A stretch of DNA of 64,000 nt, taken from NCBI GenBank assembly GCA_021846985.1, contig JAJZVX010000011.1, positions 1-64,000 on the forward strand, in the 5' to 3' direction. Positions 1 through 64,000 of this stretch are shown here, piece after piece; positions within the stretch are counted from its first letter, which is position 1; each line of letters begins with the position of its first letter. The stretch is from Acidobacteriota bacterium. GTDB taxonomy: Bacteria; Acidobacteriota; Terriglobia; Terriglobales; Acidobacteriaceae. The notes under the pieces are model-generated. The model was not told where the DNA came from, made no database searches, and saw only the letters and a program-made list of their open reading frames with translations. Both the position numbers and the translations under genes were made by a program.

Positions 1-22
1 CGATCTGAACCGGAGTAATGAA

Positions 23-38
23 TGTGATCCAAATCACA
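23..38. promoter_or_regulatory. CRP/FNR-class operator before the nifJ operon
   Basis: The sequence TGTGATCCAAATCACA is a perfect 16-bp palindrome apart from its 6-nt centre and matches the classical CRP consensus TGTGA-N6-TCACA. It lies about 80 bp before the first gene of the plus-strand group that leads to nifJ. A -10-like TAGAAT follows at 49-54. Four more GTGA-N6-TCAC elements occur in the window, all before redox genes. The protein that binds is not known; a CRP/FNR-superfamily regulator is inferred. Confidence 0.7.
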
Positions 39-115
39 AGTGACAAGGTAGAATTGCGCAGTCTGGCCACCGCGCCCGGCCATCTCGGTTCTTGTCCGTG
101 CATCCGAAGGGACGC

Positions 116-436
116 ATGGGTCGGCGGAAGCCAGGGAAGGTGACTCAAGTGACCAGCAAAGAGTTCAGCGCATCGCTTGCGGGCCTGTTGCCGCCGCCAG
201 AGCTTGACGCTCCGTTGGCAGCCTTGTGGTGGGATGCAAAGGGAGACTGGACGCGCGCCCACTCCCTGGTCAATGATCTGGAAACGGCTGAAGGCATGGC
301 GGTTCATGCCTATCTGCACCGCAAGGAAGGTGTGAGATGGAACGCGGATTACTGGTATGGGCGGGCGGGTAGAACGTTCTACCGTCCGGCCCTCGAAGAG
401 GAGTGGCAGGCGCTGGTCGAGGGACTGATGCCCTGA
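116..436 (+). CDS. small conserved hypothetical protein
   Basis: Soluble protein of about 106 residues with no signal peptide or membrane segment. The middle is rich in tryptophan (ALWWDAKGDWTRAH) and is followed by a helical stretch with VHAYLHRKEG and a WNADYWYGRAG motif. I recall similar roughly 100-residue proteins of unknown function in many bacteria. The start is uncertain: ATG at 116 has AAGGGA just upstream, but GTG at 149 has GGAAGG at better spacing and would give about 95 residues. It stands first in the plus-strand group, 12 bp before the aldo/keto reductase, downstream of a CRP-like palindrome. Confidence 0.6.
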   Translation: MGRRKPGKVTQVTSKEFSASLAGLLPPPELDAPLAALWWDAKGDWTRAHSLVNDLETAEGMAVHAYLHRKEGVRWNADYWYGRAGRTFYRPALEEEWQALVEGLMP

Positions 437-448
437 AAGGGGCGTAGA

Positions 449-1627
449 ATGCAGTTTCAAATTACTGAAACAAAGGGGCCGGCTGTGCACGATCGGAGAT
501 TTGGAAAGCTGGATTGGAAGGCTTCGGCGCTGGGCTTTGGCTGCATGCGGTTTCCCACCGAGGATGGAGACCGGCTGAGTGCCAGAATCAAGGAAGACGA
601 AGCGGTGCGCATGCTGCGCCACGCCATCGACGGGGGCGTCAACTACGTGGATACGGCCTATCCCTACCACGGCGGCCGGAGCGAGATCGTGGTGGGCAAG
701 GCGCTGCGCGACGGGTACCGTCACAAGGTGCGGCTGGCAACCAAACTGCCCGTATGGCTCGTAAACTCCCCGGCAGACTTTGACCGCTTGCTCAATGAAC
801 AGCTCAAGAAGCTGGAGACCGGCCACATCGATTTCTATCTGCTTCACGCGCTGGGGAAAAAACGGTGGGACGAGATTGTGCTGCGCCACAATCTGCTCGA
901 ACAGGCGGCCAGGGCCCTCAAGGACGGACGGATCGGGCACCTGGGATTTTCGTTTCACGACGGCTATGAGGCCTTCGAGGAGATTGTGAACGGCGCCGAC
1001 CTGTGGAGCTTCTGCCAGATTCAGTACAACTACATGGACACGGAGAGCCAGGCAGGGATGCGCGGACTGAAGCTGGCCGCGGCAAAGGGTCTGGCCGTGG
1101 TGGTGATGGAGCCGCTGATGGGAGGGCGGCTGGCGGATCCGCCCCGGGATGTGCGCGAGAAAATGGAAGGCTTTCCCGTGCGCCGGACCCCCGCCGCCTG
1201 GGCCCTGCGCTGGCTGTGGGATCAGCCCGAGGTTTCCGTGGTGCTGAGCGGGATGAGCGCCATGGAGCAGGTGGACGAAAACCTGCGCATCGCGGACGAG
1301 GCGCGCGTCGGCTGCATGAGCGCGGAAGAGAACGCGCTCATCGGCCAGGCGCGGGAACTCTATCAGGCGCGAACGGTCATCCCCTGCACGCGGTGCAACT
1401 ACTGCATGCCGTGTCCCAACGGCGTGTTCATCCCGGCGAACTTCGAAATCTTCAATTACGCGCACCTTTTTGACGATGTGGCCACCGCCAAGTTCCGCTA
1501 CCAGGTCTTTCTGAACGAGGCGCAGCGCTCGGCATCGTGCATCGCCTGCGGGCTGTGCGAGGAACAATGCCCGCAGAAGATTTCCATCAGCGAGTGGATG
1601 CCGAAGGTGAGCGCCCTGTTGGCCTGA
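449..1627 (+). CDS. aldo/keto reductase with C-terminal ferredoxin-like 4Fe-4S domain
   Basis: 392-residue protein. The N-terminal two thirds form an aldo/keto reductase barrel with the usual catalytic tetrad: Asp68, Tyr73, Lys99 and His133. The C-terminal part carries two cysteine clusters, C313-C316-C319-C322 and C364-C367-C370-C374-Pro, spaced like a bacterial ferredoxin. Such fusions are known as 4Fe-4S aldo/keto reductases; their substrates are mostly unknown. The domain order suggests electron exchange between NAD(P)H, a carbonyl substrate and iron-sulfur carriers. The ATG at 449 has AAAGGGG upstream. It lies about 190 bp before nifJ on the same strand, so use of ferredoxin reduced by NifJ is plausible but inferred. 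Confidence 0.88.
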   Translation: MQFQITETKGPAVHDRRFGKLDWKASALGFGCMRFPTEDGDRLSARIKEDEAVRMLRHAIDGGVNYVDTAYPYHGGRSEIVVGKALRDGYRHKVRLATKLPVWLVNSPADFDRLLNEQLKKLETGHIDFYLLHALGKKRWDEIVLRHNLLEQAARALKDGRIGHLGFSFHDGYEAFEEIVNGADLWSFCQIQYNYMDTESQAGMRGLKLAAAKGLAVVVMEPLMGGRLADPPRDVREKMEGFPVRRTPAAWALRWLWDQPEVSVVLSGMSAMEQVDENLRIADEARVGCMSAEENALIGQARELYQARTVIPCTRCNYCMPCPNGVFIPANFEIFNYAHLFDDVATAKFRYQVFLNEAQRSASCIACGLCEEQCPQKISISEWMPKVSALLA

Positions 1628-1682
1628 CCATCGAACCGTGGCAAAAAGAAGAGCGGACTGGAGTTGGAACCCGTGTTTATTG

Positions 1683-1700
1683 CATGAAAAACATTTCATG
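1683..1700. promoter_or_regulatory. inverted repeat before nifJ
   Basis: CATGAAA-AACA-TTTCATG is a perfect inverted repeat with 7-bp arms and a 4-nt centre. It lies in the gap between the aldo/keto reductase and nifJ, 113 bp before the chosen nifJ start. There is no T-run, so it does not look like a terminator. It could be an operator for a dimeric regulator or an mRNA hairpin; which one cannot be told from sequence. Confidence 0.45.
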
Positions 1701-1813
1701 ATGCGAGAAACCCTCGCCTCCGTGTGTCTCACATCACTGCTCCTGCCCCCCTCCCGGAGACGACACTCACCCTAGCGGTTGATTTCCGCAGGCCGCGCTA
1801 TGAGGCAAAGGGA

Positions 1814-5436
<3,623 letters not shown>

Positions 5437-5440
<4 letters not shown>

Positions 5441-6453
5441 TCGATCTTTCCACACAGTATCTCGGCCTCAGCTTAAACGGGCCGATCGTGGTTTCATCCA
5501 CGCCCCTCTCCGAGTCGGTCGACAATGTCTGCCGTATGGAGGAATCCGGCGCCGCGGCGATTGTGTTGACCTCGTTGTTTGAGGAGCAACTGGCGCTCGA
5601 GTCGAAAGCTCTGGATGAGGATCTTTCCAGGGGCACGGAATCCTTCGCCGAGTCGCTCGACTACCTCCCCGACCTGCGCGATTACCGCATGACGCAGGAG
5701 GTCTACCTCGATCATCTGCGCCGCGCCAAGGCCGCCGTCAAGATCCCCATCATGGGGAGCCTGAACGGGGCCACAACAGGCGGCTGGGTGCGGTTCGCCA
5801 GGGAGATGGAGCAGGCGGGCGCGGATGCGCTGGAGTTGAATACCTATGCCCTGGCCACGGACCGGGGCCAGACCTCGGCCAGCCTGGAGACGCAGTTGCT
5901 GACGCTGGTGGAAAGCATCTGCCAGGCCGTCAAAGTGCCCGTCGCGGTCAAGTTGTCGCAGTCCTTTACGGCGCTGCCCAATCTGTCGGGGCAGCTTGAG
6001 GAAGCAGGAGCCCGCGGCGTGGTGCTGTTCAACCGTTTCTACCAGCCGGATTTCGATATCGAGACGTTGGAGGTGCGGCCCACGCTGCACTTCTCCACGC
6101 CTTCAGAGCTGCTGCCCCGTCTGCACTGGGCGGCGATCCTCTACGGGCATCTGAATCTGGACATCGCCGTTTCGGGCGGCGTACACTCGGCCGAGGATGT
6201 GCTCAAGAGCATCATGGCAGGAGCCAGCGTCGCCATGATGGCCTCGGCGCTGCACATCCACGGCATCGATCACATCGGACGGGTGCTGACGGATCTGCGC
6301 TACTGGATGGAAAAGCGGGAGTATGCTTCCATGGGTGAAATGCGCGGCAGCCTGAGCCGGCGTTCTGTGCCCGACACGTCGCCGTTCGACCGCGGCAACT
6401 ACATCAAGACGCTCAGCTCCTACAGCCTGCGTCAGACGGTGGCCGCCTTCTAA
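5437..6453 (+). CDS. dihydroorotate dehydrogenase-like flavoprotein
   Basis: 338-residue TIM-barrel flavoprotein of the DHODH/PreA superfamily. The FMN-phosphate end of the barrel is visible as a SGGVHSAEDVLKSIMAGA segment. The motif that in true DHODHs supplies the catalytic Cys or Ser (usually N-x-S/C-C-P-N) reads ELNTYALA at about residues 133-140, so dihydroorotate is an unlikely substrate. No PyrK partner lies nearby. The start codon overlaps the nifJ stop (ATGA). I recall that this protein often follows nifJ in distant bacteria, which suggests a conserved partner role in pyruvate or ferredoxin metabolism. The real substrate is unknown. Confidence 0.85.
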
Positions 6454-6558
6454 ATAAGCGTGCGCTGCCGTTCCACAGAAGCAAGCTTGGCGGACGCATG
6501 CAGGTGCGGCCGCCAGGCTTTTGTTTTTGCCAGGGAAGGCATAAGGAAATGCGCGCGG

Positions 6559-7044
6559 TCATCTACGGGCCGGATGGCCTGCGAGCCGAAGGATGGTGTC
6601 TTCCAGCAGCCGGCAGGCGGCGGGAAGCGCGCCGGTAACGGCGAGGCTGAACGTTTCGCCAAACGTCGTTGAGCCCGCGCCCACTGTAAGCAGAAGCGCT
6701 TGCGCCGGATGCGCGCCGTAAAAATCGCGCGCCAGGGCAAGCAGTTCCGGCGCGCCCACATGGTGGGTGGCCAGAGCCTCCACGCTCGAGGCGGGCGCAA
6801 CCGGCAGCACGCGAACCGCCCCCGGATCAGAGTCGATGGCGCAGTCAATGAAGATAGCCGACTCGGCCTGGGCCAGATCCTCGGCCACGTCTGGAGTCCA
6901 CTGGTGGCTCGCTAGGACGCGGACAGCGGGCTCGCGCTCAAAGCGCTCGGCCGCCCATTGCGCAAGCCACGGCCCAACACCGTCATCTCCGCGAACCGTG
7001 TTGCCGCAGGCGAGAACGAGGCATCGGACCGTGAGTGCCGTCAT
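6559..7044 (-). CDS. [NiFe]-hydrogenase maturation protease
   Basis: 161-residue member of the HyaD/HybD/HoxW endopeptidase family. It removes the C-terminal tail of the hydrogenase large subunit after nickel insertion. The N-terminal LACGNTVRGDDGVG motif contains the conserved acidic nickel-sensing residue; the aspartate of FIDCAID and the histidine of THHVG are the other expected ligands. It is the last gene of the hox operon, 12 bp after hoxH, whose product carries a matching 24-residue tail. HoxW is the natural name by context. Confidence 0.9.
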   Translation of the reverse strand: MTALTVRCLVLACGNTVRGDDGVGPWLAQWAAERFEREPAVRVLASHQWTPDVAEDLAQAESAIFIDCAIDSDPGAVRVLPVAPASSVEALATHHVGAPELLALARDFYGAHPAQALLLTVGAGSTTFGETFSLAVTGALPAACRLLEDTILRLAGHPARR

Positions 7045-7056
7045 GGCGCTGCCCGT

Positions 7057-8478
7057 CTAACGAACCAGCCGGTCCAGTACCTCGCCGTTAGAACTGACCA
7101 GCGAGAGAACCAGCGGCATCTGGCCGAAGGCGTGGGTGGAGCAACTCAGGCAGGGATCGAAGGTGCGGACCACCGCCTCTACGCGATTGAGCGCGCCTTC
7201 GGTAAACTTTCCGTCCTTCACATAGGCCTTCGACGCCTGCAGAACGCCCCTGTCCATGGCTCTGTTGTTGTGGCCGGTGGCGACCACCAGGTTGGCCCAG
7301 ACAATCTTGCCGTTTTCGTCCACCTTGTAGTTGTGCACCAGGGTGCCGCGCGGCGCTTCGATCTGGCCGGCCCCCTCCAGACGGTTGACGCCCGCGGAGG
7401 CGCGGACATGCGTGTCCAGAATCAGCGGATCGGCAAGAATCCGTTCGATCTTCTCAATGCCGTAGAGGGCTTCGATGAGCCGCGCATGATGATAGTGGAA
7501 GGAGCTTTCGACGGGGCCCTCGGCGATCTGCTTGAACTCCGCCAGTTCCTTGTCCGCCAGCGGCGTCCCCATCTGCTTGACGATGTTCAGGCGCGCCAGC
7601 GGCCCCACGCGGTAGCAGCCCTGTGGATAGCCAAGCGGCTTGTAGTAGACGAACTTCGTATAGGAATAGGACTCCGCGGCCTCGCCAAACACCTCGGAAA
7701 AATGATTGGCGGTGATGTCGTCTTCGACGATTTCGCCCTGGGGGTCGATGAAGCGCAGCGCGCCGTCGGTAAATTCGATGGACTCATCTTCGTTGATGAG
7801 ACCAAGATAATGCGACGGAAAGTTGGCAAAAACCTCGATCTCCTGCTGGAAGTTGGAGGCAATCTGCTTGTAGGCGGTGAGGGCCAGCTTGAGGTTGGCA
7901 TAGGCCTCCGGGATCATGGCCAGAATCTCATCGCGGTGGGCGGAGGAAAGCGGCTCAGTCACGCCGCCCGGAATCACCCAGCCCGAATGAATGCGCTTGC
8001 GGCCCAGCAGCTCGATGATGTGCTGTCCGAAGCGGCGCAGGCCGATGCCGGCGCGCCCAAGCTCGGGGCGGGCGGCGGCCACCCCAAAAATGTGCCGGGT
8101 CGCAGGGTCGGCGTCCATCCCCAGAAGCAGATCAGGCGAGGACAGATGGAAAAAGCTGAGAGCATGAGACTGGACCATCTGGGCCAGGTTCAGCATGCGC
8201 CGCAGTTGCGCGGCCGTGTGTGGAATGCGCACCGACATGATGGCCTCGCACGCCTTCGCGGAGGCCACCAGGTGCGAAACCGGGCAGATGCCGCAGATGC
8301 GCGCCATGAGGCCGGGCATCTCATAGAACGGACGCCCCTCGGAAAACTTTTCAAAGCCGCGCACCTGGGTCACATGAAAGTGCGCGTCCTCAACCTCGCC
8401 CTTGCTGTTGAGCTGGATGGTGACCTTGCCGTGTCCTTCGAGGCGTGTGACAGGATCGATGGTAATCGTTTGACTCAT
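7057..8478 (-). CDS. hoxH: NAD-reducing hydrogenase large subunit
   Basis: 473-residue large subunit holding the NiFe active site. The two cysteine pairs that bind nickel are both present: RICGICP (Cys62, Cys65) and DPCLSCSTH (Cys443, Cys446, then His449). After His449 there is a 24-residue tail of the kind cut off during maturation, so this is a maturable enzyme. N-terminal [12 protein letters not shown] is typical of the family. Company with hoxE, F, U and Y marks it as a group 3d bidirectional enzyme linking H2 and NAD(H). It is separated from hoxY by 15 bp. Confidence 0.95.
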
Positions 8479-8493
8479 GGCGGCTCCTGGAGA

Positions 8494-9027
8494 CTAGGCT
8501 CCAAAACGGGTGAGGGAGGAAATGTCTACAGGCTGGCCCGTGGCCAGCGCGGTGAGCACGGTGTAAAGGGTGTTGGCCGAGGGCGGACAGCCGGGAAGAA
8601 AGATGTCCACTTTGACAAACTCGTGAATGGGGCGCACGACTTTGAGCAGATTGGGCACCACCACGCAGGGAATCTGCTGCTGGGTGGTGGTGTTTTCAAT
8701 GTAGGCGCGATTGAGAATGGCCTCGGGACCGAACGGGTTGCGCATGGACGGCACATTGCCCGCAACCGCGCAGTCTCCCATGGCCACAAGCGTCCTGGTA
8801 TGAGCGCGGACTTTCTTGATCTTCTTCTCGTCATCGACGGATGCCACCGCTCCCTCGACCAGGGCAATGTCCACCTCGCCGGGAAACTCTTTGGCGTCCA
8901 CGATGGGGCTGTAGACAATCTCGATCAATTCCGCCAGTTCCAGGAGCCGCTCGTCCATGTCCAGAAAGGACATGTGACAGCCCGAGCACCCATCCAGCCA
9001 CACCGTTGCAACCTTGAGTTTGCTCAT
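8494..9027 (-). CDS. hoxY: NAD-reducing hydrogenase small subunit
   Basis: 177-residue small subunit, short as is usual for group 3 soluble enzymes; it has no Tat signal. It carries the proximal 4Fe-4S cluster: the N-terminal [12 protein letters not shown] pair (Cys14, Cys17), a MGDCAV cysteine and a LPGCPPSA cysteine near the C-terminus. It passes electrons between HoxH and the HoxU/HoxF diaphorase part. Its start overlaps the end of hoxU by 4 bp (ATGA). Confidence 0.94.
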
Positions 9028-9737
9028 CGCGCCTCCCTCATCAGATTCAGATAGGGCAGAAAATCGGGGTTCTTGGGATTATCGGTGCCAATCTTGCTCT
9101 TTTCAAACAGGGCACCGGTGGGACAAACCTGCACGCACTTGCCGCAGCGCGTGCACGTCGAGCTCCCCCAATCCTGATGCAGATCCGTGATCACGATGGA
9201 GTTGATGCCGCGCCCCATCACATCCCACACGTGAGCGCCCTCAATCTCCGCGCAAACCCTCACGCACCGCGTGCAGAGTATGCAGCGGTTGTGATCCGCC
9301 GTGAACCGGTCGTGCGAAGCATCCACGGAAAGCTGCGGGTTGCGGTAGGGCATGCGCACGTGGGTCAAACCCTGCTCCTGCGCCAGCGTTTGCAGCTCGC
9401 AGTGCCCGTTGGAGACGCACACCGAGCAAATGTGGTTGCGCTCCGCGAAAAGAAGCTCGAGGATGGTGCGGCGGTGCCGGCGCAGACGCTCGGAGTTGGT
9501 GACGACCTCCATGCCTTCGAAAACCGTTGCGACGCACGCCGGAAGCAGCTTGTTGCTGCCCTTGATTTCCACCAGGCACAGACGGCACGCGCCAACGTTG
9601 CTGAGGCCCTCCACGTGGCATAGCGTCGGAATGTGAATATCGTGCTCCCGCGCCACTTCCAGAATGGTCTGCCCGCGCCGCGCGCTCACTTCCTGGTCGT
9701 CGATGATGAGAGTTTTGACTTCTACGGCATCGGTCAT
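9024..9737 (-). CDS. hoxU: bidirectional hydrogenase diaphorase subunit, NuoG-like
   Basis: 237-residue iron-sulfur protein matching the N-terminal part of NuoG. It has a plant-type 2Fe-2S site (Cys40, Cys51, Cys54, Cys67), then a His/Cys 4Fe-4S site in the [18 protein letters not shown] region, and finally two 4Fe-4S motifs ([11 protein letters not shown] and [12 protein letters not shown]). It wires HoxF to HoxY. ATG at 9737 is chosen because AGGAGG lies just upstream and it overlaps the hoxF stop as ATGA. The frame is open for 27 more codons upstream but these look non-coding. Confidence 0.93.
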
Positions 9738-11407
9738 GCCACCACCTCCTGCGATACGGCGGGCGCGAAGACGTCGGCTTCCGCGCCGGCGTGCATATGG
9801 CAAACTCCGGCGGGACACCGCTTGTTGGCAATGTGCTCAAGGTACTCGCTGCGGAAGTACTTCAGCGTGCTGAGCACGGGGTTGGGGGCTGTCTGGCCCA
9901 ACCCGCACAGGCTCGTCTCCTTCACCGTGACGCACAGATCCTCGATCAGCGCCAGATCGTCCATCGTCCCCTTGCCCGTGCAGATGCGCGTTAGAAGCGT
10001 GTACATCTGCGCCGTCCCCGCGCGGCAGGGTATGCACTTGCCGCACGATTCGGTCATGCAGAACTCAATGAAAAAACGGGCCACATTGACCATGCAGGAG
10101 GTGTCGTCCATGACGATCATGCCCCCGGAACCCATGATCGACCCCGCCGCCATCAGCGCGTCATAGCTGACGCCGATGTCCAGCATCTCCGCCGGAATGC
10201 AGCCGCCCGAGGGACCGCCCGTCTGAACAGCCTTCAGAGTGTGGCCTGGCGGCACTCCGCCCCCGATCACTTCGATGATCTGGCGCAGCTTGATGCCCAT
10301 GGGCACCTCGACAAGACCGGTATTGGCAATCTTGCCGGTGAGCGCGAAAACCTTCGTGCCTTTGCTGCGCTCCGAGCCCATGCTGGAAAACCACTTGCCG
10401 CCATTGCGGATGATGGGCGGGATGTTGGCGTAGGTCTCCACGTTATTGATCAGCGTGGGCTTGCCCCATAGGCCGCTTACCGCAGGATACGGCGGTCGCG
10501 GTCTGGGCGTGCCTCGCTTGCCTTCGATCGAGGCAATCAGCGCCGTTTCCTCTCCGCACACAAACGCTCCCGCGCCCAGGCGGATTTCAATATCGAAGCT
10601 GAAGGGCGTATTGCAGATGTTGATGCCCAGAAGGCCCCGGCGGCGCGCCTCGCGCAGCGCCATGGTGAGCCGGGAGACAGCGATCGGATATTCGGCGCGG
10701 ACATAAATGTAGCCCTTGCTGGCGCCCACGGCATAGGCGGCCAAAGCCATCCCCTCGATCACGCGGTGCGGATCGCCTTCCATCACGCTGCGATCCATGA
10801 AGGCGCCCGGATCGCCCTCGTCGCCGTTGCAGACCACGTACTTCACGTCGCCGGCCGCCTTGGCTACGGTGCCCCATTTCAAGCCGGTTGGGTAGCCGCC
10901 GCCGCCGCGTCCACGCAGGCCGCTCTCCGTTATGCGGTGGATCACGCCGCCCGGCGTCATCTCCATCAACACGGTCACAAGGGCCTTGTACCCCTCCCGC
11001 GCGATATAGTCGTCGATCTTTTCCGGATCAATATAGCCGGCGTTTTCCAGCACCACCCGCATCTGGCTGTCGAAGTGCTCGTTCAACTCGCACTGCAACT
11101 CTGCGACGGGCTCGCCGCCCAGACTATCGACAATGCCCTGCGCGCGGCCGGGGCTCACGTGCCCGTAAAGCGTCTTGTCGGGATCCACCCGCACAAGCGG
11201 CCCGTGCGAACAGGGCCCCATGCACCCGGTGCGGCGTACCAGTACTTTCTTTCCAGAAGCCTCCGCGCTTCGCAGCAGCGCGTCGCGCAGCTTGTCCGAG
11301 CCCTGGCTGGCGCAGGCAAGATCCATGCACACGCTCACTTCGTAATCGAAATTCGCGTTCTCCCGCCGGACGCTCTCCGCTATCTGTTCCAGTTCCTCGA
11401 TCGTCAT
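9734..11407 (-). CDS. hoxF: bidirectional hydrogenase NADH-binding subunit, NuoF-like
   Basis: About 557 residues. The N-terminus is a thioredoxin-like 2Fe-2S domain (CMDLAC and GCMGPC pairs). The rest is NuoF-like: FMN and NADH sites ([27 protein letters not shown]), the SLBB region, and a 4Fe-4S site ([10 protein letters not shown] plus SLCGLGQ). A last CPAGVC motif sits near the C-terminus. This is the diaphorase that exchanges electrons with NAD(H). ATG at 11407 is preferred over the in-frame start at 11419 because it makes a 4-bp ATGA overlap with hoxE. Confidence 0.94.
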
Positions 11408-11901
11408 TCCACTGCCCACCTCTCCAGTTGCTCGATCAACTGTTCAGAAGTTCTCTCGCCGGTCACTTCTCCATCTGCCAACATCACCGGCGCGCGGCTG
11501 CACGCGCCTACGCAGCGGGCCGTCATCAGGCTCACCTGGCCGTCCGCGGTCGTGTGCCCCGGCACAATTCCCAATCGCTCTTCGGCCGCAGCAATCAGCT
11601 TGTCGGCGCCCTTGATGTAGCAGGCGGTGCCGGCGCACACGGTCAGCGTGTGCTTGCCGGGCGGCTTCAGACTGAAGTAGTGGTAGAAGGTCGCCACTCC
11701 GTAGGCCTGGCTCAACGGCACGCGCAGCGAAAGCGCCACAAATCGAATGGCGTTGTCGTCCAAGTAGCCGAAGGAAGACTGCACCGCATGAAGCGTCTCA
11801 ATCAGGGCATGGCGGGCAAAGCCGTTCTTGCGCATGGCGCCATTCACGATCTTCCATCGTTTATCGTCACTGGGCAACGGCGGTGGGATGAATGCGGACA
11901 C
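11404..11901 (-). CDS. hoxE: bidirectional hydrogenase subunit, NuoE-like
   Basis: 165-residue thioredoxin-fold 2Fe-2S subunit. The four ligands are visible as CAGTAC and CVGAC (C-x4-C, then C-x3-C), exactly as in NuoE. The GTG at 11901 is chosen: it has GGAGGG 4 nt upstream and gives the usual length; the open frame runs on to another GTG at 12024, but that adds about 40 residues unlike the family. First gene of the six-gene minus-strand hox operon, with both CRP-like palindromes lying upstream. Confidence 0.9.
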   Translation of the reverse strand: MSAFIPPPLPSDDKRWKIVNGAMRKNGFARHALIETLHAVQSSFGYLDDNAIRFVALSLRVPLSQAYGVATFYHYFSLKPPGKHTLTVCAGTACYIKGADKLIAAAEERLGIVPGHTTADGQVSLMTARCVGACSRAPVMLADGEVTGERTSEQLIEQLERWAVE

Positions 11902-12001
11902 GATACCCTCCCAAATCTGAAACGGCACACGCCCCGAGTGGCTCCAGAGCGCGAGTTCCAACTGTGATTCTAATCTTAGTGTGCGCGCGATGGCTGCTAC
12001 C

Positions 12002-12015
12002 GTGACACCAGTCAC
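12002..12015. promoter_or_regulatory. CRP/FNR-class operator before hox, proximal
   Basis: GTGACACCAGTCAC: GTGA and TCAC half sites with a 6-nt spacer. It lies about 100 bp before the chosen hoxE start. With the -10-like TAAGAT at 11978-11973, its centre would sit near -42 of hox transcription, the position from which CRP/FNR proteins usually activate. The binding protein is inferred. Confidence 0.62.
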
Positions 12016-12118
12016 GCGCGCCACGGGGGAATCCCATCTTCTGAGAAATAGACGCTTGTATCAGATTGGAAAGCAAAGGCTTGCGTAAACAGTCTCCAAG
12101 CCGCCCTCACTTTTTTCC

Positions 12119-12132
12119 GTGACCCCTATCAC
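12119..12132. promoter_or_regulatory. CRP/FNR-class operator before hox, distal
   Basis: GTGACCCCTATCAC: GTGA and TCAC half sites with a 6-nt spacer, 117 bp (about 11 helical turns) from the proximal site. The two sites are therefore on roughly the same DNA face. It could support cooperative activation of hox or serve the divergent TauE-like gene 420 bp away. Confidence 0.6.
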
Positions 12133-12551
12133 GCCGCTATCTCCGCTTATTGAAGTTCTGCATGACTGAAGTGATGTATATCTTCGTACTTACTGGATGA
12201 TAGATCAGGCCGGTGATATAAGAGTGAACTTAGCTCCTCGGCGCGATGCAAAGCTGCCTCAATGTTTTCTCGGACTCTCTCTGTTGATGCAAGAACGGTC
12301 GCGCCAGTTGTGCGGCAGGCATGGAACATCTCGCGAACGACAATTGCCAGGGGTCCTTCTTTGCCGCCTGTCTGCGGCCTCCACTGCGCGCGCGCCACCA
12401 CCCGGAGTGAAACTTCCCGCCGCGCTTGCCCAGCCCCGCCGGAAGAGGCACACTTCGCCGCCCGCACTTCGTGAAAGGATAGGATGGAGCGGAAGTACAA
12501 GCATTCCGCGTGCCATCGCAGACCGGGATTCGTTCCGGAGGATGAGGCCTG

Positions 12552-13280
12552 ATGCATGCGGTTCTGGAATGGACGGGGCTGACGGCTGCTGCCTTGCTGG
12601 CTTCAACGCTGGCAGCGGTAACAGGCTTTGGCGGCGCGGCCGTGTTGCTGCCGGTGCTGATAGTGGTCTTCGGTGTGCGCGCGGCGGTTCCAATTCTTAC
12701 CGTGGCGCAGTTGATTGGAAACGGCAGCCGCGTGTGGTTGAACCGGCGCGAGCTCGACTGGCGCGTGGTCGGGTGGTTTGCGCTCGGCGGCGTGCCCATG
12801 GCGCTGCTGGGCGGTTATCTGTTTGCCGCGGCGCCGTCGCAGTCGCTCACCAGGCTGCTGGGCGCGTTCCTTCTGCTGGTGGTATTGTGGCGGCATCTGC
12901 GTCCCAGGCGGCCGGGCGCGTTTCCCGCGCCGGTATTCGCGGGCATTGGCGCCGGGGCGAGCTTTCTCTCGGCGCTGCTGGGCAGCGTGGGGCCGCTGAT
13001 GGCGCCCTTCTTTCTTGCCTATGGCCTGGTGAAGGGCGCTTATATCGGTACAGAAGCGCTCTCGACCGTGGTGATGCATGTGACCAAACTGATTGCTTAC
13101 CGGGAAACCTTGGTTCTTCCACTGCACGATGTGTGGGTCGGACTGGCGCTGGGGCCGCCGATGGTTCTGGGCTCTTTCCTGGGGAAGCGCATCGTGGACC
13201 GGCTGCCGGAGAAGGTGTTTGTGGCGATCGTCGAGGCGGTGCTGATCGTGGCGGGACTGGGATTCCTGATCCGGGGCTAA
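12552..13280 (+). CDS. TauE/SafE-family sulfite/anion exporter-like permease
   Basis: 242-residue inner-membrane protein with about seven to eight hydrophobic segments in the two-fold repeat pattern of the TauE/SafE (DUF81) family. The first repeat begins VTGFGGAAVLLPVL, and the second has SALLGSVGPLMAPFFLAYGL; both are the family's glycine-rich helices. Family members move sulfite, sulfonates or other organic anions; the substrate here is unknown. ATG at 12552 follows a GGAGGATGAGG stretch. It sits between hox and hypF but has no clear link with hydrogenase. Confidence 0.85.
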   Translation: MHAVLEWTGLTAAALLASTLAAVTGFGGAAVLLPVLIVVFGVRAAVPILTVAQLIGNGSRVWLNRRELDWRVVGWFALGGVPMALLGGYLFAAAPSQSLTRLLGAFLLLVVLWRHLRPRRPGAFPAPVFAGIGAGASFLSALLGSVGPLMAPFFLAYGLVKGAYIGTEALSTVVMHVTKLIAYRETLVLPLHDVWVGLALGPPMVLGSFLGKRIVDRLPEKVFVAIVEAVLIVAGLGFLIRG

Positions 13281-13424
13281 GGCGCCGCGGCCTTGGCGGC
13301 AAACGTGCGCGCTCCTTCCTCATGGCGTCACGATTTGTCCCGCAGGCTTCGAACGCCAGCGGCCGTAGGCTATCCTGACTGCGAAGCGAGGAGCGGATTG
13401 AGCCAAGAGCGTCAGGATGCGGCG

Positions 13425-15728
13425 ATGCGGGTGGAGCGGCGGCAGGTGACGGTGCGCGGCGTCGTGCAGGGCGTGGGCTTCCGGCCCTTTGTCTACCGCC
13501 TGGCGCGGGAGGAAGAACTGGCGGGGCTGATCGGCAACGATACCGGCGGCGTGACCATCGAGATCGAAGGGGCGGCGGCGCGAATTGAGGCGTTTCTCAG
13601 GCGGCTCAAGGAGGAAAAACCGCCGCTGGCGCGGATTGACAGAGTCGAAGCACGGCAGGTGGAGGTCCGTGGCGAGACAGGCTTCCGGATTGTGGCCAGC
13701 GAGGTTCTGGGCCATGTATCGACGGAGATTCCGGCGGATGCGGCCACATGCGAAGACTGTTTGCGGGAGTTGCTGGACCCGCAAGACCGGCGGTACAGGT
13801 ATCCGTTTCTGAACTGCACGAACTGCGGACCGCGTTTCACCATTACCCGGCGGATTCCCTATGACCGGCCACAGACTTCGATGGCGCGGTTCCGGATGTG
13901 CGCCGAGTGCCAGGCGGAGTACGGCGATCCAGCGAACCGGCGCTTCCACGCGCAGCCGAATGCGTGCTGGAAGTGTGGACCGCGGGTGTGGCTGGCGGCA
14001 GAGGATGGAGCCGAAATCGCATCTGCCGATCCGGTGGCGGAGACGGTGGCGCGGCTGGCCGGCGGCGCGATTGTCGCCATCAAGGGCATCGGCGGATTCC
14101 ATCTGAGCGTGGATGCAACCAATGAGGCCGCGGTGATGCGGCTGCGCGCGCGTAAGCGCCGCTACGGCAAGCCTCTGGCGGTCATGGTGCGAGACGTGGC
14201 AGCGGCGCGGGCGGCCTGTCTGCTCACGGCGGAGGAAGAGGTGCTGCTCCTGACGCCGGCGAGGCCCATTGTGTTGGCGCGCGCCCGTCAGGGAAATGGG
14301 ATCGCGAAGGCGGTCGCGCCGGGGATTCCGTGGCTGGGCGTATTCCTGCCCTATGCCCCGCTGCACCATTTGCTTTTTGCAGATGGCCGTGTGCGAGCGC
14401 TGGTGATGACCAGCGCCAACCTCAGCGAGGAGCCGATTGCCATCGACAATGACGAGGCGCGGGCGCGGCTGGGCCGGATTGCGGATGTCTTTCTGATGCA
14501 CGACCGCGAGATTCTGCAAAGGTGCGACGACTCGGTGACAGCGGTGGTGGATGGGGCGCCGCAACTGGTGCGCCGCGCGCGGGGCTTTGTGCCGCTGGGG
14601 GTGGAGTTGCCGTTTCAAGCTCCGCCGCTGCTGGCGGTCGGCGGGCACCTGAAGAATGTGTTCGCGCTGGCGCGGGGGTGGCATGTGTATCAGAGCCAGC
14701 ATTTGGGTGATCTGGAAAATGTGACCGGGCTGGCGTTCTTCGAGGAATCGCTCGCTCACCTCATGCGGACCTTCGAGATGAAGCCAGAAATCGTAGCCCA
14801 CGATCTGCATCCGGGCTATCTGTCCACGGGATGGGCGAAGGAGTGGGCGGCGGAAAAAGGGCTGCCGCTGATTGGCGTGCAGCACCACCACGCGCATGTG
14901 GCCGGATGCATGGCGGAGCACGGGCTGACAGAACCCGTCATCGGACTGGCCCTGGACGGAACCGGCTACGGGACCGACGGACGGATTTGGGGCGGGGAAG
15001 TGCTGATCTCGAAGCTCGATAGCTTCGAGCGGTTCGCGCACCTCGAATCCGTGCCCATGCCGGGAGGCGAAAAGGCGATCCGCGAACCGTGGCGCATGGC
15101 GATGGGCGCCTTGCATGCCGCGGGATTCCATGCGGCCCAGGCGGCGGCGCTGACCGGGGCCACGGAAGAAGAGACGCGGGTGCTGACCCGGATGATGGAG
15201 CGGGGCGTCCATGCGCCGCTCACATCGAGCCTGGGCAGGCTCTTCGATTCCGTGGCGGCGGTGGCGCTCCAGCGGCGCCTCGTGGACTATGAGGCGCAGG
15301 CGGCCATCGAGCTGGAAGGCGTGGCCGTGGATGAGCCTGACGACGCGCCGGGCTACGCGCTGGAGTGGGTGGTAGGCGACTGGACGGCGCGGGAAGCGGC
15401 ATGCTTGCGCGCGTCGGGGCTGTGGCATGCGCTGGTCGAGGATCTGCGCGGCGGAATGAGCCGGGCGCGCATTGCGGCGCGCTTCCATGCCGGCGTGGCG
15501 GAGGGGTTTGTGCGCGCGGTGATCCAGGCGCGTCAAGCCGCTGGGTTGGAGAAGGTGGTGATGAGCGGCGGCTGCTTGCACAATCGGCGCCTGGCGCGGC
15601 TGTTGCGGACCCGGCTGGCGGCGGAGGGCTTCGAAGTCTTCCAGCACACTCGGGTGAGTCCGGGCGATGGAGGCCTGAGCTATGGGCAGGCGGTGGTGGC
15701 CGCGGCGCGTGCGCGGCTGACAGGTTGA
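13425..15728 (+). CDS. hypF: [NiFe]-hydrogenase maturation carbamoyltransferase
   Basis: About 767 residues, full length for HypF, which makes the cyanide ligand precursor of the NiFe centre by transferring the carbamoyl group to HypE. Domains in order: acylphosphatase (GVVQGVGFRPFVYRLA), two zinc-finger pairs (CEDC/CTNC and CAEC/CWKC), a YrdC-like domain, and a Kae1-like domain with the metal motif HHHAHVAGCMAEHG. ATG at 13425 has AGGAT upstream; a TTG at 13398 with GAGGAG is a good alternative. HypA-E are not in the window, so they must be elsewhere. Proximity to hox supports a common role. Confidence 0.95.
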   Translation: MRVERRQVTVRGVVQGVGFRPFVYRLAREEELAGLIGNDTGGVTIEIEGAAARIEAFLRRLKEEKPPLARIDRVEARQVEVRGETGFRIVASEVLGHVSTEIPADAATCEDCLRELLDPQDRRYRYPFLNCTNCGPRFTITRRIPYDRPQTSMARFRMCAECQAEYGDPANRRFHAQPNACWKCGPRVWLAAEDGAEIASADPVAETVARLAGGAIVAIKGIGGFHLSVDATNEAAVMRLRARKRRYGKPLAVMVRDVAAARAACLLTAEEEVLLLTPARPIVLARARQGNGIAKAVAPGIPWLGVFLPYAPLHHLLFADGRVRALVMTSANLSEEPIAIDNDEARARLGRIADVFLMHDREILQRCDDSVTAVVDGAPQLVRRARGFVPLGVELPFQAPPLLAVGGHLKNVFALARGWHVYQSQHLGDLENVTGLAFFEESLAHLMRTFEMKPEIVAHDLHPGYLSTGWAKEWAAEKGLPLIGVQHHHAHVAGCMAEHGLTEPVIGLALDGTGYGTDGRIWGGEVLISKLDSFERFAHLESVPMPGGEKAIREPWRMAMGALHAAGFHAAQAAALTGATEEETRVLTRMMERGVHAPLTSSLGRLFDSVAAVALQRRLVDYEAQAAIELEGVAVDEPDDAPGYALEWVVGDWTAREAACLRASGLWHALVEDLRGGMSRARIAARFHAGVAEGFVRAVIQARQAAGLEKVVMSGGCLHNRRLARLLRTRLAAEGFEVFQHTRVSPGDGGLSYGQAVVAAARARLTG

Positions 15729-15750
15729 TACAATAAGGGGCGAGGTCCCT

Positions 15751-15770
15751 GGGGCCGGCTACGGCCTTTT
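15751..15770 (+). terminator. possible weak terminator after hypF
   Basis: A short hairpin (GGCCG-GCTA-CGGCC, stem 5 bp) followed by four Ts lies 25-40 bp past the hypF stop and before the E1 gene. The stem is short, so it may only partly stop transcription. Confidence 0.35.
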
Positions 15771-15805
15771 GTATTCGATCACCGCCTTATCGAAGGAGAA
15801 CGGGA

Positions 15806-17995
15806 ATGGAGCTGGCAGTTTCCAGCGCGCGCGTGTCCCCACCGGGCGCGGCAGGCGGACTTACCCCCGAACAGAAGATCGAAATCTACCGGCTGATGTA
15901 TCTTTCCCGCCGCATCGACGACCGGGAGATTCTGCTCAAGCGGCAGCAGAAGGTCTTTTTCCAGATTTCGTGCGCTGGCCATGAAGCGTTGCAGGTGGGC
16001 GCGGCGCTGGCCCTCCGTCCCGGCTACGACTGGTTCTTTCCCTACTATCGCGACCGCGCCTTGTGCCTGGCGCTGGGCGTCACGCCCGTGGAGATGCTGC
16101 TGCAGGCGGTGGGCGCGGCAACCGATCCTGCCAGCGGCGGCCGGCAGATGCCCACGCACTGGAGCAGCCGCGCGCTGCACATCGTGAGCACGTCGTCGTC
16201 GACCGCCACGCAAGTGCTGCATGCCGTGGGATGCGCCGAGGCAGGACGCTACTTCAGCCGTCATCCTGAGGCTGCGGCCAGGGCCGAGGGTGACTATCGC
16301 GCCTTCCGCGATGTGTCCTTCCACGGCGATGAGGTGGCGCTCACGTTGCTGGGCGAGGGATCCACGTCACAGGGTGAGTTCTGGGAGGCGATGAACACCG
16401 CCTCCAACCAGAAGCTGCCGGTGATCTTCTGCGTGGAAGACAACGGATACGCAATCAGCGTGCCGGTGGAAGTAAATACGCCGGGCGGCAACATATCCAG
16501 GCTGGTGGCGAATTTTCCGAATTTTCATTTTGAGGAAGTCGACGGGACCGATCCGGAGGCGTGCCTGCGCGCGTTTACGGCGACGGCAGCGCACTGCCGG
16601 GCCGGACGGGGCCCCGCGTTTGTGCATGGGCACTGCATGCGCGCCTATTCGCATTCGTTTTCCGACGATGACCGGCTTTACCGTACCGCCGCTGAGCGCG
16701 AGGCCGATCTGCTGCGCGACCCCATCGCGCGCATGCAAATGCGCTTGCTGCGAGAGGGCGTCCTGACGGAAGCACAGATCAACGCGCTGGAGCAGGCCGT
16801 GGATCACGCTGTCATCGAGGCCGCCGAAGAAGCGTTGCAGGCGTCCCTTCCCAAGGTCGAGGAGATCGCCCGCCACGTCTATTCCGAGGATCTCGATGGG
16901 ACGCGCGCGCCCTTCGCCACGGAGACGGCAGCCGGCCTGCATCCTCATGAAACGGAAGACGCGCCAGGCGGGCGGCGAACCATGGCGGACCTGGTCAACG
17001 CCTGCCTGCACGACGAAATGCGGCGCGACCCGCGCATTGTGGTCTATGGCGAGGACGTGGCCGACGCCAGCCGCGAAGAGGCGCTTGCTGAAGTAAAAGG
17101 CAAGGGAGGCGTGTTCAAGTTAACCGCCGGCCTGCAATCCGAATTCGGATCGGAGCGGGTCTTCAACTCCCCCCTTTGCGAGGCGAATATCGTGGGCCGC
17201 GCCGTGGGCTACGCGGTGCGCGGAATGAAGCCCGTGGTGGAGATTCAGTTCTTCGACTATATCTGGCCGGCGATGCACCAGATCCGCAACGAACTGGCGC
17301 TCATGCGGTGGCGCTCGAACGGCGGCTGGGCCGCGCCCGTGGTCATCCGGGTTCCCATCGGGGGATACCTGACCGGAGGCTCGATCTACCACTCGCAGTC
17401 CGGCGAGAGCATCTTTACGCATATCCCCGGCCTGCGCGTGGTCTTTCCGTCCAATGCGCTGGATGCCAACGGGCTGCTGCGCACGGCCATCCGTTGCGAC
17501 GATCCGGTACTGTTCCTTGAGCACAAGCGGCTCTATCGGGAAACCTACGGACGCGCCCCCTATCCGGGGCCGGAGTTTGCCATTCCCTTTGGCAAGGCAA
17601 GGGTGGTCAGGCCAGGAACGGACATGACGCTGGTAACCTATGGCGCCGTGGTCCCGCGCGCCCTGCAGGCCGCCGAGCGGGCTCAGCGCGAACACGGCAT
17701 CGACGTGGAGGTAATCGACTTGCGCACGCTCAGCCCCTACGACTGGGAGGCCATTGCAGCCTCGGTGCGGAAAACCAGCCGCGTGATCGTCGCGCATGAA
17801 GATACGATCAGCTGGGGCTACGGCGCGGAGATCGCGGCGCGCATTGGCGACGAGTTGTTTGACTCGCTGGATGCTCCGGTGCGGCGCATCGGCGCGATGG
17901 ACACCTTTGTGGCTTACCAGCCGATCCTCGAGGATGCCATCCTGCCGCAGCCGGAGAAGATCCTCGACGCTATAATGAGTTTGAAGTCCTATTAG
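15806..17995 (+). CDS. 2-oxoacid dehydrogenase E1, fused alpha and beta subunits
   Basis: 729-residue thiamine-diphosphate enzyme with E1-alpha (about residues 20-370) and E1-beta (about 385-729) joined in one chain. It decarboxylates a 2-oxoacid and acylates the lipoyl group of an E2; the branched-chain type is most likely, but pyruvate cannot be excluded. The thiamine motif begins [15 protein letters not shown] and ends EDNGYAIS; the usual GDG aspartate is glutamate (Glu184). The beta half shows [12 protein letters not shown]-type glutamate and [16 protein letters not shown] lies before the ATG. No E2 or E3 gene is next to it. Confidence 0.92.
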
Positions 17996-18173
17996 CACAA
18001 CTTTTTTCAAGTTGTCCGGATGTACAGTCCAGACAGGTTGCCGCCCCGGTTTCACCTTGAGATGGAGCGAGCCGCTCCGCGGAACATGGTCGGGCTTCGC
18101 GTTCATCTCCCGGCTCGGGTAAGAGTTACCCATACGCTTCGTGACGACAGACGGCAAGGTAGAGGATCTTGAA

Positions 18174-19517
18174 ATGAGCCAATTGCCCGATTTCAAGTCG
18201 CTGATACTCTGGACGAAGTTCACGCTTCTTCATCCCAAAATCCTGTCGTCCTATCTCGCGCTCAAACGCAATGAGCGCTTGAGCCCCGATGCACTGGCTG
18301 CCCTCAACTGGCAGAAGCGGCAGCGCCTGCTCCGCTTCGCATACGAGAACGTGCCCTACTACAGGGCCAAATACGATGCGGCCGGATTGAACCCCCTCGA
18401 CATTCGCACGCCCGAGCAATGGGAGTCCGTGCCGGTTCTCGAAAAGTCGGAGCTCGTCAAGCATCTTGAAGATCTGAAGACAAGGGGCGTCAAGCCGGAC
18501 AGGCTGCGGCTTTCCACCACCGGCGGTTCCACCGGCGTTCCCGTGATTGTCTATTTCGACAAGAAGTTCGCCATGGAGCCGATTCGCTGGCGCATGCTCT
18601 CGTGGTGGGGCGTCGGCCCCGGCGAGGATGCGGCCTTTGCCTGGCGTGACTTTGGCTGGTCGGCCCTCGAGAAGCTGCGCCGCAGCGTCCTCTTCTGGCC
18701 CACGCGCCGCATCTACCTGGACGCGTCGCTCGTGACCAAATCCAGTCTTGACGCCTTTGTCCGGCAGTACCAGGCTGTCCGCCCGTCCCTGCTTCAGGGA
18801 TACGTCGGCGCCATCGAGTCGCTCGCCGATTTCGTGATCGAAAGCGGGGCCTCCTTCCCGCCGCCCAAGGCGGTCTGGCTGACCGCGGCCCCGGTGTCGA
18901 AAACGCAGCGCGCCCGAATGCAGGCCGCGTTTCACGCGCCGGTTTACGACCAGTACGGATGCGGAGAAATCTACCAGATCGCCGCGCAATGCGCGCACTC
19001 GGAAAACCTGCACATCTTTTACGATTCAGTCTGCGTCGAGTTTCTCGACGGAAACGGACGCTCGGTGCAGACCGGCCAGAGGGGACTGATTGCCCTCACT
19101 GACCTCGATAACTACGTCTTTCCGCTCATCCGTTATTTGAATGGCGATGAAGGTTCGGCTGTGGCCGGCCAGTGCGCCTGCGGCGTAAATCTCCCTTTGA
19201 TGGGCCCCATTAAAGGCCGCGATACCGATCATCTTCACCTGCCCCAGGGCGGCATCATCGTCGGCGATTTTGTGACCACCATCTTCGACAACGATCCCGA
19301 CTGCATCAAGGCATTCCAGGTCTATCAGAAAAAAGACCTCGGCATCGACGTGCGCGTCGTGCTCAATCCCGCCGTCCCTGACGCCCGGGAGCGCGTGGAG
19401 CGCGTGGTTGCGAAAATGCGCGAGAAGTCGCTTGGACTAGTGGAAGTCCGGCCTGTTTACATGGATGAAATCGTGAGCGACAGAGGCAAGACCCGGTATA
19501 TCGTAAGGGAAAAATGA
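18174..19517 (+). CDS. PaaK/CapK-like acyl-adenylate ligase family protein
   Basis: About 447 residues, related to phenylacetate-CoA ligase and to the CapK proteins of capsule loci. The ATP-binding loop STTGGSTGVPV is clear, and a YDQYGCGEI segment corresponds to the later adenylate motif. Members in envelope clusters are thought to activate acyl groups for polysaccharide or cofactor assembly; the substrate here is unknown. ATG at 18174 is chosen because AGAGGA lies 7 nt upstream; a GTG at 18141 is in frame. It begins a three-gene run with a CapA-like protein and a glycosyltransferase, which argues for an envelope role over aromatic breakdown. Confidence 0.82.
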   Translation: MSQLPDFKSLILWTKFTLLHPKILSSYLALKRNERLSPDALAALNWQKRQRLLRFAYENVPYYRAKYDAAGLNPLDIRTPEQWESVPVLEKSELVKHLEDLKTRGVKPDRLRLSTTGGSTGVPVIVYFDKKFAMEPIRWRMLSWWGVGPGEDAAFAWRDFGWSALEKLRRSVLFWPTRRIYLDASLVTKSSLDAFVRQYQAVRPSLLQGYVGAIESLADFVIESGASFPPPKAVWLTAAPVSKTQRARMQAAFHAPVYDQYGCGEIYQIAAQCAHSENLHIFYDSVCVEFLDGNGRSVQTGQRGLIALTDLDNYVFPLIRYLNGDEGSAVAGQCACGVNLPLMGPIKGRDTDHLHLPQGGIIVGDFVTTIFDNDPDCIKAFQVYQKKDLGIDVRVVLNPAVPDARERVERVVAKMREKSLGLVEVRPVYMDEIVSDRGKTRYIVREK

Positions 19518-19676
19518 CAGCCCCCGCGCTTGCCGCTCAGGCGCGAAAGCTCCCTGGCTCGGGGCCAGCCACGAGTGGGAATGGACGATCGCCCGGAAGA
19601 ACATTACCAAACCGTGTCCCAGGGCTCTTTGAGCCGCAAAGCATGGGGCATTGAGTTCGACAAAGGATGCTGCTGC

Positions 19677-20798
19677 ATGGCCAACATCACCATCGCCGGC
19701 GACTTGGCGCCAATCGGCCGGAATATCCCGGCCTTCCAGTCCGGACCTCCTCGCAGCCTGGCCGATCTGGGCCTGTCTCCCCGCGATAGCCTGGTCATCG
19801 CCAACCTCGAGTGCCCGCTTGCCGATGCAGGCGACGCCATCGTCAAAGGCGGTCCCGCCTTGCGAGCCCCCGCCAGCGCGGCAAAAGGCATCAGAAGCTT
19901 GGGCGTTTCGGCCGTCAATCTGGCCAACAATCACATCATGGATTACGGTCCCGCCGGACTTGACCAGACGATTGCCAGCCTGTCCAGCGCCGGCGTGCGG
20001 TGCTTCGGCGCAGGCCGCACATCCATGGATGCGGCCTTGCCTGCCGCGCTCGAGTGGGGCGATGCAAAACTTCAAGTCTTTGGCTTTGCCGAAACAGAAT
20101 ACAACGCATCCACCCAGCGCACCGCCGGCGCGTCGCTGTTGGAAATCTCTTCGCTGGTTCGAACCCTCCAGCGCGCATCCAAAGACTCGTTTGTCGTCGC
20201 CCTTTTCCATGCCGGAAACGAGTACTTCGAGTATCCGAGTCCTTGGCTGCGCGACACCTGCCGCCTCGCAATTGAGCTTGGCGCGGGGGTCGTTGTATGC
20301 CAGCACAGCCACTGCATCGGCAGTTACGAGGTCTATAACGGCGGCCTCATCGTCTACGGACAGGGCAACTTCATCTTCGACATGAAAACATCCAAACCTG
20401 GCTGGTGGCTGGGCCTCATGGTCCAATTGCAGATTGCCGGCAACACGCTGCGCGGGTTCCAGTTCACGCCTTTTCGCCAGACCCCCGGCGTAAACCTGGT
20501 TGAGCCCTTGGAACCCGCGCCCGGCCATCAGGTTCTGGACGCCTTTGAGCAGCGCTCGGCGCTCCTCGCCGACGAAGATAAGTTCCTCGCCGCCTGGGAT
20601 CAATTCTGCGAAGCCAACCGGCGTAACTACCAGTCGCATCTCTTTGGCCTGGGAAGAATCACCCGCCGCGTCAACCGTCTGCTGGGGTTCTGCGATCTGA
20701 TTCCGCGCAAAGGGCAAAGAAACATCGGCAATGCGCTCCGCTGCCAATCGCATCTTGAGGCCCTCCGGCAGCTCTACTCGCGCGAGAAAACCTGCTGA
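19677..20798 (+). CDS. CapA-like metallophosphatase-fold protein
   Basis: About 373 residues of the CapA (PGA_cap) family, known from poly-gamma-glutamate capsule synthesis. Visible family features are the start ITIAGDLAPIG, NLECPLAD, NLANNHIMDYGPAGL, ALFHAGNEY and CQHSHCIGSYEVYNGGLIVYG (written here in parts of the protein from about residue 5 to 225); these supply the metal-binding Asp, Asn and His residues. No signal peptide is seen. ATG at 19677 has AAAGGA upstream; the longer open frame from 19530 is probably not translated. It follows the CapK-like gene and precedes a glycosyltransferase by 16 bp. Confidence 0.82.
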   Translation: MANITIAGDLAPIGRNIPAFQSGPPRSLADLGLSPRDSLVIANLECPLADAGDAIVKGGPALRAPASAAKGIRSLGVSAVNLANNHIMDYGPAGLDQTIASLSSAGVRCFGAGRTSMDAALPAALEWGDAKLQVFGFAETEYNASTQRTAGASLLEISSLVRTLQRASKDSFVVALFHAGNEYFEYPSPWLRDTCRLAIELGAGVVVCQHSHCIGSYEVYNGGLIVYGQGNFIFDMKTSKPGWWLGLMVQLQIAGNTLRGFQFTPFRQTPGVNLVEPLEPAPGHQVLDAFEQRSALLADEDKFLAAWDQFCEANRRNYQSHLFGLGRITRRVNRLLGFCDLIPRKGQRNIGNALRCQSHLEALRQLYSREKTC

Positions 20799-20814
20799 AA
20801 GCGCCCCGGAGCCC

Positions 20815-21963
20815 ATGCAATTGCCGTTTCTAAGGGAGATTGATCTTCTGCAACCCGATCCTTCAATTCGAAAGGTGCTGATCTTTCGCCTCGGCAGTTT
20901 GGGCGATACGGTCGTGGCGCTGCCCAGCCTCCGGCTCATTGCCCGCTCATTTCCCAACGCCGAACGTATCATGTTGACTACCTTCTCTGTCCACGCCAAG
21001 GCGCCTGCCGTGGCGGCAGTGCTGGGCGAAACCGGTCTCGTTCACGGTTATATGCGCTACACCGTGGGCACACGCAATCCCTTCGAGTTGTTCCGCCTCG
21101 CCATGCAGATTCGCCGTTACCGGCCCGATCTTCTCATCTATTTGCTCGATATCCGCCCCCTGAAGAGCGCTCGCAGAGACCGGCGCTTCTTCCGTTATGT
21201 GGCCGGCGTCCGCCATATGATGGGCTTTCCCGGCCAAGACGGCCTCGACTACGGATACGATCCCGCCACCGGACTCTACGGCAGCGAAGCCTCGCGCCTG
21301 GCCCGCCTTATCGCCAATCTGGGCGACGCCGAACTGGAGAATCCCTCCAGTTGGAGTCTGGATCTCAATGCAACCGAGCGCGCCGCCGCCGCCGCCGCGC
21401 TGGGTTCGCTCCAGGACCGTCCCCTCATGGTTTGCGGCCCAGGCACCAAGATGCAGGCCAAGGACTGGGGGCAGGACAACTGGCGCGCACTGCTCGCCCA
21501 GTTGAGCTTCCGCTATCCGCACTATGGATTGGCGCTGATTGGAGCCGCCGAAGATCGTGCCGCTGCGGATTATGCGGCAAACCGCTGGACCGGCCCTAAA
21601 GTCAATTTGTGTGGCCGCCTCAGTCCGCGCGAGACCGCCGCGGTTCTCGAACATGCCGCCATTTTTCTCGGTCCCGACTCCGGCCCCATGCATCTTGCCG
21701 CCAGTGCCGGAGTGCCCTGCGTCATCGCCTTCTCGGCTCGCGGCCTTCCCGGCACGTGGTTCCCCTTCGGCGCCCAGCACCGGATTGTCTATCATCGCGT
21801 CGATTGCTTCGGCTGCCGCCTGAACACCTGCATCGACCAGGGCCGCCGTTGCCTGACCTCCATCACGGTGGAAGAGATGGCCGAGGCCGTGGCGGGCGTT
21901 CTCGACCGGCGGACCGATGGCGGAAGGATCGACTCTGCACTTACGGCTCGTCTTAATCCGTGA
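20815..21963 (+). CDS. glycosyltransferase family 9 (heptosyltransferase-like)
   Basis: 382 residues, GT9 family, the group of ADP-heptose:LPS heptosyltransferases. The N-terminal domain has KVLIFRLGSLGDTVVALPSL with the key aspartate, and the C-terminal domain has VCGPGTKMQAKDW and FLGPDSGPMHLAASAGVP, the nucleotide-sugar site. A C-terminal cluster of three cysteines (CFGCRLNTC) is present. ATG at 20815 has GGAG upstream. The 3' end overlaps the end of gmhB, on the other strand, by 11 bp. gmhB and hldE next door make ADP-heptose, so a lipopolysaccharide core role is likely. Confidence 0.9.
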   Translation: MQLPFLREIDLLQPDPSIRKVLIFRLGSLGDTVVALPSLRLIARSFPNAERIMLTTFSVHAKAPAVAAVLGETGLVHGYMRYTVGTRNPFELFRLAMQIRRYRPDLLIYLLDIRPLKSARRDRRFFRYVAGVRHMMGFPGQDGLDYGYDPATGLYGSEASRLARLIANLGDAELENPSSWSLDLNATERAAAAAALGSLQDRPLMVCGPGTKMQAKDWGQDNWRALLAQLSFRYPHYGLALIGAAEDRAAADYAANRWTGPKVNLCGRLSPRETAAVLEHAAIFLGPDSGPMHLAASAGVPCVIAFSARGLPGTWFPFGAQHRIVYHRVDCFGCRLNTCIDQGRRCLTSITVEEMAEAVAGVLDRRTDGGRIDSALTARLNP

Positions 21964-22519
21964 GCAGGAAGCCGGCGGCTTGGTCAAGCGAGGCAAAGCG
22001 GCGGTTGGCCAGCATTGCGGCGGCTTCGGCGCCGGGTTTTTGTCGCTCGGGATTCCCTTCGATGAAGATGGTTCGCATGCCCAGGCGCTTGCCAAACTCG
22101 ATGTCGGGCAGGGAATCGCCGATCATGACGCTGGTTGCGGGTGCAATGGAGGGAAACTCCGCGGCGGCCTGTTCGTAGAGTCCCGGCAACGGCTTCCGGC
22201 AGTTGCATTGATGGTTTCCGTGGGGGCAGAAATAGAAGCCGTCAATGCGCGCTTCGTACTGGGCCAGGCTGGCTTGCAGTTTGCGATGCATCTCCAGCAC
22301 ATCGTCTGCCCGATAGAGGCCGCGTGCGATGCCGCTCTGGTTTGAAACCACAATGACGCGGATGCCGGCGCGGTTGAGGCGGGCAATGGCTTCCGGCACT
22401 CCCGGAAGCATGTGAAAATCCGCCCACGAGCGGACGAATTGGCCTTCGGGCAGCTTCTCGTTGATGACGCCGTCCCGATCGAGAAACACCGTTTCTACAG
22501 CCGCGATAGGAACGTTCAT
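21953..22519 (-). CDS. gmhB: D-glycero-D-manno-heptose 1,7-bisphosphate 7-phosphatase
   Basis: 188-residue HAD-superfamily histidinol-phosphatase-like enzyme. Motif I is FLDRDGVINE (nucleophile and acid Asp), motif II is VVSNQSGIARG, and the zinc loop CPHGNHQCNCRKP is present, as in GmhB. It ends with MIGDSLPDIEFG. It removes the 7-phosphate in ADP-heptose synthesis. ATG at 22519 gives the family length; ATG at 22546 is also in frame. It is divergent from hldE with about 100 bp between them, so the two likely share a promoter region. Confidence 0.93.
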   Translation of the reverse strand: MNVPIAAVETVFLDRDGVINEKLPEGQFVRSWADFHMLPGVPEAIARLNRAGIRVIVVSNQSGIARGLYRADDVLEMHRKLQASLAQYEARIDGFYFCPHGNHQCNCRKPLPGLYEQAAAEFPSIAPATSVMIGDSLPDIEFGKRLGMRTIFIEGNPERQKPGAEAAAMLANRRFASLDQAAGFLLTD

Positions 22520-22618
22520 CCCAAACTCACGCACAGTCGTTATCATAGCAACGGCGTCCCGGAAAGAGCCGGCGGGGACCGGGAGTGATCCCACGGTGTT
22601 GTGTGGAGGAAGAGTCTG

Positions 22619-24097
22619 GTGATCGAGCAACTGCACGAGATCCTGGAAGAGATTGAACACGGTTGGAGCGGCAAGCGCGTGCTGGTGGTGGGCGATGTCA
22701 TGCTTGACCGTTATATATGGGGTGAAGTGGGCCGGATCTCGCCCGAGGCGCCGGTGCCGATTGTACGCACCACGCGCCAGAGCGCGCAGCCGGGCGGAGC
22801 GGCCAATGTGGCCATGAACCTGGCAGGTCTCGGAGCGCAGACTGTCCTCGCCGGATTCACAGGGGGAGACGAAGACGAAACCGCCTTGGCAGAGTGCCTC
22901 CACCGCAGAGAAGTCGCGACGGCGTTTGTGGCGTGCGCGGACTTTCCCACTATCACCAAGACACGCATTCTGGGCGGGCAGCAGCAGTTGTTGCGCCTGG
23001 ATAGCGAGCGGCTGGCCCAACACGAAGCTGCGGACTACGACCGGTTGATGGAGCGCGTGCTGAAGAATATCGCCGGCTGCGATGCGGTCATCTTGTCGGA
23101 CTACGCGAAAGGCGCGCTGACCCCGCAGCTTTGCCGGGCCGCCATTGACGCGGCAAAAAGCCGCGGCATTCCGGTTCTGGTGGATCCGAAGAATACGGAC
23201 TTCAATCGCTACCGCGGGGCCACTGCGATCTGCCCGAATCAGGGCGAACTGGCGGCGGCCGCGCGCCTCCAGGGCGATGCCGTATCCGGGCGCCTCGACG
23301 ATTTGTTAACTGCGGGTGAAACCATGGCGCAGGCCTTCGACCTGAGATTTCTGATCCCCACCTTAAGCGAGAAAGGCATCGCGCTGTTGCGTCCCGGATA
23401 CCGCTATATCGCGCCGGCTGTGGCGCGGCAGGTCTTCGATGTTTCCGGTGCGGGCGACACGGTTATTGCTATCTTGGCGCTGTGCCTGGCTTCGGGCCTG
23501 CTCCCTGAGGCTGCGCTGCAACTGGCCAATATCGCCGCAGGCATTGTGGTGGGAAAAGTGGGCACGGTGCCGGTGGAAAAGCACGAACTGCTGGCGGCGC
23601 TTACGCCGGAGTTTGCCGTTCATGCGGAAGACAAGGTGGTGACGCGCGCGGAACTGCTCACGCGCGTCGCGCAGTGGCGCGCGGCGGGCGGACGGGTGGT
23701 GTTTACCAACGGCTGTTTCGACCTGCTGCACCTCGGCCACATCACATTGCTGGAGCAGGCGCGGCGGCTGGGCGACCGCCTGATCGTTGCCGTGAACGGA
23801 GACGCCGGGGTCAGGGCGCTCAAAGGGCCGGGCCGGCCGATTGTGGGAGCGCGGCAAAGAGCCCGCATGCTCGCCGCGCTGGCGGCGGTGGATGCCGTCG
23901 TGGTGTTTGACGAGCCAACGCCGGTGGATCTGATTGCAGCCGCGCGCCCCGATTTTCTGGTGAAGGGCGGGGACTACAATCCAGAGACCGTCTTGGGCGC
24001 CGAAGAAGTCCGCTCCTGGGGCGGTCAGGTGCGCATTGTGCCGCTGGTGAAAGGCTGCTCCACGGCCGCGCTTTTGGATAAGGCCACGAACCAGTAG
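22619..24097 (+). CDS. hldE: bifunctional heptose 7-phosphate kinase / heptose 1-phosphate adenylyltransferase
   Basis: About 492 residues. Residues 1-320 form a PfkB-type kinase (VVGDVMLDRYIWG, QPGGAANVAMNLAGLG, catalytic DVSGAGDTVIA). The rest, from about residue 345, is a nucleotidyltransferase with TNGCFDLLHLGHITLLEQA. Together they make ADP-heptose from heptose 7-phosphate, with GmhB acting in between. The GTG at 22619 has GGAGG 9 nt upstream; a GTG at 22601 lies too close to any ribosome site. It is followed about 100 bp later by an MsbA-like exporter. Confidence 0.95.
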   Translation: MIEQLHEILEEIEHGWSGKRVLVVGDVMLDRYIWGEVGRISPEAPVPIVRTTRQSAQPGGAANVAMNLAGLGAQTVLAGFTGGDEDETALAECLHRREVATAFVACADFPTITKTRILGGQQQLLRLDSERLAQHEAADYDRLMERVLKNIAGCDAVILSDYAKGALTPQLCRAAIDAAKSRGIPVLVDPKNTDFNRYRGATAICPNQGELAAAARLQGDAVSGRLDDLLTAGETMAQAFDLRFLIPTLSEKGIALLRPGYRYIAPAVARQVFDVSGAGDTVIAILALCLASGLLPEAALQLANIAAGIVVGKVGTVPVEKHELLAALTPEFAVHAEDKVVTRAELLTRVAQWRAAGGRVVFTNGCFDLLHLGHITLLEQARRLGDRLIVAVNGDAGVRALKGPGRPIVGARQRARMLAALAAVDAVVVFDEPTPVDLIAAARPDFLVKGGDYNPETVLGAEEVRSWGGQVRIVPLVKGCSTAALLDKATNQ

Positions 24098-24200
24098 GGC
24101 CGGAAGGAAGTTGCGCCGGATACAATACTCAGGTGCAGTTCCGTTTCCAACAGGCGCAATGCTGGGCGATCCCGGGCTCCCCACCAGCGGGGCAGACGGC

Positions 24201-26096
24201 ATGAAACAACTCCTGCGCTTGCTGCGTTATGGCCTGGCCTACTCGGGGCAATGGTTTGCCGGCGTACTCCTGCTGGCCATGGTCGGCCTGCTGGACAACT
24301 TCCGCATCCTCCTCTTCCAGCCTATCTTCGACCAGGTGCTGCGGCCAGACGCCCCCGAGGGCCCCATCACCCTGGGCCTGCCGAGAAGTCCATGGCACGT
24401 CGATCTGCGGCAAATGGTCCCGCATTTCCTGCATATGCACAACGCGTGGACCGTGGTGGCGTTTGCGCTCGTGGTCGCCACGCTGGTCAAGGGCGTCTGC
24501 GATTACGTCGGTACTTACCTGGTGAACTACGCCGGCTATGGGACGATCACTGACCTCAGAAACAACCTCTACGAAGCCACGCTGCGGCGCTCGTCGAGCT
24601 TCTTTCACAAGCACCCGACAGGCACCATCCTCTCCACCCTCATCAACGACGTGGATCGCGTACAGATTGCGCTCAGCTCCGTCATTAGCGAGTTTTTGCA
24701 GCAGTTTTTCACCTTTCTGGTGGGGCTGGCGCTGGTGGTCCGGCTGGGCGGCTACTTGAGTTGGGCGCTGGTGCTGTTCATCCCCGTGGTGGTGACCTCG
24801 GCGCGCAAAATCGGCCGCGAAGTCCGCACTCGCACGCGCACCGGGCAGGATAAGCTGGCGGAAATTCAGAATATCCTCCACGAAACCGTCACCGGCAATC
24901 GCATCGTCAAAGCCTTCAACACGGAACTGTGGGAGATCCTGCGTTTCAAGAAGGCCTCGTCGCGGCTCTTCAAGGCCAATCTGCGCAGCGTGCGCATCCA
25001 ATCCATCAGCTCGCCGCTCATGGACACCATTGGCTCTGTGGCCATTGCCTTGCTCCTCTTTGTCGGACGCAACGAGATCCTGCACGGCCACATGACCATG
25101 GGCATGTTCGGCGCGTTCATCATCCTCCTGTTCAAGCTTTACGATCCGGTGCGCAAGTTCGCGTATTTCTATAACAACTTCCAGCAGGCGATGGGCGCTT
25201 CGATCTCGATCTTCGGCTTCTTCGACGCCGAAGACGATGTGAAGGAACGGACCCACGCAACGGAGCTGAAGAGTTTTGCGCGCACCGTGCGGTTTGAGGA
25301 TGTGGGCTTTTCCTACTCCACCGAGGAAGGCGAACATCAGATTTTGCACAACGTGGATCTGGAGGTGGGAGCCGGCGAGATACTGGCGCTGGTCGGACCC
25401 AGCGGAGCCGGCAAGTCCACGCTGGTGAATCTGATCCCGCGCTTCTTCGATGTGACCTCCGGCCGCATCCTGCTCGACGGCCACGATCTGCGCGATCTCA
25501 CGCTCAACTCCCTCCGGCGCCAGGTGGCGCAGGTCACGCAGGAGACGATTCTCTTCAATGACACCGTGCGCAACAACATCGCCTATGGTCAACCGGAAGC
25601 GGATTTCAAGCTGGTCGAAGAGGCGGCGCGCAACGCCTTGGCCCACGAATTCATCCTGCACATGCCGCAGGGCTACGACACCGTGATCGGGGAGAAGGGT
25701 TTCCGGCTCTCCGGCGGAGAGCGGCAGCGCATCGCGATTGCGCGCGCCATTCTGAAAAATGCGCCGATTCTCATCCTCGATGAGGCCACCTCCGCCCTGG
25801 ACTCGGAAAGCGAAGCGCTGGTGCAGGCCGCCCTGGCCAACCTCATGCAAGGCCGCACCGTGCTGGTTATCGCGCACCGGCTGGGAACCGTGCGGCGCGC
25901 CAACCGCATTGCCGTGCTGGAGGGCGGGCGCGTCACCGCCATCGGTCCCCACGAGGAACTGTTGAATAGATCGCCGACCTATCAGCGGCTGTACCAGTTG
26001 CAGTTCATGGACATGCCGGAGACGGAGGAGTTGGATCCTGTAGCGCCCGATGCCGTCGGTTTTGCGCGCGCGCTCGCGGCGGGAGAAAAGGAATAG
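24201..26096 (+). CDS. MsbA-like lipid A/lipid exporter, ABC half-transporter
   Basis: About 631 residues: six-helix membrane domain (residues 1-330) fused to an ATPase. Walker A is GPSGAGKST, the signature LSGGERQRIAIARAI, and Walker B ILILDEATSALD; the Q-loop and the switch histidine (VIAHR) are also present. The family moves lipid A or other lipids across the inner membrane. Placement after hldE supports lipopolysaccharide export, hence MsbA-like. ATG at 24201 (start MKQLLRLLRYGL) is chosen over an open frame from 24111, which shows no membrane or family signature. Confidence 0.88.
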   Translation: MKQLLRLLRYGLAYSGQWFAGVLLLAMVGLLDNFRILLFQPIFDQVLRPDAPEGPITLGLPRSPWHVDLRQMVPHFLHMHNAWTVVAFALVVATLVKGVCDYVGTYLVNYAGYGTITDLRNNLYEATLRRSSSFFHKHPTGTILSTLINDVDRVQIALSSVISEFLQQFFTFLVGLALVVRLGGYLSWALVLFIPVVVTSARKIGREVRTRTRTGQDKLAEIQNILHETVTGNRIVKAFNTELWEILRFKKASSRLFKANLRSVRIQSISSPLMDTIGSVAIALLLFVGRNEILHGHMTMGMFGAFIILLFKLYDPVRKFAYFYNNFQQAMGASISIFGFFDAEDDVKERTHATELKSFARTVRFEDVGFSYSTEEGEHQILHNVDLEVGAGEILALVGPSGAGKSTLVNLIPRFFDVTSGRILLDGHDLRDLTLNSLRRQVAQVTQETILFNDTVRNNIAYGQPEADFKLVEEAARNALAHEFILHMPQGYDTVIGEKGFRLSGGERQRIAIARAILKNAPILILDEATSALDSESEALVQAALANLMQGRTVLVIAHRLGTVRRANRIAVLEGGRVTAIGPHEELLNRSPTYQRLYQLQFMDMPETEELDPVAPDAVGFARALAAGEKE

Positions 26097-26099
26097 CCG

Positions 26100-26999
26100 A
26101 TGCCGATTCGTTCGATGACGGGATTCGCGCGTGTGCAGGTGCGGGTCCACGATCAACTTGCCTACACGCTGACGGTGAAGAGCGTCAACCACCGCTTTCT
26201 CGATCTGCAATTCCGGCTGCCCTCGGGCATGGATGCGCTGGAGATGGAGTTGCGCCGCCTGCTCAAGGAACGGCTCGTGCGGGGACACGTGGAGTTGACG
26301 CTGGCTCTGGATCGAAGCGACCTGCAAAAGGCAGGCTACAATCGCCAGCTTGTCGAGAGCTACGTGGCGGCCTTCGCGGCGGCGCGCCAGGAGCACGGAT
26401 TGAGCGGGCAGCCGGATCTGAATGTCATCCTGCGCCTGCCCGGTGCCTTGCAGAACGAGAGCCGCGCCGGCGGCGACGACGATATGGAGGCGCTGACCGC
26501 CAGCGTGCAAACCCAGGCCGGCCCTCTGTTGGATGCGTTGAACGCCATGCGAGCACGCGAAGGCGAGGCGCTCGGCGCCATCTTGTCGGCTACGCTGGAC
26601 CGCCTGGAGACGGCCGCGGAGGGCGTTGCCGGACTGCGCCCCGAAGTCGAGCAGCGCTATCAGGAGCGCCTCGCGCAGCGGCTGGAGGCGGCTGCGGGAA
26701 CGGAGTTCAACCGCCAGCGGCTGCTGGAGGAAGTGGCCGTGATGGTCGAGCGCAGCGACATCGCCGAGGAGATCGCGCGCTTGCACACACACATCGAGCA
26801 CTTCCGCGAGTTGCTGGCCGCCGCCGGCGAAGTGGGCAAAAAGCTGGATTTTCTGCTCCAGGAGATGAACCGCGAAGCCAACACACTGCTCTCCAAGACG
26901 GGCAGTGTGGGCGGCAAGGGAACGCGCATCACCGAACTGGGGCTGGCCATGAAGTCGGAGATCGAGAAGGCCCGCGAACAGATCCAGAACATAGAGTAG
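26100..26999 (+). CDS. yicC: YicC/YloC-family endoribonuclease
   Basis: 299 residues, the usual length. The N-terminus MPIRSMTGFARV and the SVNHRFLDLQFRLP segment are the family hallmark; the C-terminus KSEIEKAREQIQNIE with ETNTLLSK-like EANTLLSKTG is also typical. YicC of Escherichia coli acts on RNA (RyhB decay), so an RNase function is probable. It begins 3 bp after the ABC exporter stop and is probably co-transcribed. The guanylate kinase gene that often follows yicC is absent here. Confidence 0.92.
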   Translation: MPIRSMTGFARVQVRVHDQLAYTLTVKSVNHRFLDLQFRLPSGMDALEMELRRLLKERLVRGHVELTLALDRSDLQKAGYNRQLVESYVAAFAAARQEHGLSGQPDLNVILRLPGALQNESRAGGDDDMEALTASVQTQAGPLLDALNAMRAREGEALGAILSATLDRLETAAEGVAGLRPEVEQRYQERLAQRLEAAAGTEFNRQRLLEEVAVMVERSDIAEEIARLHTHIEHFRELLAAAGEVGKKLDFLLQEMNREANTLLSKTGSVGGKGTRITELGLAMKSEIEKAREQIQNIE

Positions 27000-27183
27000 G
27001 CGCTGCGGTAAAGTCAGCCTCGCTGTCGCCCGTGCCGGCATGTTGCCTGCCCCGCGGCGAAGCGTGGCCCCGCTGCGGGGGCGCGCCGCGGTTCACACGC
27101 GGACAGCCATGTTCAGGAGCAGCGGCAGCATCCAGAAAATCTTTCGCGGAATTCTCGCCTCCACCGCAAACAAATTCCCGCGT

Positions 27184-27747
27184 CTACTTCCCGCTTGCCT
27201 CGGCCATGCGGGCGCGAAGACGGTTTTCCGCGTCGTCGGACCAGTATTTGCAGTTCAGGCGGATGAAGACGGAGCTATAGGGAATGGTGAGGCTGGTTTT
27301 GAGAATGAGGATGTGAAAGAGCTTGCCGGTATCGTCAATGTTGGCGATGATCCGGTCGTGCGGCAGTGACTCGATGGCGTGGCCGTGGAGCGCGGCGGCC
27401 ATCTGCTGGCGGTAGGCGGAGGCGCCGGGAGCGTCGGTGTCGGGGACATACGGCAGTTCGGCGTCCATATAAATCTCCGGCCGGACATGAATGGCGTGGT
27501 GGACGGCGTTCAGAACGTAGCGGACGACATCGAGCTCGTCCGCGTTGGTTTCCACGGTTTCAACGCCGGGTGAGGTTTGGAGCGGATAAGCCGAATCGAC
27601 AATGAGAATCCAGTTGCGATGGCCGAGCAGGGGAAGCTCGGCATCGACCTTGGCTTTCCACGGTGCAGGACGGGCGCCCTGGGCTAATGCGAGAAGCGGC
27701 GTAAAGGCCACGAGAGCGAGTACAAGCAGTGAGCGGCGCATGGGCAT
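27184..27747 (-). CDS. exported RbsD/FucU-like protein
   Basis: 187 residues starting with a signal peptide (MPMRRSLLVLALVAFTPLLALAQ). The mature part contains LPLLGHRNWILIVDSAYPLQ and later YRQQMAAALHGHAI, which resemble the sugar-mutarotase fold of RbsD/FucU (a conserved histidine near the start and an Asp-Ser-Ala-Tyr-Pro segment). Those proteins interconvert sugar anomers; an exported version is unusual. GAGG lies just before the ATG. It follows the GH116 gene on the same strand by about 40 bp, so it may act on the released sugar. Family assignment is by memory of motifs and is moderate. Confidence 0.55.
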   Translation of the reverse strand: MPMRRSLLVLALVAFTPLLALAQGARPAPWKAKVDAELPLLGHRNWILIVDSAYPLQTSPGVETVETNADELDVVRYVLNAVHHAIHVRPEIYMDAELPYVPDTDAPGASAYRQQMAAALHGHAIESLPHDRIIANIDDTGKLFHILILKTSLTIPYSSVFIRLNCKYWSDDAENRLRARMAEASGK

Positions 27748-27786
27748 TGACCTCGAATGTTTGTGTGTGGCGATGGCCTGCCGGGT

Positions 27787-30498
27787 TTATGCCTCGATCT
27801 TCAGAAGCCGGCCGGGATCAACCGTGACGGGCGAGACAAACTGGATGCGGAGGTTGGTGGCTTCGGACAAGGCGTGGTGGGCCACCGGCTTGCTGCCTGA
27901 AGTGATGCGCAGTTTTGCGCCAGGCGGAAACGGCGCCAGAGCCAGTTCCTTCAGAGTGACGGCGCCAGAGGCGGCGGAGAGCGAGAAAGAGACCGGGCTC
28001 AGATCGAAGCTGCCCCAGGCGGTAGGCACAGACCAGAAACTGCGAAGCGTGGAGTAGTCCACCTTCGGGGCCAGCTCCATGCGGCGCGCGCGTGCGTCGT
28101 AGCGGAAGCCGGAGAGCAGTGGAATGGACGCCCAGCTGGACATGGCGCGAGCATAATGGCGGCCGTATTCGCTTTCGTCGAAGGGATTGCGGCGCTCGCC
28201 GTCGTAGCGGTTGCGGATGTTCCGGACAATCTCGACCGCTTCCGTGACCATGCCGTGAGTGATCATCAGCGCGGCGGCGGAGTGCTCCATGCCGGTCCAG
28301 TTTTCGGAGTAATAGGGCATGGGAACCTCGGGACGCCCGCCATTGGAGTAGTCCACGACAATGAGAGCGGACTCGTCGTTGAGCGCGTAGACGCGCTCGA
28401 CGCTGGCATGGCGATCGAGGCTGCGCCTGAGGTTGTAGCGGTAGATGGACTCAAGCGCTTTGCGGATGTGGCCGGGGTCGAGCAGGTCGCCGAGGCCGGC
28501 GACAGAGGCCATGTACTGGCCCACAAGCTGGTCGGCATAGCATCCGCCGCCCACCTGAAAGTCGGGATGCAGCGGATCGCGCGCGCCCATGCCTTCCTGG
28601 AGGCGCGGAGCGATCTTGTCTTTGGGAATGCCGCGAATCTTCTGAATGTAGAACTCGCCGTTGAAGAGATTCGCGTCGATCCAGCCGCTGCCCTTCTCGA
28701 AGATGCGGTTGTATTCGGCGGCCTGCGCGGGCTCACCCATGGCTTCGGCCATGCGGCCCATGGCGCGCAGAGCGGCCAGATACCACGAGCTGCACATGGG
28801 ATTGGGGCCGTAGAACTCTACGTCGCAGGTGTTGTGTTGCACGCCGTCCATCACCCCGGACCTGCGTTCGTCCCAGCCGTTGGGCTGCCAGGCAAAGGCC
28901 ATGGCGCGCTTGGCGGCCGCCCACTGCCGGCGCAGCCACGCATCGTCGCCTGAAAGCACCCAGTCCAGGTAGAGCTTGACGATCTGGCCCATCTGCCCAT
29001 CGGCCGCGGCCGCGCCCCAGTGCTCAAAGCCCAGGGGGAGCTTGTGCCGGAAGTCCATGTGACCTTCGGCGTCGGTGGCGTAACCGAAGCTGATTTCGCG
29101 CATCGAGCGGGCAAGGGAAGGGAAGAGATAGGGGGTGGCGGCCTCGTAGTTCCACACGTGTGTGCAGGTGCCAAAGCCGAGCCCGCTCTTGTCGCCGCAC
29201 CCTTCGAAGCCGTGGAAGCTTCCATCGGCGATGCGGAAGCTCGTATTCGAAACAAGAGTGGCAAGGTTGGTCGAGGCGGCGTCTTTCACGGCTTCGGGAA
29301 GCGTGGAGCGGCGCAGCGCGTTCACGAAGGCGCGGGTGTTGCGCTCCAGCCACGGAAGATTGCGGGCCGTGTACTCTGCCGCGGCCCATGCGTCTGCGAA
29401 GCGGCTGCAATAGTAGTTGCCAAGCACGGCGCCTTGCTTGCCTGCGGGAGCGTCCCAGCCGCAGCGCCGGGGAGTGCGGTTGGGGAAATGCCACGCCAGA
29501 AGAAAGCGGAAGGAGCGCGTCGCGCCAGCCGGGATGGTTTGGCGAAGCAGGACCGAGCCGACGGGCAGCGCGGGCTCGGCAAAGGCGCCCAGATGGCCGG
29601 ATTTTGAAAATTCGTCGAACCAGAAGTGCTCCGGACCGACGCTCCAGACGTCGCCGCCGTACCAGCCGGGCAATAGCTCGACGGCGGCAGCGGCGGAGGG
29701 CAGCGCCGCCAGAACAAACGAGCCCCAGAGCGGGTCGGCCCGGTCGAGTTGGGGATCGGTCATGAGAATGCCGTCGAGACCGGCATCCTGGCGGGCCTGG
29801 TTGGCGCGCGTGGCGCCGCTGCCTACGGGGTTGGAAACGGACCATGCAACCGCCGCCTCAACCGCCGCCGGCTGGGGATTGTGGACCTCGTAGGTGAGGA
29901 TGGCGGCCGGAAGCCCGGAGGCGTCGGCGTCGAGAGGGAAAAAGGGCGAGAAGCCTTCAAGGGCAACGCGGACAGGGCAATCGGGATCGTCAAACTCGAT
30001 GCGGGAGAGCGGAAAGGAGGCAAGGAAGCGGGCCTCGGCGAGACGCGGAAGGCCCGGAACGTGGCCGGAGTGGAAGCCATTTTCGCCGGTGTCGAAGGGA
30101 GGCAGGTAACGGCGCTCGAGGACGGCGGAGTAGGGCGCCGCGCCGCCGGTCTTTACCCACAGGCTGGGGAAAGTGAGGTCCGGGGTGTTGCCCGTGTCGG
30201 GACGGTTGAAGATCTGCCAGTCCTGCAGATTGCCGCGCCCGCCAAGGCCGATACCGCCCGTCCCGATGCCGCCGAGCGGGCAGGAGATGCGCGCCAGATG
30301 ACGGCCGGTGAAGAGGCGTGGATACCCGGACTGGTGCGGCGAAGCCGGATGGCCGGCATGCGTGCGCCCCGAGGATGCGCCGGCCTTTCCAGAGGATTGC
30401 GGGGCTGGAACCGGTTGCTCCGCTGAGGATGCGACCCCCGCGAAAGACGCGGCCACGGCAGCCTTCACGAAATCGCGGCGTGAAGTACGGCTCTTCAC
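27787..30498 (-). CDS. Tat-exported GH116-family glycoside hydrolase
   Basis: About 903 residues, beginning with a Tat signal (SRRDFVKAAVAASFAGVASSA). It belongs to GH116, the family of non-lysosomal glucosylceramidase/beta-glucosidase and archaeal SSO1353. Catalytic residues can be placed: nucleophile Glu432 in FEGCGD before CTHVWNYE, and acid/base Asp559 in VQHNTCDVEFYGPNP. Their spacing of 127 equals the spacing I recall for SSO1353. The GTG at 30498 is chosen since AGGAGGG lies just upstream and the Tat motif follows at once. The likely substrate is a beta-glucoside or beta-xyloside. Confidence 0.88.
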   Translation of the reverse strand: MKSRTSRRDFVKAAVAASFAGVASSAEQPVPAPQSSGKAGASSGRTHAGHPASPHQSGYPRLFTGRHLARISCPLGGIGTGGIGLGGRGNLQDWQIFNRPDTGNTPDLTFPSLWVKTGGAAPYSAVLERRYLPPFDTGENGFHSGHVPGLPRLAEARFLASFPLSRIEFDDPDCPVRVALEGFSPFFPLDADASGLPAAILTYEVHNPQPAAVEAAVAWSVSNPVGSGATRANQARQDAGLDGILMTDPQLDRADPLWGSFVLAALPSAAAAVELLPGWYGGDVWSVGPEHFWFDEFSKSGHLGAFAEPALPVGSVLLRQTIPAGATRSFRFLLAWHFPNRTPRRCGWDAPAGKQGAVLGNYYCSRFADAWAAAEYTARNLPWLERNTRAFVNALRRSTLPEAVKDAASTNLATLVSNTSFRIADGSFHGFEGCGDKSGLGFGTCTHVWNYEAATPYLFPSLARSMREISFGYATDAEGHMDFRHKLPLGFEHWGAAAADGQMGQIVKLYLDWVLSGDDAWLRRQWAAAKRAMAFAWQPNGWDERRSGVMDGVQHNTCDVEFYGPNPMCSSWYLAALRAMGRMAEAMGEPAQAAEYNRIFEKGSGWIDANLFNGEFYIQKIRGIPKDKIAPRLQEGMGARDPLHPDFQVGGGCYADQLVGQYMASVAGLGDLLDPGHIRKALESIYRYNLRRSLDRHASVERVYALNDESALIVVDYSNGGRPEVPMPYYSENWTGMEHSAAALMITHGMVTEAVEIVRNIRNRYDGERRNPFDESEYGRHYARAMSSWASIPLLSGFRYDARARRMELAPKVDYSTLRSFWSVPTAWGSFDLSPVSFSLSAASGAVTLKELALAPFPPGAKLRITSGSKPVAHHALSEATNLRIQFVSPVTVDPGRLLKIEA

Positions 30499-30576
30499 GA
30501 ATCCCTCCTGAGGTGAACGCACCAGTAGAAGAGAGACGCGGTAGTCTGTCAAGCCAGTTGCTGGCGCGTGCCGCGC

Positions 30577-31200
30577 TCAGGGGACGAGGCGCACCATCCA
30601 TCCAGCCAGAGCCTGTTCGTCGGCAGTTCCGCTCATTTGCGCGGCATGAATCTTGCTCCGTTCGCCTTCAGAACGGTTCTGGCTGAGCTTGAACTTGCCT
30701 TCGATGCGGGCGATAGGAATGCGGAAGCCGATGATGCCGGCCAGCATGGTGCGGCGGTAGCCGGCGGGCATGGCGAGCCACTTGTCACGGAAGGCTGGCT
30801 CATAGGTCCGCATGAGGCCGGAGAGAATGGCTTCCTTGCCTGGTTCGTCTTCAACCGGCGTAAGCACTCCATAAGCATGGATGGCAACGTAGTTCCAGGT
30901 CGGAACGGAGAGCGGCTCCTCGTAGAGAGTGGGCGAAACATAGGCATGAGGGCCGGGAAAGACAACCAGAAGCTCATGGCCGGCAAGCGCCTGCCAGTGG
31001 CCGTTGGCGCGCGCAAAGTGGCCCTCGAGCACTCCGTGGGGGCCCGAGTCCTGCACCACCAGCGGCAGGTGCGTGGCGGCCAGCGGGGCGGGAGCCTCGG
31101 GGCCGGATTGCGGACCGAAGAGAATGGCGAAGGAGTAGGCGCGCATGGCTTCGAGGAGCAGGGCGCGATCGGAGACTTGGTTGAATGGGGGAATGTACAT
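30577..31200 (-). CDS. PaiB-type FMN-binding protein
   Basis: 207 residues of the PaiB family (FMN-binding split barrel, also called transcriptional regulator PaiB). The start MYIPPFNQVSD and the segments AYVSPTLYEEPLSVPTWNYVA and FKLSQNRSEGE are characteristic. In Bacillus PaiB acts with PaiA on sporulation and degradative enzymes; in most other bacteria the role is unknown. It stands alone on the minus strand and is divergent from an exported protein gene. Confidence 0.88.
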   Translation of the reverse strand: MYIPPFNQVSDRALLLEAMRAYSFAILFGPQSGPEAPAPLAATHLPLVVQDSGPHGVLEGHFARANGHWQALAGHELLVVFPGPHAYVSPTLYEEPLSVPTWNYVAIHAYGVLTPVEDEPGKEAILSGLMRTYEPAFRDKWLAMPAGYRRTMLAGIIGFRIPIARIEGKFKLSQNRSEGERSKIHAAQMSGTADEQALAGWMVRLVP

Positions 31201-31284
31201 GAGGCTTCCTCTTGGTTATGGTAGCGTGACAGCGGCCTGCGGGAAAATGGCCGCAATGGCGCGTCCGTTCCCGGCGCCGCGCGC

Positions 31285-31313
31285 TTGACACTGTGGTTTG
31301 TAGAATGTAAACA
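31285..31313 (+). promoter_or_regulatory. putative sigma-70 promoter
   Basis: A consensus -35 box TTGACA at 31285-31290 is followed after 17 bp by TAAACA (31308-31313), a weak -10. It lies in the divergent gap and would drive the large exported protein at 31475 with a leader of about 155 nt. Confidence 0.4.
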
Positions 31314-31474
31314 TCGCGCGATTGGAAGCCCCTGCCGTTTCCTTGCCGTGGTTGGAAAGGAGCGTGGGGCCGCGCTGTGCGGTCCGGATCGAGGACCGGC
31401 ATGGTTCGCGGAAGGTATCGGACATCTCCTGGAGAGATGAACTGGCTGCGCCAGGTTCCGATGATGAGGATGGC

Positions 31475-33007
31475 ATGAAACCGGTAAGGATTTCCCGGGC
31501 CTCGAGGCCCGGCCTGATCACACTCATGGTGGCGGCCCTGCTGGGGACCTCCTGCCTCGCCCATGCCCGTGAGGGCAGGAGTCAAAACGAAGAACCGGGC
31601 GCCTTGCCGTCGCAGCAGACGCCTCCGGCAAAGCAGGCAGGTGAATCGGCCGCGCCGCCACAGGCGTTGCAGGCACAGGGCAGCTACGAGCGCAGATTCA
31701 GAAATGGCGACACCATCCGGTATTGGTCCAATCGAAAAGTCAGTGATTACCACGATGCGGGGCGGGGCGTGGACATCCATCTGGGGCTCAACGGAAGCCG
31801 CACCGTCATTGCCAGCCGCCCCGATCACAGCCTCGTTGTCTACCTGCAAGGGCGGCCGGGATATGTCGGTCAGCCCTATAGCTTCCACGGGCAGAACTTC
31901 GAGCGGCGCACATACGCTTACCATGGCCAGACCTGCGACTACCTCTATCACGTGTTCCCTTTCCGCGGGCTCAATCTGGATGTCTACGCGCCGGCCCAGT
32001 ACTGGAACCGCGGTTATTACGGCTGGGCGTACCATCCGTGGACTACGCCGGTTCATTACCGCTGGGGATGGATGGAGAGTCCGTGGCGCCGCTATTTCAG
32101 CTTCTATTTCAACCCCTACGCGGTGTACCCCTCGGCGGCCTTCTGGCTCACCGACTACATCCTGTCGCAGGACCTGGAGGACGCCTACGCGGCGCAGCAG
32201 GAAACCGGCGAAGTGAATGGCGACCTGTCGAAGGGAATGGCGCCAGTCTCGCCGGATGTAAAGCAAATGATCGCCGATGAGGTGAAAAACCAGTTGGCGC
32301 TGGAGAATCAGGAGGCCCAGCAGAACGCCATGGGGCAGGATATCGATCCCGCCTCGAGCGGAATGGGGCGCATTCTGAGCGATGTGCTGAAAGGGCGCAC
32401 GCACGCTTTCGTCGTAGACGCGCCCCTGGATGTGGTGGACGCCTCTGGAATCGTTTGCACGTTAAGCGATGGCGATGTGCTCTCCTTGCGCCAGGAGCCC
32501 CCCGAGGAAGTGGCAACGGCCGACTTGGCCGTGATGGCGAGCAAGGGAGGACTGGAGTGTCCCGGTAACGACGTGGTTTCGGTGCGGCTGGACGATCTGC
32601 AGGAGATGCAGAACGGCATGCGGCAGGCAATTGACCGGGGCCTGCAGAAACTCAATCAAGACCAGGGGCAAGATGGACTGCCCCCCGCCCCGCCCGCAAC
32701 CACGGCGCCGGCGCAGTATGCGGCCGCTGCCCCGCCGCCCGATCCCAACGCCGCCAGCCAACTCCTGCAGACGGCGAAGCTGACAACCCTGGCAGAAAAC
32801 GAAATGAACGCGGCGGCGCAAAAAATACGTTCGAGGTCCGCCACGCCTCCGCCCATCCGTATCGGGCAAACCGTGGAAGAAGTCGAGTCGATTCTCGGCC
32901 CGCCCACCGGCAGCACGGCGATCGGCAACAAGCTGATCTACGACTACAACAACTATAACGGGATGTACATCCTGTTTGTGAACGGGCGCGTGACGGAAGT
33001 CCGGTAG
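31475..33007 (+). CDS. large exported protein with a BamE/SmpA-like C-terminal end
   Basis: About 510 residues. It starts with a signal peptide (LITLMVAALLGTSCLAHA). The mature part has an Arg-, Tyr- and Trp-rich middle (about residues 60-230, with many short YxWxYHPW-like stretches), an acidic linker, a proline/alanine-rich stretch near residue 410, and a last 50 residues beginning IRIGQTVEEVESILGPP and ending LFVNGRVTEVR. That end resembles the BamE/SmpA fold, which occurs in several outer-membrane lipoproteins. I do not recognise the whole protein. ATG at 31475 has GAGGA 4 nt upstream. Probably periplasmic or outer-membrane-associated. Confidence 0.65.
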   Translation: MKPVRISRASRPGLITLMVAALLGTSCLAHAREGRSQNEEPGALPSQQTPPAKQAGESAAPPQALQAQGSYERRFRNGDTIRYWSNRKVSDYHDAGRGVDIHLGLNGSRTVIASRPDHSLVVYLQGRPGYVGQPYSFHGQNFERRTYAYHGQTCDYLYHVFPFRGLNLDVYAPAQYWNRGYYGWAYHPWTTPVHYRWGWMESPWRRYFSFYFNPYAVYPSAAFWLTDYILSQDLEDAYAAQQETGEVNGDLSKGMAPVSPDVKQMIADEVKNQLALENQEAQQNAMGQDIDPASSGMGRILSDVLKGRTHAFVVDAPLDVVDASGIVCTLSDGDVLSLRQEPPEEVATADLAVMASKGGLECPGNDVVSVRLDDLQEMQNGMRQAIDRGLQKLNQDQGQDGLPPAPPATTAPAQYAAAAPPPDPNAASQLLQTAKLTTLAENEMNAAAQKIRSRSATPPPIRIGQTVEEVESILGPPTGSTAIGNKLIYDYNNYNGMYILFVNGRVTEVR

Positions 33008-33054
33008 ACCCAGCCGCGGCAGTGCGCGAAACGCGGCCCTCTCGGCGCGGCTCC

Positions 33055-33759
33055 TCAAAAGAGAGTGGTGAGCGAGGCGAAGGAGTCGAGCTCGATGAGC
33101 CGCTGGCCTGCGGGAGCCGGATCCAGTTCGGAGTGCTCCAGCTCCCATGTGTTCTTGTGGAAGAGGAAGACGGCGTGAAGGCCGGCGGCGAGCGCGGGAT
33201 TGATGTCGCTCCGGGGACTGTTGCCGATCATCCAGCTTGTGTGGGGCGCCAGCTCGTGACGGACAATGACGCCGGCATACGCAGGCGGATCTTTTTCCTG
33301 GACAACTTCAACCGCCGAAAAGTGGCCGGCAAGGCCCGACCGGGCAAGCTTGTCGGCCTGCTCGGCATGGTTGCCCTTGGTCATCAGGATCAGCCGGTGG
33401 CGCGTGGCTAGATCGCCGAGGGTTTCCGCGACCCCGGGAAGAAGCTCGATCTCCTGCTCGGCAATGGCCGCCGCAAAGCTGACCACGCGCCGGCGGTTCT
33501 CCTCGGTCACGCCCGTGGGACTGAGGCGCTCAAAGCATGTAACCAGCGAGCGCGTGAAGCTGGAAACGCCGTAGCCATGTTCGAGGATCGTCTCCCGCTC
33601 CACCGCGTTCAGTTGCTGGCGCACCTCGGCCGGCGAGTATGCCTGGTGGTTCAGGAAGCCGATGAAGGCGGCGATGGCCTGCTCAAAGTAGATGTTGTTC
33701 TCCCATAGCGTGTCGTCGGCGTCGATAAGAAGGGTTTGGCCGGACGGAAAGCGGGACAT
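33055..33759 (-). CDS. HAD-superfamily hydrolase
   Basis: About 234 residues. Motif I is LLIDADDTLWENN with the nucleophile aspartate; motif II is LMTKGN; the motif III lysine is QEKDP and motif IV is MIGNSPRSDINPA. A helical cap lies in between. It resembles haloacid dehalogenase/phosphoglycolate phosphatase-like enzymes of class C1; the substrate is unknown. ATG at 33759 is chosen since motif I follows closely; the open frame continues for about 60 codons upstream without family character. It is divergent from the GH92 gene. Confidence 0.82.
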   Translation of the reverse strand: MSRFPSGQTLLIDADDTLWENNIYFEQAIAAFIGFLNHQAYSPAEVRQQLNAVERETILEHGYGVSSFTRSLVTCFERLSPTGVTEENRRRVVSFAAAIAEQEIELLPGVAETLGDLATRHRLILMTKGNHAEQADKLARSGLAGHFSAVEVVQEKDPPAYAGVIVRHELAPHTSWMIGNSPRSDINPALAAGLHAVFLFHKNTWELEHSELDPAPAGQRLIELDSFASLTTLF

Positions 33760-33959
33760 GCTTCGATGGTAATCCGGCGCGGCAGCGGCAGACCGGGAAA
33801 GGCAGCCGCCGCCCGGAGTGTCTCCATCCACTCCGCGAGCCGGAGCATGAACCGTGACCGCCACCTTCGTGGCTGGGATACCCTGTATGGTGTGGAACCG
33901 GGCAGCGCCTCGCGGCGCGCTGCGCAAAGGCCGCAATGAAAGCTGGCCGAGGAGGGGAA

Positions 33960-36173
33960 GTGCCGGTTGCTGGAATGAATACGCGTGCGGTGGCTTGGAT
34001 GGGAATGGCGCTGGCAGGCGCGGCGATCATGACGCCTCCGGCGCTGGCGCAGGTGCAGTATGTTGACCCGGCAATCGGGAACGTGAGCATCCTGCTGGTG
34101 CCCACCCGGCCCACCGTGGATATGCCGAACAGCATGGTGCGCGTGTATCCCATGCGCGCCGACGCCACCGACGGCCAGATTGCCTCGTTCCCGCTGACCA
34201 TCAGCTCGCACCGCGCGCTGGAGTTGTTCTCCCTTATGCCGGGGGACGGGAAGCCGGCGGACTACGACCAGGAGGTGACCCGGCCTTACTACTACTCGAC
34301 GCGCTTCGATGAGTCGCTGATCCGCACGGAATTTACGGCCACGGAACGCTGCGGATACTTCCGGTTCGGCTTTCCTGAAGGGCAGGCGCGGGTGTTGATT
34401 GGCAACCGCCAGACCGGCGCGATGGAGACGCTGGGCGATCGCGCGGTCAGCGGCGAAGAACGCTTTCAGGGAATGAAGGCCTATATGTACGGCGAGTTCT
34501 CCCGCCCGGTGGCGTTGAAAATGGAGCCGGCCCTCGGCGGCCAGCGCGTCACGGCGGCGGCGGAGACGCATGAGCTCGAATTCCGCTACGGCATCTCGTT
34601 TATCAGTGTCGAGCAGGCGCAGCGAAACCTGCGCGAGGAGATTCCAGAGTGGGGCTTTGAGCGCGTGAAGGCGGCCGGCAAGGCGCGGTGGAACCAGCGC
34701 CTCGGCCAGATCGAGGTCGAGGGCGGCACGGAGGCGCAGAAGCGCGTCTTCTACACCGCCCTCTACCGCTGCTCGGAGCGGATGATCGACATCACCGAAG
34801 ATGGCCGCTACTACAGCGGCTTTGACCACCAGGTGCACACGGACAACCGGCCCTTCTATGTGGACAACTGGCTCTGGGATACCTTCCGCGCGCTGGAGCC
34901 GCTGGAGACGCTGCTCGACCCGCGGAGGGAGGCGGACAAGATTCAGTCCGTGGTGCGGATGTACGAGCAGTCGGGAACCCTCCCAACCTTCAACACCGTG
35001 GCCGGCAACATGGCGGCGATGAACGGCAACCATGCGGCGCCGTGGATTGCCGATGCCTGGTTCAAAGGAGTGCGGAACTTCGACCTGGAGAAAGCGTATG
35101 AAGGACTGCGCAAGCGGTCGCTGGAAACCACCCTGCTGCCGTGGCGGCTGGGACCGAAGACGCCGCTGGACGACTTCTATAACCAGCACGGCTATATGCC
35201 GGCGCTGCGGCCCGGCGAAAAGGAAACCGTGCCCCAGGTGGACAAGTTCGAAAAGCGGCAGCCGGTCCCGGTCACGCTGGGCAACAGCATGGACGACTGG
35301 AACATCGCCCACCTGGCGGAGGTGCTGCACAAAACCGCCGATGAGAAGCTCTTTATGAAGCGGGCCGCAAATTACAAAAACCTCTTCCGCGCCAGCAAGG
35401 CGATGATGTGGCCCAAGGACGCCGGAGGCAAGTGGATCGAGCCCATGGACCCAGCCTGGGACGGAGGCCTGGGCGGGCGCGACTACTACGACGAAAACAA
35501 CGGCTACACCTACCAGTGGGACGTAAACCACGACTACAGCGGATTGATTGCGCTGATGGGCGGACGGGCGAAGGCGGAGGCGAATCTCGACGAGCTCTTC
35601 CGCAGATCCCTGGGGCGGCCGCGCTACGTCTTCCAGGCCAGGTTTCCTGACTCCACGTCCATGGTGGGCGAGTTCTCCATGGGCAACGAGCCGAGCTTTG
35701 CCATTCCGTTCATCTACGACCGCCTGGGCGCGCCGTGGAAGACGCAAAAACGGATTCGGATGCTGATCGAGACCTTCTTCCCCGATACGCTGCAAGGAAT
35801 TCCAGGCGACGAGGACGGCGGCGGCATGAGCGCGTTTGTGGTGTTCTCGATGATGGGCTTCTATCCGGTCACCCCGGGACTGCCGGTGTACGACATCGTC
35901 AGCCCGGTCTTTGACAAGGTGACCATCCACCTGAAGAACGGAAAAGACTTTGTGGTGACGGCGCGCAACACCTCGCGGCAGAACAAGTACATCCAGAGCA
36001 TCCGGCTGAACGGCAAGCCGCTGGACCGCGTGTGGTTCCGGCATGTGGACCTGGTCAACGGCGGCGTGCTGGAACTGACCATGGGCAACACACCCAACCT
36101 CAGGCTGGGCGCGGAGCCGGATACCTTTCCGCCGGATGCCATCACGGCGCGGCCGGAGGATGAGGAGCGGTAA
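33960..36173 (+). CDS. exported GH92-family alpha-mannosidase
   Basis: About 737 residues with a signal peptide (VAWMGMALAGAAIMTPPALAQ). It is a GH92 exo-alpha-mannosidase, a calcium-dependent family usually acting on alpha-1,2-mannose. Features include WDTFRALEPLETLL, the NSMDDWNIAHLAE region, YTYQWDVNHDYSGL, and the GDEDGGGMSAFVVFSMMGFY segment typical of the family end. The GTG at 33960 is preferred because a strong AGGAGGGG stands just upstream; ATGs at 33936 and 33975 are in frame. Together with GH116 and GH2 it suggests use of glycoprotein or polysaccharide side chains. Confidence 0.92.
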   Translation: MPVAGMNTRAVAWMGMALAGAAIMTPPALAQVQYVDPAIGNVSILLVPTRPTVDMPNSMVRVYPMRADATDGQIASFPLTISSHRALELFSLMPGDGKPADYDQEVTRPYYYSTRFDESLIRTEFTATERCGYFRFGFPEGQARVLIGNRQTGAMETLGDRAVSGEERFQGMKAYMYGEFSRPVALKMEPALGGQRVTAAAETHELEFRYGISFISVEQAQRNLREEIPEWGFERVKAAGKARWNQRLGQIEVEGGTEAQKRVFYTALYRCSERMIDITEDGRYYSGFDHQVHTDNRPFYVDNWLWDTFRALEPLETLLDPRREADKIQSVVRMYEQSGTLPTFNTVAGNMAAMNGNHAAPWIADAWFKGVRNFDLEKAYEGLRKRSLETTLLPWRLGPKTPLDDFYNQHGYMPALRPGEKETVPQVDKFEKRQPVPVTLGNSMDDWNIAHLAEVLHKTADEKLFMKRAANYKNLFRASKAMMWPKDAGGKWIEPMDPAWDGGLGGRDYYDENNGYTYQWDVNHDYSGLIALMGGRAKAEANLDELFRRSLGRPRYVFQARFPDSTSMVGEFSMGNEPSFAIPFIYDRLGAPWKTQKRIRMLIETFFPDTLQGIPGDEDGGGMSAFVVFSMMGFYPVTPGLPVYDIVSPVFDKVTIHLKNGKDFVVTARNTSRQNKYIQSIRLNGKPLDRVWFRHVDLVNGGVLELTMGNTPNLRLGAEPDTFPPDAITARPEDEER

Positions 36174-36242
36174 GCACCCGCCGGATGGCGCCGGCTGAGC
36201 CTGCTCCCCCGTTGGAGCCCGTCCCCGGCGGGATGCATCCGG

Positions 36243-36431
36243 GATGCTCGCTTGGTAAAGGCATTCAATTCTGTTGGCTCCTATAAATTCATCGATCCGA
36301 AATTTCCGGATGGCAAGCCGACGATGTTCATCTGCGGCAACGACGAGGCTGCCAAAAAGACGGTTGTCGAGTTGCTCGATCAGGTCGGATGGGAATTCGC
36401 CGACATGGGAGATGCAATCGCCGATCATTAG
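36243..36431 (+). pseudogene. fragment of an F420-dependent NADP-reductase-like gene
   Basis: The frame reads DARLVKAFNSVGSYKFID, then PDGKPTMFICGNDEAAKK, then LLDQVGWEFADMGDA, then a TAG at 36429. This matches the middle of NADPH-dependent F420 reductase-like dinucleotide-binding proteins (VKAFNSVG, PTMFxCGND, GWE). The N-terminal nucleotide-binding loop and the C-terminal end are missing and there is no start codon in a sensible place. It is therefore a remnant. Confidence 0.7.
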
Positions 36432-36501
36432 TTCACAGGCAGGAACTTCATGGACGCAGTTGCCGAGGGCCAGAATGCAACACCAAGTGCGCAAACACCC
36501 T

Positions 36502-36813
36502 TCAAGAAAGAACGTGTAGCCTTTCGATCAAGGTGTCTGGCCTGGGCGCTCGTTGAGTCTTATCCCAATTCACGTACCGGATCAGACTGCCCTCACGCCA
36601 TTCGTTGAGCCACTGACGAAGATCCTTTTCGATGACGGTTGAGTATTGCATCGCCGTCTCGAATAGGCTCTGGTAGGAAACCGTCCTCCCGCAGGTCAGC
36701 AGTTGCACGACACCTGCCCGCGCATTTTGTTTGCGCCGTTCGTTAAAACTACGGAATCGCCTCTCTTCAGCATCATCACCACCGATCCCAACGAACTGCT
36801 CGAGCCGTTCCAC
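36502..36813 (-). CDS. hypothetical protein or C-terminal gene remnant
   Basis: 103 residues. The part from about residue 30 to the end (VVQLLTCGRTVSYQSLFE, then MQYSTVIEKDLRQWLNEWRE, then GSLIRYVNWDKTQRAPRP) looks like a winged-helix end of a larger protein. It vaguely recalls the C-terminus of three-Cys-motif partner (TcmP) proteins, but this is a guess. The first 25 codons overlap an unrelated remnant on the other strand, so the present start is probably an accident of the junction near 36740. Confidence 0.35.
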   Translation of the reverse strand: MERLEQFVGIGGDDAEERRFRSFNERRKQNARAGVVQLLTCGRTVSYQSLFETAMQYSTVIEKDLRQWLNEWREGSLIRYVNWDKTQRAPRPDTLIERLHVLS

Positions 36814-37017
36814 AACCGATGTCCGCTGATCATCGAGCCAAAGGACTACGCGCGGTGGCTCGAACCAGCCGAGTCATCGCATCTGCCCATCGATCTTGTG
36901 CGGACCTGGCCCGCGGAGGAAATGAAAGCCTGGCGCGTGGCAAAGCTTCAAGGCAACGGACCGCACCTGCTGGAGCCGGTCGCTGATCCTCAGCCAACGC
37001 TACTCGATGGTTTGTAA
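36742..37017 (+). pseudogene. C-terminal fragment of an SOS response-associated peptidase (YedK/HMCES family)
   Basis: The frame reads FSIITTDPNELLEPFHNRCP, then LIIEPKDYARWLEP, then DLVRTWPAEEMKAWRVAK. This is the C-terminal half of the SRAP/YedK family, whose conserved histidine lies in the HNRMP-type motif (here FHNRCP). The N-terminal catalytic cysteine-2 and the rest of the active site are absent, so the protein cannot form the DNA-protein crosslink typical of the family. The codons before about 36742 belong to other sequence. Confidence 0.75.
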
Positions 37018-37260
37018 CCGCAACCTTTCGGAGCGATTTTGCACGGAGAGCAACGGTTCCATCTTTGGCGAATCAGAGCAGTTCTGAAATCCGCTTATGT
37101 TCGCGCCCTTTCGGTCCCAACGGCACTCACCTTGGGCGGAATTATAGCGATCCGCTACACACGCCTGACACCCTCATTTTGGTTCAGGGGACAGCTCCGC
37201 GCATTCACCTTTAATGGTGTGCACCAATTCCGTGGTATAAAGGCACGAAGAATTAAACCC

Positions 37261-38487
37261 ATGGTTCCCACCGATCAAACGAGTACCACTAGCCACGAAT
37301 ACCAGCTCACGACCGGCAGAAGAATTACCCAAAGCTTGTTTGCAGGAGTTTTTCTCGTCGGTGCAGGCTTTTTTCTCAAACTGGCGGTCGACCCGATCGG
37401 CCGGGACTTCGCCTTGGCGGTTGGGGGAATCTCGCTCATCCTCGGGCTTATGATCATCGCGCAGGTTTGGACCGCGCGGCTAATCATCGACGGAGATCGG
37501 ATTGAGGTGCGGTCCGCGTTTCGCACCCATAGCGCCACCAGGGCTGAGATTGAGGGATTGAGGAAGATAGAAAATCAATACGGCCGCTGGACGCGCGTTT
37601 ACCTAAAGCAGGATCTCGGCAGCTTCAGCGTCTCCGACTTCTTCGCCGGCAGCGACGATTGGAAGGAGTGGTTCAAAGGCCTGCCCGATCTGGACGGGCG
37701 CGACGCCGAGGAGATAACCAAGGAGCTTAGCCTTCAGGAACCGCAAGGGCAACAGGAAGCTGGCACCTCAAAGACCTTGGGCCTAGCGAAGGCGTGGGCA
37801 ATTGGACTGAGCGTCCTTGCCGGAGCAGCCAGTGTGCCGGTGATGTTCGTAAGCTACGCGCCGCTCTACAAAGCTTCTCTCATTGTGCTGCTCGCTTGTC
37901 CTGTCGTGGGGATCTTGCTCCTTCGCCGTTTCCCGCTTCTGTTCGCTCTCTTCAAGAGAAAGCCCGACCCGCGTGCCGATCTCGGCTTCCTTCTTCTCTG
38001 GCCAGGACTGGGAGTGATTTTCTCTTATCAGACCTCCAACGATCCGACGCACCTCGTCGACTTTTTTCAGTTGATTTATTGGGTCCTGGCTGTCTTCGTG
38101 TTGCTACTCGCGGCCGTTTTTCCGTCGGTTTGGAAGAACCCTTCCCGTTGGGCAGTACTCTTCTTCCTCCTAATCACCGGGGGGATGTACAGCATTGGGT
38201 TTGTGAATTCAGTCAACGCCTTGCTGGACAACTCGGTCCCGCGCGCATACGCAACTTGGGTGCTGAAGAAGAGTGAGAGCCATTCCAGCAAGGGGACACG
38301 CTATTTTCTTCGGGTTGCTCCGTGGGGGCCAATTGGTTATGCCGACGATGTGGATGTGCCGATGCGCACCTACAACAAGACGCAGGTGGGCGATCCTGTT
38401 TGCTACGGACTGCATCCAGGATTTTTGCACGGTCCCTGGTACACCTCGATTAGCTGTGCGGGACAGCCCATCTCGTCGACTCCGTAA
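37261..38487 (+). CDS. multi-pass membrane protein of unknown function
   Basis: About 408 residues. Two hydrophobic helices near the N-terminus (SLFAGVFLVGAGFFLKL and FALAVGGISLILGLMIIAQV) are followed by a soluble PH-like stretch (WTARLIIDGDRIEVRSAF to WFKGLPD) and then about six more membrane segments, ending with a soluble tail that has a Cys pair. The order helix pair, PH-like domain, helices is seen in several bacterial membrane proteins, but I do not recognise this one. ATG at 37261 is chosen because codons upstream look non-coding. It lies in the less GC-rich stretch before the tRNA. Confidence 0.62.
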   Translation: MVPTDQTSTTSHEYQLTTGRRITQSLFAGVFLVGAGFFLKLAVDPIGRDFALAVGGISLILGLMIIAQVWTARLIIDGDRIEVRSAFRTHSATRAEIEGLRKIENQYGRWTRVYLKQDLGSFSVSDFFAGSDDWKEWFKGLPDLDGRDAEEITKELSLQEPQGQQEAGTSKTLGLAKAWAIGLSVLAGAASVPVMFVSYAPLYKASLIVLLACPVVGILLLRRFPLLFALFKRKPDPRADLGFLLLWPGLGVIFSYQTSNDPTHLVDFFQLIYWVLAVFVLLLAAVFPSVWKNPSRWAVLFFLLITGGMYSIGFVNSVNALLDNSVPRAYATWVLKKSESHSSKGTRYFLRVAPWGPIGYADDVDVPMRTYNKTQVGDPVCYGLHPGFLHGPWYTSISCAGQPISSTP

Positions 38488-38681
38488 TTGGTATGGACTT
38501 GCTAATGCGATTCCCCGACCTAGTTGAAGCCGCGGAGTCGGCATAGCGCACGATCCCCAGTAGCAATCGCCCGCGTAGGCAGATCGGTGCCGGGCACATT
38601 GAGCCAAGGAAGTCGAATATTCCAGATGATCAAAGGTAAGCATGGCCGACAAACCGGGAGCAATATAATCGAGTCGATTGA

Positions 38682-38927
38682 ATGCCAGACACATATGCGT
38701 TTGACCAACACTATAAGGCCCTGAGTGACGAGGAACTCCTAAAGCTTGCAGCGGAAGGCGGCTTCACAGCGGAAGCCGCGCAGGTGCTGGGCAAGGAACT
38801 CGCACGACGCAACCTCACGTTCGATGAGGCCAAGCGACACTTTGCTCCTGAATGGCTCGATAAAGCAGACCCGCCAAACGGGCCCATGAAGAAGTGTGTG
38901 GCTATATACGCCGCAAGGCCTCCTTAA
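38682..38927 (+). CDS. small hypothetical protein
   Basis: 81-residue helical, charged protein beginning MPDTYAFDQHYKALSDEELL, followed by KLAAEGGFTAEAAQVLGKELARRNL. The pattern of a short ladder of helices with an ELARRNL motif occurs at the N-terminus of many uncharacterised acidobacterial proteins, as far as I recall. Here the membrane part that often follows is missing, so it may be a shortened relative. No good ribosome site was seen. Confidence 0.45.
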   Translation: MPDTYAFDQHYKALSDEELLKLAAEGGFTAEAAQVLGKELARRNLTFDEAKRHFAPEWLDKADPPNGPMKKCVAIYAARPP

Positions 38928-38976
38928 TCCAATTCGAGTTTTCCACAGACGTTTCCTGAGATTAAAGTAGGTACAG

Positions 38977-39264
38977 ATGATCGACAACGTAAATGACGAG
39001 ACCGTGTGCGCCGTAGCACATCATGAAGCGGCGCATGTCGTTATTGCTTGCGACCTTAAACTGGCCATCGGCTAGAAGGGTGCGGTTGTCTACGGCCATC
39101 CACCGGATCCCAGTGGAAGCGCCTACTTTGAAGGAACAACATTTGGAACTCCCGTCGAAGCTTCAAAGGAGGAGAGCGTGGTCATCGCCTTGTTGGCTGG
39201 AGGAATCGCGCACAACCTATTCATGGATCAGACAGAAGGTGCAGTGCGGAAGTCGCCGGAGTGA
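38977..39264 (+). pseudogene. M41-like zinc metalloprotease-like gene with an internal stop
   Basis: The frame from ATG 38977 reads VCAVAHHEAAHVVIACDLKL and meets TAG at 39073; it then continues in the same frame as VVYGHPPDPSGSAYFEG, ASKEESVVIALLAGGIAHNL to TGA at 39262. HEAAH is an HExxH zinc site as in FtsH-related (M41) proteins, and the ALLAGGIAHN segment resembles the later helix of small M41-like domains. The stop after only 32 codons splits the domain, so it looks dead. A sequencing or assembly error at one base would be an alternative. Confidence 0.6.
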
Positions 39265-39405
39265 TGGTTGTGCGGATGTCCGCCTTTGCAGGCACTTCTG
39301 TGACGACGATAGAGGTTCAGTCCCACGCCGTCATTCTATATCGTTATCATTGCCCCATATTGCTCCAAGTTTCCAGAATTTACGTATAAGTCTTTTAGAA
39401 TCTAA

Positions 39406-39495
39406 TGGCGGAGAGGGTGGGATTCGAACCCACGTTAGAGTTTCCCCTAAACACGCTTTCCAAGCGTGCGCCTTCAGCCACTCGGCCACCTCTCC
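39406..39495 (-). tRNA. tRNA-Ser (anticodon GGA)
   Basis: Ninety nucleotides on the minus strand including an encoded CCA (39408-39406). The 7-bp acceptor stem GGAGAGG pairs with CCTCTCC; the T loop GGTTCGAATCC is standard; the anticodon stem-loop GCTTGGAAAGC gives GGA; a long variable arm, as expected for serine, follows. It decodes UCC and UCU. Its 3' end faces the fragment-rich stretch to its left in window coordinates. Confidence 0.96.
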
Positions 39496-39703
39496 AGACG
39501 CACTCCGATCTCTTTGAATTTACCATAATGTGCCCATGCCGCTTCTGTGGCCCCGGCGCAACCCCCAAACCGCTGTGCTTTCATTTGCGTGCGCTATGAA
39601 ATCGTTTACGCGCTCCCTCCCGTTGATTTATAGTTCCGCCGTACCCGCCGCGCCTCCTTGCGTCGTCTTCTGCGGCCCAAATCTATCTTCAAGGGGATCT
39701 CCC

Positions 39704-42241
39704 ATGCCTGGCATCTCTCGCCGCGACCTGCTTTGCTCCGGACTGGCTCTTTCCGCTTCCTCCCTCGTGGCCCGCTCGGCCTGGGCCCGCACCGCCGCGC
39801 TCATGGGCGGCTATCCAAACGCAGCTTCCGCTGAGGCTCTGGCCGCCGTCGCTCCGCGCCAGCAGCTCCTCTTCGACTTTGGATGGAAGTTCAAATTCGG
39901 CAATGGCGCCGATCCAGCCCGCGACCTGAACTTCGGCTACAGCCAGAGCGACTTTGCCAAGACCGGCGAATTCGAGTTTGCCAAGGTCGGCTATGACGAC
40001 TCCGGCTGGCGCACGCTCAACCTGCCCCACGACTGGGCGGTCGAACTGCCCTTCGTCCGCGACGAAGAGCTCAGAAGTCACGGCTACAAGCCCCTCGGCC
40101 GCCGTTACCCGGAAACCAGCGTGGGCTGGTATCGCCGCGTCTTTGAGATTCCCGCCTCCGACGCGGGCCGCCGCATCACCGTCGAGTTCGACGGCGTCTT
40201 CCGCGATGTCCTGCTCTTCGTCAACGGCTGCTTCATCGGCCGCAACGACAACGGCTACGCGCCCTTCCGCTTCGACATCACCGACTTTCTTGCCGTGGGC
40301 GCAAAGAACTGCATCGTTGCCCGCGTCGACGCCAGCTTCGGCGACGGCTGGTTCTACGAGGGCGCCGGCATCTATCGTCACGTCTGGCTCACCAAAACCG
40401 ATGCGCTCCACCTCGGCAAATGGGAAAGCACCGTTCGCTCCACCTTGAACGGTGACTCGGCCACCCTGGAACTGGCCACCATCGTTCAGAACCAGGGTAA
40501 ACAGGCGGAGACCGCCGCCGTCCGCTGGCAGATCCTCGACGCCCATGGCAAGACCGTAGCGACCGCCGAGGCCGCGCCACAATCCGTGGACGTGGATGCC
40601 GGTGCGCACTTCAAGGCTTCGGCCACGCTCGCCAATCCCGCGCTCTGGTCGGTCGACGCGCCCAACCTTTACACCGCCATCGCCACTTTGGAGGCCGGCG
40701 GCGCGCCGCGCGACGCCGAGCGCGTTGCCTTCGGCATCCGTACAGCGCGCTTCGATGCCCAACACGGCTTCTTCCTCAACGGCAAATCCATCAAGATTCA
40801 GGGCACCTGCAACCACCAGGACCACGCCGGCGTTGGCGCGGCTGTTCCCGACGCCCTCCAGTGGTACCGCCTCGCCGTGCTGCGCGAGATGGGCTGCAAC
40901 GCCGTCCGCACCTCGCACAACATGCCCACACCCGAGTGGGTCGAGGCCTGCGACCGCATGGGCATGATGATGATGTGCGAGACCCGGCAAATGAGTTCCA
41001 GCCCCGAAGGCCTTGCCCAGCTTGAGGCCATGGTCAAGCGCTATCGCAACTCGCCCTCGATCATCATCTGGTCCATCGGCAATGAAGAAGGCCAGATGCA
41101 GGAACAGATGGCCGAGGAGGGCGCCAAAGTCGGCGCCACCATGGTGCGCCTCTGCCACGAGCTCGACCCCACCCGCGTCGTCTCCGCCGCCGTCAACGGC
41201 GACAACAAAGAGGGCGTCTCCGATGCGCTCGACATTGTCGGCTTCAACTACAACCTGCAACGCCCCGAGCCCTACCACAACGCCCATCCCACACGCCCCA
41301 TCTACGGCTCTGAGACCTCCAGCGCCATTGCCACCCGCGGCGAATACACCACTGACCCGCTGCGCAACATCGTGAACGACTACAACGTTGCCGTCCCCTG
41401 GGGCGAATCGGCAGAGGAGTGGTGGACCTACTACGGCACGCGCGCGTGGGAGGCGGGCGGATTTGCCTGGACAGGCTTCGACTATCGCGGCGAGCCCACG
41501 CCCTACGGATGGCCTTCCATCAATTCACAGTTCGGCATCGTGGACATGTGCGGATTCCCCAAAGACACCTTCTTCTACTACAAGGCGTGGTGGGGCAAGC
41601 AGCCATCCCTGCACCTGTTCCCGCACTGGAACTTCGAAGGACGCGAAGGCGACGAGATTCCTGTCTGGGTCTATTCGAACCTCGACGAAGTGGATCTCAT
41701 CGTCAACGGCAAAAGCCAGGGACGGCAGAAAGTGCCCCATCTTGGCCATGTCGAGTGGAAGGTCCGCTATGAGCCTGGATTCATCGAGGCCCGCGGTTAC
41801 AAAGCCGGCAAGCTGGCCCTCACCGAAAAGCGGGAAACCACCGGCGCGCCTGCCGCCATCAAGCTCTCCGCCGACCGCGCACAGATCGACGCCGACGGAG
41901 AAGACCTCGCCATCCTCACCGTCCAGGTCCTCGACAAGCAGGGCCGCGCCGTGCCCACCGCCATGAACCTCATCGGCTTCAAGGTCTCCGGCCAGGGCGT
42001 GCTCATTGGCGTGGGCAACGGCGACCCCAACTGCCAGGAAAGCGACAAGGAGCCGAAACGTTCCCTTTTCAACGGCTTTGCGCAGGCCATCGTGCAGTCC
42101 ACCCAAAAAGAGGGAGAGATTCGCATCGAGGCGGTCAAGGAAGGATGGGACGGTCCCGAGCTTACCCCGGCCAGGCTGATCATCCAAACCAGGGCCGTGC
42201 AGCCGCGACCGGCAGTCGCTGTCGCCAACCAAAAAAGTTGA
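39704..42241 (+). CDS. Tat-exported GH2-family glycoside hydrolase (beta-galactosidase-like)
   Basis: About 845 residues with a Tat signal at the start (SRRDLLCSGLALSASSLVA). GH2 layout: sugar-binding domain (LPHDWAVELPF, GWYRRVF), Ig-like domain, TIM barrel, and a C-terminal DUF4982-type/Ig-like end. Acid/base Glu461 is in SIGNEEG and nucleophile Glu537 in YGSETSSA. The activity is most likely beta-galactosidase, but related exo-beta-glycosidases cannot be excluded. ATG at 39704 has AAGGGGA 6 nt upstream. A possible hairpin (42250-42274) with a nearby T6 run follows the gene. Confidence 0.92.
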   Translation: MPGISRRDLLCSGLALSASSLVARSAWARTAALMGGYPNAASAEALAAVAPRQQLLFDFGWKFKFGNGADPARDLNFGYSQSDFAKTGEFEFAKVGYDDSGWRTLNLPHDWAVELPFVRDEELRSHGYKPLGRRYPETSVGWYRRVFEIPASDAGRRITVEFDGVFRDVLLFVNGCFIGRNDNGYAPFRFDITDFLAVGAKNCIVARVDASFGDGWFYEGAGIYRHVWLTKTDALHLGKWESTVRSTLNGDSATLELATIVQNQGKQAETAAVRWQILDAHGKTVATAEAAPQSVDVDAGAHFKASATLANPALWSVDAPNLYTAIATLEAGGAPRDAERVAFGIRTARFDAQHGFFLNGKSIKIQGTCNHQDHAGVGAAVPDALQWYRLAVLREMGCNAVRTSHNMPTPEWVEACDRMGMMMMCETRQMSSSPEGLAQLEAMVKRYRNSPSIIIWSIGNEEGQMQEQMAEEGAKVGATMVRLCHELDPTRVVSAAVNGDNKEGVSDALDIVGFNYNLQRPEPYHNAHPTRPIYGSETSSAIATRGEYTTDPLRNIVNDYNVAVPWGESAEEWWTYYGTRAWEAGGFAWTGFDYRGEPTPYGWPSINSQFGIVDMCGFPKDTFFYYKAWWGKQPSLHLFPHWNFEGREGDEIPVWVYSNLDEVDLIVNGKSQGRQKVPHLGHVEWKVRYEPGFIEARGYKAGKLALTEKRETTGAPAAIKLSADRAQIDADGEDLAILTVQVLDKQGRAVPTAMNLIGFKVSGQGVLIGVGNGDPNCQESDKEPKRSLFNGFAQAIVQSTQKEGEIRIEAVKEGWDGPELTPARLIIQTRAVQPRPAVAVANQKS

Positions 42242-42404
42242 CTCTGCGCGCCGCGCGCTTGCAGATTGCGCGGCCTGCGTCACTTTTTTAGGGCTTTTAA
42301 TGCCGTGCGCCGCCCTTGGCCGTCAAACAGATACGTGTGTCTGCCCGCGTCCGCGCTGTCGCACAAAGCGGAACACCAGAGGCTAACGCCTTTGCTGTGT
42401 GCGG

Positions 42405-42434
42405 GGGACAACTACCGCGAAGAGTGACTATAAT
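42405..42434 (+). promoter_or_regulatory. putative korAB promoter
   Basis: A perfect -10 box TATAAT at 42429-42434 lies inside the first CRP-like palindrome. GGGACA at 42405-42410 is a passable -35 at 18-bp spacing. If this is the true promoter, one palindrome covers the -10 and the other lies just past the start site, which would favour repression by the bound regulator. Confidence 0.4.
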
Positions 42435-42437
42435 CAC
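42424..42437. promoter_or_regulatory. CRP/FNR-class operator before korAB, upstream
   Basis: GTGACTATAATCAC: GTGA and TCAC half sites, 6-nt spacer. About 90 bp before korA. It overlaps a TATAAT box. Same element type as in front of nifJ and hox. Confidence 0.62.
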
Positions 42438-42439
42438 AT

Positions 42440-42453
42440 CTATGCTTGCATAG
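42440..42453. promoter_or_regulatory. palindrome between the two korAB operators
   Basis: CTATGC-TT-GCATAG is a perfect inverted repeat lying exactly between the two CRP-like sites. It may be a third operator of another protein, or part of a larger nucleoprotein site. Confidence 0.4.
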
Positions 42454-42467
42454 GTGATGATAATCAC
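42454..42467. promoter_or_regulatory. CRP/FNR-class operator before korAB, downstream
   Basis: GTGATGATAATCAC: GTGA and TCAC half sites, 6-nt spacer, 30 bp centre to centre from the upstream site (close to three helical turns). About 60 bp before korA. The pair suggests cooperative binding. Confidence 0.62.
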
Positions 42468-42525
42468 TTCTGCATACGAATAGGCTTCAAGCTTCTCACA
42501 ACTTACAGGAAGGGATTCCCGCCAA

Positions 42526-44367
42526 ATGGCGACTGGAGACCTCGCCCTCGGTCAGGAGCAGGGCACAATCAGCACTCGGCAGCGCGTCGTCAACGATTTC
42601 AGTATCAACCTAGCAACGGTGAACGGCTCCGGTTCGCAATCCGCCAATAGCGTTCTGCTGAAAGCCATCTTCGGAATGGGTGTCCCCGTCAGCGGGAAAA
42701 ACCTCTTCCCCTCGAACATCGCCGGCCTTCCCACCTGGTTTCTCATTCGCGCCAGCAAAGACGGCTATGTGGCTCGTAAGCGCGATACTGAGATCCTCGT
42801 CTCGCTCAACGCCGAAACCGCTCGCCAGGATGTGATGGCTCTGCCCGTCGGCGGCGTCGCTATCTACGAGGAACAACTCAACCTCAAACAGTACCGCGAC
42901 GACGTCTTCTTCTATCCCGTTCCATTCGACAAAATTACCGCGTCCATCTGTTCTGAGGTCAAGCTCCGCAAACTGGTCAAAAACATGGTGTATGTCGGCG
43001 TGGTTGCGCAGATCCTCGCCATCGACCTGGGCGTGGTCGAACACAGCCTGAAAACGCAGTTCGCTAAGAAGCAGAAGGTCTTTGACCTCAACTTTGGCGC
43101 CGTCAAGGCTGGCTTTGACTATGCCGCCGCCAACTTCGTCAAACAGGACCCCTACTTCATCGAACCCATGAACGAGACCACCGGCAAAATCATTATCGAC
43201 GGCAATGCCGCCTGCGCCATGGGCGCGGTCTTCGCCGGCGTCACCGTGGTCGCCTGGTATCCCATCACCCCGTCCACCTCCGTCGTCGAGGCCACCAGCG
43301 ACCTGCTCAAAAAACTCCGCGTCACGCCTGATGGCAAAGCCTCCTTTGCCGTGGTGCAGGCGGAAGATGAGCTGGCGGCCATTGGCATGGTCCTCGGCGC
43401 AGGCTGGGCCGGCGCGCGTTCCATGACCGCCACCTCCGGCCCCGGCATCTCGCTCATGGCCGAGTTCTCCGGGCTCGGCTACTTCGTCGAGGCGCCCGGC
43501 GTCATTTACGACGTGCAGCGCGCCGGACCCTCCACAGGCATGCCCACCCGCACCCAGCAGGCCGACGTCCTCTCCATCGCCTTTCTCTCCCACGGCGACA
43601 CCAAGCATGTCATCCTCTTTCCCGGTTCGGTCAAGGAGTGCTTCGACTTTGGCAGCGACGCCTTCGACCTTGCCGAGCGCCTGCAAACCCCGGTCTTTGT
43701 GCTCACCGATCTCGATCTCGGCATGAACAACTGGATGTCCGACCCGTTCGAATATCCCGCCAAGCCGCTGGATCGCGGCAAGGTGCTCACCGCTGCCGAT
43801 CTTGATCGCCTAGGCGGCTTCGCCCGCTACCGCGATGTCGATGGAGACGCCATCGGCTGGCGCACCCTGCCCGGCACGCCCCACCCCAAGGCCGCGTACT
43901 TTACCCGTGGTTCCGGCCACAACGACGCCGCCGGTTACACCGAGAAGCCCGAGGAGTACACCGCCATCATGGACCGCCTCGCGCGCAAGTTCGACACCGC
44001 GCGCAACCTGGTTCCCGGCCCCATCACCGTGGCGAATGGCACTTCCATGATCGGCTTCCTCGCCTACGGCACCACCGACTTTGCCCTGCGCGAAAGTCTC
44101 GACCAGATCCAGAAAGAGCACGGACTCGCCGTGGATTACATGCGGATCAGGGCCTTCCCCTTTACGCGCGAAATTCACGACTTCGTCGCTTCGCACGAGC
44201 GCGTCTATATCGTCGAGCAGAACCGCGACGCGCAATTGGCAAGCCTGCTGAAGCTGGACCTGCCAGCCGCCCAGACAACCAAGCTGCGCAGCATCCTCCA
44301 CTACAATGGATTGCCCATTGACGCCCGCAGCATCACGGAAGAATTCGCCGCCAAGGAGGGCCTCTAA
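42526..44367 (+). CDS. korA: 2-oxoacid:ferredoxin oxidoreductase, fused gamma-alpha subunit
   Basis: 613 residues. Residues 1-190 are the gamma domain (GSGSQSANSVLLKAIFGMG), and from about 215 the alpha part (IIDGNAACAMGAVFAGVTVV, YPITPSTSVVEA) with the CoA/pyrimidine-binding domain; STGMPTRTQQADV is another family hallmark. It forms, with KorB, a CoA-dependent 2-oxoglutarate (or other 2-oxoacid) oxidoreductase, a reversible step of the TCA or reductive TCA cycle. GGAAGGGA lies upstream of ATG 42526. Its stop overlaps the korB start (TAATG). The substrate is inferred. Confidence 0.92.
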   Translation: MATGDLALGQEQGTISTRQRVVNDFSINLATVNGSGSQSANSVLLKAIFGMGVPVSGKNLFPSNIAGLPTWFLIRASKDGYVARKRDTEILVSLNAETARQDVMALPVGGVAIYEEQLNLKQYRDDVFFYPVPFDKITASICSEVKLRKLVKNMVYVGVVAQILAIDLGVVEHSLKTQFAKKQKVFDLNFGAVKAGFDYAAANFVKQDPYFIEPMNETTGKIIIDGNAACAMGAVFAGVTVVAWYPITPSTSVVEATSDLLKKLRVTPDGKASFAVVQAEDELAAIGMVLGAGWAGARSMTATSGPGISLMAEFSGLGYFVEAPGVIYDVQRAGPSTGMPTRTQQADVLSIAFLSHGDTKHVILFPGSVKECFDFGSDAFDLAERLQTPVFVLTDLDLGMNNWMSDPFEYPAKPLDRGKVLTAADLDRLGGFARYRDVDGDAIGWRTLPGTPHPKAAYFTRGSGHNDAAGYTEKPEEYTAIMDRLARKFDTARNLVPGPITVANGTSMIGFLAYGTTDFALRESLDQIQKEHGLAVDYMRIRAFPFTREIHDFVASHERVYIVEQNRDAQLASLLKLDLPAAQTTKLRSILHYNGLPIDARSITEEFAAKEGL

Positions 44368-45404
44368 TGGCAACCGCAACCCCCGCTCCCAAGCTCAACC
44401 GCATCGGCCTTCCTGTTCTTGACTATCGCGGCGGCAAGTCCACGCTCTGCGCCGGCTGCGGCCACAACGCCATCTCCGAGCGCATCATCGACGCCATGTT
44501 CGAGATGGGCGTCGAGCCCGAGCGCGTCATCAAAATGAGCGGCATCGGCTGCTCGTCCAAAAGCCCCGCTTACTTCATGAGCCGTTCGCACGCCTTCAAC
44601 GCCGTGCACGGCCGCATGGCGGCTGTCGCCACCGGCGCCGTCCTGGCCAACCATACCCTTACCGCCATTGGCGTCTCCGGCGACGGCGACACCGCCTCCA
44701 TCGGCATGGGCGGCTTTGTGCACATGCTCCGCCGCAACGTGCCCATGATTTACATCATCGAGGACAACGGCGTCTACGGTCTCACCAAGGGCCAGTTCTC
44801 CGCCACCGCCGACCTGGGCTCCAAACTCAAAACCGGCGTCATCAACGATCTGCCCGCCATCGACACCTGCGCGCTCGCCATTCAGCTCGGCGCTACCTTT
44901 GTCGGCCGCTCCTTCTCCGGCGACAAAAAGCAGCTCCTCGCCATGCTCAAGGCGGCCATTGCCCACAAGGGCACTGTCATGCTCGACGTCATCAGCCCCT
45001 GCGTCACCTTCAACGATCATGAAGGGTCCACCAAAAGCTACAAGTTCATGCAGGAGAACGACGAGCCTATCAACGAGGTCGGCTTCGTGCCCAGCTTCCA
45101 GGAAATTGAGGTCGATTACAGCTCCGGCGAGATCTTGGACGTTCAAATGCACGACGGATCCAGTCTTCGCCTGCGCAAGCTCCTCGATGACTACGACCCC
45201 ACCAACAAGGCCAACGCCGTCCGCACTCTCATGGAGGCGCATGAGAAAAATGAAGTCCTCACCGGCGTCTTCTACATCAATACCGGCCAGCCTACTTTCA
45301 TCGATCTGTTGAATGTGGTTGACGAGCCCCTGGCCACGCTACCGGAGTCCGTCACCCGTCCGCCCAAGTCCGCGCTCGATGCCCTCATGGCCAACCTCCG
45401 CTAA
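44367..45404 (+). CDS. korB: 2-oxoacid:ferredoxin oxidoreductase, beta subunit
   Basis: 345 residues holding thiamine diphosphate and one 4Fe-4S cluster. CAGCGHN near residue 28 gives two cysteine ligands, GIGCSSK near 65 a third; the thiamine motif is GDGDTASIGMGG to IEDNGVYGLTKGQ. The fourth cysteine is likely that of ISPCVTFN. Pairs with KorA in a two-subunit enzyme without a dedicated ferredoxin (delta) subunit, so a free ferredoxin is the acceptor. A clear terminator follows. Confidence 0.94.
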   Translation: MATATPAPKLNRIGLPVLDYRGGKSTLCAGCGHNAISERIIDAMFEMGVEPERVIKMSGIGCSSKSPAYFMSRSHAFNAVHGRMAAVATGAVLANHTLTAIGVSGDGDTASIGMGGFVHMLRRNVPMIYIIEDNGVYGLTKGQFSATADLGSKLKTGVINDLPAIDTCALAIQLGATFVGRSFSGDKKQLLAMLKAAIAHKGTVMLDVISPCVTFNDHEGSTKSYKFMQENDEPINEVGFVPSFQEIEVDYSSGEILDVQMHDGSSLRLRKLLDDYDPTNKANAVRTLMEAHEKNEVLTGVFYINTGQPTFIDLLNVVDEPLATLPESVTRPPKSALDALMANLR

Positions 45405-45408
45405 TTGC

Positions 45409-45442
45409 CAGGGTCGAAAACAAGGCCGCGACCCTGTTTTTC
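45409..45442 (+). terminator. rho-independent terminator of korAB
   Basis: Stem CAGGGTCG (45409-45416) pairs with CGACCCTG (45429-45436), 12-nt loop, then five Ts. It starts 4 bp after the korB stop. Confidence 0.82.
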
Positions 45443-45480
45443 GCCCCGGCTGCCAAAAGCAGTTCCTCTGCAAACACCAA

Positions 45481-45500
45481 GGCCCCGCAATCGCGGGGCC
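45481..45500 (-). terminator. GC-rich hairpin after the formaldehyde dehydrogenase-like gene
   Basis: GGCCCCGC (45481-45488) pairs with GCGGGGCC (45493-45500), loop of 4. Read on the minus strand, the hairpin is followed by TTGGTGTTTGC, a modest T-rich tail, so it can end the gene at 45530. Confidence 0.55.
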
Positions 45501-45529
45501 CCGGTGTCTGCGGCTCTTTTCTTGGATGC

Positions 45530-46726
45530 TTACGCAACCTTGCCGACCAGCCCGTTCGGGTCGATCACAAACTTCTTCGCCGCGCCCCGGTCGAACTGCT
45601 CATATCCCTCCGGCGCCTGGTCCAGGCTGATCACCGTTGCGTTCACAATCTTCGCAATCGGCAGCCGGTCGTGCAGAATGGCCTGCATCAGTTGCCGGTT
45701 ATACTTCAGCACCGGGCACTGTCCGGTCTGGAAGTGCAGCGATTTTGACCACCCCTTGCCAATGCGCACCTTCAGAACGCCATGCCGCGCGTCTTCGCTT
45801 TCCGCCCCGGGATCTTCGGTCACATAGAGCCCCGGGATCCCCACGCCGCCGCCCACAGCCGTCACCTCCATCAGCGAATTCAGAACCGCCGCCGGCGCGG
45901 CCTCGTGGGGATTGCCGTGCGCGCTGGCTTCAAAGCCCACTGCGTCCACGGCCGCATCCACCTCCGGCACGCCCAGGATCTGCTCGATCTGTTCCGCCAG
46001 GCTGGCCTTGGCGCCAATATCCACCGTCTCAAAGCCCATCTTCCGCGCGTGCGCCAGCCGCTCCGGAATCTTGTCGCCCACAATCACCACTGCCGCGCCC
46101 AGAATCTGGCACGACGCGGCCGCCGCCATGCCCACCGGTCCCGCGCCCGCCACGTATACCGTCGATCCCACCTCGACGCCCGCCGTCCTCGCGCCGTGGA
46201 AACCCGTGGGCAGAATGTCGGAAAGCATCGTCAAATCCCGGATCTTCGCCATGGCCTGCGCCTTGTCGGGAAACTTCAGCAGGTTGAAGTCCGCATAGGG
46301 CACCAGCACGTACTCCGCCTGCCCTCCTACCCAGCCGCCCATGTCCACGTACCCAAACGCTCCGCCCGGCCGCGACGGATTCACGTTCAGGCACACGCCC
46401 GTGTTGCGTTCCCGGCAGGCGCGGCAGCGTCCGCAGGCAATGTTGAAAGGCACTGAAACCAGGTCGCCCTTCTCCAGGAACAGCACGTCGCGGCCCTTCT
46501 CAATCACTTCGCCTGTGATCTCGTGCCCCAGAATCAGTCCCTTGGGCGCCGTGGTGCGGCCACGCACCATGTGCTGGTCTGAGCCGCAGATGTTGGTGGA
46601 AACAATGCGAAGAATCACCCCATGTTCGATCTTCCGGCCATGGGGATCTTCCATCCGGGGGAAGGGAATCGACTGCACCTCGACCTTTCCTGGCCCCATA
46701 TAAGCAACGCCGCGGTTTTCCGGCAT
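45530..46726 (-). CDS. glutathione-independent formaldehyde dehydrogenase-like zinc alcohol dehydrogenase
   Basis: About 398 residues, medium-chain dehydrogenase fold. Catalytic zinc Cys is in NICGSDQHMVRG; GHEITGEV follows; the structural zinc loop is CGRCRACRERNTGVC. The Rossmann loop is AGAGPVGMAAAA. Length and the long C-terminal part (SEDARHGVLKVRIGKGW, TGQCPVLKYN) match the Pseudomonas-type formaldehyde dehydrogenase, which holds its NAD tightly. Substrate formaldehyde or another aldehyde is inferred. ATG at 46726 has AGGAGG upstream; the open frame before it is not coding. Confidence 0.9.
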   Translation of the reverse strand: MPENRGVAYMGPGKVEVQSIPFPRMEDPHGRKIEHGVILRIVSTNICGSDQHMVRGRTTAPKGLILGHEITGEVIEKGRDVLFLEKGDLVSVPFNIACGRCRACRERNTGVCLNVNPSRPGGAFGYVDMGGWVGGQAEYVLVPYADFNLLKFPDKAQAMAKIRDLTMLSDILPTGFHGARTAGVEVGSTVYVAGAGPVGMAAAASCQILGAAVVIVGDKIPERLAHARKMGFETVDIGAKASLAEQIEQILGVPEVDAAVDAVGFEASAHGNPHEAAPAAVLNSLMEVTAVGGGVGIPGLYVTEDPGAESEDARHGVLKVRIGKGWSKSLHFQTGQCPVLKYNRQLMQAILHDRLPIAKIVNATVISLDQAPEGYEQFDRGAAKKFVIDPNGLVGKVA

Positions 46727-46920
46727 GGTTACGCCTCCTGCTTCCTCTGTTGGGGTGGGTCTGAACGGATTGTCGGGTACGTTCTTTCCCCCGCAAGCGA
46801 AGGGGCGCCCGCGGGGCAATCGCTTCATGGACCCCCACCTCTACGATGCCGCCCTTGAGCAAGAGTTTGCTTCGTACGCCTTCCTGCAAAGCCCCATGCG
46901 GCTGTGCTCGCGGTAAAAAC

Positions 46921-46945
46921 AGAAAAGCCCCGCCGCAGCGGGGCC
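46921..46945 (-). terminator. rho-independent terminator of cpoB
   Basis: On the minus strand: stem GCCCCGC/GCGGGGC (46944-46938 with 46933-46927), 4-nt loop, then TTTTCTGTTTTT. It lies 25 bp after the cpoB stop and closes the Tol-Pal cluster. Confidence 0.82.
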
Positions 46946-46968
46946 TTCTCGGTTGCAATCGGTCGTGC

Positions 46969-47883
46969 TCAGCGCTCAATTGCCCGCAGGCCCATGCTGC
47001 TCAGCTTGCTCCGCGCCTGCGCCGCCTCCGGCGTCCGCGGATGGCGCCGGATCAGTTGCCGCAGCTCGCTGATGCCCGCCTCACGGTCCTTCATCTTCAG
47101 TAGCGCCAGCCCCTTGTGCAACTGCGCCGCCGGCGCTTTTGCGCTGCTGCTGAATCCCTCCAGCACGGCATTGTAGGCATCCACCGCTTCCGAGTACCGC
47201 CCTTGCCGGTAGGCAATTTCGCCCAGGTAAAACTGCGCCGCGCCCGCCATGTCGTCCAGCGGATAGTAGTGAATCACGTCCTGGAACTCGCCTGCCGCCA
47301 CGCTATAGCGCGCCGCGTTGTAGTCGCGCATGGCGGATTCATACGTGTCCCGCAGCGGAGGGGCCTGATTCATCGACGGCGCCGGTGCCTGCGTCGAGGG
47401 TGCTAGCGGTTGTCCCGTCGGCGAAGTGGTGGCTCCCGGCATGGCCGGCGCCGCCGCCGGCGGTGGCGTCTGCATCGTCTGCAGTTGCGACTGCATCTCC
47501 TGGATCGCCTTGTCCATCTTCGCGATCCGCGTCTTCAACTCGTCCACCGAGTCGCTCAGCGACTGAACCTGGCCTGCATTCGCGTCCAGTTTCCCGCTTA
47601 CCGATTCGTTCTGGACAGCCAGCTTCTGCTCCAGCGTGTTCACCGTGGTGGTCATCTGGTTGGCGGCCGTGGAGGTCTGATCCGCCAGGTGCTGCAGCAC
47701 GCTCAAACGCGCATCCAGCGTCGATTGAAGCCGCTGCACCATGTCCAGCAGTTGCTGCACCTGGGTCTGTAGTTCAATGATCTCTTTTGACGTCGCGTGC
47801 GCCTGTAAGGGCGCCGTGCCCAGCACCATGGCCAGGAGCGCTCCGGCCAGAATTCCATTGCGAACGGTTCGTGCTCTCCGCAT
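46969..47883 (-). CDS. cpoB: Tol-Pal system protein CpoB/YbgF
   Basis: About 304 residues, periplasmic. A signal peptide (GILAGALLAMVLGTAPLQAHA) is followed by a coiled coil (residues 35-130, many Gln and Leu heptads), a Pro/Ala linker, and a C-terminal TPR region (YESAMRDYNAARYSVAAGEF, FYLGEIAYRQGRYSEAVDAY). CpoB couples peptidoglycan synthesis by PBP1B with Tol. ATG at 47883 is chosen over a TTG at 47898. Last gene of the Tol-Pal cluster. Confidence 0.88.
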   Translation of the reverse strand: MRRARTVRNGILAGALLAMVLGTAPLQAHATSKEIIELQTQVQQLLDMVQRLQSTLDARLSVLQHLADQTSTAANQMTTTVNTLEQKLAVQNESVSGKLDANAGQVQSLSDSVDELKTRIAKMDKAIQEMQSQLQTMQTPPPAAAPAMPGATTSPTGQPLAPSTQAPAPSMNQAPPLRDTYESAMRDYNAARYSVAAGEFQDVIHYYPLDDMAGAAQFYLGEIAYRQGRYSEAVDAYNAVLEGFSSSAKAPAAQLHKGLALLKMKDREAGISELRQLIRRHPRTPEAAQARSKLSSMGLRAIER

Positions 47884-48097
47884 ATTGCACCCACTCAACC
47901 AGAAAAATGCTGCATCCCCACCCCTGTGGGCAAGATGCAGCCCCTGCTTTCACCATAACTCAACGGGGGCCAGAGCGCGCCTTCCGCATCCACTCTGTGA
48001 GACGCGTATCGTGCCCTGGCCTTCTTGACCCTTGTTCTGCCGAGGCCGGTTCGCGTCCTCCGCGTTCCGGCCTTGTGCAGATAGAGATCGCCTGGTC

Positions 48098-48835
48098 TCA
48101 GTGCTCCATGGCGAATCCGGCGCGCCGGTTCGACTGCCAGCAGTCTTCGGTGTGCTCGGTGCAGAACGGCTTCTCCTTGCCGTAGCTGATCACGCGAATG
48201 CGGTCCGCAGACACTCCGGCGTTCACCAGAGCCGTCTTGGTCGCATCGGCGCGGTTCTGACCCAGGCCGATGTTGTACTCAACCGAGCCGCGTTCGTCGC
48301 AGTAGCCGCCAATCACGAACTTGATGTCCGGATGGTTGGCCAGGAACGATGCGTCCTTCGACAACGTGGCCTGCGCATCCGCGCGGATATCGGCCTTGTC
48401 GTAGTCGAAGAAGATCGGCTTCACGTTGGCCATGAACTCCTCTTCCTCGCTCATCGTCGCTGGAGGTTGCTGCACCGCGGGAGGCGGGTTCACGGTCACA
48501 TTGGCAGTCGCTTCGGCCGTTCCGCCTTCGCCGCGGGCTGTCAGGTGATAGCTGGTCGACTGTGACGGTGTTACCGTCTTCGTGCCCGAAGTCGGCACAT
48601 CGCCTATGCCATCGATCGCCGCGCTGGTCGCGTTCGTCGTCCGCCAGGTCAAAACCACCTGGTCGCCTGCCGTCACGGTCGTTGGGGTGGCCGTGATTTC
48701 AGCCGTGGGCGCGGGCGCCGTCACCGGAGGCGGGGGCGTCGGAGGGGTGGGCGCTGGTTTCTTTTTGCAGCCTGCAACTGCAACCAGGGCAACTAGCAAC
48801 ATTGCAGGAACGAGAAAGCGTCTACGTGTATTCAA
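48098..48835 (-). CDS. pal: peptidoglycan-associated lipoprotein Pal with Ig-like insert
   Basis: 245 residues. A lipoprotein signal with lipobox VAGC gives the acylated Cys. It is followed by a Pro-rich linker, an Ig-like domain (about residues 45-115: ITATPTTVTAGDQVVLTW, SQSTSYHLTARGEGG), and a C-terminal OmpA-like domain (IFFDYDKADIRADAQATL, GYCDERGSVEYNIGLGQNRA) that binds peptidoglycan. Typical Pal lacks the Ig-like part and is about 170 residues. Minus-strand cluster, about 215 bp before cpoB. Confidence 0.92.
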   Translation of the reverse strand: MNTRRRFLVPAMLLVALVAVAGCKKKPAPTPPTPPPPVTAPAPTAEITATPTTVTAGDQVVLTWRTTNATSAAIDGIGDVPTSGTKTVTPSQSTSYHLTARGEGGTAEATANVTVNPPPAVQQPPATMSEEEEFMANVKPIFFDYDKADIRADAQATLSKDASFLANHPDIKFVIGGYCDERGSVEYNIGLGQNRADATKTALVNAGVSADRIRVISYGKEKPFCTEHTEDCWQSNRRAGFAMEH

Positions 48836-49158
48836 CGGGTTTGCTCCTTCCGCAAAAAATTACAACATGTTCTTCCGGGCTCTCAGGTCTTTCGTCCTTC
48901 TCCGTCTCCGGTCCTCGCATGCCATGAGTCCGGAACGGATGATCGGATTCCGCCCTTTTTGCCCCGGAAAATGGTTTTTGTCTAGGCCGCAACAATATTT
49001 CTTCATCCCGTGTGTTTTTTCTTCACCGGGAAGTCAGATGTTTCGGCCCTACAACGCAAGCCTTGCCGTGGTTTGGCAACGTAACCATGATAATCCACAA
49101 CCGTACAAAAGCTCCATAGTCAATTGCGTAGACAAATACGCCTTTGCCTGGCCGGACT
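48836..49158. other. gap between tolB and pal
   Basis: A 323-bp gap without a gene, somewhat richer in A+T than its surroundings. A minus-strand TTGACT (complement of AGTCAA at 49119-49124) could be a -35 box for pal and cpoB, but no good -10 was found at the right distance. No other structure was recognised. Confidence 0.4.
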
Positions 49159-50508
49159 TCATTTCCAGCTCCAGTTAGGCATGAAGTTGTTCCCCGCATG
49201 CGTCAGTTGATGCTGCTCGGTGCCGTCGGCCAGCATCGACCAGATCTGCGTGCGTCCGTCGATATACCGCTCAAACACAATATGGCGCCCGTCCGGAGCC
49301 CAGGTGGGAAAGTCGTTGCTCCCCGATCCGTGCGTCAGTTGCAGCCACCGCTTGCTGGCAATGTCGAAGTAGTAGATGTCCTGGCCTCCCGGCGCCCCTG
49401 GACCATATTTCCGGTTCCAACTGAAGGTTAGAGCCTGCCCGTTGGGCGACCATGCCGGCGAAACCGCGTATCCTCCGTCCGTCATCCGCTGCACATTCGA
49501 TCCGTCCGCGTCCATCGTGTAGATCTGCGGCAACCCCGTCCGTCCGCTCACGAACGCAATCTGTGCATTCGTCCGCGGGTTCCACGCGGGCGAAACATCC
49601 GGCCCCCGGAAGTGCGTCAATTGTTGCGCTCCGGCTCCGCTCGCGTCTGCCACCCAGATCGAGGGGTACCCCGACCGCGACGATGAAAACGCCACCTTCA
49701 TCCCGTCCGAAGACCATGCCGGCGATTGGTTGTCGTTGCCCACGGTGCCGGCGGGGAAGCGCACCAGCCGTCCCAAATCCAGCGAGAACATCCGGATCGA
49801 CCAGCCGTGGCTGCCCAGCGACGCAAACGCGATCCGCGAGTTGTCCGGCGAAATCCGCGGCGACAGCGAAATCTCGCCCAGGTGCGTAATGGCGTGCTGG
49901 TTTTGCCCGTCGTAATCCATCACCCAGATCTCTTTCGAGCCCGTCCGCGAGCTCACAAAGTAGATCTTCGTCTCCGCGATCCCGTTGATGCCCCCGCCCA
50001 GACGGTAGATGATCGCGTCCGCAAAGCGGTGGGCTACCGTGCGCGCCATGTCCTGGTTCGCCGCTTCGTTGTATTGCTGCGCCAGCACCTGCGGGTTGGT
50101 CGCGTTGCGCGTGTCAAACAACCACCCGTATACCACCAGCCGCCCGTTTGTGGCGGAAAGCGCGCCAAACGCCACCATCACCGCGCTGGCCGGCGCTGCC
50201 GACCAATCCGCCAGATTGATCTCCGCCGGCGCTCCCGGCATCGCCTGTGGCGCCATGCTCTTGGAAACCAGATCGAAGATCCCCGCATTGGCCAGGTCGT
50301 TGTACAGCGTGGCATCGAAGGCCGCCTTCAGCGCGGGAGTCTGCGGGTCGCTTCCCACCGGCTTGAAATCCGCCGCGGCGATGCGGATCTTCTGGTTGCC
50401 CAAATTCGTCCCGGTGTGAACCCAGTCCTGCGCGCGCAGGGGCGCGGTCAAGACAAGTGGAAGCAGACAGAATGCAAAGAGAGAAAAATTTCGCAGATAG
50501 GCCTTCAT
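49159..50508 (-). CDS. tolB: Tol-Pal system beta-propeller protein TolB
   Basis: About 449 residues, periplasmic. Signal peptide NFSLFAFCLLPLVLTAPLRA, an N-terminal alpha/beta domain (IRIAAADFKP, LYNDLANAGIFDLVSKS), then a six-bladed propeller from repeats such as SPAWSSDGMKVAFSSSRSG and SPAWSPNGQALTFSWNRK. It binds Pal and transmits energy from the inner-membrane part. ATG at 50508 is set by the signal peptide; the frame upstream is open to 50598. Confidence 0.95.
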   Translation of the reverse strand: MKAYLRNFSLFAFCLLPLVLTAPLRAQDWVHTGTNLGNQKIRIAAADFKPVGSDPQTPALKAAFDATLYNDLANAGIFDLVSKSMAPQAMPGAPAEINLADWSAAPASAVMVAFGALSATNGRLVVYGWLFDTRNATNPQVLAQQYNEAANQDMARTVAHRFADAIIYRLGGGINGIAETKIYFVSSRTGSKEIWVMDYDGQNQHAITHLGEISLSPRISPDNSRIAFASLGSHGWSIRMFSLDLGRLVRFPAGTVGNDNQSPAWSSDGMKVAFSSSRSGYPSIWVADASGAGAQQLTHFRGPDVSPAWNPRTNAQIAFVSGRTGLPQIYTMDADGSNVQRMTDGGYAVSPAWSPNGQALTFSWNRKYGPGAPGGQDIYYFDIASKRWLQLTHGSGSNDFPTWAPDGRHIVFERYIDGRTQIWSMLADGTEQHQLTHAGNNFMPNWSWK

Positions 50509-50598
50509 GCAGTGTGCAGCCCTTCCTGATCGACAGCGGCGAATCGTTGAGCGTCTGCCGGCGCTCCGGCAACTCCGGACGGCAGAACTCCGGAACAA

Positions 50599-51378
50599 CT
50601 AGTACTCACAATAATAAGAGACCCTTAGAGTGTTTTGGTTGTAACCCTGAGGAAGAGGCCCAAATGTGTCAACCCGCTGCACGCCGCGCAAACACGACCG
50701 GTCCAGCGTGATGCTCCCGCTGGACCGGTCAATCTGCATGCTTGTTGGACTCCCGTCGTGCCGAATGGTAAACAGCAGATACACCCGCGCTCCCCGGGGC
50801 GTTCGCGGATCCACCTCCTGCTTGTACCAGCTCGTTGCCATCTTGGAGTTGATCTGGCTTACATACCAGGGGAACCGGCTCCCGAAATCCCCGTCGCCCA
50901 CCACCGTCGGACCCGGCGGGCCGCTGTCCACAGCCCGCGGCATCGACGACCCCGCCTGCTCCCCATACTGCGCCCGGTTGGTGCGCGTCGTCTGCTGTGT
51001 CTGGCTTCGCTGTGTGGTCACCGGCTGCGGCTTGTGGTGCCGCCCCACAATCGGAATCGCCGTCTCGTCCACCACGTGCCGCTCCTTCGACGTTTCCGTC
51101 GGCGCTTCGCTGGGCGTGTCTGTAGACAGCACGTTTTCGTTGGGCGTGTGGTCGGCCGGCAGCGGAATGGCGCTGTTCACCAGGCTTACTTCAATGGCGC
51201 CGCCGCCTCCCTGGCTGCCCCAGCTCCGCGCATGAAAGAATCCGCCCAGTACGCCATAAAGCACCACCGCCGAGGCCAGTCCGCCATGCAGCAAAAAAGA
51301 GTACGTGGCCGGCTTCAATACCGGTTCAGGCGTCAACTCCCGCTCCAACTCGTCGCCGTGTTGCGCTAGCGTGCCCAT
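50599..51378 (-). CDS. TonB/TolA-like energy transducer
   Basis: 259 residues. One membrane helix near the N-terminus (YSFLLHGGLASAVVLYGVLGGFF), then a Thr/Gln/Pro-rich periplasmic linker, then a TonB-type C-terminal domain (VYLLFTIRHDGSPTSMQIDRSSGS to CLRGVQRVDTFGPLP, read in pieces). It takes the place of TolA between tolR and tolB, and its C-terminus is TonB-like, not TolA-like. It should link the TolQR motor with the outer membrane. Confidence 0.85.
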   Translation of the reverse strand: MGTLAQHGDELERELTPEPVLKPATYSFLLHGGLASAVVLYGVLGGFFHARSWGSQGGGGAIEVSLVNSAIPLPADHTPNENVLSTDTPSEAPTETSKERHVVDETAIPIVGRHHKPQPVTTQRSQTQQTTRTNRAQYGEQAGSSMPRAVDSGPPGPTVVGDGDFGSRFPWYVSQINSKMATSWYKQEVDPRTPRGARVYLLFTIRHDGSPTSMQIDRSSGSITLDRSCLRGVQRVDTFGPLPQGYNQNTLRVSYYCEY

Positions 51379-51407
51379 GGGCGCACTTCTCTCTTCGCTC
51401 GTCTCGC

Positions 51408-51854
51408 TTATTGGCCGGAGTTGCTGTTGCCCGCAATGCCCTTGGTGTCCAGCGGCTGCGTGACCACAGAGATCTTGGTAATCCCAGCCTGCTTCACCGC
51501 ATCCATCACCGTCGCAAAGGCCCCAAACGGCACACGCTCGTCGGCGCGCAGATAGATCACCTGGTTCGATGGATCCGTGCCCGCCTGGTGCAGCCGGTCC
51601 GGCAGTTCGTGGATGTTCACCGGCTTGTCGCCCAGAAATATCTGCTGGTCCCGGTCAATCGTCAGCACCATTCGCGGTTCCGTAATCTGCTTCACCGTCC
51701 GCGTCTTGGGAACCGCCACCTCGATGCCCGACTGCAGCACCGGCGCCGTAAGCATAAAGATCACCAGCAGCACCAGCACCACGTCCACCAGTGGCGTAAT
51801 GTTGATCTCCGCCAGCGAGGTCCGTGTCTGCCCCGTGTTACTTGTAAACGCCAC
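51408..51854 (-). CDS. tolR: TolR/ExbD-family proton-channel subunit
   Basis: 148 residues. A single membrane helix (INITPLVDVVLVLLVIFMLTAPV) contains the proton-carrying Asp of PLVDVVL. The rest is periplasmic and has the usual D-rich dimer domain (YLRADERVPFGAFATVMDAV). It overlaps the tolQ end by 17 bp, so translation is coupled. Confidence 0.93.
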   Translation of the reverse strand: MAFTSNTGQTRTSLAEINITPLVDVVLVLLVIFMLTAPVLQSGIEVAVPKTRTVKQITEPRMVLTIDRDQQIFLGDKPVNIHELPDRLHQAGTDPSNQVIYLRADERVPFGAFATVMDAVKQAGITKISVVTQPLDTKGIAGNSNSGQ

Positions 51855-52638
51855 GTTCTGCCTCCCGCGGAACTTCCATCCCGGGGTTGCGCGCCGCCGG
51901 CGGAGCCACCCGCACCGGAATCTCCTCCAGCGAGTTCAGAAGCTCCCGGCAAAAGTCGTCGATAGCCGACGCAAAAACCCGGATCCGCGCCGTGAACTGG
52001 TTGTAGGCCACCACCGCCGGCACCGCCACGAACAACCCCGCCGCGGTCGTAATCAGCGCCTCGGAAATACCCGGCGCCACGGCGCGCAGCGTGGCGGCTC
52101 CCGCCGTGCCCAGCCCGTGGAACGCGTCCACCACGCCCATCACCGTGCCAAACAGGCCCACGAACGGGCTCACGGCCGCAATCGTCGCCAGCCACGTCAG
52201 GCGCCGCTCCATCTTTGTCACGGCTTCGCTCGCGGCTGTCTGTGCCGAGCGCTCCAGCGGCACCAGGTTACGCGGCGGCCCATAGCCGCCCGTCTGCCGC
52301 TTGTAGGTCTCGTACACATCTTGGAAAACCTGCGACAGCGGACTCAGACTGTAGTCCGCCGCAATGGCCGCAATCTCCTGCAGCCGTGTCGCCTTCCGGA
52401 ATGCCCGCACAAAACGCCGGCTCTCGTTCGTCGCCTTCCGGAACAGCGAAATCTTGCCCAGAATCACCGTCCACGAGTAGAGACTGGCAAACAGCAGCAG
52501 CGCCAGCACACCCAAAGCAATCGGGCCGCTGTTCTGAAGCATCTCCACCAGCGCACTCGAATTTCCCGGCAACGGCGGCGCTCCCACTCCGCCGTCCGCC
52601 TGCAACAAAATCATCAAGGCAGCAGTCAAAATCGGCAT
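51838..52638 (-). CDS. tolQ: TolQ/ExbB-family proton-channel subunit
   Basis: About 266 residues with three membrane helices (IALGVLALLLFASLYSW, WLATIAAVSPFVGLFGTVMGV, LITTAAGLFVAVPAVVAYN). The latter two contain the conserved Thr and Pro-Gly-type residues of the proton path. It is an inner-membrane motor subunit. ATG at 52638 has AGAGGGGA just upstream; ATG at 52677 is in frame and possible. First gene of the tolQ-tolR-tonB-tolB-pal-cpoB order. Confidence 0.92.
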   Translation of the reverse strand: MPILTAALMILLQADGGVGAPPLPGNSSALVEMLQNSGPIALGVLALLLFASLYSWTVILGKISLFRKATNESRRFVRAFRKATRLQEIAAIAADYSLSPLSQVFQDVYETYKRQTGGYGPPRNLVPLERSAQTAASEAVTKMERRLTWLATIAAVSPFVGLFGTVMGVVDAFHGLGTAGAATLRAVAPGISEALITTAAGLFVAVPAVVAYNQFTARIRVFASAIDDFCRELLNSLEEIPVRVAPPAARNPGMEVPREAERGVYK

Positions 52639-52904
52639 TCCCCTCTGTATCCACGGTATCAGACGCGATGACTCCATCCAAGTTATCGCCTGGATGCCTC
52701 CGCGCCTTTCCTTTCCGTTCCCATGCCCCGCCGCCAGCCTTCCGTGGTATGCTGCGCTCGGATTCCAAGGGCCGCACCGCAACTCGCGGCATCCCGGCCT
52801 CGCTTGTTCTTTCTAACGCTCGTTCGCTTGCCTCCGCCGCGGCGGATTGCTCTCGCCGCCGCCAACCGCAATCGCCGTCCGCTCACTTCGAGGTTCGCTC
52901 ATCC

Positions 52905-54587
52905 ATGCTCGTCGAGCTGCGCGCTGAAAATTACGCCGTCATCGATCACGCCATCGCCGCCTTCGGCCCCGGCCTCAACCTCCTCACCGGCGAAACCGGC
53001 GCCGGCAAGTCCATCCTCGTCGATGCCCTGGCCCTCCTCATGGGCGGCAAAGCCTCCGCCGACCTCGTCCGTCACGGCGCCGATAAAGCCGTGGTCGCCT
53101 GTGTCTTTGAGTCCACCCCCGCCGCTGAAGCCATCCTTGAAGAGAACGGTATCGACTCCGCCGGCCCCGAGATCATCCTCCGCCGCGAAATCCAGTCCTC
53201 CGGCAAAGGCCGCGTCTTCGTCAACAACCAGCCCGCCACCGTTGCCGTCCTTCGCCAGCTCGCCCCCGAGCTCGCCCTCGTCCACGCCCAAAGCGAAACC
53301 CTCTCCAGCTTCGACCAGGCCCAGCAGCGCACCCTCCTCGACCGCTTCGCCAATCTCTCCACCGACGACGTCGCCGAGACCTACGCCCGCTGGCATGCCG
53401 CCGCCGCCCAGCTTGACGAGCTACTCCACGGCGAGCAGGACCGCCTGCGCATGGTCGATCTTTGGAGCTACCAGCGTCACGAGATCGAATCCGCCCGCCT
53501 CGTGCCCGGCGAAGACGAATCCCTCGAAACCGAAAAGCGCGTCCTGGCCAATGCCGAAAAGCTCTTTGCCTCGGCCACCAGCGGCTTCGAGCAGCTCTAC
53601 GAGGGCGGCGCCTCCGCCGAAGTTTCCCTCCGCGCCGCTCAGCGCAGTGTCGAGGATCTGGCCCGCTATGACCCCCGCTTTGCCGAGGCCGTCCAGCAGC
53701 TCCAGTCCGTCCGCGCGACCATCGGCGACCTTGCCGCCACCCTCCGCGACTACGCCGAGGGCATCAACGCCAGCCCCGAGCGCCTGGCCGAAATCGAAGA
53801 TCGCCTCGCCCTCATTGACCGCCTCAAGCGCAAGTACGGCCATACCATCCCCGAGGTTCTCGCCTTTGGTCAGGATGTGGCCCGCAAGCTCGCCGAGGTC
53901 GAAGACCGCGACGAAATCCTCAAGCAGCTTCGCACCACCCTCGACGGCGCGGCCCGCGCTTACCGCCAGGCCGCCGCCACCCTGACCGCCGAGCGCCAGG
54001 CCGCTGCCGCCCGCCTCGCCCGCCTCGCAGAAAACCACATCAACTCCCTCGCCATGAAGGTCAACTTCGAGGTCGCTGTCACTTCCAGTCAGGACCAGTC
54101 CGGCTGGACCTCTTCCGGCTGGGATCTCGTCCAGTACCGCATCGCCACCAACCCCGGCGAGCCCCTCAAGCCCCTCCACGAAATCGCCTCAGGCGGCGAG
54201 ATGTCGCGCGTCATGCTGGCCCTTAAGGTTGCGGTTGAAGAAGCTTCCTCTAAAACCCACAAAAAACTGCCCACTCCCCGCACCCTGGTCTTCGATGAAA
54301 TTGACATCGGCATCGGCGGACGCGCCGCCGAAGCCGTCGGCCAAAAACTCAAGGCCCTCGGTCGAGCCCAGCAGGTTCTCTGTGTCACCCACCTGCCCCA
54401 GATCGCCGCCTTCGCCGATCAGCACCTCGCCGTGGAAAAACGCGAATCCGAGGGCCGCATCAAAACCCAGATCCGCACCCTCGACGACCGCGCCCGCACC
54501 CACGAAGTCGCCCGCATGCTCTCCGGCGCCAAAGTCACCGATACCAGCCTTCAGCACGCCGCCCAAATGATCGCCGCCAGCCGCTAG
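52905..54587 (+). CDS. recN: DNA repair protein RecN
   Basis: 560 residues, normal length. An SMC-like ATPase with Walker A GETGAGKSILVDAL near residue 30, long helical arms (residues 170-360, many Glu/Arg/Leu heptads) and a C-terminal head with LHEIASGGEMSRVMLAL (signature) and LVFDEIDIGIGG (Walker B). It gathers DNA ends in double-strand break repair. ATG at 52905 (MLVELRAENYAVID) is the family start; the open frame upstream is not coding. Divergent from tolQ. Confidence 0.96.
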   Translation: MLVELRAENYAVIDHAIAAFGPGLNLLTGETGAGKSILVDALALLMGGKASADLVRHGADKAVVACVFESTPAAEAILEENGIDSAGPEIILRREIQSSGKGRVFVNNQPATVAVLRQLAPELALVHAQSETLSSFDQAQQRTLLDRFANLSTDDVAETYARWHAAAAQLDELLHGEQDRLRMVDLWSYQRHEIESARLVPGEDESLETEKRVLANAEKLFASATSGFEQLYEGGASAEVSLRAAQRSVEDLARYDPRFAEAVQQLQSVRATIGDLAATLRDYAEGINASPERLAEIEDRLALIDRLKRKYGHTIPEVLAFGQDVARKLAEVEDRDEILKQLRTTLDGAARAYRQAAATLTAERQAAAARLARLAENHINSLAMKVNFEVAVTSSQDQSGWTSSGWDLVQYRIATNPGEPLKPLHEIASGGEMSRVMLALKVAVEEASSKTHKKLPTPRTLVFDEIDIGIGGRAAEAVGQKLKALGRAQQVLCVTHLPQIAAFADQHLAVEKRESEGRIKTQIRTLDDRARTHEVARMLSGAKVTDTSLQHAAQMIAASR

Positions 54588-54742
54588 AGCCCTATCAGCC
54601 TGGGTCGAAATTCCGGCTTTCAAAGGGCGCGTTTCCCCCTGCCTGCAAGACGGATCACACGAGCAAAATGTCTTACTCATGGGGGCCCGATCCGTAAATC
54701 AAGAAGCTGAAACAACGGCAATGAGCGCGCATCGCAAACCGG

Positions 54743-55783
54743 TTAGCTCAGCAGGTAGTTGCCATAGCCGATGAGGCTCACGGCGACCACCATGATCACG
54801 ATTCCGCTGACCATGAGGCGCAGCGCCTGGCTTCCGGCGGCCTTCCACTCGCCGGTGGCAAAGCCGCCCACGTTCGAACTGACCACCATGCCCCCGATGA
54901 ACAGGGCCCAGCCGATGGAGGGGCCCAGCACGCCTAGCATGGAGGCTGAGCTGGACATGGCGAACATGATCACGCTGCCCGTATACATCACGCCCATCAG
55001 CAGAATCAGCAGCCAATAGGGACCGCCCACTTTGTAGGACTCGAAGGTGTGGTTCCTGACCAGCAGCCAAAGGGCATACAGGCAGTTGGGGATGGAGCCG
55101 CCGAGGAGGATGAGCAGCATGAGCACATTCTGGGCCGCGGCGGGGTCGGCGTGCCCGTAGGTGACTGCCGCATCGTGGATGCCTTTGGCCCAGTCCATGC
55201 TCATGCCCAGCGGCATGAGCCCCGAGAGGGCGCCGCCGGCAACCGCCAGAAGCATGCCGGTAATCACCACCGAGCCGCCTCTCTTTCCCTCCGGCTGCGA
55301 GGCGCCGCCTTTGCTGCGGGCCATGGCGGCGCCGGCGCGCGCGCAGACGATGAGGGCCACAAACAGCAGCGCGATGCCGGTGTCGATCCATTTTCCGCCC
55401 CGCGTGAGCAGGGTAGCCGGGTGGAAGGCCAGGTTAGGAACCAGCACCCCCACCACGCTCATGCTTCCCACTAGCAGCGAGAAGGCCAGCGAGTTGCCGA
55501 TCAGTCCCAGCGAGATGCCAAAGAGCAGCGAACCGCCGTAGGCCGCCACGCCGCACAGCACCGCGATGAGGATGGCCGAGCTGGCGCAATGGCGGTATGC
55601 GTCCATCAAATCCGGCGCGCCGGCTTTGGCAACGATATAGGGAAAGACCACCAGCGCCAGGGCGCTGAAGGGCAGCCAGACGTTCTCCCACGACCACTTT
55701 TTGGTCAGCTTCATGGGCAGGGCAAACATTCCGTTCACGGCCCCGCCCAGTACCGCCAGCAGGGCCCCGAAGATCACATTCAT
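54743..55783 (-). CDS. rhaT: L-rhamnose-proton symporter
   Basis: 346 residues with about ten membrane helices in the RhaT layout: NVIFGALLAVLGGAVNGMFALPMK at the start, WSWENVWLPFSALALVVFP, and late YWLLILLMGVMYTGSVIMF. It imports L-rhamnose or a similar 6-deoxy-sugar with a proton. No rhamnose catabolic genes (rhaA, B, D) are nearby. Located 50 bp after two UroD-family genes on the same strand; possibly one operon. Confidence 0.92.
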   Translation of the reverse strand: MNVIFGALLAVLGGAVNGMFALPMKLTKKWSWENVWLPFSALALVVFPYIVAKAGAPDLMDAYRHCASSAILIAVLCGVAAYGGSLLFGISLGLIGNSLAFSLLVGSMSVVGVLVPNLAFHPATLLTRGGKWIDTGIALLFVALIVCARAGAAMARSKGGASQPEGKRGGSVVITGMLLAVAGGALSGLMPLGMSMDWAKGIHDAAVTYGHADPAAAQNVLMLLILLGGSIPNCLYALWLLVRNHTFESYKVGGPYWLLILLMGVMYTGSVIMFAMSSSASMLGVLGPSIGWALFIGGMVVSSNVGGFATGEWKAAGSQALRLMVSGIVIMVVAVSLIGYGNYLLS

Positions 55784-55834
55784 CGCATTCCTCTCTCTGC
55801 TCTTTTGATTCCCGTAACTCTACAGGAAGGAGCC

Positions 55835-56848
55835 CTAGTAGTGGTACTCCATGAAGGCCTCGTACATGGCCCGGATGTTCTCGATCGGGACATCCTCAAT
55901 CACCTCGCCGCAGGCGATGATGCCGCCCTGGGGCGTGCCAAGGGTGTCGAAGAGATTGAAGACGTAGCGCTTGACCTCGGCTGGTGACACGAATGGCAGC
56001 ACATGTTGGCGGTCGATATCCGTCCGGAAGCAGATCTTGCCCGCGTAGGGCTTCAGGTTTTCCGGGCCGATGACGGAGGCCTGGCAGTTCAGCACGTCGA
56101 CGCCCAGTTCGAGAAGGTCAGGCAGGATCTTCGTAATGCACCCGTCGCTGTGGAACCACACGTCGAGCCCGGCCGCCTTCACCTTGTCGAACATGGCCTT
56201 GTACACCGGCTTGAAAAACGACCGCCACTTTTCCGGGGAGATGAGCAGCGCCTTCTGCGAGCCCCAGTCGTCGGCAAAGTGCAGCCCCTGGTAGTCGTTG
56301 GCGAGCCACTTATCGAGCCACTTCATGTTGAATTCCAGCAGGTCGTCCCGGAGTTGGTGGATTTCCTTGCGGTCGCTGGCCAAATCCATCATGGTGGCGG
56401 TAAATCCATGCAGTTGCTGCATCTGCTCGAAGAAGACAATCCAGCCGCCGCGGGCGTAGTAGTCTTCGCTTTTCCCGTTCATGTGGCCGCTGTAGAGGCG
56501 ATACTTCGGCACCCCGGCGGAGAACTCCGGCCACCTGTAGTTCTGGTAGTTCTCGTAGTTTTCGGGAATCGGGAACTCGACGGGAATGCCGCAGCGGCCC
56601 TGCTCGGAGACGTGCCAGAGCGTGCCGAAGTCGTCGCGGTTGTAGCCGTACTTGTAGAGGGCAGGCAGCTTCTCCACAGGCAGGTCCGGCAGCAAGCCCC
56701 AGCCAAAATCCTCCGGTACGGCGTCGGTGATCTCTTTCAGCGCCTGGCCGTAGTGGTACTGCGCCGAGGGCAAAATGGCATGTGAAATCGGTGGCCGGTC
56801 CGGCCCCTGGAAATGAATGGCGCGGTTGACTCGTTCTCTGCTCTTCAC
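55835..56848 (-). CDS. UroD-superfamily protein (uroporphyrinogen decarboxylase/methyltransferase-like), copy 1
   Basis: About 337 residues, UroD/MtaA-type barrel. The N-terminus KSRERVNRAIHFQGPDRPPI and the late segment TPQGGIIACGEVIEDVP fit the uncharacterised UroD-like family and not true HemE. A VWFHSDGCITKILPDLLELG segment with VLNCQA further on gives His, Cys and Cys, the type of metal site used by zinc methyltransferases. The GTG at 56848 follows AGGAG. About 65% of residues look identical to copy 2 next door (by eye). Role unknown; methyl transfer from a methylated sugar or corrinoid is possible. Confidence 0.82.
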   Translation of the reverse strand: MKSRERVNRAIHFQGPDRPPISHAILPSAQYHYGQALKEITDAVPEDFGWGLLPDLPVEKLPALYKYGYNRDDFGTLWHVSEQGRCGIPVEFPIPENYENYQNYRWPEFSAGVPKYRLYSGHMNGKSEDYYARGGWIVFFEQMQQLHGFTATMMDLASDRKEIHQLRDDLLEFNMKWLDKWLANDYQGLHFADDWGSQKALLISPEKWRSFFKPVYKAMFDKVKAAGLDVWFHSDGCITKILPDLLELGVDVLNCQASVIGPENLKPYAGKICFRTDIDRQHVLPFVSPAEVKRYVFNLFDTLGTPQGGIIACGEVIEDVPIENIRAMYEAFMEYHY

Positions 56849-56876
56849 TCTTTTCTCCTCTGCCGGAGCCGCAACC

Positions 56877-57887
56877 CTACCAGCGGAACTCCAGAAATGC
56901 TTCGTACATGGCTGCAATATTTTCCAACGGCACATCTTCCACGCTGCCGCAGGCGATGAGACCTCCCTGCGGCGTTCCCAGGGCCCGGAACAGTTCGTCC
57001 ACGCCGCGCTTGACCTGCGCCGGCGTGCCATGCGCCAGCAGGTGCTGCCGGTCCAGGTCGGTCCTGAAACACATCTTGCCCACCATGGGCTTGAGTTTGT
57101 CCAGTCCGATGATCGAACTTTGACAGTTGAGCACATCGACGCCCAGTTCCAGCAGGTCGGGGAGAATCTCGCCGATATTTCCGTCGCTATGGAACCACAC
57201 GTCCAGCCCTGCCGCCTTTACCTTGTCGAACATCGCCTTGTAGGCGGGCTTGAAGAATTCCCGGAAGATCTTTGGCGAGGTCAGCAAGGCCTTTTGCGCT
57301 CCCCAGTCGTCGGCAAACTGCAAGCCCTGGTAGTCGAGCGCCATCCATTTGTCCAGCCAGTTCAGGTTGAACTCCAGCAGGTCGTCGCGAAGCTGGTAGA
57401 TCTCCTTGCGCCCCTCCGCCAGGTCCATGAGCGTGGCATTGAAGCCATGCAGTTGCTGCATCTGCTCGAAAAACACGATCCAACCGCCGCGGGCGTAGTA
57501 ATCATCGCCTTTGCCGGCCATGTGGCCGCTATAGAAGCGATACTTTGGCACCCCCGCTGTAAACTCCGGCCACTTGTATTCGCTGTAGTTGCTCCAGTCC
57601 TCGGCGATGGGATAGCCGGCGGGGATTCCGCACCGGCCTCCCTCCGCCACGTTCCACACCGTGCCAAACTCATCGGTGTGCAGGCCCGGCCGGTACATTG
57701 CCGGCAGCTTGTCAGCGGGGAGGTCAGGCAGCAAATCCCATCCAAAGTCCTCATGCACCTTGTCGATGACCGCCTTGAGTGCATCGCCATAGGCGTACTG
57801 CACCGACGGCAGGATTCCGTGCGAGATGGGAATCCTGTCGGGAGATTGAAAATGAATGGCGCGCGTCACCCGCTCTCTGCTTTTCAC
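56877..57887 (-). CDS. UroD-superfamily protein, copy 2
   Basis: About 336 residues, tandem paralog of the gene 28 bp downstream. Same start type (GTG before KSRERVTRAIHFQSPDRIPI) and same overall layout. In the metal-site segment the Cys of copy 1 is an Asn (VWFHSDGNIGEILPDLLELG), while VLNCQS keeps its Cys. The two copies may therefore have different chemistry or form a heterodimer. It opens the three-gene minus-strand run to rhaT. GTG at 57887 has GGAAGGA about 11 nt upstream. Confidence 0.82.
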   Translation of the reverse strand: MKSRERVTRAIHFQSPDRIPISHGILPSVQYAYGDALKAVIDKVHEDFGWDLLPDLPADKLPAMYRPGLHTDEFGTVWNVAEGGRCGIPAGYPIAEDWSNYSEYKWPEFTAGVPKYRFYSGHMAGKGDDYYARGGWIVFFEQMQQLHGFNATLMDLAEGRKEIYQLRDDLLEFNLNWLDKWMALDYQGLQFADDWGAQKALLTSPKIFREFFKPAYKAMFDKVKAAGLDVWFHSDGNIGEILPDLLELGVDVLNCQSSIIGLDKLKPMVGKMCFRTDLDRQHLLAHGTPAQVKRGVDELFRALGTPQGGLIACGSVEDVPLENIAAMYEAFLEFRW

Positions 57888-58404
57888 GATCGGTCGTTCC
57901 TTCCACTCTGGACTGGCGCGGCCGCCCTTCGATGCAAAATCCGCATTACCAAATGGTCCATTCCGCGACAGGCACAGCTCAACCCTCTTCCTCGATTCCG
58001 TGGCAAGCGCAATCGCGGAGAAGGGCTGGAAAAATCCGGTGCCGTGGCCGAACCCATGCCCGCCGGATTTCCCGTCAGAGGCGCATCCATTCGAACTGCG
58101 CCAACACCCTAACCCTCCTCCCGCACCAACGACAACCGATTTCTCCCCACCCCGGCGGCATTTCAACTTGCGGAACGCCCATCCTCCCGCTTCACGCTCC
58201 CTTGCCTGTAAAAGAGAACGATTCGAGCGTGCGGATTTTGCGTGGCGCATCGGGACAAAGCGCACGGGGTTTCGACTGGCAAAACAGAAACCCGCTGCTC
58301 CGCATGGGAGTTGCCTGCCGTAGCTCTCCCACGCCGCATCTTGACGCCCGCGCCAGTGACGCAATTTACACTGGCTGTACACTGAGCCGTGAAATGGAGC
58401 GCGC
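57888..58404. other. divergent gap between UroD-like copy 2 and the LPG-synthase-like gene
   Basis: 517 bp. Open frames here are not protein-like. It should contain promoters for both directions. Toward the right end a TTGACG (58341-58346) could be a -35 box. A strong inverted repeat lies at 58352-58375 and is listed apart. No riboswitch motif was recognised. Confidence 0.4.
58352..58375. promoter_or_regulatory. inverted repeat before the LPG-synthase-like gene
   Basis: GCCAGTG, then 10 nt, then CACTGGC: perfect 7-bp arms. The right arm is followed by a second ACACTG a few bases on. It lies 30-50 bp before the TTG start and just past a possible -35 box, a place fit for an operator. Confidence 0.4.
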
Positions 58405-59475
58405 TTGAAGAAGAATCAGTTGATCCTGGGTCTTGTGGTGCTGGCCGCACTGGTCATCCTCCTTGTCTGGGGCCACAGTCGCATCCACTTCAACTTTGCC
58501 GTTTTCCGCGACCAGATGGCCATGGCGAACTGGCGCGGCCTCGTGATCGGCCTGGGCTGCATCTATCTGGGCTACGCCTTTCGTTCCGTCCGGTGGGCGC
58601 TTTTGCTCCGCCCCAACCAGAAGGTGCCGCCCTTCTCTCTGCTCGGAACGCAGGTGATGGGTTTTACCGCCGTGGCTCTCATCGGCCGCGTTGCCGACCC
58701 TGTGCGTCCTTACCTGGTTGCGCGCAAAACCGGCCTGCCGCTAAGCCTGCAGATTGCGGTCTACATCGTGGAGCGAATGTTCGACCTCGGTTCCATGGCT
58801 CTGATCTTTTCCGTTGTGCTGCTGACCACGCACGAGCCCCTTCCCCACCCTGAGCTCCTGCTGCAGGTAGCGCGCGGCGGTCTGGCCGCAACTGCCGCCA
58901 TGGCCGCCTTCACCGTCGGCGTCCGGCTTTCCGGAGGGTTGATCGCTTCGCTGATGGAACGAAGCCTGAGCCTCTTCTCCCCGCGTCTCGGCCACTCCGC
59001 CGGACATAAAATCCGCACCTTTCGGGCAGGACTTTACACGATGCGCACCTTCGGCGACTTTGCGGCCGCCGCGGCGCTCTCGCTGGCCATGTGGGGCCTG
59101 ATTTCGCTCTCCTATCTTGAAATCACCCGGGCCTTCACCGCCAGCCCGCCACTGGCAGCCATGACGCTGCCGCGCTGCATGGTTCTGATGGCCGCCAGCA
59201 TGGTGGCCAGCGGCTTCCAGTTGCCTATTCTGGGCTGGTTCACACAGATAGGTCTGGTGGCCGCCGCCATTTCGGGTCTGTTTGGCGCCTCCCCGGAAGC
59301 CTCTACCGCCTGCGCGGCGGCGCTCCTGCTTGTGACGTTCCTCGGCATCGTGCCAGTCGGCCTGATCTGGGCGCAGTTTGAGCATGTGAGCCTGCGCCAG
59401 GTGGCGGTGGAAAGCGGCCACGCCGGTGAGGAACTTGCAGAAGAAGAGGCGGTATCTCCGCGCGGCGCCGCATAG
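58405..59475 (+). CDS. lysylphosphatidylglycerol-synthase-type membrane protein (UPF0104)
   Basis: 356 residues, about eight membrane helices. The start KKNQLILGLVVLAALVILLVW, the YAFRSVRWALLLRP segment and GRVADPVRPYLVARKTGLP are typical for the UPF0104/MprF flippase-like half (without the synthetase domain). Such proteins are thought to move lipids or lipid-linked sugars across the membrane. TTG at 58405 is the only start with a ribosome site (GGAG) before the first helix. It stands alone. Confidence 0.82.
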   Translation: MKKNQLILGLVVLAALVILLVWGHSRIHFNFAVFRDQMAMANWRGLVIGLGCIYLGYAFRSVRWALLLRPNQKVPPFSLLGTQVMGFTAVALIGRVADPVRPYLVARKTGLPLSLQIAVYIVERMFDLGSMALIFSVVLLTTHEPLPHPELLLQVARGGLAATAAMAAFTVGVRLSGGLIASLMERSLSLFSPRLGHSAGHKIRTFRAGLYTMRTFGDFAAAAALSLAMWGLISLSYLEITRAFTASPPLAAMTLPRCMVLMAASMVASGFQLPILGWFTQIGLVAAAISGLFGASPEASTACAAALLLVTFLGIVPVGLIWAQFEHVSLRQVAVESGHAGEELAEEEAVSPRGAA

Positions 59476-59911
59476 TGTCCTTCGCAGGCTTCGGCCATTT
59501 CCTCTTCTGATTCGAAATGGGGCAGCCCCCTACATGCAGGAGGGATTGAACGGACGCCCCAGACGGGCAAGCGGATCGAACCGATGCGTTCTCCCGGGCA
59601 TGCCGCCGGCGCGTAGCTCCGCTGCGGGAAGATGCAGCCTGTGCCTTGGGAGTGTCTGGCAGGGAACTGCAACTGTGACCTGCGATACACACAATCGCAT
59701 TAAAAGTGCAGCAGACTGGGCAGCGTGCGGACGTTCGCGCCGCAGCCCTCCGTAAAGAGATCTGCTTTTTTGAACTGCCATCTTTCGCAGGGTTCGTAGC
59801 TGGCGAACACTTTTTTGATTGTCTTTTGGCACTTTGGACTGTAACTTGCAACCTACAAGTTGTCGATTGCCGGGCCAGTGCCTACGGCGCGAGACGGAAA
59901 AGGAGGCGTTC
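59476..59911. other. gap before a small membrane protein
   Basis: 436 bp with no convincing gene. The right third is richer in T and holds a TTGATT (59816-59821), a possible -35 box for the small gene at 59912. No other structure was recognised. Confidence 0.35.
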
Positions 59912-60172
59912 ATGCTGATCTTGAGACATTTGCTTGGTGTGATGGGCTTTTCTGCCGTGTTTGTGCTGGGGATGATCATGGCCCGCCGCGATCAGATCTG
60001 GGCCTCCGCTCTCCTGCACCGCTCCAATCCTTCACTGATGGCGTGTAAATTCTTCCATATTTCTGGAAGATGTCTCCAGTGCATCGCCGCCATTGGCGGT
60101 TTTCTGGATTTCGTTGCCATCCTGGTGCTTTTGACAGGCTGGATCACGGAACTCCTGATCGCCGGCTACTGA
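59912..60172 (+). CDS. small membrane protein
   Basis: 86 residues. Two hydrophobic helices, one near the start (LLGVMGFSAVFVLGMIMA) and one at the end (FLDFVAILVLLTGWITELLI); between them a charged loop and a Cys pair (CKFFHISGRCLQC, with a third Cys). The ATG at 59912 follows a perfect AGGAGG at good spacing, so it is translated. I do not recognise the family. Confidence 0.62.
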   Translation: MLILRHLLGVMGFSAVFVLGMIMARRDQIWASALLHRSNPSLMACKFFHISGRCLQCIAAIGGFLDFVAILVLLTGWITELLIAGY

Positions 60173-60222
60173 GGGCCGTGCGCAGCGTTCTGCCGTGGAA
60201 CTTTCAAGCGGGGGCCGCGTTC

Positions 60223-60879
60223 TCAAATCTGCCTGCCGCCCCCGCTGAACTGGATGGTTTCAGGACCGACAGCTCCGCCTGTCATGAGCATGCTCATGGC
60301 CTGCTCCATGGTCATTTTCGTTTCCACCACGCGCGTCAGTGGGAGCACCTGCAGAAAAGCCGATGTGGGATTGATGGCGTTCGGGAGCAAGACCGCCGCG
60401 AGTATCTCGCCCGTTGCCTCGTCGGTCATGGTCCGCGTCAAGAAGCCAATGCTTTTCTGGCCAGGGATGGGGAAATCCACCAGCACCACGCGCTGGCTGG
60501 TGTCTTTCTTCGCCATCATGGTGTCGAGCAACTGACGCACCGAGGTGTAGACCTTGGCCACAAACGGCAGGCGCTCCAGGACCGCCTCAAACAGGCTGAA
60601 AACCTGGCGGCCAACCACCAGCGAGGTGACCCGGCCCACGACGTAGAGCATGGCCAAAGTGAGAACAATGGCCCAAAGCGACTGCGCCCAGGGATCGCGC
60701 AGCCAGCGATGCGGAAACGCCGGTGCAAAGAACTGCACCACCGGCATGCCGGCCCTGGCCAGCGAGCCGAGGAGAAAGCTGAAGATCAGGTAGGTAACAA
60801 ACAACGGGCCAATGGTCAAAATGCCTGCCAGCACGTAGCGCTGGAGGTTCCGCATGGGACGGATCAACAAGCTTCTCAC
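60223..60879 (-). CDS. DUF502-family membrane protein
   Basis: About 218 residues. Two membrane helices (YVLAGILTIGPLFVTYLIFSFLL and LWAIVLTLAMLYVVGRVTS) flank a short loop, followed by a soluble domain with the family segments PFVAKVYTSVRQLLDT, VVLVDFPIPGQKSIGFLT and LPNAINPTSAFLQVLP. Function unknown across bacteria and plants (LIKE COV proteins in plants act in trafficking). GTG at 60879 has AGGAG 7 nt upstream; the frame is open to 60960. Confidence 0.88.
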   Translation of the reverse strand: MRSLLIRPMRNLQRYVLAGILTIGPLFVTYLIFSFLLGSLARAGMPVVQFFAPAFPHRWLRDPWAQSLWAIVLTLAMLYVVGRVTSLVVGRQVFSLFEAVLERLPFVAKVYTSVRQLLDTMMAKKDTSQRVVLVDFPIPGQKSIGFLTRTMTDEATGEILAAVLLPNAINPTSAFLQVLPLTRVVETKMTMEQAMSMLMTGGAVGPETIQFSGGGRQI

Positions 60880-61036
60880 GCGCGTCTCCTCGTAGTGATG
60901 AATCTTCGCTTCGAGGATACGCGATCGCGGCCCGCCACTCAGGTGATTTCGCATGCGCACGCCTCGCCTTCAGCGCCGCGGCCCAGCAGGCTGCGATATG
61001 ATGAATTGCCTATATCATTGAGGCAACGGGTTATCC

Positions 61037-61681
61037 ATGAACGATCCCCAGGATTTCGACATCAGCGATCCTCCCGGCAGCACGCAGGCCGCCGAGCAGG
61101 CGCGCCGGCGCGCGATCGGATCGCCCCTTCCCGTGGGCGGGGCAGGACGCACGGCGCCTGTCTCCGCAGAGGATGCCGGACAGGCGTCGCCCGCCGCGCC
61201 GCCGCATGGCCGGGCTCTGCCCGGATCCACCGCAATGCAAGGCACCGGTCTGGAACGCGCCATTGGCGCGCTTCGCCTTGCCCTCCCTTTCGTCCAGAAG
61301 GTTTTGCCCATCCTCGACGGCAATCTTGGCGCCGCCGTCTCCAACATTCTGACGCCGCGGCCCCAGGCGCCTCCGCCGCTGCCTGCTCAGGTTGACCTCG
61401 AACCCATCGAGAACAGCTTGGCCGATCTTCGCACGCAGCATCGCGATCTCCGCATGCAGGTGGGGGAACAGGTTACCTCCCTGAAGCGCGTGGAGGATCA
61501 GTTGGAAATGGTTCGTGAGGCCACGGACCGCAACACGCTGGAGCAGCAGGAACTGCTCGAAGATCTGAAGACCGTGGGCAACAAAGTGAACATTTTTGCG
61601 CTCATCGCCTTGGCACTGCTGGGGATCTCGATCTTTATCAACTTGATTCTGTTCCTTCATATTCGGCGTGTACTGCCCTGA
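61037..61681 (+). CDS. coiled-coil protein with a C-terminal membrane anchor
   Basis: 214 residues. The first 70 are low-complexity (Ala, Pro, Gly), then a helical stretch (IGALRLALPFVQKVLPILDG), a Pro-rich break, a coiled coil at about 118-180 (LADLRTQHRDLRMQVGEQV and onward), and one C-terminal helix (IFALIALALLGISIFINLILFLHI) followed by positive residues. It is likely a tail-anchored inner-membrane protein. No family recognised. Divergent from the DUF502 gene. Confidence 0.68.
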   Translation: MNDPQDFDISDPPGSTQAAEQARRRAIGSPLPVGGAGRTAPVSAEDAGQASPAAPPHGRALPGSTAMQGTGLERAIGALRLALPFVQKVLPILDGNLGAAVSNILTPRPQAPPPLPAQVDLEPIENSLADLRTQHRDLRMQVGEQVTSLKRVEDQLEMVREATDRNTLEQQELLEDLKTVGNKVNIFALIALALLGISIFINLILFLHIRRVLP

Positions 61682-62004
61682 GGATGCGGGTCGTAAACGG
61701 TTTAGTTTGGCCGTTTTAGACTCATGGAGTCCGGAGCGCGGATTTGTTTCACAATGGGAACGGAATTTATCCAATCAATATATTTTTCATATAACCAATA
61801 CGATTTTCAGAAAAATTGCTTCCATTTTCAAAGTTCATTGTGTGGGACATTGCCAGCCGTAAATTCAGGGTACTAGTATTCGCTTAGTTCAGCCGCGCTA
61901 GAAGATTGAGGCCCGGCCTTGCGGCACTATGCAGTCTTCCTTATGTTCAAAGAGCTTCACCAACCGGCGGCGCTTACCGGCGCACGCGATGGGAGTGTCT
62001 CGCC
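61682..62004. other. A+T-rich gap before the GvpL/F gene
   Basis: 323 bp, clearly richer in A+T in its first half (around 61760-61830) than the rest of the window. No gene and no clear promoter match was found. It likely holds the promoter of the GvpL/F gene. Function of the A+T-rich core is unknown. Confidence 0.4.
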
Positions 62005-62829
62005 ATGGCATGGTATGCCTACTGCATCGGTGAAAAACTTGCTTTTCCAGAACTAGCCCGCCATCGCAAACCTGTCCCCGTGGACTCCCTTCTGGGCGTG
62101 AACGGCAACCAGGTCTTTCTTTATCCCGCCAGCGATCTCGCGATTGTGGTCAGCGAGCACAATCCGGCAGAAGGTCTGAGCCAGAAATCGGGTGTGGACC
62201 ATGCGAGGGTGATTGCGGATTGTTTTCAGCACTCGACGGTTCTTCCGTTCCGGTTTGGAACCGTTTTCAACGACGATGAGAGTCTCCGCAAGTCCATCCG
62301 TTCCAACCAGCGCCAGTTTCTGACCAACATCAACAAGTTGAGGGGCAAGACGGAGATGCACCTCAAGATTTTTGTCGATGACTGCTGCGCGCACCATCTT
62401 GACCACCGGGTGACGGCCGAAACTGTTGGCCGGGAGTATCTGTCGAATTTGCGCGAGAACGCGTCGCGACAGCGGGAGCGGCAAACGCGCGCCCGCGCGG
62501 TCAGTTTCCAGTTGCACAGGCTTTTTCTTCCGCTGGACGAGGAGGTGAGCTGCCGGCTGACCGAGAACGGCAAAATGGTGCTGGACATTGCCCATCTGAT
62601 CGACCGCAAGTACGTGGAGCGCTACCAGAACAAGTTTTCGACCACCAGCGTGATGATGCATGGTTGTCTGATGCAACTTTCGGGTCCGTGGCCTCCCTAT
62701 CATTTTGTGCACAGGCTGACCCGCGGCACGACGCATGTGCATCCCCATCCAAGCGCGCCACACGCTCCCGCGACGGTGGCGGGGCCTGCGGGCGGCGAGG
62801 TTCCGTCCCAAATGCCCGCCATGGCCTGA
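62005..62829 (+). CDS. GvpL/GvpF-family protein (orphan)
   Basis: About 274 residues of the gas-vesicle GvpL/GvpF family: starts MAWYAYCIGEK, then SDLAIVVSEHN, HARVIADCFQHSTVLPFRFG, and a late WPPYHFV, all family landmarks. No gvpA, gvpN or other gas-vesicle gene is nearby. Such orphans may serve in stress or shell-like assemblies, or regulation; this is not settled. The last 45 residues are a His/Pro/Ala tail of low complexity. ATG at 62005 has GGGAG about 10 nt upstream. Confidence 0.85.
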   Translation: MAWYAYCIGEKLAFPELARHRKPVPVDSLLGVNGNQVFLYPASDLAIVVSEHNPAEGLSQKSGVDHARVIADCFQHSTVLPFRFGTVFNDDESLRKSIRSNQRQFLTNINKLRGKTEMHLKIFVDDCCAHHLDHRVTAETVGREYLSNLRENASRQRERQTRARAVSFQLHRLFLPLDEEVSCRLTENGKMVLDIAHLIDRKYVERYQNKFSTTSVMMHGCLMQLSGPWPPYHFVHRLTRGTTHVHPHPSAPHAPATVAGPAGGEVPSQMPAMA

Positions 62830-62856
62830 GGGCTCGAGGCGGAGCGCCAGCGGCAG

Positions 62857-62884
62857 AAAAGCCCCGGTTGCAACCGGGGCTTTT
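62857..62884. terminator. bidirectional rho-independent terminator
   Basis: A perfect 28-bp palindrome: AAAAGCCCCGGTTG and its complement. The GC stem is flanked by A4 and T4, so it works in both directions: after the GvpL/F gene (plus) and after pgsA (minus). Confidence 0.88.
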
Positions 62885-62899
62885 GTACGTTCCGGGGGC

Positions 62900-63538
62900 T
62901 TACTGGCCGTTCGCGCTTTTCTGCCGGGTCAGGACATAGGATTTGCGGCGGTCCTTGCTGGCATGGTCAATCTGGCGCCAGAAGCCCACAAAATAGTCGA
63001 TGGCGGAGATGGTTGAAACCACCACGGTGAAGTAGATTGCCGCCACGGCGAACCACTTCACCCGGATGACCAGAAAGCCGAAGTTCCAGTCGTACCAGCG
63101 ATGCGCCAGGATGGCGGAAACGACGCACACGATCTGGATCACGGTCTTCAGCTTGCCCAGATCGCTGGCCTGGATGGTGAATCCCTCTGTGGAAGCGATG
63201 GAGCGCAAACCGGAGACGAGGAACTCGCGGCTGATGATGACCACGGCGATCCAGACCTTGACCACGGCGGGGTTATATGCCACCAGGGCGATCAGCGCGC
63301 TGGTCACCATCACCTTGTCGGCGATGGGATCCAGCAACATGCCCATCGTGGTGATCTGTCCCCGTTTGCGCGCCAGGTATCCATCGACCCCATCGGTAAT
63401 CGACGCCAGCACAAACAGCAGCGAGGCCGCGATCTCCTGCGTGCCGTGGCCCTGCCAGGGAAAGTGCGGCGACAGGATCCAGAGCAGCAGCGGAATCATC
63501 GCGATCCGGCTCAGCGTGATGGAGTTGGGAAGATTCAA
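62900..63538 (-). CDS. pgsA: CDP-diacylglycerol-glycerol-3-phosphate 3-phosphatidyltransferase
   Basis: About 212 residues, inner membrane. The CDP-alcohol phosphatidyltransferase motif reads [12 protein letters not shown], then [13 protein letters not shown], giving the metal-binding aspartates. It makes phosphatidylglycerophosphate for phosphatidylglycerol. [15 protein letters not shown] is the usual N-terminus; TTG at 63538 has AAGGA upstream and is therefore the start. The open frame upstream overlaps the terminator and is not coding. Confidence 0.92.
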
Positions 63539-63624
63539 CAGTTTTCCTTGTGGAAGAGCGGCGGGCGCGGTCTTACCTTCATTATTGCATTGCCGGTTGC
63601 CCGGTTCCGGTCCGGTGTCTGCGG

Positions 63625-63662
63625 CAGAAAGAACGGGCCGCCGCGGCGGCCCGTTCTTTCTG
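63625..63662. terminator. bidirectional terminator, 38-bp perfect palindrome
   Basis: CAGAAAGAACGGGCCGCCG and its exact reverse complement stand head to head. On the minus strand it ends the glutamate dehydrogenase gene (63676); the arms end in a T-rich stretch in both directions. The perfect pairing over 19 bp is longer than for most terminators. Confidence 0.82.
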
Positions 63663-63675
63663 TTCCCAGCGGTTT

Positions 63676-64000
63676 TCAGGCGTAGATGCCCCGCTGCTTG
63701 ATGGTAAAGGCGACGCGGTCGATGGCCAGCATGTATGCGGCGATGCGGTTGTTCACGTTGTGCGCCTCGGCGTAGCGCACCACATCGTCGAAGCTGTCGC
63801 GGAGGATCGTCTCCAGTTGCTCGTTGATGGCGGCTTCCTTCCAGAAATACCCCTGGCGGTCCTGCACCCATTCGAAGTAGCTGGCGGTGACGCCGCCCGC
63901 GTTGGCCAGGATGTCGGGCACGACGAAGACGCGTTTGTCGGCGAGAATTTCGTCGGCGACGGCGGTCGTGGGTCCGTTGGCTCCTTCGACCACGACCTTT
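63676..64000 (-). CDS. Glu/Leu/Phe/Val dehydrogenase, C-terminal part (cut by window edge)
   Basis: About 108 residues of the C-terminus are visible; the gene begins beyond position 64000. [38 protein letters not shown] and [17 protein letters not shown] are hallmarks of NAD(P) glutamate dehydrogenases. [13 protein letters not shown] is the standard segment of hexameric bacterial and archaeal GDHs. It would make or use glutamate with 2-oxoglutarate and ammonia. Confidence 0.9.

Follow-up and report, generated by a model that had tools for sequence, protein, structure and literature searches.

A candidate CRP/FNR-type operator over the -10 box of korA and its opposite geometry at hox in an acidobacterial genome

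Could one regulator act on the 2-oxoacid:ferredoxin oxidoreductase genes korAB and on the hydrogenase (hox) genes from opposite positions? The question is raised by the region upstream of korAB in the window, as the whole stretch of 64,000 nucleotides analysed here will be called. An earlier note on this DNA had described two CRP-like sites 30 bp apart before korAB, the first containing a perfect TATAAT, and had proposed that the same protein may switch the hydrogenase and korAB in opposite ways. Both observations were borne out: GTGA-N6-TCAC palindromes occupy positions 42424-42437 (site 1) and 42454-42467 (site 2), 30 bp from start to start, and TATAAT stands within site 1 at 42429-42434. 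The features of the korAB region are as follows.

42405..42410, plus strand: -35-like hexamer GGGACA of candidate promoter P1, 18 bp before TATAAT, its columns kept in relatives
42424..42437, plus strand: site 1, GTGACTATAATCAC (arms GTGAC and ATCAC around TATA), candidate CRP/FNR-type operator atop the -10 box
42429..42434, plus strand: -10 box TATAAT of P1, expected transcription start near 42441
42440..42453, no strand assigned: inner palindrome (arms CTATGC and GCATAG, loop TT)
42454..42467, plus strand: site 2, GTGATGATAATCAC (arms GTGAT and ATCAC around GATA), second candidate operator, centred at about +20 from the P1 start
42459..42464, plus strand: GATAAT inside site 2, possible -10 box of a rival promoter P2, spacing counted by hand
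42526..44364, plus strand: korA, fused gamma/alpha subunit of 2-oxoacid:ferredoxin oxidoreductase (POR, POR_N; TIGR03710)
44367..45401, plus strand: korB, beta subunit (TPP_enzyme_C, PFO_beta_C)

The korA promoter and the sites around it

A scan of positions 42200-42560 returned a single sigma-70-like promoter, GGGACA-18-TATAAT (42405-42434, 10 of 12 matches, 0.1 expected), and the window as a whole contains five GTGA-N6-TCAC sites versus 0.54 expected in shuffled sequences, none of 100 shuffles reaching five. To the window's own korA upstream region we added those of the best 80 orthologues, giving 81 regions; the named genomes among these relatives all belong to Acidobacteria/Acidobacteriaceae and include Terracidiphilus, Occallatibacter, and Silvibacterium. 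TATAAT was present in 71 of the 81 regions, versus a mean of 3.0 after shuffling. Anchored on this hexamer, 39 regions had at most two mismatches to the 14-mer GTGACTATAATCAC, and another 32, mostly from more distant relatives and some from near ones, kept TATAAT with at least three mismatches, the arms being decayed or missing. The remaining 10 regions lacked TATAAT; in a few of them, the match began inside the gene.

The candidate operator over the predicted korA -10 box is retained while its surroundings have diverged to background, as seen most clearly in 49 distinct promoters of nearer relatives whose regions span 200 bases or more. TATAAT, 18 bp downstream of the -35-like hexamer in the window, was present in all 49, and the 14-mer was exact in 30 and one base off in 10 (40 of 49 with at most one mismatch). 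Mean pairwise identity reached 0.85 and 0.71 in the two arms of site 1 and 0.62 in the -35-like hexamer, versus 0.30-0.33 in the flanks; the identity of the -10 core is fixed by the anchoring on TATAAT. A search within the genus gave a match in 48 of 59 genomes, and 18 of the 30 loci listed had the exact 14-mer and six had one mismatch, many of these loci being the same promoters as in the set of 80 orthologues. Across 200 genomes of the family, the exact 14-mer was found at seven places in six genomes, and five of these places, among them that of the window, immediately precede korA; a few chance occurrences are possible in this amount of DNA.

No peak of TA-hexamers was observed 22 or 23 nt past the site at korA (TA in one and two of 41 promoters, z 1.7 and 0.7, respectively), and a rise of the score at offset 27 (z 5.4, TA in four of 41 promoters) was taken as the AT-rich leader. 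Since TATAAT outlasts the palindrome in 32 of the 81 regions, the -35-like hexamer is kept, and a downstream TA-hexamer is missing, P1 is taken as the korA promoter, and TATAAT inside site 1 is very probably its -10 box, in agreement with the earlier note. A class II promoter 41 bp past site 2, which that note had considered as the contrary case, found no support in the sequence. Comparison of the sequences thus places the operator across a conserved candidate -10 box, and, TATAAT being retained without the arms in many regions, the promoter appears more widespread than the operator.

Site 2 fits the GTGAT-N4-ATCAC class that is enriched in the genome (see below), and site 1 fits it in one half only. 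The nearest neighbour of the window's korA on a quickly built tree was the L032 locus (SH-aLRT 94, just under the 95 mark). This sister lineage (L032/L185) likewise carries a pair of sites at a spacing of 32 bp, and the downstream site of the pair has one mismatch in an arm; both spacings correspond to about three helical turns. Among the korA relatives compared, a closely spaced second site was otherwise absent; at L013, a second site is present but lies 74 bp upstream.

The inner palindrome was said to lie exactly between the two sites. It is present at 42440-42453, but it is not quite centred, adjoining site 2 directly and starting 2 nt after site 1. Perfect inverted repeats with 6-bp arms and a loop of 0-4 occur 139 times in 64 kb, so that about 0.009 would be expected in the 16-bp gap, a figure calculated post hoc. 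The palindrome was absent from the sister L032 and from the other korA upstream regions examined. As a third operator it was rejected: its nearest matches in the window, its own reverse strand aside, had three mismatches, no better than in shuffles. It is weak evidence, without support beyond the window. A direct repeat, TGCATA, flanks site 2 at 42447-42452 and 42471-42476, the first copy being within the inner palindrome. An RNA hairpin formed in the leader by site 2 was considered and set aside, the moderate fold (z -2.4) being expected of any palindrome, and no Rfam match was found in the korA leader (42200-42600).

The hox promoter and sites of the same class in the genome

At hox, the arrangement is different. 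The relevant features are listed here.

12002..12015, minus strand: hox proximal site, GTGACTGGTGTCAC, centred at -42.5 relative to TAAGAT
11973..11978, minus strand: probable hox -10 hexamer TAAGAT, 23 nt after the proximal site
12119..12132, minus strand: hox distal site, GTGATAGGGGTCAC, a palindrome of the same class
11407..11901, minus strand: coding part of hoxE, predicted start GTG after GGGAGG
7060..8478, minus strand: hydrogenase large subunit of the hox cluster (NiFeSe_Hases)

Homology to HoxE in most orthologues begins near residue 36-40 of a longer open reading frame, and the site at 12002-12015 therefore lies outside the gene. hoxE was found in 27 of 33 genomes searched, and a GTGA-N6-TCAC site is located within 250 bp upstream in the 27 orthologous loci. 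In 25 of these 27 (all but L152 and L154), a TA-hexamer stands 22 or 23 nt past the site, and the -10 score peaks at offset 23 with z of about 8, which is only a guide for related sequences. Measured from the predicted -10 boxes, the site thus has the class II position (about -41.5) in 25 of 27 orthologues, and at -42.5 in the window it sits where the earlier note had put it. The last base of the hox TA-hexamers is mostly not T, and these are therefore weak -10 boxes. The hox sites start with GTGAC in 25 of 27 loci and conform to GTGAC-N4-GTCAC in 21. A degenerate site, GTGATTCTAATCTT (11964-11977), overlaps the hox -10 hexamer and the bases just after it. The best NCBIfam match of the large subunit was VhuA (389.6 bits, cut-off 800), and the gene order is that of the NAD-linked Hox type.

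The window forms part of contig C18 of its own genome (G000, 3.79 Mb), in which GTGA-N6-TCAC occurs at 89 places versus 26 for a reversed control, and GTGAT-N4-ATCAC at 16 versus two. One of the 16 is a duplicate, as contig C11 ends in the sequence with which C18 starts. Outside the window, the pattern GTGAYNNNNATCAC was found at 31 places (26 in 20 regions, then five more), and one extra site brought the total to 32, of which 30 were intergenic according to a simple gene finder. Pfam matches among the neighbours in the first 20 regions comprised cytochrome bd oxidase (cydA), FeoB, acetyl-CoA hydrolase with VOR, and phosphoketolase, as well as H+-pyrophosphatase, ferredoxin, cytochrome c assembly proteins, multihaem cytochromes, citrate synthase, ATP synthase B, NIR_SIR, TusA, Usp, and others. 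Ankyrin repeats, a FadL-type protein, and some genes without a match fall outside any anaerobic theme; many predicted anaerobic-type genes are nevertheless preceded by such candidate sites. A further site of the class stands at the edge of the window.

24..37, plus strand: site GTGATCCAAATCAC, before aldo/keto reductase and PFOR genes; this stretch recurs at the end of contig C11, there with feoB pointing away from it

Given the repeat between the two contig ends, one common site probably lies between feoB and the divergently oriented aldo/keto reductase-PFOR genes.

The distance from site to promoter was evaluated in 34 site-gene directions of the genome's sites outside korA and hox, with the last five sites left out. 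TAnnnT was present 22-23 nt downstream in eight of them, versus zero to three for other pairs of offsets sharing neither 22 nor 23. Class II spacing is therefore the sole enriched arrangement, though a minority one: 26 directions, that of cydA included, lacked TAnnnT at this distance. A TAnnnT embedded in the site was seen in none of the 34 directions, and among the sites compared the embedded -10 box was found at korA only.

Several loci of this set have features of their own. Three sites, 67 and 64 bp apart, precede a tusA-like gene with an FAD/4Fe-4S oxidoreductase (L099:1902-2046, G000:C4:40601-40745); CATACA precedes the first and the second site, and CATCAA precedes the third. An operon for acetyl-CoA hydrolase, VOR, and a branched-chain aminotransferase, with a glutamate dehydrogenase-like gene recognised by eye (L206:629-6999, G000:C48), lies behind a class II-spaced site and is likely an amino-acid fermentation unit. 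A site of this class also lies upstream of three universal stress protein genes (L103, L108, L109); such genes are known targets of some oxygen regulators elsewhere.

A candidate regulator

Four proteins of the genome scored above the cut-off for a Crp-type helix-turn-helix. Two of them, Reg1 (G000:C48:48007-48717, minus strand) and Reg2 (G000:C8:7264-7953), have the recognition helix RETVTR, which we take to be of CRP type and which the other two lack; a third candidate, on contig C12, is a VRELISR-type protein. In Reg1, both PF00027 (cNMP-binding-like) and PF13545 (HTH_Crp_2) were above cut-off, and the best PDB matches were chains 4cyd, 4byy, and 3r6s, presumably GlxR of Corynebacterium. 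The system resembles CRP and corynebacterial GlxR in the GTGA-N6-TCAC palindrome, which is the CRP/GlxR consensus, and in the RETV-type helix, but differs from them in the anaerobic-type gene set and in four cysteines of Reg1 (C13, C16, C25, and C64) that were invariant in all 30 sequences compared (Reg1 and 29 homologues, Reg2-type included).

Three of these, C13, C16, and C25, form an N-terminal cysteine cluster of the kind expected for the [4Fe-4S] centre in Fnr. The position of the fourth Fnr ligand was not matched in Reg1: the nearest candidate, C112, is Cys in only 19 of the 30 sequences, and C64 is invariant instead. Reg1 thus differs from E. coli FNR, whose fourth ligand is Cys122, in having its fourth invariant cysteine at residue 64. 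Fnr proteins are further characterised by a TTGAT half-site and an E..SR recognition helix, unlike the present case, in which the enriched genome sites are GTGAT-N4-ATCAC, the helix is RETVTR, and korAB is a putative target. Against the NCBIfam Fnr model PRK11161, Reg1 scored 60.6 bits, far under the cut-off of 228, and it is therefore described here as FNR-like in its likely role and not as a member of the Fnr subfamily. The regulator is likely a member of the CRP/FNR family that combines four invariant cysteines with a CRP-type helix; together with the anaerobic-type gene set, the cysteines would point to a redox or oxygen signal rather than cAMP.

The joint occurrence of Reg1 and the korA operator was tabulated for 51 genomes, those of 50 of the 80 korA loci and the window's own, counting Reg1 at identities of at least 75% (a limit chosen after seeing the table) and the 14-mer with at most one mismatch. 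Both were present in 22 genomes and neither in 24, with Reg1 only in three and the operator only in two, an agreement in 46 of 51 that is uncorrected for kinship. A phylogenetically controlled test of the association contained only two or three independent pairs and was not significant; with so few pairs, the agreement is not counted as proof of co-evolution of Reg1 and the operator. In the discordant genomes with Reg1, the korA arms were decayed (L030, Reg1 84% identical; L039, 97%, partial) or missing (L048, 76%), and the operator without Reg1 in L020 and L037 may perhaps be due to gaps in the MAGs. L061 has a distant korA (70%) yet carries both Reg1 and the operator. Terracidiphilus gabretensis (L043), listed as aerobic in the part of PMC5900883 available, has neither.

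Two armless korA promoters, L018 (identical to the promoter of L179) and L160, have a near-site, GTGGTCCAGATCAC or GTGGCTCAGATCAC, adjoining GGGACA; the best Reg1 relative in the L018 genome is only 33% identical. Around Reg1 itself (L108, G000:C48:45700-52600), a cNMP-domain protein with no listed helix-turn-helix and a Usp gene are each preceded by a site, and autoregulation through these nearby sites is possible. At L121-L124, a site follows the Reg1 coding sequence instead, at a distance of about 1.1 kb.

Opposite control of korAB and hox: proposal, alternatives, and significance

The explanation that we prefer, and hold to be reasonably probable as a whole, is that one CRP/FNR protein represses P1 via site 1 and activates hox and other genes. 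korAB would be transcribed from P1, and a CRP/FNR-family dimer, probably Reg1, would occupy site 1 and cover the -10 box, so that P1 would be shut whenever the regulator is in its DNA-binding form, probably at low oxygen. Site 2, at about +20 and about three helical turns downstream, would be a second, better-matching operator for the same protein, strengthening repression and adding a roadblock, a trait common to the window and the sister lineage. This protein would also bind about 41-42 bp before the transcription start of hox and of some other genes, and activate them from there. Comparison of promoters gives good support to the predicted position of P1 and to the opposed geometries of the korAB and hox sites, and this suggests an opposite, oxygen-type switch of korAB and the hydrogenase. 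From sequence alone, we infer the direction of control, the oxygen or redox signal, and Reg1 rather than Reg2 as the binder.

An alternative, which we regard as unlikely, is that there is no common switch, either Reg2 or the VRELISR-type protein of C12 binding at korAB, or another paralogue at hox. The recognition helix of Reg2 is identical to that of Reg1, and the prevailing hox form, GTGAC-N4-GTCAC in 21 of 27 loci, differs from the GTGAT-N4-ATCAC form most enriched in the genome; against this stands the agreement between Reg1 and the korA operator in 46 of 51 genomes, with kinship as a confounder.

Activation of korAB seems rather improbable. Here, site 1 would be a class II site (-40.5) for P2, whose -10 box would be GATAAT in site 2, and site 2 would provide negative feedback at high levels of the regulator. 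Counted by hand, 21 nt separate site 1 from GATAAT in the window, and in the sister L032 23 nt lie between the upstream site and TATAAT (-42.5), both within class II tolerance, and a spacing of 22-23 nt is used in eight of the 34 other site-gene directions of the genome. However, no -35-like hexamer could be recognised by eye for P2, whereas P1 combines a perfect -10 box with a conserved -35-like hexamer, and the other operator-bearing korA promoters show no -10-like peak 22-23 nt downstream. A more elaborate possibility, to which we give little credence, is that in the window and its sister the two sites form a same-face array in which low occupancy activates P2 from site 1 and high occupancy of both sites shuts it off, the regulator being an oxygen-sensing CRP/FNR protein whose cysteines follow a new layout (C-x2-C-x8-C plus C64); ferredoxin-dependent 2-oxoglutarate oxidation would then peak at intermediate oxygen.

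A reading of the arms as promoter elements recognised by sigma (an unusual extended -10 and discriminator) would account for their exact coincidence with the -10 box but is very improbable, as TATAAT survives arm decay or loss in 32 of 81 korA regions and the same half-sites occur at other genes without an embedded -10 box (TAnnnT in none of 34 directions). Two further binders were set aside: Rex, since its motif has A after GTGA in the arms and the sites here carry C or T, and RedB of Rhodobacter capsulatus, since its motif is reported, in the accessible part of PMC9603854, as AT-rich and non-palindromic, hence asymmetric. RedB and FnrL of that species are CRP/FNR regulators whose control of energy metabolism is partly shared and partly opposed, according to the available portions of PMC9603854 and PMC9603517.

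Repression of P1 and activation of hox by one CRP/FNR protein would follow a principle known from E. coli. In the available text of PMC3688515, FNR activates with its site at about -41.5 (within 4 nt of this position at 19 of the 23 activated promoters whose start is known) and represses from sites ranging from -125.5 to over +1. As far as that text goes, the likeness to korAB and hox lies in one protein activating near -41.5 and repressing over the promoter, and in anaerobic-type targets. Among the matches listed in a search of open-licence PMC papers, there was no study of an FNR-type regulon in Acidobacteriota. Control by position as predicted here would be a new instance in Acidobacteriota, possibly one with a biphasic tandem operator.

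With regard to the enzyme, korA scored 556.8 bits against NCBIfam TIGR03710 (cut-off 482.75), which assigns it to the KorAB type, and korB scored 213.1 bits against TIGR02177, under the cut-off of 261.9. We infer 2-oxoglutarate to be the main substrate. The N-terminal domain of 2-oxoglutarate dehydrogenase E1 (PF16078) was not detected in any of 30 genomes of the genus, a set that includes the window's own and 16 genomes with a completeness of 90% or more, and was present in six of 14 control genomes; given its absence from the genus, KorAB probably serves the oxidative step of the TCA cycle. In Mycobacterium tuberculosis, a two-subunit 2-oxoacid:ferredoxin oxidoreductase, KorAB, completes the oxidative TCA cycle (PMC2773412, available part), and the likeness to the present case consists in the two subunits and the absence of PF16078 from the genus. 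The comparison is by enzyme only, the candidate CRP/FNR-type operator over the -10 box being described for korAB here. A switch between isozymes, with a four-subunit KOR activated and KorAB repressed, was rejected: the operon preceded by the L111 site includes genes for a VorB-type subunit (531.5 bits, cut-off 399) and a branched-chain aminotransferase, and therefore looks like VOR and not KOR.

Acidobacteriota are common in soils and peats, and, according to the accessible part of a peat study (PMC9599518), Terracidiphilus MAGs with group 3d and other [NiFe] hydrogenases rose under constant anoxia. The sites described here yield a concrete list of genes and a candidate regulator, and the korA promoters form a natural series, from a -10 box without an operator to a single and then a tandem one, in which the evolution of an operator atop a promoter can be followed. 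Repression of korAB during induction of the hydrogenase, PFOR, and bd oxidase would make sense physiologically if oxygen is indeed the signal. The arrangement suggests that these bacteria may trade a ferredoxin-linked step of the TCA cycle for hydrogenase and fermentation genes as oxygen falls.
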